A stretch of DNA of 64,000 bases from the NCBI RefSeq assembly GCF_036785885.1, contig NC_092312.1, positions 18,184,001-18,248,000 on the forward strand. The letters run 5' to 3'. The position numbers and the translations under genes were made by a program. Position 1 is the stretch's first letter. The number at the start of each line of letters is the position of its first letter. The stretch comes from Coffea arabica. Taxonomy: Eukaryota; Streptophyta; Magnoliopsida; Gentianales; Rubiaceae. Below, piece by piece: positions 1 through 64,000 of this stretch. Under the pieces are notes generated by a model. The model had not been told where the DNA came from. It made no database searches and saw nothing but the letters and a program-made list of their open reading frames with translations.

Positions 1-1308
1 TCTCATCGGCGGCCCAAAATTCATTTGCCTTTCCTGTGTGACCCTAGAAATTTATGGACGATACTGAAAATTTATGGCCTATGGGCCAAACCAACAAGAG
101 AAGAAAAGGGAGAAAGAAAGGTTGATGCCCTTGTGGATGTCTACGTGGGGTGGGGTTAATACTTAATTGTGTAGACACAACACAACAATAAAGAAGCAGA
201 GAAGATGGGAGGGAGGTGCAAATCGCAATCAGCTGTGGCATTTCAGTGGCTAATAAGAAGATTAAGTTTGATCAAAGGAAAGGACTAATTTGTCATCCTA
301 TCCATCCAAAGTGCACGCAACGTGAATTGTCAAGGTGCACAAAACCAAGAGAGGCCCAAAGCGCTCCTCCTTTACCCATAACCATAAGATGAGGTGGAGG
401 AGGAGCATTATGCGTACTAGTGCAATCGTACAGCATCCTATCATTGACCCAAGTCCACAGATCCACAACAACAATAATAATCCCATCTTCCATTGCCCAT
501 CAAATTAAGAGAGTGGAAGCCGTACCTCTTTATGCTGTCATTTCAAGTGCCCATGTCCAGTTTGTTTTCTTCCCTACAGAACAAGAATGAATTAGGGATC
601 ACATCTTACCCGCACCAAAGTTTCCTGCACCTCCCCCTTTCTCTCTCAAGAATCTCCGTTTCTTCTCCTCTTCACATTCTCTTCTTTTCTCTCTGCAATC
701 AAAAATTTTTTTTACTAATCCTTCTGCCCTCTCGTACAGACCACGCGACACCATATTGCAAAAACCCAAAACTATTCGTGTTTAAAAAACAAAAATCGAA
801 AACCACATACTTCTGTTTGAATTGCTAGTTTCTTGAATTTTTATAAAAAAAATATATTATAACAAGTTAATAATGCATGTGAGGTAAAAAAAAAAAATAA
901 TTGAAAAATATATTTAATAGAAACATTAAAAAAAAAATTTTTGAGAAAAAAATAGAATACAAACAAGGCCGCCAGCATTACTACATTTTACAGCCAAAAA
1001 AGTTTTTTATTTAGACAAGAGAACAAAAACAACATGAAAACGCACCCTCTTCGCTTCGCTTCACTTCACTTCTCTTCTTTTCTCTTCTCCCTGAACAATT
1101 AAAAACACAACTTGTAAAAAACATGTCCTCACTTGTCAAACCGTAATCTGCCATGTGTCTCTCGAATGCTTCACAATTAATCCTCCGCCTTGTAGTAGTG
1201 CCCCTTCCAGCTCCTCCGACCTCAGCTGCTTTGGCCACCCCCCAAATATGCCATCACGCGCCGCCATCTATAACTTGCCTCGCTGTCTGACCACTGCCCT
1301 CCATCACC
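1..1308. other. Upstream intergenic region of the cyclin gene
   Basis: No convincing gene is seen. Short open frames on both strands lack family similarity and are low complexity. Pyrimidine-rich stretches (about 610-720 and 1040-1090) and A-rich stretches (about 845-960) are present. The last few hundred bases should contain the promoter and 5' UTR of the D-type cyclin. A TATAAC-like string lies near 1270, but it is very close to the ATG and I do not call it a promoter. Confidence 0.5.
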
Positions 1309-3027
1309 ATGTCTGAGCATTCAGCTGCCGGAAGTGCTCCCCTCTACTGCCCCGAGGACACCGATGAAGTGGTCCAATCCCATCCCGACGCTGCGATCCC
1401 CCACAGTCAGGAGCCCGATGATGAGTCCACCATCAACCATCTCTTCGACTCCGAGAGCCACCATATGCCCTCCCCTGACTACCTCCTCCGCCGCCTCTGC
1501 CTCCACCACCTCACCTCCCGCCAAGACTCCATCAACTGGATTCTCAAGGTGGTCTAGTATATACCATATATACACGTCATCTACATTTTTATAGTTTTTA
1601 ATAAAAAAAAAATATATTGTCTACTTGTAATTTAGTACCATAAACTTTTAAGGTTTGGGAAGTTTTAACCGAGGATGTTGTTGGGGGAGCCTGGAGGACA
1701 GGTCCATGCACGCTACGATTTCAAGCCCGCAACGGCTCTCCTCGCCGTCAATTACTTTGACCGGTTCCTCTCCTCTTACCATCTCCCGGTATGCTGATAC
1801 TGGAACTTGGATACGTAGTTTGTGTTTGGTGTAAATAAATACGTACATTGTGGGGACAATGTATTGGTAGTGGTAGTGGATACGACATGGGCGGGTGATG
1901 GTGGGTATGGTTTGATTGCAGGGAAATGGGTGGCAATATCAGCTGTTATCGGTGGCCTGCCTTTCCCTGGCTGCTAAGATGGAGGAACCTCGCGTCCCCC
2001 TTCTCATTGACCTCCAGATTTTGGATCCCACCTACGTATTCGATCCCAATACTGTTCAAAGGATGGAGCTTTTGGTGATGGCCAATCTGGATTGGAGACT
2101 CTCCTCCCTTACTCCGTTCGACTTCCTCCACTACTTCATCTCCAAACTTCCTCCACTCTCTGCTCATCATCATGCCTCTCCACAGCCCCCACACCCTACT
2201 CCTACTGCTATTCACATTTTATCCACATCTTCTGATCTTGTTCTAAACACCATCCGGGGTATTTATTTTTAGCCAATTCGATCAATATTTGTAATTCTGA
2301 ATTATTGTGGTATAACTACTCTTTTCTTTTATGGTGGTACTAAAACTTATTCAATTTATTGTTTCTTTTTTCATTTTGGGTATGTATGGTCAACCAGTGA
2401 TAGACTTCGTGAGATTCTCGCCGTCGGTTATTGCAGCGGCTGCCGTGGTATCAGCCGCCGGGAAGGAATTGGAGTCATTACCTCACACATTTTACGAGAG
2501 GGTGGAAAAAGTAATGAATTTTGTACATTTGTGGTCGTAATTCGAAATTCGCAGTTTTAGTGTGGTTGTTTTTATGATTGAAAGGGAAAAAAAAAAAAGG
2601 AAAATGAAATTATGGCGTACTTTCTTTGCCCTGATTTTGACGTCAAAGTCGAAGCATCGAAAGCTGTGAAAATCTGGTGGTGATTTCTCCTTTGTTTTTG
2701 TTTTTCCTTCTTTGTTGGTCCGGGCGTAATTTTTCTTGGGGACAGGAAATGGTGAGAAGCTGTCACCAACTAATGGAAGAGTATTTGGTGGACACCTGTC
2801 CGAGATCTGACCGTAAAGTCAGGTCAAGGATGCAGATTCTAGCTGCTGCGCCGCCGAGCCCAGTCGGCGTCCTCGAGTCTGCGGCTTGTGTTAGCTGCGA
2901 CACGCGTTCCGAGAATCCTTGTTCGGCGGCCGGGAGCGGGACTATTGGCGCCGCTGAAGAGCATGAGCCGCCGCAACCCAAGCGGCTGCGATCTTCTGTT
3001 GGGGATATACAGGAATTGCGACGCTAG
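1309..3027 (+). CDS. CYCD1: D-type cyclin (CYCD1-like), five exons
   Basis: D-type cyclins activate CDKA to phosphorylate the retinoblastoma-related protein at the G1/S step in the nucleus. Predicted exons are 1309-1548, 1702-1788, 1922-2258, 2398-2510 and 2746-3027. All introns are GT-AG, the joins keep frame, and the product is 352 aa, typical for the family. The Rb-binding motif LYCPE (LxCxE) is at residues 12-16. The cyclin box covers about residues 55-180 and includes NYFDRFL in exon 2 and LAAKMEE at 125-131. A carboxy-terminal cyclin fold follows (SVIAAAAV and ERVEKEMVRSCHQLM), then a basic tail ending KRLRSS. The exon 2 and 3 wording and the overall order resemble Arabidopsis CYCD1;1 more than CYCD3. 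The start chosen is the first in-frame ATG and places LxCxE near the amino terminus as expected. The D1 subgroup is inferred from memory. The D-type call is firm. Confidence 0.92.
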
Positions 3028-5620
3028 ACCGGCCGTATTCATATGCTGCCCTCCCCTGCCTTTTCATGTTTGCAATCTACAGCTAATAATTTTATTTATT
3101 TTTTATTAATATTTTTTCGCTCGTAGCTCTCTTTGCCGTTGGATGACAACACCTTGGACGGCTTGGATTGAAGGAGAGTAGAGGAAATATGTATATTTTA
3201 TCTTCAGTAATTTCTTAAAAACTGTATGAATTTTGTAGTCTTATGGTGGCCATATTTGGCCAGGCTGAGTCAGTGGATTAGCCTATATAAAAGGACCCAT
3301 TTTGTGAATTATATTGCTTGCATGTGGTCTCCTGATGTTTCAATTATGCTCTCCATTCCAATCATATTATGATTGATACCGTTTTTTTTTTTTTTTTTTT
3401 TTTATATATATATCAATGGCATCTTCTTTCAGTGGTCCCTTCTGTTTTATTACTTCATTTTTTTTCGAATCTTAAACTAAAATCTCCTTTGTTATCTTAC
3501 CATCCAATCTAATCCTTCCATCCCATAACGCTCGCGGGAATGCGTTTCTAGTGCATTTCTTTCCTATCCATATGTAGAGTTCCACAACGTTACAACAAGG
3601 GTGATGCAAGGCTAAAGGATGTTCCCCAAAAGATAATTTCAGCTTAACTTTTATTAATGGTAATTCATGTGTCTCATTAGTTAATTGTTCGTTTAAGGTA
3701 AATTAGAATATAAATGTGCAAGGCTTTCTGCGGAGCAAGGGAAATGACTTCGTCAGTGTCTCCCTTAGTTTATCAATGGTACTTGACCACTAACCAGTGG
3801 ATTTCGATGAGATTTACGCTCCAAGTGGCATTATAGAGGGATTGGGCTCGTTGCCAATCTATTCGATGCCCTTTTCTGCTCCCAAAGAAAATAGCCATGA
3901 ATTAGCCTACTATATTTAAGGTTTTGCAGTCCTGATTGATTCCCATACATGAAATGGTTTTCTGCCAGGATAATTAGACGGGGTGAGCTGAAAAAATGGT
4001 CATCCAAGTTGTCACGCCTTTTTTTTTTTTTTTGAGTGTTTTTTGTTTTGTTTTGTTTTGGGTCTTCAGGAGGGCCTAAGGCCCTGTTTCAGATGATAAA
4101 AAACCAATTTGTCATGAGCTGAGCATTTAAAAAAAAAAATGGTCATCCAAATTGTCATGAGGTAAGCTATTTTTGAGTATGATAATTTTGCTAAAGAGGT
4201 ACTTTTAGATGATAAAGATATTTCCAAAGTGTTTGGTAACTGTCCTTCTATAAATTTAGAAGTAAATATTATGGTGTCAAAAGTAATTTTAGTAAAAGTT
4301 CGAAATTAGTTCTTTTAAAATATTTTTTGTCTTTTAAAAAATAAAATATATCTCAAAAGTTCAAAATCACACATTATTTAGCATAAATAAGCACTCCTTC
4401 AAATATGCATCTAAACAAAACAATTAAGCGCTTAATAAGTGCTTTTATTGAAAACTTTATTACGTGAAATACTTTTTAATAAGCCATCGCACCTGCTAAC
4501 GAACACTTATCCTTGTATTTAAGCAAATGGTATTATTATTTTTTTCCGAGCACGATAGAGTATATTTTAAATCTACTCTTACTTTATACTAAATGGAAGG
4601 AGGACGTGAAGAGGTCAAATGCCTACTTTATACCAAAGGGAAGAGGGACGTGAAGAGATCAAAGAATAATTCAAAAGGAACTGAATCATCGCCGGTTTAG
4701 ATGAGTGTTTATGCACTAGTTGATGAAATATTTAAGAAAGTTTGGATTTTTAGAATGCAAGTTAAAAGATTTGATCATTTAACCTTCATTCGAGTATAAA
4801 TTCAAAATTTTCTTAACGGTGAACTACTCCAAGAGGTTGATTTTTTTTTTAAATATATGATAGAATCTATTCTACACCTACTCCTACTCTATACTGGACA
4901 GAGAGAAACTTAAAAAAATGAAGGGGTGGAATGGTACTAGATTAGGTGTTAAATGCATGAAAAGAAAACATATTACGTTCGTGTGCATGCAAGGGCGGAC
5001 CCTCAGTGTCCCCAAGTTTTGGAAAATATGATTTTGTTTCCTAAAAGCTTGAAATTTATAAAAATTGCCTTTAGAATTTTAAAACATTACGCCACAAAAT
5101 TTTTGAAATTATATTGTGTTATACTCTTAGTCTATATATATATATATATATATCTATATATTTAAATTTGCCCCTTTAATATAAATTTTCTAGTTTCGTC
5201 TGTCTGTACGCTTGAGGCTGAAACAGAGAAGTCGGTTGGTGGTGGATGACCAAATGCATGGGGATTTGCCACGTTTCCGACATCTGAGTACGTCAACGTA
5301 GGGTACCATCTACGTGAATGTCGCGCTTGAACTGTACCATCAGCTTTCTGTTTTCTTCGTGTAGTCACTCATCCTCTCTCCAACCCCGTCCATCACCCAA
5401 TCGACTCTTTTTACTTTTTCTCTCCTCCTTTTTCTTTTCTTTTCCTTTGGACTACATTATTCCATTAGTCCAATGGATGTCTTTGCCCATATCGTAGGGA
5501 CTCGTTAAAAAGAAATTTTCCAAAATTATGATGAATTTTTAAAAATTTTTGTAAAGCGGACATTTTGAATATGAAATTTCGTGTAAGGGGCCTTCGCATT
5601 CAGTAGTAGCTCGCATTTAC
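3028..5620. other. Intergenic AT-rich region 3' of the cyclin gene
   Basis: This holds the cyclin 3' UTR and spacer. No gene is supported. A poly-T/TA tract lies at 3380-3412. A roughly 44-nt stretch ending in GGGACGTGAAGAGATCAAA-like sequence is imperfectly duplicated in tandem at about 4575-4665. AT-rich sequence at 4140-4510 looks like an old non-autonomous transposon, but I could not pair its ends. Confidence 0.45.
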
Positions 5621-6134
5621 CTGTGTTTTCAGAATTGGACCGGATAGTAACTCGGCCGAAATCAGGGATCAGGGATCAATGAGTTCGATCGGGGGTCGAT
5701 AGGGATCGAACCGGATGATGTCATAAATAAAAATTATTTAAAAATTAAAATATTATATATATAATATCTAATAATATATTGATATTAATAAAGGTATATT
5801 CATATATATTTGATGTTTCAAGTATATAATTAAAATTATGAATTTAATTGAAAAATAACATCAAATTTTAGGACAATATTTATAAAGTATCAAATATTTG
5901 AGGTATATCAATAAGTTTTAACAATTAAGAGGGTCAAAACATAATATTAAAAAGTTTGATTTTTTTAAAAAAACTACTGTTGAACCGGAAAAAGCCGATT
6001 TTTTCCCGATCAAACCCGATTTTTGACCGGTTTTGACCGGATTTTAAATTTTCAATTTTTTAATATGACCCAGACCGGCTACTTGGCCTATTCTTGGTTC
6101 AACCGATCGGTCCGATCCGAGTTTTAAAACAGAG
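5621..6134. mobile_element. Non-autonomous hAT-like element, 514 bp, with 8-bp target duplication
   Basis: The direct repeat GCATTTAC flanks the element at 5613-5620 and 6135-6142. Imperfect terminal inverted repeats start CTGTGTTTTCAGAAT on the left and, read inward from the right, CTCTGTTTTAAAACT. Both ends carry CCGGACCGG-type GC-rich motifs around an AT-rich core with no coding capacity. An 8-bp target duplication is the hallmark of hAT transposons. The family name is inferred from that duplication. Confidence 0.75.
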
Positions 6135-6284
6135 GCATTTACTAAATGCAAAGTCACTTTAAATTTTTTTACCTACAAAGTAAAAAAAAAAGGCTACTAG
6201 ACCTCGCATTTGACAAATGCGAGGTCAGCTATCTCGCATTTCAGAAGTGCTAGTTTTGCAATAGCTTAGTTTAAATCTCTTACA

Positions 6285-6682
6285 GCTAGTTTGTGAGTTG
6301 AGGATAGAAAAGAAAAGAAGAGAAAGGGTAAGTTACGAGAAAAAATAAAGGATAAGAAAAGAAGAAAAGAAATTTTAATGTTGTTCAGGAGTTTTGAAAA
6401 GAAATGAAATGATTTGGATATATATGTCAATAAATTTTTATTCAAGACCTTTTATGAGGATAAAATGGGCAATTTGAAAAAATTTTGTAAGCTTCCATCA
6501 GTTTTCCTCTTTCCGTCCGTTTTTGTCAAAAAAAAATTTTGCAGTGTAGCAGCGGTCGGCTTTCTTTCAAGATCCGTTCGTTTCTTTTCTTTTCGTCTCA
6601 CTTAAATGTCCCAAACGGAGAAAAGTCCACTTTTTCCTTCATTTCCTTTCTATTCCTTTGAAATCTGAACTCCCAAACTAGC
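6285..6682. mobile_element. MITE, GCTAGTTTGGGAGTT family, copy 1
   Basis: The ends are inverted copies of AGCTAGTTTGKGAGTTNAG. The interior matches the element at 16911-17275, including a GTTGTTYAGG-AGTTTT box and an AAATGATTTGGATATATAT-like stretch. There is no protein-coding content. The superfamily is not determined because no clean target duplication could be read. Confidence 0.7.
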
Positions 6683-8114
6683 CATTAGTTTGTGTCATCG
6701 TTTGAGTTTTATGTTATTTGTGGGAGTTCCTTGCCTGCATTATTAGTATCTTTAGAGAACATACACTTTTGAAACCAGCTATGAGATTTTAAAAATCGAT
6801 GATTGGTGGAAGCCATTTTGCTAAACGCGATCTCTCAAAAAATTACTTTATTTTTGCTATGGAGAATTACTATGATTGACTACCGAAACATCCTATGGAG
6901 AATCGAAGTTGGAGCTTTAGAGAGGTTGAGCAACTCTGGATGTCGAATTCTGAATTTTGACGACCACCTGAGACTTCATTTTACCCCATCCGTCTAACCA
7001 TGGCAAGGCTCGATTGGATTACAGGATTTAAAAAGATTATACAAGGATGATGGGGAAATTTATGCACCACTGGGTCTATGTGTGGGGTCGTAGACCAGGT
7101 CCATCCAAGTTTTTCACAGAGAGGAAACCAGGGTAGCTCCCTAGTAAAACTAACCATTCAATGAGAGATTGAACAGGCAGAGTGTGCACGTTGATGGAAT
7201 TTATTTATAGCTGCTCCTCCTGAGTCCTGATGATGCCCTATTTCGCATTGTCTATTACAAGTTCAGTTCAATCACTTCACCCTGGATTTCGACATGAAAG
7301 GTTAAGGAAGAAATCCATCTTTAAGAACTCTGCTGCTGCCTTTAGCTGGTTCTGGGATTCTAGTTAGGTTAGGCCTTTAAAAAACCAATTAATATATTAG
7401 GTTTTGCGTTTCCACTGAGGATGAATGTCAAAATCCTGTGCATGAAAGGGTTTAGCCAGTTTTAATTTGCTGCTTGGCTAAATGGATTAATCCCCGGATC
7501 TGGATACATTGCTGCTCTGCGACGACCGGAGAGCAAAAAGTAGTAGGAGAAGATGCGAGTGATGCAGTTTTCTGTTGTTTTAGATTTGAGCAACATTTCG
7601 ACGCAAAGAGAAGATTTGGGCAACGCTGCCCGAGCTGATCAACAGTGTGGAAATGAGCGCGTTTCTTGTTCCTTTTTTAGTATTTATAATAAATAATGGG
7701 GGTCTCACTCTGTCAGGTAGTCTTAAGTACTCTCAACTCAACTCGCAAACGCAATTGGAGAAATGACACTCCAACTTCAAGAATGAAAATGGCGGAACCT
7801 CCCTCCGCCATTTGGGCGCCGGCCGGGGGGGGGGGGTTGGGCTAGCGATAGTATATGACTGGGAAATATGAGGGCGGGTCTGGGGATGGGAGACAGCTGG
7901 GATATGCCAATGACGGACTTCCAGCTGTAAAGAGGAAGATTTCATCTCCATCAAAGCTTTCATTCTTGTCTCCTGTCTCCCGTCACATCCTACGTCCGTC
8001 CCAGCGATGGACTGTACGGAAACAGGGCCGCTCCCTCCAAAAGCCATAACTCTCTTCCGGGGAGATGCCGACTTTTTTGTTCATCCATGATCTAGCGGTC
8101 CTCCGCCTTCTCAA
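6683..8114. other. Intergenic region, no gene recognised
   Basis: No family match was found in any frame. A G-rich run (11 G) lies near 7826-7836. A 104-aa minus-strand frame (7733-8047) is without recognisable features and is not called. Confidence 0.4.
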
Positions 8115-8250
8115 GGCCTTGTTTGGACAGCCTTTTTTCAACGAAAAATTTCATATTTTTTGTGATCATATATTTCTATTAGATTTTTTTTTTATATACA
8201 TTAAATCGCTACAGTAAATTTTTCATGAAAAATTATAAAAAATGCAATCC
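8115..8250. mobile_element. MITE, TGTTTGGATTGC family, copy 1 (right end diverged)
   Basis: It starts GGCCTTGTTTGGACAGCC and ends in ATAAAAAATGCAATCC. The interior carries the CGCTACAGTAA and TTTTTCATGAAAAATTATA boxes shared with the copies at 54515-54661 and 58484-58629. The right terminus has lost its CAAACAAGG end. It is a short non-coding inverted-repeat element. Confidence 0.65.
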
Positions 8251-8966
8251 TTAGATTTTAGCAGTAAAAAATTATTGAGCTCCGATTAGTTTACCACAAA
8301 ACATTAAAAGTCGCAGGTCACTCATGAACGTTCTCAAGAAGGAAGCGGTCCTCAGTTCACACAAACAACACTCGAATATGTGACACTTTTGCTGGGAAAG
8401 TTGAAAGCAACCCCACGTTATCAAATGAACCAATTGCAACGTCACTCGACCTTCCTAACTAAACCAATTGCATTGGCTGCTGCTACTACTTCTTCTTCTT
8501 TTTCAATTTGTATACTGTTACCTTTTTTTTTTTAGCCTTTTAGTCAAAATTTCTTCTTTCTGTTTTTCACTTTTCATGCATCTTTTGTCTTGCTGTATCC
8601 GTAACTGGCAAGCTGACCTATATCTCTTTGCTTTATTGGTCAAATTTTCCTTTTAAATTACTCTCTATAATTTCCGTCCACTTGATAATTATTTTTCGAA
8701 AAAATGACTAGTTTCATTTTTTACATTTCACAAAAATATTTTTTCCATTCCTCACTTTTAAAATAAAATAAATTCGTTATTGACATTTAAAAACTAAAGC
8801 TATTACATCCTTAAAGTCAACTTTCAATTTGAATCTAATCACCTAGCAACTCGATTACAAATTTCGGGGTTATAATCAGTAGATTATTTGGTTAATTCAA
8901 CTTAATATTCAAGTGAAATTTAATGAATTCAAAATAGAAAGAATAAAAAATTATAACATAAAAAAA

Positions 8967-9109
8967 GGATCAATTTTTCCTACATTATCATTATATACAC
9001 TGACTTGTCACATCATTTCAATTTAAATTTAAATACCAAATTTTATATGTATGGTATACATGTATTTGCAAGTGCATATACTAACGATGTATGAAAAGAT
9101 TTATCCAAC
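8967..9109. mobile_element. Short MITE of the 150-160 bp GTGTATACAC family, diverged copy
   Basis: The left end GGATCAATTTTTCCTACATT matches the element at 48334-48485. The interior has the AATTTAAATTTAAA box and a right end (AAAGATTTATCC) in inverted orientation. Divergence is higher than in the 14464 and 48334 copies, so the borders are approximate. Confidence 0.5.
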
Positions 9110-11257
9110 AAAAACTCTACTAGTGCAAGGCAAAGAACGACCTTTTTATGTTATAACTTTTAATTTTTTTTTTCCTTTTTTGGTTCAATAAATGTCATGT
9201 GAATGTGATGGAATTAACCAAATGATTTATCAATTCTATCCCCAAAATTTATTACTAGATTATTGGATGGTTTGATTCATACTGAAAGTTGGGTTCAGGG
9301 ATATTAAAACTTCAATTTTTAAATGCTAGGACGAATTTACTTCATTTTAAAAATGAGAGATGAAAAGAATGTTTTTGCTGAATGAATGTAAAGAATGAAA
9401 CATGTTATTTGCCCTTGTTTTTCATACATATTTAAAAAAAAATCATTCACAAGGCTACTTCCAGTAATACGGCAACACTTGAGAATATGTGGGCGTACAG
9501 TTGACAGCAGGACATATTCTTCTTTATAATAATCTGTAGGACCTAGTATTTGCATATATATATATTAATTTCTCAAGTTGCATGCACTGCAGTGCTGATT
9601 CAAATTTTCTTTGGTCGGTCACAGATTTAAACTTGTTTTGCTACTTTGTTTGAATGCGGACCCTGAATTACAAAGCATTTTTCTTGGTCAAAACGAGTGG
9701 GGAATCCAGCTGGAGGTTGAGCTAGCTCTGTAACTGATCTTGCATTAAAAGCTCTTCGTTCCTGCAGCGCAGGAGGAGAATCGAGCAGGACCAAGAATTG
9801 GAGCAGAGAGGCATCAAGTCCCCACAGCTTGTGGGAGCTAGTAGAGTGGAAGGGTACTAATCATTCCCAGCTTTACCATACCATACCCATACCATAACAT
9901 CCCAAACAAACAGTACTGTACAAACAGGAGAGGGGTCTGTGAAGCCTCACTTTGGCCTCTTCTCAGTTTTACAGACTTGCGCAGAGAGGGAGTCCAGGGG
10001 TCCCAAACTGGGAATCAGAAAGGGCCAATAGATGAGACAAATCAGCATTAAAACCTCTGCACAGCTCTGTACCAACTACTGTGTTTGGTCTTCATACTCT
10101 GGCCCTCAAAATTTCTGATTTTTCGTGATTTTTATGGTTGGGTGCATATCCGATAAAAATTGATTGAACAGAATAATTTTTTCTAAAATTGATTGAAGAG
10201 ATATGATGAAAATCTAAGACTCGGGTGCATTATGTATGCTAAACTAGTCTTCTACGTTACAAGATTCAATAATATGTTTCAAGTAAAAATTTTCAACATT
10301 CAGAGACCAAAGACATTGAGAGGATCGCATTTCCCGAAAACATTCTCCGCCAGCATACATATTACATACCCCCCTTAATGGCGTTTCTGGGCTCTTCTTT
10401 CTCTCTTTCTTTCCATCCAGGAACGAGCAGGTGCAATTGACACTGCAGAGTTACGACTTACCTAATCCAGATCAGTCTAGAAGATCAGAGAATGCAACAA
10501 TTTTCCTGGACCCCATGAAAGTAGCAGGCAGCACTCGAGCAAAGCAGACCAGATTAGCTTAAATTACAAGTAATGATTTCCGACACCACGACTGGAAAAA
10601 GTAATTGACCGGTTAATCAAGACATTAAGTGCATGGAATAATGAGAAACCTCTTCCGTGCAGGCATTTGTTAAATACTAAATGTAGTTGGAATTCAGCAC
10701 AAGAAAAGCAAAGAGACAAAAACGAACAGCCCCCCGCGCATGCAATGAAACGCAAACCTCAAATGCTCTGTCGTTCGTGACCAACTAATGCTACACTGGA
10801 AAGTTTCTGGTTCCACCAATTCCCACAATATTGCACATTGACAACGTACAATGATTAATTAAGAAAGGTCAATTTTTCGAATTTCTTTTCTTTGTTCTCT
10901 ATCCTCTCAATGGGCTTGTATTTGGTCTAACTCACAACCCTTTTATGTTTGACCCAATTAAAAATTTTTTCGAGTTAGGCTCAAAACCTTACGGCCCAAA
11001 AAGCAGCCCTCCTGGTCTATGGGGAGCTGGGCCTATTTCAAGATATCTAGGAATGACGACACAAAAAGGTCCGACGACACTCGATTCCGGATTAAAATAG
11101 AACCGAAGGGAGAGTGGGGACTGGGGAGCAAGGGGTTGCAGTGCGAGGAAGGACAAGAATGGATCGTTTTATGGAAACTCAAGAACATTTTTAGCTTTAA
11201 AGTTTAGAATATTTGCTTTAGCCAATCTGGAAAAGATACAAGTTTAAAACAGGAGAA

Positions 11258-11301
<44 letters not shown>

Positions 11302-11651
11302 TTCTTCCTCCACAGTGCGAGGCGAGGACACTAGTCCACCATAGTTAGCCAAGGGATCAGCAAAAGCATTCCTTTGAAAGAAGAGTCATGCTTCAACAAA
11401 ACACATTTAGGACCAAGAGTATTGAGTCTGCAATAAAACCACTTTAACAAGAGTGATGTTTACAGCCAAATGACAAATCCTCCTCCCATACATACGTAAG
11501 CCATCTGTCCTCTGTAATGGAGTGAGGGGCAATTTTTGGGCTTGTTTGCAGTTCTTTAAAATTTAAGGAGACAAAGTACACAGTTCAACAAATAAAAGGA
11601 CCAAGTTGATGGAGTAGTAGCAGTACTGCTAGTATTCGTAATTTGCTACAA
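9110..11651. other. Intergenic region 3' of the dioxygenase gene
   Basis: No gene is supported. It contains a CCATACCATACCC-type short repeat near 9885, a long poly-C run (separate entry) and, close to 11651, presumably the 3' UTR of the minus-strand dioxygenase gene. Confidence 0.4.
11263..11298. repeat. 36-nt homopolymer C run
   Basis: An uninterrupted run of 36 cytosines lies between AAATTAA and AATTTCTTCC. Such long G/C homopolymers are rare in plant nuclear DNA and prone to length error in sequencing and assembly. Confidence 0.95.
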
Positions 11652-14600
11652 CTAAAACTGAGCAAACTTAATGGCTTGCTTGGTCGGTGTTGGGCTGATC
11701 TTATAGTAATTCTGCAAGTATTCCCCGACCACTACTTTCTTATATCCGTGATGATTATTGTTGGACTTCCCATCTTTGAGAGGTTCAATCTCAGCTTCTG
11801 AAGGCGGGTTGTAGAACAATGCAACTGAAAAGCGCTCGACATCCCTTTGGGTAACAGCGCGATGCCAACTGCTCCTGAAGCACCCATTGCTCAATATCTC
11901 CATCAGGTCTCCCACGTTGATTAACAACGCACCGACCGGCCACTGGACCGCGAGCCATTTCATGTCCTTGAACACTTGGAGTCCTCCAGAGGCTTCAAAC
12001 TGCACCAAAACGGAGAGGGCACTAGCATCAGAATGTTCAGTTATTCCCAGAGCCAAGTCAGGCCTCGGGCATGGTGGGTAGTAGTTCACTCTGACGTTGA
12101 CTTCGCTCTTTTCCTCGTCGAACTGTTTTATGAAAATTTGTCTGTCTTCTGATAAGGTTTCGGCAAGAGCACGGAGTAACGAATCGCAGATTTTCCTTGC
12201 TTTCTCTACAAATTTCTCCACTGCTTCCCTGCAATTCATGGTTATGAATGTACTCAGAGGTGCTCCGGCCGGGAGATGATAGAAAATTTTCAAGAATGTC
12301 ACGTATACTCAGGAAGCTTATGTGTCTGAGCAGTCCAGGCCAATGACCTTTTTCCCCTCCAATTTTTCTTGAATTTGAAATAATAAATGTCTCTTATAAA
12401 TGTGAGGAAATAAGCAGGGAAAAGAAAAGGAAAGGCACCAAGACGTGTACGTTATATAAGATGAAAGAGTAACAATAGGATTCGATTAGTCTCGCAATGT
12501 TTGTTTGATTTTAACCATGAACCACATTGTTGTATGACTGTCTCGCGAATCAGCTGGTCAGTTAAGTCTAATTTGATAACACTGGCGGAGAATAATCCTA
12601 AATGTTTTAAGTGTGGCACCATCGGTCGCAAGCTACTAACTTAAGTTCATCTCCATTTGTAGGTTAATTGACTTCTTCTATCTTAAACTAGCCCACGTGT
12701 TTCGATTTAAATTGGGTTACCTAAAGTAGATGTATAGTGGATGCCAGCAAGCAATTCACTAATTCCTGTAATATAACTAATATATAAGTACTGTGTGACG
12801 CATATTATACTATTATTAGGAATTGTTAACCAATAATGCAAGAGAGACATGTCATGACCGTTGTTGCCGGTTTGAAAAAGCAGTATGTTTGATAAAATTG
12901 AAATCTGAATTCATTAACTTATTATATTGTTAAATATTAAATTAAATATATTTGAATGTATATTACATTCAGTAATAAGTGAATAATTTATTACTTATTT
13001 TTGAAAATAAGTTTTATTTAAAAAATTCAGTGATATTTAATTTTTGATTAAAAAACGCGTCTGAACATATTAAGATTTGAATCTATTAAATTTAAATGCT
13101 GAATTGGATTATCAAATAAGGTAATATTTAAAAAGGCGAGTGTTAGACAAGCATTTTGCGTTCGCCTAAACAATATGAAAGCCCTCACAAGTTTTTTTTA
13201 GTATTTAAAAATATAAAAATACAATAATAATATTATGAAAGGGTTCTTTTAACCGGTGCCTATCAATCACTCGTTAATATATCTAAATTTTATCTAACCT
13301 ATTATATATATACACATACGGACAATTATGACCCTTTTTAGCATTTATATACTTTTTCTAATTAATCTTACATTTTCAAAAATCCAACCCCTAAAGTACA
13401 TTTTAACGAGTGGCTAATGCACAAGACTTTTTATAAAAAAATAAAAAAAATTATTAATAAATACAAGAAATTGATAAAAAATTAAGAAAAATTACAAAAC
13501 AAATATTATTGTTATCAAACGCAACTCTGACCCACATACTAGTCATTTAGGCTTAGTTTGGGAGTTTAGGACAAAAAACAAAATAATTATATTTTGACAT
13601 CAAAGAAACAAGTTGTGAATGCTTTTATTTTATATTTTTCCCAAACAATTCAAAAAATAAATGAAATTCTTCCTCGAAAAAGACTGAACAATAATAAGGA
13701 CTAGAAACAAAGATAAGAATAAAGAGTAGAAAAATTAAAAGTTGAAACTTAAAGAAAATGCTCAAAATGCAGAACTCCTAGAAGTCCAGGCAATGGCGGA
13801 GTAATAAAAAATTCTCAAAGGGGGGCAAAATTAACATATATTTTTTTCTTAATTTTTTAAAAAATAGGACGTGTCAGTATTCACGTAACTAGTAGAATTA
13901 ATGCATTTATTTTATAAACAACGTAGAAAAAAAATACTCTAATTTACTCATAAAATTATCATTTTACTTGAAAAAGCATACAAATCCATTTAAAATTGCT
14001 CACAACGGGTCTTCATGGTATGATAATGATGTACAATGCTTTCATTTTAATGCGTAAAATACATCTTTTTCAATGTAATTAGCTAAACAATCATTAATTA
14101 TATAAGATTCTAAATGAATGAGTTAAAAACTATACGAAGCTGCAAAGGACTAAATGAGTGAAACATATGACAAACAAGGCATAAATTACTGCAACTTTCA
14201 AGGGAATCAAATGGCTAGATTATAGATTTAGAAATTTTTCAGTTGTTTAATACTATTTTTCATTAAATTCCAAAACTTGTCCAATGCATACTTCACTTCT
14301 TAACATTTCAGTGGGGGCAAATACAAATATTTTTCTAAATTGCAAAGGTAATAAGGAAAATTTTGGAGGGGGCAGTGGCCCGTGCTGTCCCACTCCTCAT
14401 CTACCGCTAGTTTGGGCAGTCAGTCCTGAACGGCAAACAACACTTGCGACCCATTTAATTTAACAGTAAATCTTATATACACTGACAATCAATAGTGTAT
14501 ATATCATCACCGTTTGATTCATATGTGTAAAAATTAAATTTTAAATTTAAATTTTCAACAGCTGTCATTCATCTAAATGGTGATAGTGTATATATTATTT

Positions 14601-15405
14601 GTTAGTGCAGAAAAGATTAATCCTTAATTTAAACCAGCCTTTATGACATGAACAATAGTCAATCAAAAAGGACAACCCTTTCTTTGTTGATGAGTTATAT
14701 GTAGAATGTTCAATGTCATTGATCAGGTCAAGAAACATAAGAATGTCCAGGGCAACGATGCTGTTTGTAGATATGTCTTGTTTCTGGGTTGTTGTTTCCA
14801 CAGAAGAAGTCAAGTTACCTGAAGTTCGGAGGATTTTGAGGCCAGACACGGAGTCCTTGGGTAGCATCCCTGGGAGCAGCCTTCATTGTTAAACGATCGA
14901 TCCAATCCAAAGGCTGATCTTCTGACTTCACAAAGTTCCGCCCATACCCCATGTTGTCAACACTAAGATATGATCCAACGCTAGCTTTCTTTTCTTGAAA
15001 TGACAGCCCAAAGAACCCTTTCACCACATCCTTCACCTCATCCAAAATTTTGGGCTCTATTCCATGCTTTTCGATCAAGAACATACCCCAATCCTTAGCA
15101 GCACCGGCCAACTTGGTTAACTCCCGGTCACGGTCCTCCAAATCGTCCCCCAATTGAATTTTGCTCATGTCTATACAAGGAAGAGGATCAGGAACTTCGA
15201 TGTGGCTAATTTCATGCAGCTCTGAAGATGGTGCAGCGATTGGATCAGCTGTTGGCGACTCCCTGATGAACCTCTCGGGCAAGAAATCGAGCCGTTGACG
15301 CGCAAGTTCCTGCACCACAGGCACTCTAGAATTTCGTAGCACGCCGTTTTGGTCTATGAACTTGGCTTCATGGAAAGCTACATGGTTGTTGATGTCCATG
15401 GCCAT
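11652..15405 (-). CDS. 2-oxoglutarate/Fe(II)-dependent dioxygenase (DOXC, SRG1-like)
   Basis: Soluble plant dioxygenases of this class oxidise small metabolites (flavonoids, alkaloids, hormones) using 2-oxoglutarate, O2 and Fe(II). Predicted exons are 15405-14819 and 12228-11652, joined in phase 2 within an Arg codon, giving 387 aa. The amino-terminal DIOX_N domain ends near residue 195 (GMFLIEKHGI, WPQNPPNFRE). The catalytic 2OG-FeII_Oxy domain follows. Iron ligands are H261 and D263 (GITEHSDAS) and H318 (SSWHRAVT). The 2-oxoglutarate-binding R328-x-S330 is present (ERFSVALFYNPP), as is NYYPPCP. All catalytic residues are intact, so it looks functional. The single 2.59 kb intron (12229-14818) contains several small transposons. 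Most relatives have two or three introns, so intron loss is possible. The substrate cannot be told from sequence. The wording is closest to the SRG1/norcoclaurine-synthase-like group from memory. Confidence 0.9.
12887..13120. mobile_element. MITE, TTTGATAA family, copy 1, inside dioxygenase intron
   Basis: The ends are inverted (GTTTGATAAAATTGAAATC on the left, GGATTATCAAATAAG on the right). The interior shares ATATTTGAATGTAT and ACGCGTCTGAACATATTAAG-like boxes with the copy at 31460-31711. Non-coding. Superfamily uncertain. Confidence 0.6.
14464..14623. mobile_element. 160-bp Mutator-like MITE inside dioxygenase intron
   Basis: It is flanked by the 9-bp direct repeat TTAATTTAA (14455-14463 and 14624-14632). 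Inverted ends carry TATACACTGACAATCAATAG on the left and the matching GATAGTGTATATATTA arm on the right. It is homologous to 48334-48485. Target duplications of 9-10 bp point to the Mutator superfamily. Confidence 0.75.
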
Positions 15406-16910
15406 TTTTCCTTATCAGAGGAACCGATTATCTTTTTTATGTGCTTGTCTTCAGCTAATGGCGGCGTAGGGCTCGGTAAATTCTCAGCACTCAGCAGCTC
15501 TGTAATGGCAATTCTCCAAGTGTCATCACTTAGACGTTGACACGTGACTGCTAATGAATATTGGTACACCAACCTTTTGTAATTGTTAAACTCAAACAAT
15601 TCATCTTTACTGCCTTCGTACATATTGCTTTGCAATACACTTTTGGTTCTATACTACCTAAAAGTTTACTATTAACTTACACTATTTATTTCATTCAAAT
15701 GACTGATAATATTTTTGGACGACAAGGATACCATCAACTAAAGTTTATCAGGTGTACTTATCATTCAAAGAAATACTCATTTGATTAATTAAAGTTTTTA
15801 TTTTATTTTATAAAAATAAGAATTATTTTATTAATAAAAAATATTAAAACCACATTTATTATACCTCCTGACCCGGCAGTGAATCTGGCAGAGGGACTAG
15901 GTGAACGGCCAATCTAAAAGAGAAATTTCCTATTTTGCTTCATTATTTAGATGACATTTGGGATTTCAATCTTTTCAATTACTGGGATTAGTTCAATGAC
16001 AAGAGGAAGCCTCTCAGAGTTCTCCTTGCCGTCATTCAAATTTTGGGTTTAACCGCTGGGGGATAGAAAAGGTGTGGCGTGGAATAAGGATTAAAAAAAA
16101 GGTTAATTACATTTACCTCCCCTGAGGTTTGACCATATTACCAATCAATCCCTGTAATTTGTCCAAATAACGGTCTCACCCTTTGAATGATCAAACGTTT
16201 AACAAAAACCCCCTTAATGCCGAAAATGCCCTTATTGAGGCCATGTTGCATTAAAAAAAGAACATATTTTTATGTTATTAACCCTGAAGTAATCCAAAAA
16301 AATAGAAAAAAGTTTTTGCTTATTATTTTATAAAAATCATATCTTTGCTTCCATAAATAGTTTTGAATCAATAATTATTTTAAATCTTAAAAATGAATAT
16401 TAAAAATTAGATAAATTGAAAGAAAAATAAAAAAGAAGCAATTATTTTAAATCCTCAAGTATGGTTCGAATTTGTGGTTCAAGGCATGTTGCGGAGAGCA
16501 CAAGGCATACACAGCCTATTCTAGTTTCGCAAGTTTTCAGCTACAGGCGTATGTTGCCCCATCCTCCGGCCCGTTTTAAGGCGGGGGAAATATTTTGCCC
16601 CGCGCCCCATTGCCATTCCTGATCACTTCAACAATACTGAAAGTCGAACGAAACCCGGAGAAGCATTAGAACGTCCGATTTATGTGGGCCGAAATCATCG
16701 ACCAATTTGGTGAGCCCAACAAATCTCAGACTGTTGGCTGTTGCCAATTAAGAGCCCAGTGGGGACACCTTCCAGTCTACCGTAGGTCTTGGCATTTACA
16801 AGAGCGTCACCGTTTCACCGCAATAAAATGAAGAAACAAACAGGACGCTGAAGCAAAATTGTGCTACTACTTCGTTAACTTCATGACCTTCTTACCCTTA
16901 AAAAACTAAT
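15406..16910. other. Intergenic region upstream of the dioxygenase gene
   Basis: The first few hundred bases should hold the dioxygenase promoter. At about 16100-16250 there is a GGTTAATTACATTTACCTCC-type end typical of plant Mutator-like elements, but no matching second end was found nearby, so it is probably a solo or truncated end. No gene is seen. Confidence 0.45.
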
Positions 16911-17275
16911 AGCTAGTTTGGGAGTTTATGATAGAAAAGAAAAAAAAAAAAAGAGATTTTAACGTTGTTTAGGTGTTTAAAGAAAGATGTGGAAAGATTT
17001 TGAATATATATATATATCATTAAAAATTTGTTCACTAATCATTTAACAACACAATTGGCATTTTGAAAAAAAATTTTTGCCACTCTTCCACTTTCCGTCC
17101 AAATTAGGCCAAAATGGACAAAAAGTTTTTCTCTACCATAGCCTCAAAACGGATCTGATCAAATCAGCCCATTTCTCTTCTTTTTAGACATCAAGAATCT
17201 TTCAATCGGTGGAAAATTAATTCCCTCTATCACTTTCTTTTCCTTTTTGGCCAAATCTCGTCTCCCAAACTCACT
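16911..17275. mobile_element. MITE, GCTAGTTTGGGAGTT family, copy 2
   Basis: The left end AGCTAGTTTGGGAGTTTATG and the right end CGTCTCCCAAACTCACTA are inverted. The interior aligns with 6285-6682 (a GATAGAAAAGAAAA start and a GTTGTTTAGGTGTTTA box). Non-coding. Confidence 0.7.
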
Positions 17276-19066
17276 ATAAAAGAAAAATAACTGCTTTTTT
17301 TTTTTTTGGGTAACCTTGGATTTACAAAACTGGTCTTATTGTGGTCCTAAAAAAGAAGAAAAAAAAAACGTTGTGTTTATTGAATGTACTGAGTCGGTAG
17401 CACGCTTGTGCTTCTTTGTTCACAGGTTTCAAGTGGAGCAAACCCAATCCACTTGGATGAGATGGGTTGCAACCTCTTGAGTCGCTGCATCGTCCACCGG
17501 CTGGCTTGCAAGCGATACAAAATAGGCGGCCTCCTTTTCCTTTTTTTTTTTTTAATTAAACAGAAATGAGAATCAGGATCAACTCCCACACTGGCCCGGA
17601 ACTGGTCCAATGTAGCGGCTGTCTCTTTTTTGTTTTTCGGGCCTAAAAGGCCATAAAATTCCTGACCAAAAATTTGAGCCCCGTCCACAAATAAGGGGCA
17701 AAAATGGAACGCGAGGCCATCTTGGTCATTTCAGAACTGGAAAAAAATTGGGTAGACCGGGTCTACCGGCTAGACTGTAGACCCTGTGAACAAGAAGTAG
17801 GCACGTGGCTGCTTCGAATTTTAATACCAAAAGGCTATTAAAAATTTATTAGATCTTTCGTTTTCTACATCTCTTTCTTCCCACTAGAGAGCTCTTGGAA
17901 CCTCAAGATAAACCTTTGCAAGATACATGAGAACCCTACTCAGATGGTTGAGGAGTTTCAATTAAGAACCGCCCGATCCGTAAGTGCCGCCATGCACCAG
18001 ATTCACCCAAGCTGTTGCCAATTAGATCACCGCTCCTACTCGTCCCGATGCAGCGCTGGCAGCCGTGCGAGCAAGCAGCCAATTATTATTATTTTTTTTT
18101 TTCTTGTTTGAGATTCCTGGCCTGCAATCGGGCTTAGTACCTTATATTTTACCGGAGCCAAGTTGACCGGTGGCCCAAGATTAATAAGAGCACCAATTAT
18201 CAAGTGATGGTCCCATGTATGAGCTGGGATAGGACACCGGCACCTTTTAATGCCTCAAATCAAGATGTACGAGTCATGCTCGTGCTCGTGCATGCATTCG
18301 AAGAAACATCCCAACTTCTTTTTAACTTCTCCTAACCATTTTTTTGCCGATGATAACAATTCGATCGGCTATTAATAACGAGTGATCCAAGAGACAAGAG
18401 GAGCACATGATAGAGCTTTTAACGTTTGACTGGGACAGAGAGGGACGAAGAAACCAAAGCCACTGGCTAGTCGCACGAGCTGCATCCCTTTTGATTAAAT
18501 TTGGCCGGCAGACAGCAGCGAACGGACTATATTTCAGTGGCAGTACAGATATGGTAATAATTTTGATCATGTTCAAAAACAACCCATTAATCAATAACCC
18601 TTTGTTCTGGTGGCCGGGAAGTTTTCAAGTTCAATAAACTGCAGCAATTTGTGTGTGCGCCCGTGTGTTGGCAGTGGCACTCCTTTCTAAAAATCTTCAT
18701 GCGTCTTGGCGAGTTCAAAATGCCAAACTCGAGCTCGAGTTAAAAAAAATAATTATTTTTTAATAAATAATAAAATATTAGGAATATATATATGTAATTT
18801 TAATATTAAAATAAAAAAATATATAATTGAGCTCGCGAGCCACTCAACGAGTTTGATATTGATCGAGCTCATATTCGAGCCGTTCGCGATCGATTCATTT
18901 GCAGTCCTAGTCTCATGTTTTTCTCATTTGAGATTAACACATGTGCTTATGTAAACAAATCAATTGTATGCCCAAGTTTGCCTATAAACATAGCAGCTTA
19001 GGGTTTGCAATGGTCTGCTTGGGGCAAAACCTATTTCCTGTTAGCTTATATATGAATCTCTACTTA
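17276..19066. other. Intergenic region with a GAGCTCG-rich repeat remnant
   Basis: No gene is supported. Between about 18707 and 18910 lies an AT-rich core bounded by GC-rich inverted motifs (AACTCGAGCTCGAG on the left, GAGCTCGCGAGCC and GATCGAGCTC on the right). This resembles a dispersed non-autonomous transposon, but its borders are unclear. A minus-strand 103-aa frame at 17377-17688 has no recognisable features. Confidence 0.4.
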
Positions 19067-20046
19067 GGTGGCATTTGGTTCGCATGTTGGAATCGGATTC
19101 GGATTCGGAATCATTCATTCTGGATTTGGAATGAAATCAATTATTACAATACATTTGTTTGGTTTAGTGCCAGGAATGTATATCATTACTATAGTTAATG
19201 TTTGGTTCGTTGGCTCTTTGTAAATGAGGTATAAGAAATTTTCACTAACTAAATATATTAATATAAATGTATTAGTAAATTTAGTATAACTAATTAATAA
19301 TTTCTATTAGTAAACATGTATAATTATTAATATAATTGATAATATCAATTATATTACAGAGATTAATACACATTATATAATACATATAACTAATAATAAT
19401 ATTATTATAAGTTTGTAACTAATTAAATTAAATATTATATATAATTAAATATAAATATACAAATGTTACAATATAAATACATAATTATAATTATATAATA
19501 TATACAAATATTAATTATAAAAATATTTTATATAAATATAATATATATTACATATTAAATATAGTTATTATTATACATTATTTTATTTAAAATAATAAAT
19601 ATAAATATATAATTTATTAATATTATATACATGTATATATTATAATTATATGCACATATAATATACATTTATAAATATACATATATATTATATAAATATA
19701 TTATTATATATAATAATATATTTATAATATATATTATATAAATATAATTATATTTAACTAAATAATTATAATATATAATTATATAATATTTTAATAAAAT
19801 ATTATATTATATAAATGTATATAATATAATATATATAAATATTAATTGTACTAAATATTATGTAATTATAAGATTTAGGAATCACACTTGGGTTTTGGAT
19901 AAAACCCACCAACTTACTAAGGAATGGTGGAATGCTAAATTTTTAGAAATCATTCCAAAATTTTAATTCCGATAATAGTGAACCAAACATGAATTATGGG
20001 GTTTATTCCAATTCCCCATTCCAAAACCCTTTTACCAAACGCCACC
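19067..20046. mobile_element. PIF/Harbinger (Tourist-like) non-autonomous element, 980 bp
   Basis: It is flanked by TTA on both sides (19064-19066 and 20047-20049), the target preference of PIF/Harbinger. The terminal inverted repeats are GGTGGCATTTGGTTCG and, inward from the right, GGTGGCGTTTGGTAAA. Subterminal arms also pair (GGAATCGGATTCGG and TTCCAATTCCCCATTCC regions). The core (about 19230-19870) is nearly pure A/T with no coding capacity. Confidence 0.85.
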
Positions 20047-20976
20047 TTAATTGTGGCTTAATCTTGGAATCAATGGGCAAAGAGGAATTTAGCTAGCGAT
20101 GGTTATTTTCGTTAGTTAACAAATGTTTTGATCTGATCAATGTTGAAGAACACATGTACATGCCTCATTGTGCTTGTCAATTCTGAGAGAAAGGAAAAAT
20201 AAAGGATTAATTTTCTATTGAACCACAGAGAGGCAGAATATCTTTGGGAGGAGTTCCAACTTCCTTTTAGAATTTGATTTTCACGGGCACAGGGGAATGA
20301 GTAACCAGTGCACGTTGGAACGAGTAGCCCGAAAAAACACAACAAATCTTGACAGGTTCTAATTAAAAATTTTGAGGGCATAAAAAAGCAAAATTAGATT
20401 GAAATGTGTGCGCACGTGCAAACATGTGTGTGTGAAATCTGTGGAAGCTCCTCCTAATGCACACGTGCATACATGTGTGTGTGAGTGCGTGAAAAACTGA
20501 GAGCAGGAAAGAGGAAGAAGCTAATGAAGGCCTAAAAGGGAAGAGAAGATGGCTCAGTGGTGTTCACTCACTGTGACTGTCACTGAGGCAGGCAGATGAT
20601 TTTGCAGACTTTCTTGGCAAGCAGTAGTACTGCTGTTGACGAGGGCCGATTTTTAAGACATAATCCGCTGTGTCTTAAGCACACCACATCAGTTGTTCCT
20701 TTCAAAGCATGACCATTTGGACTGATCAGACAGAATCTGCATTTTTTTTTCTTTCTTTTTTTTTTTTCTATATTACATGTACAATCCAATATGTAGGAGT
20801 AATATTATACTATACCAGGCCACTTGCATTCAATCCCAGTGAATATTAACTTCTTCATTACTGCTTCTTTTGTTTTGTGGAGTCAGATTTTTCTTGAACA
20901 ACTAGCTAGCTAGCAGTCAAAGGATGCCTTTCGTTGACTGACTATCCAAAACTAAATCCCTTTTGCTTTCCTTATC
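20047..20976. other. Intergenic region, no gene recognised
   Basis: It contains GTGTGTGTG/ACACGTGCA-type short repeats near 20405-20490 and a TC-rich tract at 20745-20770. Minus-strand frames of 69-89 aa show no family features. Confidence 0.4.
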
Positions 20977-21179
20977 GGAAAAAGTGTTCAAATGGCCCTT
21001 CAACTCTTTTTCAGCTAAAATTTTAGCCCTTTAAAAATTAATGATAAAGTTTTGACTGTCAATCTAATAAAATAGCATATTTGTGACCATTCTATCAAAT
21101 TCAGTAGTTAAAATTGATGGGAAGTATCATATAGTGCGACGCGTGGCCAAATATCAAGGGCATTATGGTCTCTTTTCCA

Positions 21180-21706
21180 GGGAACTTTGACCTGAGCTGG
21201 GGATGACAATTTTTAAAGTGGTAGTATTCTTAGTCCCGTGTTCGAAACTTGGGAAAGATCCATCACCAATGTCAACCCCGTGGAAGAGTACGGAAACATT
21301 GATGGGATCTAAAAGAACTTGATTTTCTTATTAGGGTTTGCGGGCAACGAGCGTGAAGTTGAATTTGGAGTTGACCCCCGTAGAGGTGAAGTTGAAGTGG
21401 GACAGTTGAAGGGAGGAGACGTTGAAGTTGGGGCGGTGGGGATGGTAGATAACCCAGAAGACGGCCCCGGCTACGGTGACGAGGACAAGGATGAAGATGA
21501 TGAAGAGGGTTGTCCAGAGGCAGCAGGAACAGCAGCAGTTGCGGCGGTGGCAATGCTTGCTGAGTGATTGGGGGCGGTAGACAAGGGCGCGTGGTGTTAT
21601 TATAGAGCTTGCCTTTGGTGGGTGGAAATGTTGAGTTTGCAGCTGCAACGGTGGTAGTGGTGCCGTTGACAGCGGGCTTAGCTGCCGGGTATACTCTATC
21701 TGCCAT
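21180..21706 (-). pseudogene. Captured NHL/LEA-2 (NDR1/HIN1-like) gene fragment, frameshifted
   Basis: The translation starts MADRVYPAAKPAVNG, the usual start of one plant NHL subgroup. It then shifts frame near 21585 into a CCCSCCLWTTLF cytosolic Cys-rich patch, a membrane segment (about 20 hydrophobic residues ending AGAVFWVIY) and the start of the LEA-2 domain (FNVSSLQLSHFNFTSTGVNS). Two further, mutually compensating shifts lie near 21325-21340 and introduce two stops. After these the frame reads DPINVSVLFHGVDIGDGSFP, then SFEHGTKNTTTLKIVI up to the inverted repeat at about 21180. The rest of the LEA-2 domain, roughly 70-80 residues, is missing. Intact relatives are single-exon plasma-membrane proteins linked to defence and cold responses. 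This copy cannot make one. Confidence 0.85.
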
Positions 21707-21898
21707 CGTTTTGGTTTAACACTCTGTTGTTCCGGTCCCTCTCTTATATGGCTTGGCTTCTCTCTCTCTCTTTCTTTCTCTTTCTAGTCTCTATTGACTG
21801 CTGAACTGTATTTGGAATAGGATTTTTCTTTCTTGAATGGATATAAATATAGGCACAAATGCTATGTGTCTATACTCTACATTTAGATTGCAAGAAAG

Positions 21899-22263
21899 AA
21901 ATGGGGAAGGAAAGAGATGTTTTGAATGGAGAAAAATCATTGTTGAGAATAATTGTTAAGAATGGAGGTTTGATTTTGATACTTGATGTTTTGAAGTGCG
22001 GACCGAAAGTGGTAGCTCGACAGCATGCAGCTGGTGCATTCTTTTACCTTGCTTCAGTTGAAGAATACCGGCAACTAATTGGGAAGATTCCAGATGCAAT
22101 TCCTTCTCTAGTGGAGCTCCTCAGGGATGAGACAGATCGTGGCAAGAAGAATGTACTTGTCACAATATTCGCCCTCCTCCTATGTCCTGAGAACCACAGG
22201 AGAGTGTTTGCTGCTGGATTAGTCCCATTGCTGAAGCAAGAGCAATGGCAGCAGTGGCGGTGA
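21899..22263 (+). pseudogene. Captured ARM-repeat fragment of a PUB18/19-like U-box E3 ligase gene
   Basis: The open frame encodes ARM repeats with KCGPKVVARQHAAGAFFYLA, EEYRQLIGKIPDAIPSLVEL and PENHRRVFAAGLVPLL, matching the middle of U-box/ARM proteins such as Arabidopsis PUB18/PUB19. The amino-terminal region, the U-box and the last ARM repeats are absent. The frame ends in unrelated Gln/Trp-rich residues just before the inverted repeat. Intact proteins are about 650-700 aa ubiquitin ligases of abscisic-acid and drought signalling. The fragment is at most 121 aa, lies inside the Pack-MULE, and runs divergently from the NHL fragment. Assignment to PUB18/19 rather than another ARM protein is from memory of the motif wording. 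Confidence 0.75.
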
Positions 22264-22517
22264 CACTGGTGGTGGGATGGTAGAGAGGTCGGTGGGGCGG
22301 AGGTGCTTGGTAAACCATTCAGAAACTATAATACCCTTGATATTTGGTCGCGCATCTCACGAGATGATACTTTTTGTTAATTTTAACTGTTGGATTTGAC
22401 AGAAGGGTCACGAATATGCTATTTTATTAGATCGAGAGCCAAACTTTTATTGTTAATTATTGAAGGGCTAAAATTTTACCTGTGAGTGAATTGAAGGGCT
22501 ATCGGGACTCTTTTTTC

Positions 22518-23364
22518 TTTCTTATTTAATTAGTTGTCCATGATGGTCTACTAAATCTGAACTACCCCTTCCTTCACCTAAATCTATCGATAAAACACAA
22601 TACTAGTACTACATGAAGAAACTAATAAGCTGCAATGGATTTGGTAGATGTACCAGATATATAGGTCAAACGACATGTGGCACTCAACTCTCAAACGAAG
22701 GGGGAAAAAAAAGAAAAAGATAAACAAGAATCCTACTTATGGTTTTGTGTAGTGATACTTAAAACATGTGTAGTAGAAAAATATAAGGTTCCGAATATAA
22801 AGAAAAAAAGAAAAGAAAAGGATGTAGATAGAAAGGGCAGAGACAGAGAAAGCAATATATTAGTACATAGGTGCGGTAGATGGTAAGAGAGTGAGTGATA
22901 GGTGTCCAAATACTGAGGAAGGGAAGATGGAGGTGTACCGTAGCCTGTAAAAAGCAGCGTACAATTCTGCTTCGCTGTCCAGCATGTGAAGGAGTTGTGG
23001 TTCCGTTCTCCCATTCATTCGTTCATTCATTCGTTCGTTCATTCATTCCCTTTCTGTCTCTCTCTCTTTCTCAGCATTTGCCAGTACTGTTGTTGCTACC
23101 ATTAAACCCAAGCCCAACTGGCACCTTTTGGTTCACTCTCATTGAGAGCCAGCCGAACGGGGTACGTCAGGACAAAACAGGTCTAAGATTTGAGCCTGAT
23201 TCTCTCCTTTGGTCTTTTCCTCCTCCTCCACCTCCTCCTCTTCTTCTGCTTTTTCTTGAATACAGAGGAGCCAAATTTAGCTGGTTTTCTCTCTTCATTT
23301 TTTTTTCTTTTCTCTCTTGATTCACTCAGTCCAGAAAGAAAGAAAGAATTAGTAACAGAAAAAA
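22518..23364 (+). other. Upstream region of the SOFL gene
   Basis: It holds the likely promoter and 5' UTR of the gene at 23365. Long pyrimidine tracts (CTCTCTCTTTCTC and TCCTCCTCCACCTCCTCC) precede the start codon. No other gene is seen. Confidence 0.5.
23012..23049. repeat. ATTC/GTTC tetranucleotide microsatellite
   Basis: About nine units of CATT/CGTT-type tetranucleotide lie roughly 315-350 nt upstream of the SOFL start codon, probably in the promoter or leader. Confidence 0.9.
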
Positions 23365-24255
23365 ATGGACTGCTTTTTGGCTAGCACTCCTAAATCAGAG
23401 TGCAGCAGCGGCTGTGAGTCTGGCTGGACTTTGTACTTGGGCAGCTCTTTTATTTCTTCGCATAGTAATAGAGAAAATGGTAATTTTGTTGATGGAAAGC
23501 GTGGTTTTAGTGAAGAAAAGAGAAGTGAGGAAGAGGAGGAGGATTTGTCAATGGTTTCTGATGCATCTTCTGGACCTCCACATTGCTCTGAAGAAGAAGA
23601 CTGCATGTCCAATATTAATGACAACAATGCTGCTCGCTGCTTTTTCCATGCTGGTGATGCCACATTATGCAAAAGCAGAAGCCGCAAAAAGCAGAAAACT
23701 TTAGAAAATCACTGCCGGATGAAGAAGGCAGTCCGTGAAAAATCATCTTTACTAGATGATACTGCCAGTTCTCCTGTCTTCGAAATGGACCTCCCCGATG
23801 TCAGTTCTGATCATTATAAAGTTGCATCGAGAGTATACACCTTCTTTTATATTATCCCTAGCTCGATCTCTTCAAATTTCAATGCTCGCTTTATAGACCA
23901 GATTTTAACTTCAATATTTGATCGCCATTTCACAGAAAGATTTCAACCTCCCCAACAATCATGGTTCAGCTGAGATGGTTTTAGATTTTTCTCAGGGCTA
24001 TTCTACAACCCATTTCGAGGTAGCCCATCAGAACATTCGTTCAACTATAAAAATTAAGTATTTATTTCGTTTATGTATTGATCTTTATTAGGCCAGCATA
24101 TGCATATGCTTAGGTATGCTCACAAATTGTTACAACCGACAATTTCATTTCTGCAGGAGGAAAGCTCTGCATACCACTTGCAGGATCAATACGGTTTTTT
24201 CCATTCTTCTTTATCTGGAAACTATCTGCCTGAAAACCAGTTGAGTTTTGGCTAG
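23365..24255 (+). CDS. SOB FIVE-LIKE (SOFL) family protein, three exons
   Basis: SOFL proteins are plant-specific nuclear/cytoplasmic regulators that raise cytokinin levels or response in Arabidopsis. Biochemistry is unknown. Predicted exons are 23365-23832, 23936-24019 and 24157-24255, all GT-AG, total 216 aa. Both signature boxes are present: SGCESGWTLYL at residues 15-25 and DLSMVSDASSGPPH at 60-73, the latter preceded by an acidic run. A basic stretch (KSRSRKKQK) may be a nuclear signal. Exon 2 encodes DFNLPNNHG and exon 3 a short tail ending LSFG. The start is the first ATG, ten residues before the first box. The two signature boxes make the family firm. The last two exons rest on splice consensus and frame. 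Confidence 0.85.
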
Positions 24256-26000
24256 TTGCACTTTCATTCCAGAAAAAAGAGAGATACAAAAAAAAAAAAC
24301 TCGTCAAAAACAGCGTCTAACTTTTAATTATTCTCAACAGGTGGTATGGAAGCAGGGGGTGGCAGCGGTGACATGAAACTGTCTGCAACATTCAGCAATT
24401 TGTTGCTTGCTGCTGCTGACGATGAATATGTAGTTGTAGTAGGTAGACTGGAGGAAAGGTCGTCAAAAATTATGTACCCCAAAAAAAAAAAAAAGGTTGT
24501 CGAAAATGCAAAAGTAACTGGATCTCAAAAGAGATCTTGTTGCTCTCCCTTTCTTCCTCTTTTTTTTTTGTTTTTTTTTGTTTTTAATGTCCTTTTCTTT
24601 TCTTTTCCCTACTGCTGCCAATGCAGTGGTGAACAACCAGAGAGAGGGAGAAAAATAAAAAAAAAAAGGTGTGGGGATCAGTTTCTTGTTTCTCGAAAAA
24701 AATCCCATTTTCTTGTCAATGAATGATTGGTACAAATGGGCTCCAATTCTCTGACGAAAATATGACTCCACCTATTTCAAATACTACCTTGCCTTGATCT
24801 TTTTTTGAATAGAAAGAAAGCCTCGTCAGATACAAACTTACAGATTCTCAAGAAGCAATTCTTTTGTTCCTGATCTGGCAGGGGAAGCTGTATGCTAATA
24901 TTAGTAGTATTATTCTTTCTTACACATAATAGTTATGCTAACTTTGACCTGTCATGTCACTCATCAAGTTAACTTTCATAGTAGTATTTAATAGTCAAAT
25001 TTGGCATCACAAAACAGCATTGAAACATGCTAAAATTCCTATGTCCTTTCCAGAATGGGGGCTTGAGGGACCAAGTCAGTTCAGTTGTCGATGGTCAGAT
25101 GCTGAAGCACAGATGTTGCGTTATTTGAGTTGGAGATTTTGATACAAAAAAAAGAGATTTCAAGAAATCATTTAAGCTTTGATATGAAATGCCAAGGACA
25201 TAGCGGCATTCCGACCATGCAATTAAGAATCTCCTCTCCGAAGAGGCATTGCATAATTCTTGACAGCTAGTTATATTTTAACTCGTCCACCTCAATGAAC
25301 TTGATGGGAGAACGGGGGGAAAAAAGAAATAGATCGCCAAAGGGTGTATGAGTTGAATTAAAATAAAAATAAAAAAAAAAGAAGAAGAATTTTGTATAGG
25401 TAGGATTCTATCCAATGTATATATATGTAAGAAACTAAGAAAGCCCTCACTCAGCATTCGCAGTACTAGTAGTAGAACAAAATCTTTAAAATGACTTGAT
25501 TATAGACCCCAATGTCTCAAATTTTCCGGACAAGACTCCATCTACGATCTAGTAATTCTCCTACTCACAATAATTCGAAATTTTAGCTTTTATACCACAC
25601 CAAACCCAAAAAAAAGAGAGAGAGAGAGAGATAGAAAAAAAAGAAAAAGAAATGATGAGATAATGAAGTGCAATGTGTGATGGGCAGACGGTCAGAAAAG
25701 TACAAAGGGGAGGAAGTGCCAAAATTAATGTTGGAATATGTCATACTGCATCTTCATGATCCCCCCTTTTTCTTCATGCTCAGAGATCCTTCGTGAGATC
25801 TTCTTGACCCGATGCAACATCACCAATTATTTTAAAGTGGTGTCTTTATCCCTTTGGAAGGTTTCTTCTTACCATGATTTATAATCTAATTTATACGAGT
25901 ATGTTCGCCTACTCCGGGTCTGTCTGCTTTGGAGCTGGCATTGGACTTGATGAAGCATATCTTGACGTAATTCCATTGAAACATCAAAAAAGCAAGAATC
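24256..26000. other. Intergenic region between SOFL gene and SINE
   Basis: No gene is recognised. It includes A-rich and T-rich tracts (24481-24495, 24555-24585) and an AGAG tract at 25615-25630. Short frames (102-126 aa around 24346-24771) are low complexity. Confidence 0.4.
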
Positions 26001-26018
26001 AAAGTTACATTGAAAGCC

Positions 26019-26190
26019 CTCCCGGGCTAGATCACGCGGTCTGTGGCTGCTTCCGGCACTCGCAGGTCGACCTCACTTAACGCCTGGATGTGGTTGGGGT
26101 GGCGCTGTACTCCAGGCGCAGGGGATTAGTCAGGCCGCCTTCGGGTCTTGATCCGGACACCCCTGTGTTGACAAAAAAAAAAAAAAAAAA
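26019..26190 (+). mobile_element. SINE retroposon with poly-A tail and 18-bp target duplication
   Basis: AAAGTTACATTGAAAGCC occurs at 26001-26018 and again at 26190-26207 directly after a run of about 18 A. The GC-rich 150-bp body contains a tRNA-type B-box-like GCAGGTCGACCTC. Its 3' part (GGGGATTAGTCAGG and GGACACCC) resembles the Au/SolS SINE group. Structure and perfect duplication show insertion by target-primed reverse transcription. It has no coding content, as expected. Confidence 0.85.
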
Positions 26191-26207
26191 AAGTTACATT
26201 GAAAGCC

Positions 26208-27676
26208 AGCCAACCGGCTGTCTTTTTTTCTTTTTTTCCGTTACAAGAAGGAAAAATTAAAGGGTTTCAGCAGATTAGCTTTAAACTATATGCTTAATTG
26301 TTACAAGTTGGTACCATAACCAGGACAAGGCTCAAAGACTCTGTGTTACGTTGAGAAATGGGAGTCAGCTTCTCCCACCAGTGTAATTGAAGAATTTGTT
26401 GTCTAAAATCTGAAAACTGGCACTAATAGGAGACAATGGCTATAGACAAAGCAAAGAAATAATCAAGAGATTGGGAGAGGTGACTGGGCTCTGCCTCCAT
26501 CCCCGCTTCTTTTCACACTCCAAAGAACCATACTGTATTACGTTTAGGAATCCAAAGGGTATGGGAACGACAATTTTGCCTTGCCAACTACCACCAGGAC
26601 AAAGCCTTCAGTCCTTTGTACACAGGAGGAGGAAAGGGCGAAGATTTTTATTTCTCCTACTCTGCTACTAGTAGTATTAAACAAACATCTTTGCCTCTGA
26701 CCCTCGATTCAATTTTCACTCAGGACTGTTCCCATTTCTCATGACAACAGTCAATCTTTGCTACAGAAATGGTAAAATGGCCTTCCTCTGTCCTTATCCA
26801 TGCCATTCCCACTTCTCAGAGGCGAGAGGACCTAAAATCTACCACAGCCCCACAGGGATGTGGTGTAAATTAGCCAGTTATACGGTAACATGCATAGAAG
26901 TGTACTTGGATCTACCCTTTAGATCAGACATCACCATATTGTTGTAACAGGGACTGGAGCTCGTTAACCAATTACTCTGTCAGAGTACGCGGCCACCAAC
27001 ATGAGTGTTAAGGCTCTATTTGGGTGCAGGTCGAATCCTTTGATTTGCATTCTAAAAATTCACACACGGGATCTTTAGTGTCACTTTTTCAGTGGCAATT
27101 CAGTGCCACTTCTATATTTATGTCAAGTGTCCTGTTTATTTAATTTGTTATGTGCTATTTATTTAAATTTCTTCTATCATCACATGATAAGTGGGATTGA
27201 CACTGGATTTGGCACCGAGTAGTGGTATAGAGGATCCCGATTGAAAAATGCAGGGCTTTCTAGAACGTTTCGCCAGCGGGTACTTAGGCATCCATCTGGA
27301 CCAGTGATGATTCAGTCTTCTTGGATTCCCTCTTGGTCCCGTTGGGCCATCCCCTTCCCATAGCATAATACTACTGGCAAGGTAAACTTTTGACCTTGTA
27401 TTTATTCGTTTGTTAACAAAATTTTTATTTTTTTGGTCAATCAAAAAATATTAGGATTTTTAGAATAATTCAATAACCAAAAAATTCTTATTTTTAAAAC
27501 TAAAAAGAATGAACTTAATTCCATTTCATATTGATTACATCAACTCAAGAGATGATGAAATTTTTCGATTTTATAGAAAATTGAAAATGGGTCAATTTTT
27601 GTGTGTAATCCGGTTGTTCAAAACTTTTATTACTCATTTATTTGTTTGTTGTACAAAAAAAACTTTTTGAATTCCC
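26208..27676. other. Intergenic region, no gene recognised
   Basis: No supported gene. A stretch at about 27335-27385 containing GTTGGGCCATCCCC and ACTACTGGCAAGG is echoed just downstream of the plastid fragment, at about 27902-27945. A duplication around the insertion is possible. Confidence 0.4.
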
Positions 27677-27895
27677 AATAGAAAGTTGGATTTGACCAAG
27701 ATCTTTGGAATTCATTTATGTCTTTTGCAAGCGCCTTGCTTTGATTTTGATGCATTTCATGTGACTGGCTTATATGGTCATGGAACATGGATGTCCGATC
27801 CTTATGGACTAACGGGCAAAGTACGACCCGTAAATCTGGCATGGAGCTTGGAAGGTTTTGATCCTTTTGTTCGGGAGGAATAAGCTCCCTTTGAA
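27677..27895 (+). pseudogene. psbB: Nuclear plastid-DNA fragment (NUPT) of psbB (CP47)
   Basis: The + strand translation reads [39 protein letters not shown] and EGFDPFV, matching the CP47 chlorophyll-binding protein of photosystem II. CP47 is normally about 508 aa and plastid-encoded. Only some 70 residues are present, with several substitutions at invariant positions and loss of similarity right after EGFDPFV. It is therefore a relic transferred to the nucleus, not a gene. DNA identity is still high in places (GATCCTTATGGACTAAC). Confidence 0.85.
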
Positions 27896-29141
27896 TTTCC
27901 TCGTTGGGCCACCCCTCCCCGGAGTATAATGCAACTAGCAAAGGATCTTTGTTACAATTTTTTTTGTTCCACTGCTTATCTGGTTGACATGTGTCCTGTC
28001 CCATATGTAATAAGTTTTAAAACATCTGTATTAAGTGTTAGTTTAACAAGTTGCATAATAGGGAAATGTTTAGCGGATGAGCCCCAGGTTGACCTACACA
28101 ATTCTGCTTTTGCCCAAAAAACAAAAGGAAGCATCTCAAGGAAAGAGTTCCATTAGAAAAAGGATATTAAAATTACAAAAACAAAAAAAAAAAACTATTA
28201 TTACCAAAGGTAGAAATCAGAGTAGAACACTTGAGCATAGTAATAAATATCGCGTAAAAAACCTGGATTTAGCTAATTCCAAGAAGCTCTGAAATTCTTC
28301 ATGAATATAGTCCACAGAACGTGAAACCAGTGGTATCATTAACCAGGATTTAACGAATCCTAATTGATAGTCGCATCTCACCACACTCCCCAAGATAGAC
28401 ATTGATCTATATATATATATATCTACCTATTATATAAGAAAGAAGTAAACTTTCGTGCTTTGCCCTCCTTGCTCGTCACGTGGCTTCGTAATAGTTTGAC
28501 AAGTAGTTTGCTAATATTTCTTGGACATTGCTATTCTTGCCATTGCATTTTTTTGGCCTTTTGTTCGTACAAAATCAAACAAATTTGGCTCTTATATTTA
28601 TGGGTATTTATTGGTCGATAATCAAAAATTCGGTAAAACAATTTTTGGTAATTTGGGAATTGATTTTAAGACCCATATACAATTACTGTCCAAACCTTAG
28701 TATGATAAATTGGATCGAAGAATCAGTAGTGAATTAAAATATTTTAATTTTCTCTAAAAAAATTGTTATAACAAAATAATATCCCATATGTTTTTCAACA
28801 AAATTAATCGACTTACTCAAACAAACATGATTTGCCAAAAAAAAAAAAGGGTTCATAATCCTAAGTTCTAAGTCACAATCACTAATTTTATGGTTCATAA
28901 ACTCCAATGTATCAACTTCCATTAAAATTTTATAGTTAGTTAACCAAATCACTAATTACTAATTAATATTTAGTGATTGGATAAAGATTTACTCTTGTAT
29001 GTAGTAATACACATAAGTGGGCATATATTCTACTTTTGTCTTCTATTGATTTTATGCGAAAGAATGATTTCTACTTAATTGTTCTTGAAATTTTAAGTGG
29101 GCATGGGCTGTGCTAAGCACAGCCTTAAGTCTGCTAGTATG

Positions 29142-29182
<41 letters not shown>

Positions 29183-30316
29183 CCACACACCCACATAGAG
29201 CAGACTTAGTAGTAGTTGGTTTGTTTCTCTGGTTAAAATTGATTCTGGCGTATAGGTGGGTCGGACCACTTGAATGCAATGCAACCACCAAATTATGCAG
29301 CATCGGTGGGGCGATTGGTTATCAGCGACCGGACGGCTCAACCGAAACTCCCAGCTGCATGGTAAAGGACTTGACAAAGCTCTCCCGAAAACAAAACCTA
29401 AAATCCCATAGAGAAAGAGAGCCCCTGAAGGTTGTTTACTAACAGCACATGATAATAATAATTTGGGGGATCGTGTCGGAAAGCCAAGTCCACTTGCTGT
29501 CATTACCTAAAAACCACGTCATCTGAGCAGCGAAAAAAATCTAAAGATTGTGTCATAACATTTCTTTGATCTAATTGGGTCAGTATATCCACTAACTCCT
29601 ACCACAGTCTCCTTAGATTTCTTTTTCTCCTAAATTAAAATAGAGTAGGTTATCCAAATGTATCGTGTCTGACAAAAAAAAAAAAAAAAGATCATCGACG
29701 CTTGCAATTGACTAATGCATGAGGAATGTTTGGCGTACTAAAGAGGGCAAAACCATCAGAACACTAATAGTTACTCCGGAGAAAAGCATGTTTAGGAATG
29801 AGGAAATTTATTATCATCAAAAAAAAAAAAAAGAAAGAAAGAAGAAACAAACCAAATTAATGGCGGATGCGTTTACAAGTGTTTGCCAAAAATGTACTAT
29901 ATAGCTAATCCTAGCCACTGTGTTAAGATGTAAGAAAACAATAATAATATCAACTATGGTATGGTATGGTATGGTATGGTAGTAGAATGATGGGATTTTT
30001 TACTAGTTATGGAAGTAGACCAGAATCACGGCACTTTAGGAATTAAGCAATCAACATCCCCCACGTCGTCCCCCACGCTCCTTATTGCCTTCAACCACTA
30101 TCGGCATCAAGACAGTCACGGCCCTACACTCCATATGGATTCAATTATCCACGCCTTTAAAGCACAAAAGGACAGCAATTTGGACATTTCATTTACATAC
30201 ACACTTAGGTTCAAGGTTGTCCATGAAATGATCTTGAAATCTATGCCAGTCATCAAAACAGCGGTCCAACGGTAATAATGTATACATTGTTAATATATAT
30301 AAAATTTACTTTATAT
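27896..30316. other. Intergenic region between psbB fragment and first MITE near the MRS2 array
   Basis: No supported gene. It holds a short perfect hairpin GGCTGTGCT-A-AGCACAGCC at 29106-29124, a TA/CA microsatellite (separate entry), and an (ATGGT)n pentanucleotide run of about five units near 29955-29981. Whether sequence next to the psbB relic (27896-28400) is also organellar could not be decided by eye. Confidence 0.4.
29141..29196. repeat. (TA)n(CA)n compound microsatellite
   Basis: About eleven TA units are followed by about ten CA units, then interrupted CCCACACA repeats. Confidence 0.95.
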
Positions 30317-30430
30317 AGATTAATTTTTTTTACACCGACAGTATTTATATTATCAACGTTAGATGAATGAAAACTATATAAAATTTAAATTTGAAATTTA
30401 ATAACTGAAATATGAAAACCACTCATCAGA
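30317..30430. mobile_element. Truncated copy of the GTGTATACAC Mutator-like MITE family
   Basis: GATTAATTTTTTTTACACCG is followed by GACAGTATTTATATTATCAA and GTTAGATGAATGAAAACTAT, matching the left two thirds of 48334-48485. The right end is missing or unrecognisable. Confidence 0.55.
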
Positions 30431-30494
30431 ACAAAAATCAAGAGATGAGTTGTAAGGCTGGTCAACTCGCAAAGATCTCCCTCCTTACATACTA

Positions 30495-30825
30495 CTCCCT
30501 CCGTCCCGTTTTATTAGTCTTGGTTTTTTTTTTCACACAGATTAAGAAAGTGTAATTAATTTGGTTGGAAACATAAATTTAGATTAATAATTTCCTAAAA
30601 TACCCTTATGCTAATCAATGCAGTCAATGTATTCAATGTATTGGAAAAACTCAATGTATTCAACGTAGTGGGTTAGTATTTAATAACAATGTATTAATAA
30701 CAAGATATTTAATAAGGGTATTTTAGACAATTTGAAAGATTACTACATTTCTTAATGGGAAAGTGGACTACAATTTGGGACGGACGAAAAAGGAAAACAA
30801 AACTAACAAAGTGGAACGGAGGGAG
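30495..30825. mobile_element. Stowaway-like (Tc1/mariner) MITE, copy 1, 331 bp
   Basis: It begins CTCCCTCCGTCCCG and ends in the inverse CGGAACGGAGGGAG-type terminus (AACGGAGGGAG), with TA on each side, the Stowaway signature. The interior contains TCCTAAAATACCCTTAT, shared with the copy at 50800-51128. It lies just 3' of the first MRS2 gene. Confidence 0.9.
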
Positions 30826-30997
30826 TATTAAATTTTCGCCAGCTACCAGGGCTGCCATAGGATGCATATTGGCTGACGATGACTATGTTCAAACTCCCAA
30901 TACCGAGTCATATAAATTTAATCTCCTGTAAAATTTAAAAAAGAAAAAAAGTCCCATGCATGCATCTAAAAATTATCTTCCATGTAAAAATTATTCA

Positions 30998-33900
30998 CTA
31001 CAGCAATCTTTTGTGCCTATAACAGGCAATAGCAACCCCATACAAGAGAAGCGCACCAGCAATACCGCCACCAATCATCCGGAGAAAATTTTGCGTCCCA
31101 GATTCTCTGTCACCCCATGCATCTATGTGAATGTTCATCCCAAATATTCCTTCCACAGTTATGAAAACTCCCAACACAAGGGTTGCCGTCATTATCATAA
31201 CCACCATTTGCAGCAGTTGGTTACGTTTATCATCCTGCACGATGTTCACATAATCTTCTGTGTCATCTATGTGCTCCCTCAGCTTCCAAAAATAAAGAGT
31301 GTTAGAACCCTAGTATTAACATACCTTGCTACGCTGGGGGTGTAACACTGTGGAAATCAAACTTACAAGCAAAACTAATCCAAATATCTCAAATGCATGT
31401 GAATGCAATGCTTTCTACATCCATATTATTTTCTAAACTCGGCATGGACCATGACGGGCATTTGATAAAACTAAAATTTGAAGTTTCAAATCTAAAATAT
31501 GAATATGTTAAATCACTGAATTGTTAAGTACTGACATCCTAACATTTGAATGTATTTAATATTAAGTGATATGTGAATAGCTTTTCACTTAATTTTTGGA
31601 GTAAGTTTTGTCTAGATAATTTGATGTTGTATTTTTTATTATCAAACACGTCTAAATATATTAAGATTTGAATATATTAAATTAAATTGTTAAATTGAGT
31701 TATCAAACAAGGCATCGGGCCATAAGACAAGCATTCAAACAGGAGACGGTGACTAGAGAAACAAGATGAATGACATACTGTGGATAACTTGTTCAATGTA
31801 CCATCAATCTGAATGAAATATGCTTCCAAAAGCATTTCGAGATCTCCCACATGAAGTTGTTTGCTTCTGGAACTGCGCCTTGAATTAGTATGGCATAGAC
31901 TACTTTCAGCATCAACCAAATTAGAATCACAAAATAAATGTTCCTGGTGGTTGTGTAATTGTTGAATACCTGCATCACAACTGTTGGGCCCTCAATTAAG
32001 TAGAGATTTCAGAGGGAAAACCTTATACTTATCAGGATGAGATATTTGACAATCAAGCAGGAAGCCAAAAACAGCATGTTTGAGAAAATGCTCAATGTAA
32101 AGCATAAAGTAGTGCTGAAGCATGGGGAGATAAAAAAAAAAAAAAAGAGTTATGTATCATACATGTTTGGCTGTTTAGCTTCTTCATCAGTTGTGGCAAA
32201 TTCCTCATCGATAGAGGAATTTGCAGAATTTTCAAGTTGCCATTCTATATGTTTGTCAGTCAGATACATCCCCGCCATATCTTGATCATCATTCAACAGA
32301 CTTTCTAACTCATCCCTAACCTGGAGACAAAGGTCTTTGCATCATTTGTCAGGAAAAAGATACCATAATGGTTCATCTGATATTGAGCAAAACTATACTA
32401 CCACTAAAAAGTTGAAAATAGCATAATGGTAGATGGTTTGGAAGAGGAGGACTGTGGGATCAGTACATATGCCCAACTCAGGGATTTTACTAGCGGTCAA
32501 GAAAGTTATTGTATCAGAGACAGAGAAGCTGAGAAACAATCATCAAGAAAGCTGCAAAGAAGAGCCAACAGATTTCAAAAGAGATAAAAAGGCTCGAAAC
32601 TCGTGCTGCATCTGTAACAGAGAAAAGATCCCCAAGTTAAAAAGAAATCTCCTGCAGTTTTCTCGATAATGATCCTGGCTGCCAATTTTGCACAACCAAT
32701 CGGGAGAGTATAAAACCTGCTAATATAGTTTGAGGGAGGTCCGGGAAACCAAATTCGTTTGCAGCTTGAGTCCAGTGAATTTAACAAGTCTAACGAGGGT
32801 TTAAGGAGTTTCTGCAACTACATTAATGACCTGAGGTAATACAGGTATACTCACATTACGAAATACAATCAGTTCTTACGTTCACAAAATTTTCTAAATG
32901 TTAGGCTGGGTTAAATGGTGCTTAAAGAGAGAATAACCCCGAATTACTCCCGGGTACCGACGGGAAAGCACTCCACTACGTGGGCTGCATATCTCATGAA
33001 CTCAATGAAGCAAATACTTTTGCCATAAAAACACAATGAAATTAGTGAGTTTATACAACATCACATCCTTGAATTACTAATATGAACAAAGAACAAAATA
33101 TACAAGTGGTGAATTGAGTGTAATCCTAAAAATAGTCTCGAATCACTTATTGGAGTTACAAAGCTCTTTAAAAATGAAGCATATAAGAAGTGTGGTTTGG
33201 ACCATTTTGAGAGGCATTTGTCAAGGTCAAGATAAAAATAGAAAATCGTCATGATAAATTTAACCAAACAATCTTAAGTTAATTAAATATTGATTTTTCG
33301 TTCAAAACTAATTTGAGAGCCAAAGGAAAAAGGATGATTCAGGTAGTAATATTAGAAATTGTTTGAATTTCAACCTTTTGCACACGTTTGGTTAATGGAA
33401 TCAGTCGGCCATTGATTTGCTGCACATGCTCTAAGTTGAGGCTACTAATATTGGAGGTCAGTTTATTAAGAGCAGGACGAACTTCTTTCTCCAATGCCCC
33501 AACCTAAAATTAAACCACACAACAATTAATTAAAAAAAAATTGTCAATTCAAATCGCAGAAGTTTTCGGAATTAGGGTAAATATTGCATGAGATGAATGC
33601 AACAGAATTCACTTCATAACCAGAGTGAAGAATGGATATTTTTACTTCATTCTCCAAGCAACTGCAAGCAGACTCAAGGCATGCCTCCAAGGCAACAAAC
33701 TCAAGTGGAAGTAGCTTCGGTCCGTCCTTGCTCTCTGCAATATGTCGTTTGCTACCTCCTAGACCTTCATTCATGTTTAGGGGGCTTCTGGAACAACTTG
33801 AAGCAATAAAGGCTCTTGATTGAGGCTCTTCCAAATTGTAGAAGTCCACATTGTCCCCCTTCAAGACCACATCAACAATAGTGATAAATTTATTTTTACA

Positions 33901-35038
33901 TCTGTAAAAGCTTCTTATGTATATTCTTGTAAAATACTTTTTCATCAACTACTTTTGATCTTTTTAGAGGATTCCGTTTTTGACTGCTCATTAATACTAT
34001 TGGTTTCTTAACACTCTGCCTCAAACAGGATTCCAGATTTCACTTTGAGGGTTTAGAAGGTGAAGTTTAAGCCGAAGTGTTTGTATAAAACCTCTTCAAT
34101 TCCTATAGTATCCGTCTTCCCTAAATATATGAATGCAAGTGAATTCATCAATTTTGATTTAAAAATCCAGAGAAAGTTCCTTACAACTCCAGAAATTCAA
34201 CCGGAAACTATGCTTGTAATATACTAAAAGCCAAAACAGTTGGGCTTGCTCAATTGCTATGAAAGGCAGTTGGCAATGCGTCACGCACAATACATCTATC
34301 AACAAATAGTTCAATGCAGATTATCAGCACTGTCCCAATCACCTAACACAGGCCAAAAGCATCCGTGCTGGAACTTATTTGGCCATCAGACGTCAAAGAT
34401 ATGGCCATCATTGCCGGTGATTTTGATACTGATGCAATGTGGCTACTCCCAATTGAATACCATTTTCTGAACATGTTAGGTTTCTAAAAGTTGCTGGGCA
34501 AGTGTACACAAGATTTCACATAAAAAAAGAAAAACTATTTTAAATGTTCCCATGGCTTGTGGATGAAACTTTCTACACTAGTCAATGTAGGAACGATAAA
34601 TCAACAAGTTGAGCAGCCAATCAGTCACAAAGCACTAGTGCAGTAGTAGACATGTACCAACGGGGTGAGGACAGCTTGGTGGTGGCGGAAGATTTTCAGG
34701 CGCAGCTCCTCAACGAAGGGAGCAACAGAAGGGTCTTTAGAATTGAGCAAGAGGACCTCATGGGCAGTGATAATGGCCTTGATATGCTCGAGGCTCACCA
34801 CAATAGCCCGCTCCCGGCTGAGCAAGGTGGCCGGGTAGCCGAGGAGCGGGTCCAGAATACGAAGATCCCGGGTCTGCAGACCAGTGCGCCTCATGATTGC
34901 ATGCTTTCCTGCTTCCAATACTTCGGGGGGATTCCCTTCTGAATCCAGCAAGACCCAGGTACGCCGAGTTCCCAGCAACCCCGCCTTCTTGGACTTCTTT
35001 GGGGTTGAAAAATCGACGTCATCAACATGATCAGCCAT
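30998..35038 (-). CDS. MRS2/MGT-type magnesium transporter, gene A of a tandem trio (canonical GMN)
   Basis: MRS2/MGT proteins are CorA-like Mg2+ channels (pentamers) of plasma membrane, vacuole or organelle membranes. Predicted exons are 35038-34658, 33858-33646, 33503-33375, 32320-32163, 31980-31779 and 31282-30998, giving 455 aa. The amino-terminal cytosolic domain has MRRTGLQTRDLRILDP, ERAIVVSLEHIKAIITAHEV and a long helix (LNLEHVQQINGRL). The conserved REHIDDTEDY (363-372) precedes TM1, which ends in the pore signature G409-M410-N411. TM2 (GGGIAGALLLYGVAIA) and a basic tail follow. Everything needed for transport is present. Compared with genes B and C, this copy has an extra phase-0 intron (33859-34657) after codon 127. 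The acceptor of intron 4 (CCCAACAG at about 31988-31981) is the one that keeps frame. The subclade within the MRS2 family is not settled by eye. Confidence 0.88.
31460..31711. mobile_element. MITE, TTTGATAA family, copy 2, inside MRS2 gene A intron 5
   Basis: Inverted ends TTTGATAAAACTAAAATTTG and GAGTTATCAAACAA. The interior boxes ACATTTGAATGTATTTAAT and ACACGTCTAAATATATTAAG are shared with 12887-13120. It sits wholly within the intron 31283-31778. Confidence 0.6.
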
Positions 35039-36529
35039 AGCAGCAGTTTGGGAGTTGAATCAGGAATTAATCCTCCTCAGTTGATCCACAACAGGATTAG
35101 GAATAGGGTGTCCACCCCCGAAAAATCACCACCCCTATAAACTACTACTACTCTACTGTTGAAGAAAACATGTACAAGACAAAAAGGGAGCAGGAGAAGC
35201 ACAAGTAGCAGGTGAAGGTTCAGTTGTTTCACCCCCAGACAGGCCTACTCAGTGCTTGCTGACCACATCATCAGTTTGATAGAGCAGACGAATTTTACAG
35301 GGACAGTCATACTCGGGGCAGGGGGTGACTCCAGAGAATATGATCCGTTTTAACATCTGGACACAGACTTCCCACTGAGGCGTCCAAGGATTTGTGACTC
35401 TGACCAGCGATTTCTAGGCACTATCCTCTTCCAATCTAATACACTGTTAGTATTCACACGTAAAGGACAATAGAAATCTAGTACTCATCATTTATGAACA
35501 AGTTGTACCTTGTTAACAACAATTGTTTCTTATTGATGCAAAAATCTTTTGAAACTTATCTCCATATTGCTTCATTCACACACTAAAAAGACGGTTAAAA
35601 CAGTAACAAGAGAAAAAGAAAATTTATGAGTATTGCTTCGACCGAATTCTGATAGGAGGGCCATATCAATGCTGGTGTTGAGTTTGGATCTCGTATCTGT
35701 GAAACTAAGATGCCATTCCTGGGTTGTGAATTTAGTTGATCTGAGGACTTGACAGCCCAACTCATAAGGCCTTTAGCCCTCCTCATACTAGGTGCTGGCA
35801 AACAGCAAGGTTCAATTCTGGTAATTCCCAAAGCAATAAACTAACTGGTAGTATCTCATTCGTCATGGCAAATGTCTTGTTTCGAGTCTCCAACTTTCCT
35901 TTTTACTCTTTCTTTTCCTTTGTCAGATTTAGAACGCGTTTTAAACCAAAACAAATAAATTAAAAAATAATTAACTAAACTCTTGTAATCATTTTTCAGT
36001 GCATTCTGTGTAATGCTTATCTGCTATGCATGTAATACAAGTTTTTATTTTACTACAGAGAGTTAAGTTGATCTAGGCTAGCTGACATGTTTGTTCCATC
36101 ACTTCATTTTTTTTTTTTTTTGCAAAATTCTTTTCTAGGAAAATTCTAAATTGAGGACTCACAAATTCCGGCTTTTGCATTGCCAAGCCTGAGCCATATA
36201 AAACGAAAATGGGAAAAAAAAAAGGCTGAAGTATATATACATACTCCAAAACTATGGAAGTTTTTTTATCATCTCCTTTTCTTTTAAAATTTTTTATTGA
36301 AGAAAAGTCATGATACGAACAACAGCACTAGGTCCATTGATTTTCCTTCCTCTAACATGGTTTTGAACATATAAAGTGACCTCTCCAAATAAATACACAG
36401 TACATAGGATTCCAGCAGTAACCGCCGCCGGAGGAGGGGGGGGGGCGCATGGGAGCAGCTACTGATTAGGATGGAAGTATGGAGGGGTTATGCATTCCTT
36501 ATAGACACAAAAAAGACACCATCAAGCCA
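35039..36529. other. Spacer between MRS2 genes A and B
   Basis: Contains the presumed promoter of gene A (near 35040-35200) and the 3' UTR of gene B. A homopolymer T run lies at 36107-36121 and a 9-11 G run at about 36436-36446. No other gene seen. Confidence 0.5.
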
Positions 36530-38825
36530 TCACATTAATCCCAAGTGCTTATACCAGGAAATTGCAATCAAATATAGGACGATGCTGCAAGCTGTTCCGC
36601 CGCCGCAGAATAAGATGAAATAGTAATTGGGAGGATCATTCTTTTGGAAGAGACTAAAGTCGTGGATATTCATACTAAAAACTCCTGTCACAGTGGTAAA
36701 AGCCATGAGCACAACGCCTGCTGTCATGAACAACACCGCCTTTTGCATCATTCTGTTCTGCGTGTCATCCAGCATGATATTGATGTAGTCTTCCGTGTCA
36801 TCTACGTACTCCCTTAGCTTCACAGGACCAGCACGAGCATTTTATAAGTATTGACTTAAAAAGCTAATTAGTAGTATTATGTTCTTGAGAGACTCGTGAG
36901 ATCTTGTAACCAAAAACAAGAAATGAAAGAAAAAAAAATGAAGTTTCAATTCCCCAGATTGTAGATTGATATGCAGAGACGACAAACTGGCAAACGTATT
37001 ACTACAAGGAAAAAAAATACCGTTTTATCTTTTAAGGTTAGTTGTAGTACCATTAGTTGCGTTATCTGCAGTGCCCCATTAATAGAACCCTAATACTGAA
37101 AGCCCCAAAAACCCTTGGGTGTTCCTTGGTAAACTTTTGAGAGCCTAATTTTCCAAACTTTTAAAGGGTATTTTCATTTTAAATTCGTCCTTGAAAGTAG
37201 AATTTCTCACATACGCAGACGCACAAGGAAGAGGATTGAATGCCACGAGGGAAATAAAATTCTTGTCTAGATGCAACATGTACAGTTATAGTCTTAGAGA
37301 TGCTTGCACCATTCTAGAATACACAGGTTTCGATTCCGAATGATCCATCAATATACGAACTTGAACTTGAAAGCCTATGATTGACTTTGGACAACTCTTT
37401 AATTTGCAATAATGCTTTCGAGGGATATATCAGAGTTAGCGAGTTGAGTTACATACAGTTGATAGGCCAGATAATGTTGCATCCACCCGAACAAAGTAGG
37501 CTTCCACGATTATTTCCACATCCTTCACACCGAGATGCTTGCTTTTGCCTATCATGTATCTTCTACTGCTAGTATGGATTGCAAATTGGCTTCCTCTGCT
37601 GAGAGAACTGGCTGTGCGGATTGCCCGTTTCTGGTGGTGCTGTTCGGCAGGGTGAAAATCAACGCTGAAACGGCTGGAATTCCCTCTGTCTTGCGCTAAC
37701 GTTTCACCAGAAACCCTGCTGACTAATAAGATAAAAGAGAATTAAGAGATGCCAAAGCTTGAAAGAAGGCAGTAACAGCCGAAAGCTTGGGACGAGCATG
37801 TACAAAGCGTAACGGGTAAAAGTTGAAATGTATAGGATGTAAAAGAAACATCCCGTGCCTTTCATCCAGGACTCTCTGCACAATTTCATGTTTTATGGAG
37901 GATAGGGAAGAATTCCTAAGCCGCCTCTCAACTGCATCCTTGTTTGTCAGATACATCTTAGCCATATATTCGTCGTTATTCAGCAATCGCTCTAACTCAT
38001 CTCGCAGCTGAAAATTAATTAAGACATTTGCACTGCTCCTATTAGTGATCTACGAAACAAAATTATGAATATTGACTGGGAAAATTAAGGAAGAACTATT
38101 ACCTTTTGAACACGTTGGAATAATTGGGCTAACCGGTTTTTGATCCTGTGCACCCGCTCCAAATTGAGGGTGTTAATTTTTGAAGTCACTTCATCCAATG
38201 CTGGATAAGCTTCCTCCTCCAAAGCCGTTGCCTGCAGATTTCAATGCAAAAAAAAAAAAAAAAAAAAAAGGGTCGATACAGCGCAAACCATAAAAGGAAA
38301 ATAAGGAAAAAGAACAATTCTCTGGCGGGGAGTATTAACCTCTTCGTCCAAATAACCGCAAGCAGCGTCCAGGCAGGCTTCTAATACTACAAACTCAAAA
38401 GGAAGAAGCAGGGGTGGTCCAGTATTATCTCCATTTTGTCCCCTCGTCAATAGCGACTCTTCTTCCCGTGACAGTGCTTCGGTAGCCTGGTGGTGCTGCA
38501 TGATTCTGTGTCGGAGCTCTTCCACGAAGGGCGCGACGGAGGGCTCTCTGGAGTTGAGCAGGAGGACTTCATGTGCCGTAACTATGGCTTTGATGTGCTC
38601 CAAATGGACGATGATGGCCCGTTCCCGCCCTATCAAAGTGGCCGGATACGAGAGGAAAGGATCCAATATTCGAAGATCAAGGCCAGACAGGCCAGTCCTC
38701 CGCATAACACCGTGCTTCCCTGCTTCCACTATATTTGATTCGCCGGTTGAGTCCAGTTGTAGCCATGTTCGGACCCCCGTGGCCTTCTTTCGGAGATGAT
38801 CGCCTCCTCCACTGATGCCAGCCAT
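36530..38825 (-). CDS. MRS2/MGT-like protein, gene B of tandem trio, SMN in place of GMN
   Basis: CorA/MRS2-like membrane protein. Predicted exons are 38825-38340, 38231-38103, 38007-37850, 37718-37457 and 36817-36530, all GT-AG, 440 aa with no stop or frameshift. It has MRRTGLSGLDLRILDP, ERAIIVHLEHIKAIVTAHEV, the 43-codon helix exon (129 nt, the same length as in genes A and C) and LREYVDDTEDYIN before TM1. The pore signature at 393-395 reads Ser-Met-Asn (VFSMNIH), where the family has Gly-Met-Asn. This is a single GGT-to-AGT type change. TM2 (FCGGGTACSIVLYLIAI) is intact. GMN is essential for Mg2+ transport in well-studied CorA/Mrs2 proteins, so function may be altered. An in-frame upstream extension exists, but the MAGISGGG start aligns with the starts of genes A and C. 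Confidence 0.85.
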
Positions 38826-40996
38826 AGAGCGCTGGAAGAAGGAAAAAAAAAAAGAAGAAGAAGAAGAGAATTTCAAATCCAAGAAAGCAAAAATGTAACA
38901 AAAATCAATACTACGCTTAGAGAGTGACTTTTGAGGTGGGAGGGAGGTAGTACCTGATGACCACCACACCACAGCCAACAACTCACAAAATGTGAAATAA
39001 GCCAGCCAGGGCAGGCGAAAAGAACCACCTGAAATTGAAATTGAATGCTTGCAACAATAATGTCGAGGCCATCATGCACGATCGAGCATCTAAATCATGA
39101 CGTCAATGTTCATGCTATCTTGCTGATTAATTTATGGGAAGATCCAATTGACATGTGCTAACTAACCCAACTCATGTACGAATATTATTTCGAGGTTTAC
39201 CACGCCCGTCCACCTGCTAACGTACGAATATTATTTCTGGGTGTTGCAGACATCACACTCTCACTTTTTAGAACCTGCAGATTCGCTGCATGGTGACGGT
39301 ACCTTTGTAGTGGCGGTTACTGCCGGACGTAATATCATCACCAAGTGTTACTCTCCATTTATTTATTTATTTATTTTGATTCTGGAAATATGGTAAACAG
39401 CTACTGGCCTAAGTGAGACTAATTAAAGCCAACTAGCTGATGGATGTAAGTCAAGCTTAGGAAGTTTTGGCACGATTACTTCAGTTTCTTGGGCTAGGAA
39501 AATGGATGCGCAACGGATCTCCTGTCCCATATCCTGTGTCATTTTTTGTCCCACTTTTTATTATATTACTATTTCTCCTTCATAAACATCATGTTTTAGT
39601 TCTTTTTTGTTTCCTTAAGATCCAATAACTATAAATTTAGTAATACACAAAATTTAACAAACTCAAAAAATCAAAATGCATAAAAAATGAGATTTTTTAT
39701 AAATTTTCTGCTGCATTTTTTAATTTTCTATTATATATTATTTTTTTGAAACTGTTGTATTTATTTTTTACTGAATTTATAGTTATTGGATCTTAAAGAA
39801 ACAAAAAAGAACTAAAACATGATGTTTACGAAGGAGAAATAGTAATTTAATAAAAAAACGGAAGAGAATGGCACGGGGTGTGGGATAAAAATTGCGAAAT
39901 GGATGCCATGCCAGCACAAGACAATTTTTTTTTTTTATTTATTTATAATTTTTAACCCTTCCACTCCTCCCCATACTCTTCTTATCTCCCCGTTCTCTTT
40001 TTTATCTCCAACTGCCAAGTACAAGATTCCAACATTGAACCTCACAACAACACGACAAGGAAGAGTCTAAGAACCCCCGGCCTGACCACTGAGCGCATGA
40101 GAAAAAATTTCGATTAATTTGTGAAGTTAACATTCCGGATGTGCCATATGCACAGCTCAAGATCGTCTTCTTTCGTGTACACTGCACAGATATGCAAATG
40201 CGAAGGATTCCTCAACAATTACATTGCTGAAAGGAAGTCTTGCATTGCTCATATTCTTGGCCTGTGTACGTTGCATCACCTTTCCATTTTTTTTTTTTTC
40301 TCAATAGAAAAAGGGGTTTGAAAGTGCATCGTCTTTCTTGCAATTATTTTTTTTTTATGCCGATGAACTGGATATGAGGGAAACAAAAGACAAAGCCCAT
40401 GCTGTTTATGAGATCATTGGGTTAACACAAGTTGCACAGCAAACCGATCGATGTTGTTGGTCTATCGTAAGAGTTTAATGTTTCGTACGTTCGACTTTTA
40501 TTGTCTTTAGTTTTCAGCATGTATGTTTATCGATTCTGTGACCCACTAAATAATTTCGACAGAATTGATTCCGTGTGTCTAAAGTGTGAGAAAGTACGTA
40601 CAAAGTGCAAATTTGGTTAATAAAGCAGGAGGAATTCAACTTGAAAGCTAGATGGCTCTCGTCAGTCTTTATGCTGTACACGAACCGAGTATGCGCACGT
40701 TCATGACTCACAAGATCGATTCATGCACATGTGAAGTTGATTTTGTTTTCTGAAGAAAGGTTGATCAGTTCCTTTTGTTGCAGGAAAGACGTCCCTCCTG
40801 CATGCCGCCAATCAAACTTTATTATTACTTCTTTTTTTCAATTTATGCTTGGAAAATTGACCATATACTTTGTGTCAGACAAGAAAATTGCCTTGCCTTG
40901 CCTTTAAATATGAATAAAAAGATGGGGAAAAAAGTTGCTTCCATTTAAATAATGTGTAATGAGGTACGAACCCTTGTGGAATAATACCATAACTCG
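38826..40996. other. Spacer between MRS2 genes B and C
   Basis: The first part should hold the gene B promoter (A/G-rich tract at 38840-38870). One inverted-repeat element lies at 39523-39887 (separate entry). The remainder shows no gene. T-rich runs occur at 39927-39945, 40287-40302 and 40347-40357. Confidence 0.5.
39523..39887. mobile_element. Foldback MITE with ~120-bp terminal inverted repeats, copy 1
   Basis: The left arm (TGTCCCATATCCTGTGTCAT, then ATTACTATTTCTCCTTC and AACATCATGTTTTAGTTC) is repeated inverted at the right end (GAACTAAAACATGATGTTTA, GGAGAAATAGTAATT, then GGGTGTGGGATA). The arms are about 120 bp and cover most of the 365-bp element. It is related to 49785-50135. Non-coding. 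No clear target duplication was read. Confidence 0.8.
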
Positions 40997-43173
40997 TCAA
41001 TGCAGCAATCCTTTGTATCTATACAGCCACATTGCAATTATGTATATACATATAGTACCAAAGCTGCCGGCACAAATCATCCACAAGAAGGATTTGTTTG
41101 GAGGTTCAGTGTCATTGAACAAATCAATGTGAATGTTTATAGCCAAAACTGCGTCTACGATCATAAAACAAGTCAATGCTACGGTTGCTGTCATCAGCTT
41201 GATCACCATCTCCATCAGGTTGTTCAGTTTGTCATCGAGCATAATGCTGATATAGCCTTCAGTATCATCTACATACTCCCTCAGCTATCAATCAAAAAAA
41301 CAAGTAATCAGAGAATGCTGAATATATATACATATATGTGCACATTTACGAAGATGAAATTCATCAGCAATTTTTGATAGATGGCACATAATTGTAGCAC
41401 ATATACGCCATCGAACTGTCCTAGGGTTCGTTGTTTTACGCAAATTTTTGCCTAATCAAACCTCTGTTTATGTTCGATATATTTAGGAAAACCATTGACG
41501 TGGGTATTATTAGTAAAGTATAAGAGCCAAAATAGTTGAATTGACACAAAATTATTAACGACGGAAGTCCTTTTAACATTTCAGCTACGTACAGTGGATA
41601 ATCCGTTGAGCGTAGCATCAATACGAACAAAGAATGCTTCCAGAAGCATTTCAAGATCCTTTACACTTTGACGTTTGCTTCTGTCACTGCGTTTGCTACT
41701 GGCATAGGTTGCTTGGCTTTTTCTGCTAAATACTGAACTAGCAGCGTCAACAAATTCCTGTTCTTGAGCATGATTGGTATGAAGAAGATCAGTACCATGT
41801 CTGGTGGAACCTTCACTGTTTTCTGTCAAGTTGTCAGCTGGCGTCCTGACAACACAAGAATACTAGCTGAACAAAGAATTCTAACGATGGAAAGGAAATT
41901 AATAAGATCCCTTACGGACCCAAATTCAGCAGAAAAATTTAAAAGAACTCACTAACAAGGCTTTGAAGGCAAGTAGTCAACTAATTTCTAGCGCTAGCAA
42001 TTGAAAAGATTCACTTGCCTATATTCTACGTCTGACAGAATTACTTCGTTATTCTTGTCATCTAGTTGATCTTCGTGTGCACAATAATTTTGAAGCTGCT
42101 GTTGTAGTTGGTTCTCTGTCAGATACATCTTAGACATGGGGTCATCATCATCTAGCAAACGCTCTAATTCATCCTTCACCTGAAATAATGCTTTAGAATC
42201 CCTTCAAATGAATGGAATATAGACAAATAATAACCAGATGATAAGCTTCATGCTAGTATATATTCTAAAGTTTTAGAGCTTAGACTAGCTGAAAAAAAAA
42301 AATACGATCAGTCAAAGCAAGTTTCAAATTCAAAGCATTACTTAACTCCCAATACTGTAAAAGTAAATGAGGACCACCCAAGGGAGAAGTGGAGAACAAA
42401 ACCAAGCATCTAGCAGGAGTATCAAATAGAAAGAAGTGATTTAGAGCACTCGACCTTTTGAACACGATTAGTTATCCCGATTAAGCGGCTCTTAAATTGG
42501 TGCACACGTTCCATGTTGAGAGTAGAGATGTTCGAAGTTAACTCATCAAGTGCCGGATAAGATTCTTCCTCCAATGTAACTGCCTGGCTTGAAATGAAAC
42601 ATTCAAGGCCAAAAATAAACAATTAGTCAAATTAAACTTGACAAGCGAACCAGAAAATGGACATCATCCTCGAAAAATCAAAAGCGAGTAAGTATATGGT
42701 TTCTTTGCCTCGTTGTCCAGCCAAGTGCATGCCTCGTCGAGGCAAGCCTCCAAGACAACAAACTCGAGGGGAAGACGCTTCCGATCATCCAAATTTTCTC
42801 CTCCAAACTCGGCCCCTACTTCCTCTGGATCGATGCTATCATGGTGGTGCAAGATTTTTTCACAAAGCACTTCTGCGAAGGGCGCGACAGCGGGGTCCTT
42901 GGAGTTGAGCAAGAGGACTTCATGAGCCATAATCACAGCCTTGATGTTCTCCACACTGAATATTATGGCTCGTTCACGGCCCGAAATGGTACATGGATAC
43001 GAAAGATCAGGGTCCAGAATACGCAGATCTCGGCCGGTGATACCTGTTCGCCGCATAATAGCATGCTTCCCTGCTTCCAATATATGGGACTGACCGGACG
43101 AGTTGAATAGAAGCCATGGACGGACCCCCAACGGCTTCTTCCTGAGTGGGGAGCTATTGTCAATATCAGCCAT
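40997..43173 (-). CDS. MRS2/MGT-like protein, gene C of tandem trio, AIN in place of GMN, GC-AG introns
   Basis: Predicted exons are 43173-42709, 42583-42455, 42179-42019, 41845-41593 and 41284-40997, giving 431 aa in one frame. Family blocks are present (MRRTGITGRDLRILDP, ERAIIFSVENIKAVIMAHEV, LDELTSNISTLNMERVHQF, VKDLEMLLEAFFVRIDATL). The pore signature at 384-386 reads Ala-Ile-Asn (VLAINIHI) instead of Gly-Met-Asn. The conserved pre-TM1 block is REYVDDTEGYISI, with Asp-to-Gly and Asn-to-Ser changes. Introns 1 and 3 have GC donors: GAG^GCAAAG at 42708 and the textbook AG^GCAAGT at 42018. The intron 1 donor sits exactly where genes A and B have GT. No other donor keeps the frame. The gene could be a divergent transporter, a regulatory subunit, or a gene early in decay. 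Confidence 0.82.
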
Positions 43174-43980
43174 AGCATATAGATCTATCAGCACATTACG
43201 TGCTCTGCTGCGTTTGAGTTACTCAATGCTGTTCACATGCATATTTTGAATCATCAAACCACACCGGCAGATGAACCATACAGCAGGCTCTAATTAGCAC
43301 GTCACACCAGTAGATGACTGATTAACGATACAGCAGGCTGTAATTAACAGTGTTGAAAGCGCTAGAGAAGAGAAAAGGCCAATCCTGTGCAGGTTGGAAC
43401 CCAGGGGTAGTAGTCTGTGGTCAAATAATATAGAAATGGAATCCCAACTGTAGCTTCTGGAATCATGCTTCCAGCTTCCCTTGATTATGAATAGTATTGA
43501 TCACGCTCCTCACAAGTCACAATTGAAACCAGTTTGAGTTTAGAATAGTCATTTTATATTTTTTATATCACATTCTTATTTATTTACACCCTGTCTAGAT
43601 TCATTTGCCTTCGGAATAAAACGGAGAAGAAGTAGCCGGGCCGCATGACTATTACAGGAGTACTAAATTGAGTACTTGGTCAACCTCGCACATGAACTGT
43701 TACAATTGACTTTAGGCGCTGTTGAAACCTACGGCCCCATATCTCCGGGCCCCTATGGAATTTCATTAACAAATTTCGGCCACATGTCCCTATTTTTAAT
43801 TCCCATGCTGAGAGGAGCTAGAATCAATGGAGCACACTCCTTTCTTGTGCAAAATGGCACAGGAAGTGTGCAAACATGCCCCAGTTAAATGCGTTGGATT
43901 AGAAGAAGCTGGGAGTAATTTATGGGGATGGTAGGACAAGCTAAGAGGGGCTCTGAAGAGGAAGGATGGAAGCAGGCATA
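43174..43980. other. Upstream region of MRS2 gene C and spacer to the LINE remnant
   Basis: Presumed promoter of gene C next to 43174. GATGA-CAGCAGGCT-type sequence is imperfectly duplicated (43268-43300 and 43312-43345). No gene recognised. Confidence 0.4.
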
Positions 43981-44765
43981 TTGAACTTGCGGCAAACATC
44001 CTACCGCAGATATGGGAGGCGAGAAACAGGAGACATTTTTTAAAAGCACAACAATAACCCAATGAACACTGATAGCAGATATTGACAGAATGGAGAGAGT
44101 ATGAAAAGACCCTATTGAAGTCAAACTGTGTGATCTCCGCAGAGACACATGAAGAAGGCAATCAGCATTGGCAACCTCCTCAACAAGGCTTCTTGAAAAT
44201 CATCATAGCTACCAAGAACAATCTGCCTTTTGGACAGACTGGAATTGTAGCAGTGGGTAAGAATTGGAAGGGTGAAACTAAGTGGCTTGGGCAATGACTA
44301 AACATAGAATTAGGAACGAAAGAGTTAGCTGCTGCTACAGCTATCAAGTTAACTAAGGTTAAAGCTGCTGAAGAAGGATATCAGAATATCATCCCTGAGT
44401 CAGATTGTAAAGCAGTAATGAACAAGTTATCTATCAAAAATTGCAGGGGTGTAGCAGGTGAAACAGTGCTGGAGAACATCTGAATATCTGAAAAGATTCA
44501 GTTTCAGCACTTTTTTATGTTATCAAACAGACCCTAACTCCTCAATTTCTACAATGTAAGTATTCTTATGTAAGTAAAAATATTAATGCTACCAGTCTTC
44601 TTCTTTTTGTTTTCAACAAACGGCATGCTACAAGTCTTCTAGTTGCTAATTTTGCAGCACAACTTGGAAAAGATATCAGGTGGAAGAGTTTTGGTAATTT
44701 TGCAACACAGGTTGGAAAAGATATCAGACGGAAGAATTTCTTTCCTTTGTGGATATCTTAGATGA
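43981..44765 (+). mobile_element. Degenerate LINE 3' end with RNase H-like domain
   Basis: The + strand has ILPQIWEARNRRHFLKAQ, then WQPPQQGFLKI, GTKELAAATAIKLTKVKAA, NIIPESDCKAVMNKL and finally ANFAAQLGKDIRWKSF. These are in the order of the plant RNase H-like (RVT_3) tail that follows the reverse transcriptase in many plant L1-type LINEs. The frame is broken by several stops and at least one shift after KWLGQ, and the key acidic residues are not all recognisable. A roughly 50-bp stretch (about 44642-44690) is duplicated in tandem at 44691-44740. No reverse transcriptase or 5' part is seen, consistent with 5' truncation. A decayed host RNase H-like gene is the alternative. Confidence 0.7.
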
Positions 44766-47700
44766 CCAACGGTTTTGTGTAAGGGCAGTTGCCACTTGAT
44801 CCAACAACCGTTGGCCTAAATAACCAAATCTTTTATTAATTATACTGTGATCCTTACTACCTTGGCATTAATATATCAATAACTAAAATATGTCCACATA
44901 AATCAAAATTTTATTTTATTTTCAAAGGAAGGACTCCATTGGAATTGACCGACTATTAGTGGTCAACAATAAAAATTATCTCCAAGATTTATTTACTTCG
45001 ACTTTGTGAATCCTTAGTTACTGCTCACAGGCAATATTTTCAAAATTGCAATCGTGTTTGACAATCACAGGGTCGAAGGATTGTAAGATTCCAGCAAAAT
45101 GCAGATAAATAGTTATTTTTGATGACTTTTACATTTGCAACCCACATAAATAACAATAATTAGTAGTATTTCATATGTATTTAACATAATGGCATGTCTA
45201 ATTCAGATCAAAAGTGCGCTACATAAAATCTTGGGGGTGATCTGAGATTTGAGTAAAAACTTATGGGTTATATGTATCATATCAGAAATGTGTGTTAATT
45301 AAAACTACCAGTTTTTATTCTTTCTTCTTCTATTAATCCCCTTACAATTAGTCCAAAAAAATTTGAAAAGTGGGCTTTATAGTATATCTTCTTCTTATAA
45401 TATATCTTTATCTTATATGTACATATTCAAACTCATGATTAAACTTGAATATGTATGTCTCTATATTGAAGTTTAAGTATACATATATAGTTCATCGCGA
45501 TATTTGATATTCGACTATTATATCATCTTTCATACAGTCGGATAACTAGATATTACATATATAATAAAACGTTTCAAAATATATTTTAATTAATTGAAAA
45601 CTTGATATAACATAAATTAATAATTCAATATAATTATGAGGATAGAATTGTAATATTAAGTTTCGAAATTTATATTCATGGTCAATTATTAATTATTGAT
45701 GAAGAGGATGCATCAACAGATGAAAAATAGTACTATTAATTGGTTGCTACAATTAGAGTTGCCTAGCCTATCATCTTTGTTGTATTTTTATTATACCATG
45801 TAAATTTTATTTTTATTTGAAAATTTTTTCTCAAGGGATTGGTAGTTAAAGAAATGATTATATAGTAAAGCAACGTGTTAGTTTACACTTGGTGTGACGC
45901 ATAATAATAAATTTTATAGAAGTACATTGATATTTTCATAATTAAGAAAAAAGTACAATTATGATCATAAGAAATCACATATTATAACAAAGGGAAATAG
46001 GAGGATTGCGGTCTGTCACTTGATTTTAACTTACGGACAGATCCTGACCGTTGGATCATTGTGGCATTTTGATGGGAAATGACAACCTATTTGTCCGGTA
46101 AATATACTAAAAGAAAAGAGAATTTTTAAGGGCTTCTCTTTTTCTTTTCTTTTCTTTTTGGTTCTTTCCACCATCTTCATTTCCCTTTTGCCTAACAGCA
46201 TCCACCATTTATAGTCTTTTTATGGCTAATGCGACTAGTCAATTGCCTCCAATCAAACCATTTCTTCCTATTTCCTTCTCTTCAACAGAAACAAACAAAA
46301 ATTTGTACATGTGTGTGTGTGGATGTATGCAACCAAAAGGGCAAAAGAAACAAATACAGTTCCAATTGAAGTGAAAGTATGGCTTCGAAATTATGCTGTG
46401 AAGTGTCAAGTGCAAAAAGTCTCTGTTGGGAGGAACAACGGGAAAATAATGCAACCAAGAAAGAAACAATTGATTGAAAAAGCAAATCTATAAGAGAGAG
46501 AGGCGATAGATGGCTCGGGGAAAGGAATGAGAGAGATGGGGAGGAAGAGTAGGAGTGACTAGTTTGAATCATGATTATAGACCATTCAAGCCTCAAGGGA
46601 TTGAAAACTTGATATAACTTAAAAATATTAGGGGAGTTGAGTGATATTATCAAAGATTTCTAGAATTTTTCTTTTCACTTATGACACAGTTGACTAATAT
46701 GATTTTTGCGGAATCTGAATTATTGCAAATCTTTTAAAAGTTAGAGGTACTGTAGAAATCATAGAGAGAAAGAAAATGCCAGAAAGAAACGTACAACAAA
46801 TTTTATGATAAAAAGGAAAATAGAAAGAGATGATTGAATCGTGATCCGAACATTTGACGAGTACACTTGCCTGTTTGGGTTTAAAAACATTATTGTTATA
46901 AAACCAAAAATGATCCCTCACGAACACTTGACCCCATAGGGGAATACCAAAAGACGTCAACTTTTGGCATCCCTTATGGAACTTAAATACTACACACACA
47001 CACCCTCCACAAATGATGTGGGACTCGGGGGAAAGGGGACAGGGGACTAAGCCAATCGAGTAACACCTTGCCACTGGTCTTTTTTTTTCTTTTTGTCAAG
47101 AATTTATGCGTATAACACCTAAATTAACCTCACAGGGGAATACCAAAAGACGTCAAGGTTGGTCTTTTAAATTGACTTTTTTTTTTCCCTTTCTTGGTCT
47201 TTTAAGGTTGGTGAGTGAAAAGGCATTCCACGTAACGAAATGGGAGATAACTAACCAACTTCTGGGTGGGTAACCCTGAAAACAATGCAACGATTTGTAA
47301 TTTGTGACTTGAAATAGACTAATGCGGATAGGATATCATCTTTGTACAAGTGACAAGTGAAGGTAACTAGTCCAATTAGACAATATTATTTTGTTATTTG
47401 CAGTGTACAGTGGACACATTTATGGAGAAATTATCATGCTGAATATACTTCCGGAAAAAGCTGAAAGGACTTTCTTGATATTAAGCCAAGAGAGGAAAAG
47501 GGATAAGGCGTAGATGCAATGTTGTTGAATCAATTGAAGAAAAGCTATAGGATGAGAAATTCTATTTTTCTTAAATTAAAGCGCAAATTTATTTCATCCT
47601 AAATGTTATAACTAAAGTTTGCTTTCTTACACCTGAACTGAAAGAGAACATGCAGTACAAAAGAAAAGCTTGAAGTACTTTAAGCTTGCTCTTATAATGT

Positions 47701-48333
47701 GATATGAAGAAAATACAAAAGAAATTTCTCTTATTTGGCCGCTTTTCTCTTCCCTCCTACTCTATCTTTTGGCCGCTTCTCTTCTTCTTCTTCTTCTTTT
47801 TTTTAGACCACTTCCTACTCTTATCTTCATGTACCATGCACATGTATAGCACAGACATCTAGTGTTATAAACTTCTTCTACATGCATGAAATGAAATTGA
47901 AGTCCTAAGCTTTTGTTAAAAAATCAGTCGTTAATTAATTCTTCGACAAGTGGTGTAAACCGTTTAACAAACAATCTTTCAGTGACTAAATTCTATATTA
48001 GAAATTTAAAACTTTAAAAAGAATGAAAAATAAAAAGTCCATATTAGAGCTTATCCTCATACCATTATCTAGAAGAAAATTCGTTACTCACGTGGATTTG
48101 CGATATTTTATGAGACCATAACTCTAGCTGACTGTATCATCTAACCACAACATGATCTGTAATATCTTCTAAAACATGATTAGTACTTACATTAATTATT
48201 GGATACACATTTGCAACTGTGATAAAGTGGAAGTATAAACTATGAAGCAGAAGATTCATTTTGTATATGGTAAACCAGTTGAATTGACATCAAAACCATT
48301 TCCGAACAAATATCTTTGATTAGAAAAGGATTT
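44766..48333. other. Long AT-rich intergenic region
   Basis: No gene supported. AT-rich sequence at 45000-46000 has no readable structure. TG/CA short repeats occur at 46311-46322 and 46991-47002. One hairpin and a repeated 23-nt motif are listed separately. Confidence 0.4.
46934..46979. repeat. Imperfect 46-nt hairpin sharing a 23-nt motif with 47134-47156
   Basis: CCATAGGGGAATACCAAAAG is followed by a 7-nt loop and the near-inverse CTTTTGGCATCCCTTATGG. The left arm plus loop (46938-46960) recurs exactly, in direct orientation, at 47134-47156 without the right arm. Confidence 0.8.
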
Positions 48334-48485
48334 GGATTAATATTTCCTACATTGACAGTGTATACACTATCAGCATTAGATGAATGACAACTATATCAAA
48401 TTTGAATTTAAAATTTAACTTTTGCACGCATGTCATAAATCCAACGATATAGTGTATACACTGTCAGTGTAAGAAATATTTACTC
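48334..48485. mobile_element. 152-bp Mutator-like MITE with perfect 10-bp target duplication
   Basis: AAAAGGATTT flanks both sides (48324-48333 and 48486-48495). The inverted ends share AATATTTCYTACAYTGACAG followed by TGTATACAC. The centre carries a TTTGAATTTAAAATTTAA box. This is the best-preserved member of a family with copies at 8967, 14464 and 30317. It lies just 3' of the small gene at 48511-49011. Confidence 0.85.
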
Positions 48486-48510
48486 AAAAGGATTTAGCCC
48501 AAGAAACCTT

Positions 48511-49011
48511 CTAGCGAACTACTGCATTTCTGCTTGTAACAGCATAGCTTTTGCATCTCGGGTATGCATAAATGGGGGAATCTGCTTCCTTGAAATCACA
48601 GGGCAAGTCCTCATCGATCCTTCCAATCCTTCCAATCCCAACACTGTAACTCCTCTTCTCCGCTGCTGTAGCGGGCAGCTTCACGCTTGTAATTGGCCTT
48701 TGCAACTGAGGATCGATGGTCTTGATCCCAGCATTGGCCTCACTCAGCTTTGTGGATACGGCGCGAATGAGTTCCCTGAGTTCATCTTCCTGCTTGCTAT
48801 CCTTGGACGAGCTAACGCTGAAGTTTCTTGGTAGCTGTTGAGACACTTGAGGAGCAATACCGCAGTTAACCACCGTGTTATCACCAATTCTTGCAGCACA
48901 ATCGAACATGCTGTTCATGTAGAATTCTGTTATTTTCTTCAGGACGCTGGCAGGTGCTTTTAGGATAACCATCAGCGTGCTTTGCTTCTTTGCTTTTGTC
49001 GTCGTCTTCAT
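48511..49011 (-). CDS. Conserved plant-specific protein of unknown function, 166 aa, intronless
   Basis: I recognise the layout from uncharacterised plant proteins but know no function. The amino terminus is basic (KTTTKAKKQS), followed by an amphipathic ILKAPASVLKKITEFYMNSM block with a DCAARIG motif. Then come a Ser-rich LPRNFSVSSSKDS linker and a helical EDELRELIRAVSTKLSE segment. The carboxy half has the block KRSYSVGIGRIGRIDEDLPC, with an acidic SPIYAYPRCKSYAV tail. The start is the first ATG of the frame. The gene has no introns. A TATATA box lies about 140 nt upstream, and upstream DNA (49012-49200) is otherwise AT-rich. Alternative exons are unlikely because both ends of the protein look natural. 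Confidence 0.75.
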   Translation of the reverse strand: MKTTTKAKKQSTLMVILKAPASVLKKITEFYMNSMFDCAARIGDNTVVNCGIAPQVSQQLPRNFSVSSSKDSKQEDELRELIRAVSTKLSEANAGIKTIDPQLQRPITSVKLPATAAEKRSYSVGIGRIGRIDEDLPCDFKEADSPIYAYPRCKSYAVTSRNAVVR

Positions 49012-49149
49012 TAATCTTGCTCCCTACTAGCTATTTTGGCTTGTGAGTTTGAGTTGTTGATTAATAGGAGCTAACTGAAAATTGGCAAGTTTTGATGATG
49101 AAGTTAAAATGTTGAGTGAGGTGGGAAGGGCGGCAAAATATTGAAGGGG

Positions 49150-49155
49150 TATATA
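49150..49155 (-). promoter_or_regulatory. Likely TATA box of the 48511-49011 gene
   Basis: On the minus strand the sequence is TGTTATATACCCC. A start site some 30 nt downstream (near 49120) would give a leader of about 110 nt. Inferred from position and sequence only. Confidence 0.5.
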
Positions 49156-49400
49156 ACAGATGCAGATTGCTTCAAGTGTTGATTTCATTTTGTAACTTAT
49201 ACTGCCTTTATGTTTGTAGCGTTATTGACTCTTTCTAGTGTAGAACAGATCCAAGGTCAAATATATGGCTGTCCATGCTCCATACATAATTAACTTGAGG
49301 AGAATTGCAATTTTGGGCCTCTATATAGTGGATAATCACAACTGGACCTTTTCAAACTTTAACTTTGATATATTGAGACCAGACGTTAATTAGTCTGCCA

Positions 49401-49560
49401 CGTTTAGGATAGGAGATTATTTTGAATAATTACTGTAACACTTTTTGTGATGTGATGTATGTGAGATAAAAAAATAATTGAAAAGATAAAAAGATGTGTT
49501 AGAAATTATATTTGTGATATAAACAAATAATTTTTAGCCATTATTTGGCTATCCAAACAC
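49401..49560. mobile_element. MITE, TGTTTGGATAGCCA family
   Basis: The right end is TGGCTATCCAAACA and the left end the diverged inverse CGTTTAGGATAGG. The interior ACTGTAACACTTTTTGTGAT, then GTGATGTATGTGAGATAAAA, is a string I remember as abundant in coffee-related genomic DNA. Non-coding. Confidence 0.55.
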
Positions 49561-49784
49561 ATTACATAAGGTTCCTCGTGTTCAGATGATTCTTAAAGTT
49601 GGGGGGAGGGGGGTCATGAATTCTTCTTGAATCGAAGTATATAATTTTGAAAATTTTAAAAAGCCTAAACTTGTCCATACCAGAAATTCGAGGAGGCCAT
49701 CTAAAAGAAATTTAGAAGTCCAGGGATTGTGGCTTATATATGTTGAAATAGAAATTTGAGGAATAAATTAGGTAATGTATCTTC

Positions 49785-50135
49785 TGTTTCACTCCTACTC
49801 CCAGTGTCCCATTTTTTAGTATTGTTTTTCCTTGATAAATATCTTATTTTAGTTCTTTTTTGTTTTCTTAAAATCTAATAACTATTAATTGATTAAAAAA
49901 ATAAATACAACAATCTCAAAAAGTAATATATTATAAAAATTATAAAATACAATAGAAAATTCATTAAAAAATCTCATTTTTATGCATTTTGATTTTTTGA
50001 ATTTATTAAATTTTGTGAGTAAATAGTTATTGAATTTTAAGAAAATAAAGAAGAACTAAAATTTGATGTTTATAAAGTATAAATAGCAATATAATAAAAA
50101 GTGGGATAGAAAGTGGCACAGAAAATGAGACAGAC
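49785..50135. mobile_element. Foldback MITE, copy 2 of the 39523-39887 family (inverted core)
   Basis: Arms contain TTTTAGTTCTTTTTTGTTTT on the left and AGAAGAACTAAAATTTGATG on the right. The core (TTTTTATGCATTTTGATTTT) is in the opposite orientation to copy 1. Ends are more diverged, and the borders are approximate. Confidence 0.7.
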
Positions 50136-50799
50136 GTGAATAAATTTAAGGGTACGGAAAACATAACGATGGTTGGTAACATACTAACATTGAAAAATCT
50201 TAAACAAGTCAAAGTAGGGATTTTGTTGAATTTAAAAAGGGTTCTAAACAAGCTCAAGAAAGAAAGCGTCAGTTTAGATTGCGGAAAGGATGGCCACACA
50301 GATTTAATTGTAGGGCGGCGCGGGCGCCTTGAATACATCCCCGGAGTTTATTAAACTTGGTCTGGTCGTGTCTACTAATTAATTGCGCGTCATTATTGGA
50401 AATTGGAATGATTCCAATGGACGCCCCTGAATACTACTACGGTGGTAGTCCTTGGACGCCTTCAAAAATTGCCGACTTTTGAAGGTTGTTCGGGGATTTC
50501 GATTTATATGTTAAAAGTCTGAGTTCTCTCAAAAATTGACAAAAAGAATACTACTACGGTGGTCCTTTTCTTTGTAGAATTTGGGATCCTTTCTATTTAT
50601 TAGTTTTTTTTTTTGTTTTTAAAGGTTAAGCATACAACTTCACCAGCAAATTTATTGAACATCGAATCCGTTGGATCCTCCCCTTGTATTTATTGTAATA
50701 ATAAGATTTGGATTGTAGAGTGTGTAAAATTGAGAAAGCATGATGAGCTTTTAAAAATCAGGCTAATGAAAAAATATACTCCTTTTTTAAAAACAAGTA
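50136..50799. other. Spacer between two MITEs
   Basis: No gene. A 72-aa frame (50136-50354) has no recognisable features. ACTACTACGGTGGT occurs twice (about 50433 and 50550) about 120 bp apart. Confidence 0.35.
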
Positions 50800-51128
50800 C
50801 TCTCTCCGTCCCACTTTGATAGTCATGCATTCCTTTTTTATCTGTCCCAAATTGTAGTCCACTTTCCAATTAAAGAATGTAATTGTATTTTAATTTTCCT
50901 AAAATACCCTTATTCAATGTAAGTAGTTGTTACTATAAACCTACCCCATTTAATGAGAATTGATTCTTTTTTTACCATCAATTCAAGTTCCCATAAAGTT
51001 GTACCATATTTGATGTGAGGTTATTTTAAGAAAATAGCAATCTAAATTTATTTTTTCAACAAAGTTAACTATTTTTTCTTAAACTGTGTGAAAAAAGACA
51101 CAGAACTATCAAAGTGGGATGGAGGGAG
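50800..51128. mobile_element. Stowaway-like (Tc1/mariner) MITE, copy 2, 329 bp
   Basis: TA-flanked, begins CTCTCTCCGTCCCACTTTGA and ends TCAAAGTGGGATGGAGGGAG. It is nearly the same length as copy 1 (331 bp), and both contain TTTTCCTAAAATACCCTTAT-like sequence. The terminal repeats extend to about 25 bp. Confidence 0.92.
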
Positions 51129-51530
51129 TATATAATTACATTTTGATTGTGTAAGTAACACCAAAGCTAAGAAATTTTAATCTCGTCACACTCAGAATTT
51201 GTAAATATTCCATCAGATTGGTTAAAGTAATAAATTCAAGCTTCCACTTTCAGTATATTTATTTGTCAAATTCCACTTGAATTCAACCAAATGACTATGA
51301 AATCGAAGTGTGCTAGCTAGGCACGTAGGAAAGAGTCAAATTACTTGGACGGGAGCGGGAGAGCGTAGCGCTTGCCTGGATTGGAGACTGAGACATGAAG
51401 TTTTACCTTGTTGTTGGTCTTTCTGATGGGTGTCGATTGGGTACTAGCTAAAATGTATATCCGGTATCATATTTTTTTAAAAATATAAGATTAATTAATA
51501 TAAATAAATAAATAATTGATAAATTTGTTA

Positions 51531-51567
<37 letters not shown>

Positions 51568-52329
51568 ATAGATTAGATGATTTTAAATGTAGCGAATACT
51601 CGGTAGGCACTTGTTTAAAAAAATCTTGTGTTATTAGTATGAATGATCCATCATATAAATCCAAAACGGTTTCTCTTGTAAAAAAAAACGCTTCTAAATA
51701 TACCTGGAAAATTTTATAAAAGGTTTCTCTTGTCCGTTGATGATGTTGAACTGGTCTCAGTAGACAAATTAGGTTCTCAATGTTGTCCGTAAGTTCATGA
51801 AAAATGTTCTCCAACTTCCTGGAATCAGTTAAAGAGTGGTTATAAATAGTACGTTTCTTTTTTTTTTTTGGTTTGAATTTAAGAAGAAAATAATAGAGGA
51901 AATGGACAAAGATTTCAAACTTGAAAGGATGAGATAATTTGGAAGTAGGTAAAAATTATTGCAGATAGAATGATTGGAGCGTTTGGAGGGACGTGACGTT
52001 GTTAATATGAATCAACTAAATGGGTCGAACCAACCTAAACTATGTATGGCCCAAAAATACTACTGCTTTCTTGCCAATAATAATAATAAATACTGTTTAA
52101 TTAAGTCTATTATACATAGGAAAGAGAAAAAGTTTGATTAAAACAATAACTTTCTCTCTCTCTCACACACACATATTATTGTAAATGGGCTATGTCAAAC
52201 ATGTCTACCCATGTTTAGAAGTCTAGTTTTTTAGCAAGTTTGTATTATACTAGTTTTTTAACAACTTTTGCTACAGGAATCTCAAAAACTTATCAAAATT
52301 TTTAACTTACACACTTAAAATATCAAAAA
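51129..52329. other. Intergenic region, no gene recognised
   Basis: Contains a (TA)n microsatellite at about 51534-51562 and CT/CA short repeats at 52154-52171. The 107-aa minus-strand frame at 51491-51814 runs through the microsatellite and is not supported. Confidence 0.4.
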
Positions 52330-53150
52330 CACAAAAAAAAAAAAAAATTTCCCTTCCCCTTTTCTTCTCTTCCTCCCCCACCACCACCTCCGTCGCCGGT
52401 TCCGACGCCGATCACCTCTTCCGGTGCCTATCTTTTTTTTTTTTTTCTTTTTTCCCTCTCCCCTTCTTCCTCCCCTGCCATCCTCCCCTTTGTCTTTTTT
52501 TTTTTTCTCTCTGCGTCTCCCCCACTCCTCCCCCACCACCCTTCCCCTTCCTCTTCCCCTTCCCCTCTAGCCGATCTGGTCGCGAGACCAGATCGCACTA
52601 AGGGAGGGTGAGGGTGGCAGGGGAAAGGAAGGAGAGGGGAAGAAGGAAAATTGCCCCCAAAAAAATCATTCGCTGCTTCATCTGCCGGCAAGAGCAAGGA
52701 GAGGAGAGAGGAGAAAAGGGAGAGGGAAAATTTGAAAACAAAGAAAGAAATCAGGCATGGTGAGAAGCGGGACGGGGAACAGGGGAGGGGGAAGGGGCAG
52801 AGGGGGGTGGCAGGGTAGAGGGGAGGAAAGGGATGCTGGGCAGAGGGAGGTAGCGGGGGAAAGAGTGGGAGGGGTGACGGCCCAAGGGGGGTGGCAGGCA
52901 GAGGGGAGAGGAAAGGGATGGTGAGCAGAGGGCAGTAGCGGGGGAGATGGGAGGAAGGGGGTGGCGGGAAGGGAGAGGGAGGGGGGAAGAGGAGAAAAGC
53001 CAAAAAAAAAAGTTTGTATGTGGTTGCAGAGGCAGTTTCGGGAGAGGGAACAGGAGAGGGGAAGGGGAAGGAAGAAGAAGGGGGAAGGGAGGAAGGAAAA
53101 GAAAAAAGAAAGAAAAACAAAAGAAAGAAAAAGGAAAAGAAAAAAAAAAT
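52330..53150. repeat. Foldback-like purine/pyrimidine-asymmetric block
   Basis: 52345-52570 is almost wholly pyrimidine on the + strand, and 52598-53150 almost wholly purine, so the halves are complementary in composition. The purine half contains two diverged ~88-bp repeats (GGGGGGTGGCAGG and AGAGGGAGGTAGCGGGGGA types). Long proline-rich and arginine-rich frames here (up to 230 aa) are a by-product of the skew. The right flank (53160-53240) ends with CCAAACAGGCCC, like the end of a TGTTTGG MITE, so the block may be the core of a non-autonomous transposon. Confidence 0.7.
52573..52594. repeat. Perfect hairpin at the strand-switch point
   Basis: GATCTGGTC-GCGA-GACCAGATC: 9-nt arms with a 4-nt loop, exactly where the strand composition changes from pyrimidine to purine. 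Confidence 0.9.
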
Positions 53151-53429
53151 TCATCTAACAAAAGTTTTTCTATAATTTTTACAGTGATTTACAGTAAAAT
53201 TTTATACAAACACCCAAAAAATTCACATTCCAAACAGGCCCATGGTAGTCTATTGGGCCAACCTCGTGTAACGAACTCAACCGGGACTTGAACTCGAGTT
53301 GATCAATGCTACTTGTTAGGCGAAAATTTTCTATTTAAAGAAAAGGAAGAAAAAAATAAGAGAGACTGACTGATCATTTGTTCTGTACAACGTGTCATTT
53401 TGGCCCGAAAACGAAACTGCAAGGTATAA

Positions 53430-54240
53430 TTTCCACTGTTGATTGCAGAAGACCTTGATCCATTTCGGATTCAAGTTCCTGGAAATCACAATCTTCATCA
53501 CAAAGAACAGTTCAGGCTGAGATTGATATCTTTTGAATTTGGATGGCAGGAATTGAATCCTGGATGCAAAGTTTTTAATAAATGAAAAAAGTTATTGTGT
53601 TTTCATATGTTCTTTTCTCGATATCTACATTTGTTATTTTAACCTCTATATTTGTTGAATTAGTTTCTACATTGTACGGTGTAGTTTCTACTATTAATTT
53701 TAAAAGCCCTTGATCCATTTCGAATCCAAGTTTCCTACAATCATAATCGTGATTGTAGAGAACAGTTCAAGCTAAAAGATTGATGTATTCGAATTTGCAT
53801 GATGAAGTTCGAATTTTGGATACAAATTATAATAAATGAAAAAAAAGTTATCGTGTTTTCACATGTGATTATCTTAGTGTCTACAATACATTTGTTGTTT
53901 TAGCGTCCCCATTTGTTGAATTAGTGCCTACATCGCATGATGCAGTTTCCACTATTAATTGTGGAAGTCCTTTATCTATTTCGGATCCAAGTTCTCTGTC
54001 ATAGTAGTCTTGATCGCAGAGAAGAATTCAGGTCGAGAGATTGGCGTATTTGAATTTGGATGATCGGGATTAAATTTTGAGCACAAAGTTTAATAAATAA
54101 AAAAGTCATTATTGTGTTTTACATGTTGTTGTTTTAATACTTATTTTAGCGTTTGTTTTTTGTTGAGTCAATGTTTACACTGGCGCAGTTCGCATTGGTA
54201 GTTGTAAAAAACCTTTGATTCAAAGATTCCTTGTGGAGAA
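53430..54240. repeat. Diverged tandem repeat, about 3.2 units of 243-261 bp
   Basis: Units begin near 53430, 53685, 53946 and 54189 with TTTCYACTRTTRATT-like sequence. Each continues with a CCTTGATCCATTTCGGATTC box, an AACAGTTCAGGC box, and TTTAATAAATGAAAAAAGTT-like and TGTTGAATTAGT-like boxes. The last unit is partial. No frame stays open through the units. Confidence 0.85.
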
Positions 54241-54514
54241 TGAAAGTTTCAGAAGTGGTTTGAATTTTTTGTTTTGTGAGAGTAGTTTGAAGAAGTTCAA
54301 ACTTTGAACAGGATCAATATTTTCAAACTCATTGTCAAGTAAACAAAATTTTTTGTCTTGACAAAAAATGCAAAATCCAGAGGTAAGAATTGTTTTAGCC
54401 TTACAAATCAGTAATATATGCAATAAAGGAACATTAATGCCCTTTAATTTCACCAACTGCCGAAAACAGCGTTATTATTTTATTACCGGCATGGCGTACA
54501 ACAACAAAAGCTTG

Positions 54515-54661
54515 CCCTGTTTGTTTGGATTGTCATTTTTTGTCGAAAAATTGCATCGTTTTTCATTACTATATTTTTCTATTACTTTTTTCCTTCATAT
54601 ACATCAAATCGTTGCAGTAATTTTTCTATGAAAAATCATAAAAAATGCAATCCAAACGGGG
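54515..54661. mobile_element. MITE, TGTTTGGATTGC family, copy 2
   Basis: Ends CCCTGTTTGTTTGGATTG and GCAATCCAAACGGGG. Interior ATCGTTGCAGTAATTTTTCT and ATGAAAAATCATAAAAAATG, matching 8115-8250 and 58484-58629. Confidence 0.8.
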
Positions 54662-56145
54662 TAATTTCCTCTCCAAAAAATCCAAGTTATCTGGTTTTTT
54701 CTTTGGTCAAAGGTCAACTTTTATATATGTTTCAGCTCAATTATCACTCACTTGAAACCAAGATTCCGGTCTCACTCTGCCACTCAAATATTACTAGTCA
54801 AATGTTTTTTTTTGTCCTGTAGAGAAAGAATTTAAGTGCAGGACTATATGTGCTTTTTTGAAGGGGTACCATATGTGTTAATGGCATAAATTCCGAAATC
54901 ATTTATTTTTGTCATCTTCATCCAAGTTGGGGAGGTTTGAGGTTTTGGGTGTATTGCTTCCGTTTGTTTAATGTTTTAGATTAAAGGACAGAAACGATCG
55001 CCAGAAAAAGTAAGAAGTATTTAATTAGTTGTTAGATTAAATTCATAATTTACCTTCATTCATCTTTCAACAACAGCTTATTTAGCCCTTTGTTCAATTT
55101 TCTCGATTTTTTTTCAAAAAAAAATTTTGGTACAAAAGAGAGAGACTTATCCATTCCTTACACTTGAGATGACAAGTTCTCTATTTTTCCTCTAAAAGGA
55201 GGAGGGCTTATCACTTTAATTATTTTAATTTAGGTGTGGCCACGGTTCAAGTTTAAATCAGAATTAGACTGGAATCAAGCTGGCAGCTTATTAAACCGAA
55301 ATTGAAATCAGATTTTGAAAAATCGGTATTGAAACCATAATCGTGATTAAAGGTTCATATTCATATTCTCCAAAATTTTGAACTAAAATCGAAACTAACA
55401 GTTTTGTACCGGTTCAAATCGTCTTAAAAAAACACTTATTACATAAACCTATTTAAGCAATTTAGAGTTTAATATCAATAGTCGGTGCACAACACTAACC
55501 GTCTCAATTCTAATCCAACAATCCATTATCTCATCTCATTAGTAAGTCTAGGCACATAGCTAATCTAAATCCAAGACCAATCCAATTTGATCAATAGTGA
55601 GGTATATTTTTATCATTTTTTCTTTTTCCTTCGTATGATAATGCAAAAAGTTCATCTTTTTTTCCATTCATCGTCATATTTTCTTAGAATCAATATTATA
55701 ACAATAATTGTTTACACATAACTAAAATCATAGGAAGTGAAACCAGAAGCAACCAAAATAAAATCGAACAAGAGCCAAAGGTTGATATAATTCAGAAAAC
55801 ACCAATTTTTTTTCGAAACTTTTGTAACTATAAAAGCCGATTCAGGCTCCACCTTTTAAAAGAAAGGAAAATGTCGATTTTTAAATCCAAACCAACAATT
55901 TTGAAATTGCGACCATATATACTTTAACTTATCCATTCCATTGCATTTTTAGCCGCAACTATTTTTAACTTATCCATATCCAGTTTCTTTGTTTTTTTTT
56001 GACCAAATTCCAATTACTTTTTTGGAAATGAAAATAAATTCACCCTAACTCGAGAAAATTATATACTCCAAAATTTCATAACCTTTATGATCAACTAATT
56101 ATCCGTTCCCCAACACGCGCACACATGTATATGTTTAAAAGTCTA
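54662..56145. other. AT-rich intergenic region
   Basis: No gene. GGTTCAAGTTTAAATC and AACCAAATCGAAACC-type stretches at 55225-55440 and 55750-55910 suggest a decayed transposon, but no ends could be fixed. Confidence 0.35.
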
Positions 56146-56510
56146 GGCCAAAAAATCTCAGCGGCCACTAAATTATTAGTTAGATCATGTTTTGGCCATT
56201 AAACTATTTTTCATCAGTAATTAACCATTAAACAACTTAATCAGTAAATTCGTGACCATTTAGTCGATAATTGATTTTAATCTGTGAAATTAGCTGTACA
56301 CGTGACAAAATACAGGGTAATTTTGTCCAACAATTACGCGACCCAATTTCACTGATTAACTAATAATTTTACAGATTAAAAGCAATTATCGACTAAATAG
56401 TCACGAGTTTACTGATTAAGTTATTTAATGGCTAATTACGGATAAAAAATAGTTTGATGGCCAACACATGATCTAACTAATAATTTAGTGGCTGCTGAGA
56501 TTTTTTGCCC
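56146..56510. mobile_element. Mutator-like foldback element, 365 bp, with 9-bp target duplication
   Basis: AAAAGTCTA flanks both sides (56137-56145 and 56511-56519). The terminal inverted repeats are about 165 bp, starting GGCCAAAAAATCTCAGCGGC on the left and GGGCAAAAAATCTCAGCAGC inward from the right. They meet nearly head to head, so almost the whole element is two arms. The 9-bp duplication and long arms fit the Mutator superfamily. Confidence 0.9.
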
Positions 56511-56519
56511 AAAAGTCTA

Positions 56520-57077
56520 TAGCTTTCCTAACAAATTGAGTTGACAAAGACGGGGATTTAATGCATCCCATCAGATTCAAACCGAGACAATAATGTGCCT
56601 CAATTAAGTGCTAATATGGAGCATATCGATTGACTTTTGGTGATCCTAATCAGCAGCATCGCACAACAACTGGGTTTTTTTTTTTTTTAAGTGTAAGCAA
56701 GAAGACTCGAACCTACCTCTTGATTACCCTCCCTCCCGTACCATCCAACCCATCCAACCCATCCCTCCCCCGCACAACAACTGGGTTAAAATCACCTTTT
56801 AGCCATGATAAATCAATTACAGATTCAGAAATCCAAATGAGACCTGAACTCTTTTTTTTTTTTTTCCGGGTTTAAAAGACGAGACCTTAACTCAAGTCAT
56901 GCAATTGGCGTAATATAATTGATTACCTTAATCCGGGCAAAGATAGAGAAAGACAAATTCGGAAGTTTCAGACTGTATGGATTATGGTATGTGTTGATGA
57001 TACAGAGAATTACTAAAAGAGAAATCAAGAAAAGTTGCAGAAAAATTAGAGAGTGATATGTATCGAAAAGACGAAAA
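56520..57077. other. Region 3' of the 66-aa gene
   Basis: CCATCCAACCCATCCAACCC short repeats lie at 56741-56762. The string GCACAACAACTGGGTT occurs twice (56660 and 56772), about 112 bp apart, flanking a T-rich stretch. No gene seen. Confidence 0.4.
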
Positions 57078-57278
57078 TCAAGAAACGCTACGCTTTCCGG
57101 GGCGATCGGCACCCTTGAGAGTCTTATCAATGAGTTGGCGAGCTTTTCTACTGCGGATCTCCACTTTAACACTTGCACTCTTGTCCATCTTTACGTATGG
57201 CTTCTTTTTCTTCTTCAAATTCAGTGCTTTCACCTTGGACTTTATGGACTCCACCAAGTGCTCCAATTGGTTACCCAT
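57078..57278 (-). CDS. Conserved small basic plant protein, 66 aa, function unknown
   Basis: The frame begins MGNQLEHLVESIKSK. It has a lysine run and then KPYVKMDKSASVKVEIRSRK, ending DRPGKRSVS. This wording is familiar from short uncharacterised plant proteins found across angiosperms, so I judge it real despite its size. MGN could be an N-myristoylation site, but the fourth residue is Gln and the fit is untested. No membrane segment. A TGCAG directly before AAATGG suggests a 3' splice site in the leader. A TC microsatellite (about 57551-57570) and other pyrimidine-rich sequence upstream fit a 5' UTR or promoter. Confidence 0.65.
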   Translation of the reverse strand: MGNQLEHLVESIKSKVKALNLKKKKKPYVKMDKSASVKVEIRSRKARQLIDKTLKGADRPGKRSVS

Positions 57279-58483
57279 TTCTGCACCTTAAACTACTAAA
57301 AGAAAGAAAGACCCTCTGTCTCAGCCTATTCTTTTTTTTTTTTTTTTTTTTTTTATCTTACTGCTGCTGCTGCTACTGCTAGAGCTATTGCATTCTTGGT
57401 TTATTGATGAAGGAAAGGGATGGGATCAATTTCTTCCGCTTTCGTTGTCACATAGGATTGATTACTACAACGAGGCTGTTGCTGCGATTGATGTTCAAGT
57501 TGATGATCTTCTGCGTATTTCAAGGAAATAAAAATGGCCCAAGATTGACTGTGAGAGAGAGAGAGAGAGGGGCTGGTGGGATGGGAGAATGGGAGGAGAG
57601 AGCAGCAAAATTTGTTTTAGTTGGAATGGAAGACCACTAGTCAGAAGACGTCGGCTATTTATTGTGGTTCCGTCTCTGGCTGCTCCGCTTCTGGTGCCGT
57701 GCGAGGTTTTGGGTTCACATTTACCGGGGGGCGTTCAAGAAATTAGTTTGAGCGTGCTAATTTTCAAAGAAACGCGATTATTCACATCACGGGAGTTTTT
57801 TTTTTTTTTTAATTATTATTATTAAACACAAAGCCCAATATATGAGTAATTTATTTAATCTATGAGTTTTTAGACAGACGGGTGCCAAAAGACACCTTAC
57901 AGAGTGATGGCTCTCCAAAAGAAGTAAAAAAATTGTAAAAAATGAGACAAAGACCAATCGCACAACTAAGTCAAAACGCCTGCAATTTTACCATCCATAC
58001 TATGGCCAAGTTACTGCGACATTTTCAGCCACAAAACATATAAATTGGTTCGAGCATTTAGTCAGGTTTTCTCACTCAAAACCTGTTCAAGCTTTGAGCC
58101 CACAAACAGTCGAGATATGTATGGGTCATTACTCATACCGCCTTTAATGTTGACTCCAATAACCATTTCTGTTAACATACGCAGTCATCATCAAAATTTC
58201 CACTAAAAACTTTCATAAACATTTTAACCAATTTTTTTTTTTATTAGGACCAAAGGATTTGAATTACGTCTATTGAATGCAAAGCTTCGGCACGTATCAG
58301 CTGTTACCGATGGGTCAGCTCGTCGTACCTTTAAAACTCGTGATGTTACTGTGAATCTTTCAAAATTTGAAGTCTCTTGCCCCGACGATAAGAAAAGGAA
58401 AATGCATCCATTTCATGTTTCATTCATCCTAAGTTGACAAACAATTGGATATTAACACCTGGAAAGATTTAATGGCACACTAA
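57279..58483. other. Upstream region of the 66-aa gene and spacer
   Basis: A poly-T run lies at 57331-57353, a CTG-type triplet repeat at 57361-57379 and a (GA)n tract at 57551-57570. These are probably leader or promoter of the minus-strand gene. No further gene seen to 58483. Confidence 0.4.
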
Positions 58484-58629
58484 GGTTGTGTTTGGATTGC
58501 ATTTTCCGTCATTTTTCACGGAAAAAATACTGTAACGATTTGATATATGTGAAGAAAAAAGATGATAGAAAAATGTAATCACGGAAAACGACAATATTTT
58601 CTGACAGAAACAAGCAATCCAAACAAGGC
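58484..58629. mobile_element. MITE, TGTTTGGATTGC family, copy 3
   Basis: Ends GGTTGTGTTTGGATTGC and GCAATCCAAACAAGGC are near-perfect inverted repeats. The interior carries ACTGTAACGATTTGATATAT in inverted orientation relative to copies 1 and 2. Confidence 0.8.
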
Positions 58630-59822
58630 GCCGACTTATTCCGCGAGCAGCTTCAAAGTCGAAGCGAACATAACTACAGCAAAACGAAATAAGTGATGAA
58701 TCTCTCTGCTTGTGTATTCTTGGGGCGGGATGCACAGACACAGGAAAATTAATTTGATAAAGTTGAGATACTCCTCGTGTTTGGAAAAAAAAAAGTGAAT
58801 CGCCCCGGTTAAGCTCATTCTTCTTAGTCCACTTGCAATATAGTGTGTGATATACGAAACCTGGCAACAACATAGTACAGTATCTTTATCAACATTGCCC
58901 TCTATCCTTCTCTTTTTGCGTATACAGGATTAAACCAAGCGATGTATCTGTAACACGGGGCCTAAATATCAATATCAATAGCAAAAGCAAAACAATTTCT
59001 TTTTGCAAGGCCGAGATGGCAAAGTTCTCCACGCTTAACCATTATAAATAACACGTACAATTGCTGCATGTAAACAGAAATATTATTGTAGCCTACGGGA
59101 TCAAGAGGTCAGACAGAGTTCAACAAAATCGCAATACATACATGCATACATACAATATGCACACATACACACGCATACATATCCTATGGATGTGTTAAGA
59201 CAAGCCAAACCTGCCTCAGATGCAGCAACACGAGAAACACCTCCGTTGACTTTATTGTTCTTAATATGACCATTGGTTAGATAGTCCGTAACTTATTTTG
59301 AACCGTCAACCTAAGAAATTACTCACAAAATTCAATTGACCGAGGTACCAAAAAAGCTGTGAACAAACCCCGTAGACTTGCTTAATCGAATCTTGTTTGA
59401 TTTACCAAAAAGATCACAGCAACGAGGGAAGATTTGCTTAAAAATCAATGGGCAGACACTTAGAGGTTTTTTTTTTTTTTTTTTTTGGGTTGGGGGGAGA
59501 GGGGTGGTTAGGTTTAAAAATGCTTCTAAATTTAGATTGAAAGAGATTTAGTGCTTCTGTTGCTCTACTGAAGATCATCCAGACGATGCACCATTTCCTA
59601 GACCTACTGGAAGTCTGGAACGAACTGTAAATGAGAAATGTAAAATCAAAATCAAACACTCCAGTGATCAGTCAAGATTGCAGATGAAAAGAGAAGTGTT
59701 TACCTAAAAAGCAACCCAATGAAACGCTGAAGGAAACGGTACTCAGCTCAAAAGAAAGAACAAAAATACTAGGAGGGGGGGGGGGCGCGGGGAACTCTTG
59801 CCTGAAAATCTAGCTGATTATT
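58630..59822. other. Region 3' of the RsmE-type gene
   Basis: ACATACA-type short repeats at 59137-59180, a poly-T run at 59467-59486 and an 11-G run at 59776-59786. The part next to 59823 should hold the 3' UTR of the methyltransferase gene. No other gene seen. Confidence 0.4.
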
Positions 59823-62634
59823 TTAATTTTCCGGAGAGGTCGACCATAACATTAAAGTCGACAAAAAAGCAATAGTAGCAGTTTCAACACGTAGGCGATG
59901 TGGACCAAGACCAACTGCAGTCGCACCAGCCTCGACAATCATTCTCAACTCTGTCTCAGTGAAGTCTGAAATAGAGTAAGGTCAACAACAAATGAGATCA
60001 TATCCAGGATGTTCATCCTGAAGAAAGTACAACCAACAATAACTGAAATTCTTGACTAGGTAATTTTCAAGCACACGAAAGAAGCAACACATCAAATTGA
60101 TAAAGCTAAGACTATTAAACTAATGACAGGTCACTGAATGGCCTTCTCATATGAACTTAAACACAAAAGCTTAGTGCCAATTCCATATATCAGAATGGAT
60201 AAAAATGACAATCATCATGCTTGTATGCACTATTCAGCAAGATAATAAAACTAATTCCACCACTGCTGTACTAGATTATGTCCCAGTAGATTACAAAGAC
60301 TATTGCTTCTTGTCAAAAGCAAAGAAGTGTAGGAAAACGAACACAGAGACCCAAAGTGATGGCTATCCCAGTGATCCATTCGCAGTTTATGTTATCTAAA
60401 GTGATTGCTGTCCTAGTGATCCACTTGCAGTTTATATTATCTGAACAAGTAAATGTTAACCAATGCTACACCACAAGTATCTGCCATAATAACTAGATTG
60501 TGGACAGGATACGGTTTTAGAATCTAATGCAAACACCGCCACTTTGCCAGTTTGGGGGGATGGGGTTGGAGATAAAACTAAATTTTCTCAAAAAAACTTT
60601 CCCTGAGAGAGGGAGAGAGGCATGTAGAGAGCACTGACCTCCTTCAGGTCCAATTATCATTAGCCCAGTTGACTCTTTTCTTAAGGTACTCAAAGCACCA
60701 AAAACAGGAGTAGCCTCCGCAACAGCTACGAATGATAGTTTTGATTGACGAACCTAAAGCATGGTTTAAGATAAGATGTAAGTTCAGAAAGACCATACTT
60801 ACAAGGCTTATGTGTCAAAATTTGAGAGATAATAACATCATAACCAAAGCATAGATAAGTATGGCTTAAAAGGAACAGAAAAATTTGACTTACAAGGGGC
60901 AAAACTCCACCAATCATCACAGGAGAGTTCAAAGTCATTTCATGCAGCCTTTGACCTATTTACCAGAGCACCATTTTGGGAAAAACAAAAATATCATGAC
61001 AAAGAGACTGATGATAATACTTCACACAAATTAAGTTAATGCCATCTTAAGTTAGCCAACTACATTCAAAGCGCATGGTTAAACTACAATGGTGGTACCA
61101 AAAAGGTTATGGTGAAACGTCAATTACATTGTTTCGATGCAGCAAGAATAACACGTTCTAATCTGTCAAATCGGTTATCTGAAATGGATGGAGAACGCTC
61201 AGTCAACAAAGGCGTCACACTGCCAGCTCCCAGTTCCTGAGACATGACAAAGGAGAATAAGCATGTAATTTTAAGCAACTTAAATTGATAGAGAGATATT
61301 ACCCACATGACTGATCATTGATCTAGACATACTGTGCATTTCTCTACAAGCCAATCAGCTCGACCTCCCTTTAAAGTTCCTAAAATCCAAAGAAAGATTA
61401 AAGCAAGTCACTTGACATTATGGCAGGAATGATTTCTCATAGACACAGGTGCTTTAGGTGTTCTTAAGGACCCACCAAAAGCAGCAAAGACATGCCATTG
61501 TGGGGCCAGAGGAGATACTAACTTTGCCTTCTCCGCTGCCACAAAATCAACTCCTGTGCGATCAATATTCTGTATGTGTCCTTCAACAAGACCCCCTTTG
61601 CCATCAAAGAGCTCTATCCTTGAAAATGAATGAAAGGAAACCAGCAATATGTACACCAGATCAGCCAACTTGCAAGGAAAATAATGATCAATTTAACTGT
61701 GAGCATCACAAAAGCCCCAGAGTAAGGTATAACACTTCAACCGATCGGCTTTGCTTAAAATTCTAGAAATATTCCAGGCAAGGCTTAAACTCTAATATTT
61801 CTCCACATAGTTATATTCCTACCAATAATATTCAACTTTTCAACTCCTTCAGTCAAATGAAATTCTTAAACTGATAATAAGCATACTCAAGAGGAAAACA
61901 CATTATTGATGTAAGACTTGCAATTGGATAATGCAAACGAGGGAGCAAAGAAATGTGGAAGAAAAGATGAAACTTCATGAGCTATGCAAGATAAAATGTA
62001 AGAATAGCTAAAATCCTGCATCATTAACATGTTTCCTACTGGGTATTTCTCAAAACTCAATAAGAATAATGATACATACAACTTTTGGTACATTTTTCTG
62101 CAACGGTTAAATTGGAAATGGAAGAAGCTGAAATGAAAACATCCTCGAGATCAAAACCTCAAAGAAAGTATAAAGCAAACCACGACTTTGTTGTACGAAT
62201 AACAGGGTATCCAATTACGCTTGGAAGAGTCAAGTAAATAAAGCAGCTGACATGAAACACATTCGGCATGTGGAAGTAAATGCTAAACTCAAAAAATTCA
62301 CTCTCGTGAAGCAAAGATTGAATTCACGTAAGCACAAAGTTGACCAAGTATTAGGCTGGTACGGAGAATACCTGTCGTTGATGTTTAATCGGAGGACTTT
62401 TGTCATATGCCAGAACTCGTCGCCTTGAACACGGACAATTCCACCCCTGGAAGCGGGGAGGGTTTCGGAGTAGAACCGGGGGAGACGGCCGCGAGACTGA
62501 CTGGTGTAATCGGAAGAAGATGAAGAAGAGAAAGCTCGGGGTTGGAGAGAAAAGGTGATTGCCTTTTGCCGGGGAGATGGAGATAGCTTCGCTAGTAGGT
62601 TTACCAGACAAGGTCTCCAAACTAGGGTTTGCAT
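59823..62634 (-). CDS. RsmE-family 16S rRNA (m3U1498) methyltransferase, organelle-targeted, seven exons
   Basis: RsmE methylates N3 of U1498 in small-subunit rRNA using S-adenosylmethionine and is a SPOUT (knotted) enzyme. Predicted exons are 62634-62372, 61618-61476, 61379-61333, 61236-61128, 60955-60894, 60753-60639 and 59965-59823. All are GT-AG and in phase, giving 293 aa. Residues 1-45 are rich in Ser, Arg and Gln with few acids, typical of a plastid or mitochondrial transit peptide. The PUA-like part has FYSETLP and VRVQGDEFWHMTKVLRL. The knot domain has LVEKCTELGAGSVTPLLTER (146-165), LMIIGPEGDFTETEL (239-253) and GLGPHRLRVETATIA (265-279), the standard SAM-binding motifs, all intact. 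Length and order match bacterial-type RsmE. Intron 6 contains an imperfect ~48-bp tandem duplication (60352-60445). Confidence 0.93.
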
Positions 62635-63393
62635 TTAGGAATTTGTCGGGAATATTAAACACACAGTTGCTTTAATACTGCCGACGTTCTGGACTGTGAT
62701 TTTTGTGAGCTTGATGATGATGATAAGAGCAAATAAATAAATATACTAGCACAGTAGGAGTATAACTTCGCCCAACATTCGGCTATACCATAGTTAAATT
62801 TTACTGCTTAGGCTCATAGGATTTTATGATGGCTATTAGTAGTATCTCAACCACAGCAAAAACAGAGTATGGATGTAGCGGAGCTACAATTTTCTAGATA
62901 TCAAATTTGAAGTTTAAAAAGTCGGAATTTGTAAAATTTACTTACAAACATTTGTAAGAGTAGCGTAAATTTTCCAGAGCTTAGTTTGTTTGGACAAGAA
63001 ATCACGGCTTCGAAGACGATCTAAATCTGGATTTCATGGTCGGATATTAACAGACCAGACTAATTACATGGTACCACCTCAAATTCATTCCATGGATAAA
63101 TTTTTACATTCATTTGGTTGCCTAAACAGGAAATTGCATTTTATGTCCAGAACTAGCATGTCTGCCTAATAAAAGAACAACCTCGTTCTGCTACTACAGC
63201 CGGTCGGTCAGTTCCACAGGGTCGCAGCCATTGTCAAAAGTCAGGAACACAAAAGGGACTTCCCAGTCTTCCCCAAAATATCAAAATACACCTTTGCGAC
63301 CTTATCACAAACACCTAACGGGACTTCCCAGCTTTCCACAAAAATTCTTCTACATCCCTTTGAGACGTTATCACAAGCGCCTCGAAGACCAGA
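62635..63393. other. Spacer between the RsmE-type and EVE-domain genes
   Basis: The first 150 bases should contain the promoter of the minus-strand methyltransferase gene. The rest includes the 3' UTR of the EVE gene. No other gene is seen. GGGACTTCCCAG and CGTTATCACAA-type strings recur at 63256-63310 and 63320-63375, a short imperfect tandem duplication just 3' of the EVE stop codon. Confidence 0.45.
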
Positions 63394-63852
63394 CTAGCAG
63401 GACCCTTCAGGATTTTCATCAGCTCTACCATCACCTTCAAACCCGCCACCCATCTCACACACCCTCTCCCACATGCTCTTCTCCACAGGCACCACCGACA
63501 ACCTCGGCTGCCTGAACAGGCCACATCCTTGCAGTCCACTCTCTTTCTTCATTTCCCCCAAGTCCACCGGCCTCCGCATTTCGCCAACCGCCTTCACATC
63601 CACCGCACTATCACCGCTATCATCAGCGTACCATTCACGGACAACAGAGACCACACCCACCACGCGGCGGGCTTTGGAGCCGGAATGGTAGAAAAAGCAG
63701 AGATCTCCAGTTCTCATGGACTTCATATTCTTCTGGGCTTGCTTGTTCTTGACGCCGTCCCATTTGGATACACCACCATTCGCTGCTTGGTCCTCCCATG
63801 ACCACTCCCCTGGCTCCGTTTTTAGCAGCCAGTATTGTTTTTCTTTACCCAT
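63394..63852 (-). CDS. EVE-domain protein, THYN1-like (thymocyte nuclear protein 1 family)
   Basis: EVE domains are PUA-like folds. The vertebrate homologue THYN1 is nuclear and binds modified cytosine in DNA, while the plant role is unknown. The single open exon gives 152 aa. It starts MGKEKQYWLLKTEPGEWSWE, the family's hallmark amino terminus, followed by SKWDGVKNKQAQKNMK, GDLCFFYHSGSKARRVVGVV and VDVKAVGEMRRPVDL. GLFRQPRLSVVPV and WERVCEMGGGFEGDG complete the domain. Relatives are about 150-165 aa, so it is full length. The last residues (RADENPEGSC) are less conserved, and a further small exon cannot be excluded. The start is the first ATG, and the window ends 148 bases upstream of it. 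Confidence 0.9.
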   Translation of the reverse strand: MGKEKQYWLLKTEPGEWSWEDQAANGGVSKWDGVKNKQAQKNMKSMRTGDLCFFYHSGSKARRVVGVVSVVREWYADDSGDSAVDVKAVGEMRRPVDLGEMKKESGLQGCGLFRQPRLSVVPVEKSMWERVCEMGGGFEGDGRADENPEGSC

Positions 63853-64000
63853 TTCTGTGCTGTGAAAACTTCGTAGAATTTGAATTTCTTAGGATAGGGG
63901 CTGGGAATTTTGAGGGTTGGATTCAGGAAAAGGGTGATTGGACCTAAAGCACTAGCGTTACTAGTGGTATTTGTTATGGCGGGAAATCGACGACGGCCCC
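63853..64000. other. Promoter-proximal sequence of the EVE gene, cut by the window end
   Basis: Only 148 bases upstream of the EVE start codon are visible. No TATA box or other motif stands out. Confidence 0.4.

Follow-up and report, generated by a model that had tools for sequence, protein, structure and literature searches.

A tandem trio of MRS2-3-type genes with GMN, SMN and AIN filters in Coffea arabica, probably kept as working proteins

Gene structure

The window, that is the whole stretch of 64,000 nucleotides analysed here (Coffea arabica NC_092312.1, 18,184,001-18,248,000), contains three tandem MRS2-3-type genes, denoted A, B and C, which lie head-to-tail on the minus strand, the stop codon of gene A ending at 30998 and the ATG of gene C standing at 43173, both ends as given in the original prediction. 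The full open frames claimed there were recovered as well: the predicted spliced models give 455, 440 and 431 aa, and the exon sizes agree, with a 129-nt exon in all three genes followed by one of 158, 158 and 161 nt in A, B and C. The features are as follows (positions in the window).

30998..35038, minus strand: gene A, MRS2-3-type paralogue; 6 exons, 455 aa, GMN; from spliced model, Pfam and homeolog
33375..33503, minus strand: gene A exon 3, 129 nt, from spliced model
32163..32320, minus strand: gene A exon 4, 158 nt; 3' junction uncertain, since annotated P0161 and P0162 disagree at the exon 4/5 junction
30998..31282, minus strand: gene A exon 6, with TM1, filter GMN and TM2; Glu at -4 from the filter Gly
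36530..38825, minus strand: gene B; 5 exons, 440 aa (436 aa in P0001), SMN in both homeologs
38103..38231, minus strand: gene B exon 2, 129 nt, from spliced model
37850..38007, minus strand: gene B next exon, 158 nt, GT donor; alternative of 149 nt with GC donor (P0001)
36530..36817, minus strand: gene B exon 5, with TM1, SMN and TM2; 12 of 24 conserved TM1 and filter positions altered
40997..43173, minus strand: gene C; 5 exons, 431 aa, AIN in both homeologs
42455..42583, minus strand: gene C exon 2, 129 nt, from spliced model
40997..41284, minus strand: gene C exon 5, with TM1, AIN and TM2; 15 of 24 conserved positions altered; Asp at -4 from the filter Ala
42707..42708, minus strand: GC donor of gene C intron 1, GAG/GCAAAG; GT at the matching intron of canonical coffee MRS2-3
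42017..42018, minus strand: GC donor of gene C intron 3, TAG/GCAAGT; AAAG/GTGTGT in canonical coffee MRS2-3

The model of gene C thus requires two GC-AG introns, its splicing being predicted. For gene B, the annotated protein P0001 is without four residues of our model, so that the shorter exon with its GC donor would be implied.

Filter motifs and the homeologous trio

The filter codons read in the window, GGG ATG AAC (GMN) in A, AGT ATG AAT (SMN) in B and GCT ATA AAC (AIN) in C, agree with the motifs first reported, but the proposed stepwise loss of GMN does not describe them, G to S in B and G to A plus M to I in C being separate changes. The states are not nested, because B and C replaced Gly by different residues through different codon changes, and the C4 homeolog of gene A, whose filter is GIN, lost Met independently by its own M to I change. 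A filter of the form G-x-N is accordingly found in gene A (GMN in the window, GIN on C4), and is lacking in genes B and C (SMN and AIN in both homeologs). The filter Asn (+2) is kept in all 177 relatives in which it was located and in 11 of 11 trio-lineage rows.

The homeologous trio was found by genome search at C4 18.381-18.393 Mb, with open frames and in the same order, all donors being identical between the homeologs and every acceptor retaining AG. A 200-kb stretch of C4 (18.04-18.24 Mb), searched by position from the CorA-like homeolog pair L001/L002, held no trio sequence. An origin of SMN and AIN in assembly error, named beforehand as a possible refutation, or in faulty annotation has next to no probability: the same motifs are carried by the second subgenome, SMN occurs in P0002 (named C. 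eugenioides), and AIN occurs in P0122 (named C. eugenioides) and P0123 (named C. canephora). No support for such an error was found, and assembly error is excluded by the same trio standing open and in the same order on the homeologous chromosome. Among the 120 matches listed, there was no C. canephora protein for gene B.

Family and descent

All three proteins match the Pfam MRS2-like family PF22099 (A 126.3, B 106.6 and C 110.7 bits; cut-off 27). For CorA PF01544, A and B fall below the cut-off of 27 with 24.2 and 21.9 bits, and gene C has no match at E<=0.01; this is a weak test, as many of the listed GMN-type MRS2-3 proteins are without precomputed PF01544. The closest proteins among the matches listed are mostly annotated as MRS2-3. 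Within the genome, and tested with gene C only, the trio is closer to MRS2-3 than to other coffee MRS2 genes: the first exon of gene C matched the C1/C2 (MRS2-3) loci at 62-64%, with the best bits outside the trio, against 40-42% for other full-length-type loci, 47-54% over 57-72 residues for the C5/C6 and C1/C2-distal loci, and up to 61% over 44 residues for six short dispersed fragments.

Canonical plant MRS2-3 (coffee C1/C2; C. eugenioides P0139) resembles the trio in PF22099, in exon boundaries (the 129-nt exon and a phase-2 intron after the next exon are common to both) and in two C-terminal TM helices. Its six-exon plan in coffee is that of gene A, while B and C, with five exons, are without its first intron; it keeps GMN with mostly Ala at -4, and its identity with B and C is only about one half.

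In a tree of MRS2-3 rows only, the trio and the Cinchona protein P0163 form one clade (98/96) with long branches. A recent, Coffea-only triplication was considered and rejected, because A groups with the Cinchona protein (100/100) and dS between the paralogues is 1.35-1.82. The B/C split is of uncertain age: each of the four trees with B or C holds just one of the two, as a lone row on a long branch where the midpoint root falls.

Selective constraint

Between the homeologs, 46 indels were counted in 8189 noncoding bp and one (9 nt, in frame) in 3987 coding bp, where 22.4 were expected (Poisson P 4e-9). Non-synonymous changes number 13, 10 and 11 in A, B and C, against 26, 25 and 25 expected from the noncoding rate, and homeolog dN is 0.0099-0.0124 in the trio versus 0.0092 in canonical MRS2-3. 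Codon models, which were home-made fits over 391 gap-free codons, gave omega of 0.24, 0.26 and 0.34 on the single-gene stems of A, B and C, with omega=1 rejected on each, and a higher value of 0.38-0.48 on the shared B+C stem (free fits, pooled tips). Since the homeolog split, omega is 0.53 in A, 1.01 in B and 0.55 in C (pooled 0.52-0.67), not different from 1, so that recent relaxation is possible. The branch model is only marginally better than a single omega (lnL -5163.9 vs -5170.2, six extra parameters). The free model reached lnL -5163.9 in one run and -5164.8 in another, and two constrained fits exceeded their free model; given this run-to-run spread, lnL differences under about 1 unit are meaningless.

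These figures bear on whether the trio is decaying, with pore constraint relaxed after duplication and frames merely unbroken so far. The long protein branches, the GC donors and the altered exon-4 donor in gene A, the M to I change in one homeolog of gene A, and the recent omega would all suit such a course. The strong depletion of indels in coding exons, the stem omega, a dN close to the canonical MRS2-3 value, and the presence of the A lineage in Cinchona stand against it, and we judge decay unlikely from these sequence comparisons. The recent loss of function offered among the original explanations meets the same objections, although the recent omega leaves it some room. A pseudogene reading, also considered, is disfavoured by coding indel depletion and stem omega.

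Pore helix

The altered filter described in the original prediction is real, and the rest of the pore helix, which was absent from that description, has changed too. Relatives here are the best 120 matches listed per protein search, and the conserved-column test used 170 of 178 non-trio proteins, eight having been removed by hand as over-long, fused or grass variants (P0038, P0041, P0049, P0097, P0109, P0143, P0164, P0185). At positions conserved in canonical relatives, TM1 plus filter is preferentially altered in C (15/24 vs 49/197, P 0.0005) and in B (12/24 vs 49/197, P 0.015), the soluble domain and stalk being better preserved in both; the same test found no such preference in gene A (P 0.44). 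In the codon model, faster TM1 change is borderline on the C stem (P 0.06) and not significant on B (P 0.34), and A shows the opposite trend.

Position -4 from the filter is Glu in the A lineage and Asp in the C lineage, and is acidic in 0 of 177 relatives (177 of 178 non-trio proteins could be located for the -4 and +2 counts; P0038 could not). Two C-terminal TM helices are indicated in all six trio copies by hydropathy peaks of 2.0-2.4 (TM1) and 1.8-2.2 (TM2). Predicted structures of C and B show helices with low confidence (mean pLDDT 59 and 57), and the low-confidence model of gene C resembles solved Mrs2 structures.

Discussion

In the yeast Mrs2 filter, every single-residue replacement reportedly impaired the protein. 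Published plant MRS2 genes already include AMN, GIN and AIN filters. Monocot studies (PMC4613352, PMC9948656, PMC7529347, PMC6345045) describe rice OsMRS2-4 and -5 (AMN) and OsMRS2-8 (GIN), maize ZmMGT6 (AMN), banana MaMRS2-4 (AMN), sugarcane SsMGT7 (AMN) and SsMGT8 (AIN), and wheat TaMGT1A/B/D (AMN). As in coffee, Gly and/or Met is replaced and Asn kept, with a precedent for AIN; these are other plant lineages, and SMN is not among the filters described in the passages covered. A tandem MGT pair is reported in sugarcane R570 (PMC6345045). Among eudicots, grape VvMGT8 has the filter GIN, with the Met to Ile change also seen in the C4 homeolog of gene A, but it is a single gene, tandem duplication being reported absent in grape (PMC9047265). 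Arabidopsis MRS2-8 and MRS2-9 also have an altered GMN, but are described as pseudogenes (PMC13048270), whereas the coffee frames are intact in two subgenomes.

The original prediction took GMN as essential for Mg2+ transport, which is overstated: a bacterial mutant deficient in Mg transport grows again with banana MaMRS2-4, whose affinity is below that of two GMN relatives (PMC7529347), and maize ZmMGT6 rescues such a mutant less well (PMC9948656), while rice OsMRS2-4, -5 and -8 gave no complementation of a yeast mutant (PMC9948656).

From its sequence, the trio probably encodes functional proteins whose ion handling has changed, and not dead copies, a changed ion and a regulatory role as subunit both being possible. 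We give an even chance to channels that have been maintained while their selectivity was reduced or altered. The trio would then go back to an old tandem expansion of the MRS2-3 gene, which encodes a channel of the CorA/MRS2 type; frames, family match and filter Asn have been kept, and the pore helix near the filter has been remodelled differently in each copy. Each protein would still build a two-helix pentameric cation channel, whose differently lined filter may carry Mg2+ less well and with lower selectivity; new residues close to the filter, acidic in A and C and hydroxyl in B, would perhaps make up in part for the lost Gly/Met geometry. Beside canonical GMN MRS2-3 (C1/C2), such channels would provide a further route for divalent cations, of low conductance or different selectivity. 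The weak Mg uptake sustained by AMN relatives supports this channel reading; the failure of the rice AMN and GIN proteins in yeast weighs against it, as do the reported impairment of yeast Mrs2 by filter replacements, the recent omega, the higher omega of the shared B+C stem, the marginal gain from the branch model, the borderline or null TM1 codon tests and the low-confidence structural models.

Its main rival, which we hold to be somewhat unlikely, makes B, C and the GIN form of gene A poorly conducting or non-conducting subunits of mixed pentamers with MRS2-3 or A, which would tune or damp Mg2+ flux. The better-kept soluble domain and stalk of B and C fit this, and a canonical GMN partner is present in the same genome; furthermore, paralogous CorA-type subunits have a precedent in the heteromers of yeast Alr1 and Alr2, whose formation may modulate activity, though these two belong to the plasma-membrane branch of fungi and have a long N-terminal domain (PMC12720413). 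However, acidic residues were gained near the filter in A and C rather than a plain block, and B and C share only about half of their residues with the canonical proteins. The same acidic residues might instead, together with the Thr residues that B has acquired, make up a new ring of ion-coordinating groups in place of the Gly/Met part of the filter; pentamers, homomeric or mixed, would then select not Mg2+ but another ion, such as Mn2+, Ni2+ or Al3+, and we regard this as quite improbable. These three ions would be relevant to Rubiaceae on acid soils.

GMN is the hallmark filter of the CorA/MRS2 channels. With three different filters preserved in tandem, further pore-helix changes and a GMN/GIN homeolog pair, the coffee genes would amount to a natural mutant series, which could probe what the filter selects, whether MRS2 channels act as mixed pentamers, and whether acid-soil plants make use of such variants; if the variants turn out not to conduct, they would identify MRS2 paralogues as regulators.

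Gene models and splice sites of the trio

The three genes are homologous and keep open frames, and their spliced models are as follows.

43173-40997, minus strand: gene C, most upstream of the trio; 5 exons, 431 aa
38825-36530, minus strand: gene B, between C and A; 5 exons, 440 aa
35038-30998, minus strand: gene A, most downstream of the trio; 6 exons, 455 aa

The 129-nt exon that the original prediction had ascribed to all of them is present in the three models. Canonical coffee MRS2-3, located on C1 and C2, has six exons as A does (read from genomic DNA), and its first intron is absent from B and C. GC donors occur as follows.

42707-42708, minus strand: gene C intron 1; GT at the matching intron of canonical coffee MRS2-3
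42017-42018, minus strand: gene C intron 3; AAAG/GTGTGT in canonical coffee MRS2-3
37857-37858, minus strand: gene B intron 3, in the model of the annotated protein P0001 only; GT in canonical coffee MRS2-3

Gene C aligned with the NCBI-sourced proteins P0121 and P0122 across all 431 residues, including both GC junctions. The exon 4/exon 5 junction of A exists in three versions (our model and the A-lineage proteins P0161 and P0162), its placement being uncertain; at 32153-32165 A apparently lacks the canonical exon-4 donor context (GAAAG/GT in MRS2-3), an upstream CAT/GTATGA donor is seemingly used, and the next acceptor is disputed between the annotated proteins. No further clear trio-type copy was found in the window by tblastn with A, B, C and the canonical C. 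eugenioides protein P0139. Other open frames, which by eye presumably resemble an EVE-domain protein, 2-oxoglutarate-dependent dioxygenases and a cyclin, lie at 63394-63888, 11652-12308 and 14815-15411 (minus strand) and 1916-2272 (plus strand).

Homeologous copies and the altered filters

Coffea arabica is allotetraploid. In the genome searched (1.198 Gb, 131 contigs), the window corresponds to C3:18184001-18248000, and a second trio lies at C4:18381116-18392843 with the order and strand found on C3; the two chromosomes are read as homeologous, and we infer that the copy on C3 is of canephora type and the one on C4 of eugenioides type. The translations of the three C4 copies contain no internal stop, all donors are identical between the trios, and AG is retained at every acceptor, with a changed neighbouring base at that of B exon 4. 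The C4 filters are GIN in A, SMN in B and AIN in C. Assembly error, which had been named as a possible source of SMN and AIN, is ruled out by this open second trio, in which the homeologs of B and C carry the same tripeptides.

As for annotated proteins, B is 99% identical to C. arabica P0001 (named MRS2-3), with no difference at 436 aligned positions; P0121, a named C. arabica protein apparently placed on C4, corresponds to the copy of C there and is one residue away from C. eugenioides P0122; and the C4 copy of B matches, by eye, C. eugenioides P0002 except at one exon end. Between window A and C. canephora P0162 there are 28 differences over 427 positions, of which 26 lie in residues 128-162, where exon annotation differs. 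Among the matches listed, 176 of 186 distinct proteins have GMN within the last 120 residues; the ten without plain GMN are P0001 and P0002 (SMN), P0121-P0123 (AIN), P0161 and P0049 (GIN), P0164, and two proteins with a different kind of C-terminus, P0038 and P0097. P0049 is from Eragrostis curvula, and P0164 (Paspalum notatum, annotated at 779 aa) consists of two consecutive MRS2 units, GMN then AMN, which suggests that a GMN gene stands beside an altered copy also in grasses, or that P0164 is a fused annotation of tandem genes.

History of the trio

In the tree, the trio and the Cinchona A-like protein P0163 form a single clade (98/96), in which A groups with P0163 (100/100) and B with C (99/97, though long-branch attraction between these two may contribute). 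The latter grouping is independently supported because both genes lack the first intron, and by the GC donor if the P0001 model is right. With B, C or both omitted, A and P0163 still group at 100/99 or 100/100; the A lineage is therefore older than the Coffea-Cinchona split. B and C appear only in Coffea among the 120 matches listed per search, which does not imply absence elsewhere.

Changes in the filter and pore helix

The filter could be placed in all 11 trio-lineage rows and, among the 178 non-trio proteins, in 177; Asn at +2 from the filter Gly is invariant in all of them. Position -4 is Ala in 169 of these 177 non-trio proteins, Val in 4, Thr in 3 and Cys in 1; it is Glu in the A lineage (window A, P0161, P0162 and Cinchona P0163), Asp in the C lineage and Thr in the B lineage. 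B has also gained Thr at -7, and the Thr at -14 (177/177 non-trio proteins) has become Gly; by hand alignment, -14 corresponds to T427 of CtMrs2, where an Ala mutant is tolerated in yeast. Columns conserved at >=95% in 170 canonical proteins number 242, of which 238 fall within named regions.

Conserved columns changed, by region
TM1 and filter (24 columns): A 7, B 12, C 15
Soluble domain and stalk (197 columns): A 43, B 49, C 49
TM2 (14 columns): A 4, B 4, C 7
Loop (3 columns): A 1, B 2, C 1

The canonical rows P0139, P0112 and P0066 show 0/24 changes in TM1. With positions taken as independent and P values uncorrected across genes, the TM1 and filter excess reaches significance in C (P 0.0005) and in B (P 0.015), but not in A (P 0.44), in the C4 copy of A (P 0.20) or in the Cinchona A-like protein (P 0.48). 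In a home-made codon model (eight sequences, 391 gap-free codons), the higher TM1 omega along the C stem (0.59 vs 0.31) is of borderline significance (P 0.06), faster TM1 change on the B stem is not significant (P 0.34), and on the A stem the trend is reversed (0.11 vs 0.25, P 0.09). B and C might act as subunits modulating canonical pentamers, a reading that we consider rather unlikely.

The predicted model of P0121 has a mean pLDDT of 59, with values of 82-87 in stalk blocks, 56-57 in the filter region and 68-77 in TM2; it comprises an N-terminal domain, an 84-residue stalk/TM1 helix and a TM2 helix. In a Foldseek comparison with solved structures it came closest to CtMrs2, yeast Mrs2 and human MRS2 (E 1e-4 to 6e-4, target TM-score 0.53-0.57). 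The two C-terminal helices are also seen in the model of B (P0001), whose mean pLDDT is 57; both predictions are too weak for pore geometry to be read from them.

Selective constraint

Changes between homeologs (counts small) and non-synonymous changes expected at the noncoding rate
A: 13 non-synonymous, 6 synonymous; dN 0.0124, omega 0.62; expected 26 (P 0.003)
B: 10 non-synonymous, 3 synonymous; dN 0.0099, omega 0.99; expected 25 (P 0.0005)
C: 11 non-synonymous, 8 synonymous; dN 0.0109, omega 0.37; expected 25 (P 0.001)
Canonical MRS2-3: 10.5 non-synonymous, 6.5 synonymous; dN 0.0092, omega 0.47; expected 28 (P 0.00007)

Noncoding divergence in the same C3/C4 stretch is 187/7575 sites, and that of the trio's introns 81/4432 (49/2643, 15/931, 17/858); at this lower rate, plain arithmetic gives about 57 non-synonymous changes for the whole trio against 34 observed. 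A clearer signal of constraint than the substitution counts is the depletion of indels in coding exons, where 1 in 3987 bp (9 nt, in frame, in B) compares with 22.4 expected (P 4e-9) from 46 in 8189 bp of noncoding sequence.

Constraint is also long-term: in the codon model, stem omega is 0.24 for A, 0.26 for B, 0.34 for C, 0.48 for the shared B and C branch and 0.19 for the canonical gene, although the gain of branch omegas over a single omega of 0.295 is marginal (lnL -5163.9 vs -5170.2, six extra parameters). Neutral dN/dS, proposed with the original prediction as a per-branch check, is rejected on the three single-gene stems (omega=1: A P 4e-8, B P 3e-8, C P 0.003), but not on the recent trio tips, singly or pooled, where omega is 0.67 against 0.41 for canonical tips. 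That B and C are genes in slow decay, to which the tips would be open and the stems and indels are not, seems to us improbable.

Other MRS2 and CorA loci

An MRS2-3 N-terminal piece (query 71-114, 44 residues; open frame 75 aa) matched equally at six dispersed sites, a pattern that resembles the capture of part of an exon by a mobile element that then spread it.

C1:11146543, C2:26343427, C12:56667729, C15:28592585, C16:31144663, C21:3818133: dispersed MRS2-3 fragments

A second MRS2 tandem array lies at C5:3888015-3942290 and C6:4045063-4096353, with five N-terminal matches on each; its partly read locus L042 looks like an MRS2 clade other than MRS2-3, which we take to be MRS2-2/7-like. The genome search gave five CorA Pfam matches, four of which make up two homeologous pairs with about 98% likeness (L001 on C4, L002 on C3, L003 on C17, L004 on C18) and show no tblastn link to MRS2-3; the L003/L004 exon reads ...LFGINVDG, GIN thus occurring in another CorA-type gene.

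Precedents and functional readings

Plant MRS2 genes without GMN are already known: sugarcane SsMGT8 has AIN like coffee C (PMC6345045) and grape VvMGT8 has GIN like the C4 copy of A (PMC9047265). In the open-access literature searched, no work on coffee magnesium transporters, MRS2 or MGT was recognised among the titles listed, and SMN together with GMN and CorA gave no match; as far as that search goes, the tandem trio with different filters, SMN, the acidic -4 and the GMN/GIN homeolog difference are new. The AMN proteins MaMRS2-4 and ZmMGT6 complement more weakly (PMC7529347, PMC9948656), and no complementation was seen for OsMRS2-4 and -5 (AMN) or OsMRS2-8 (GIN) (PMC9948656). There is about an even chance that B and C are maintained channels, whose selectivity would be reduced or altered.
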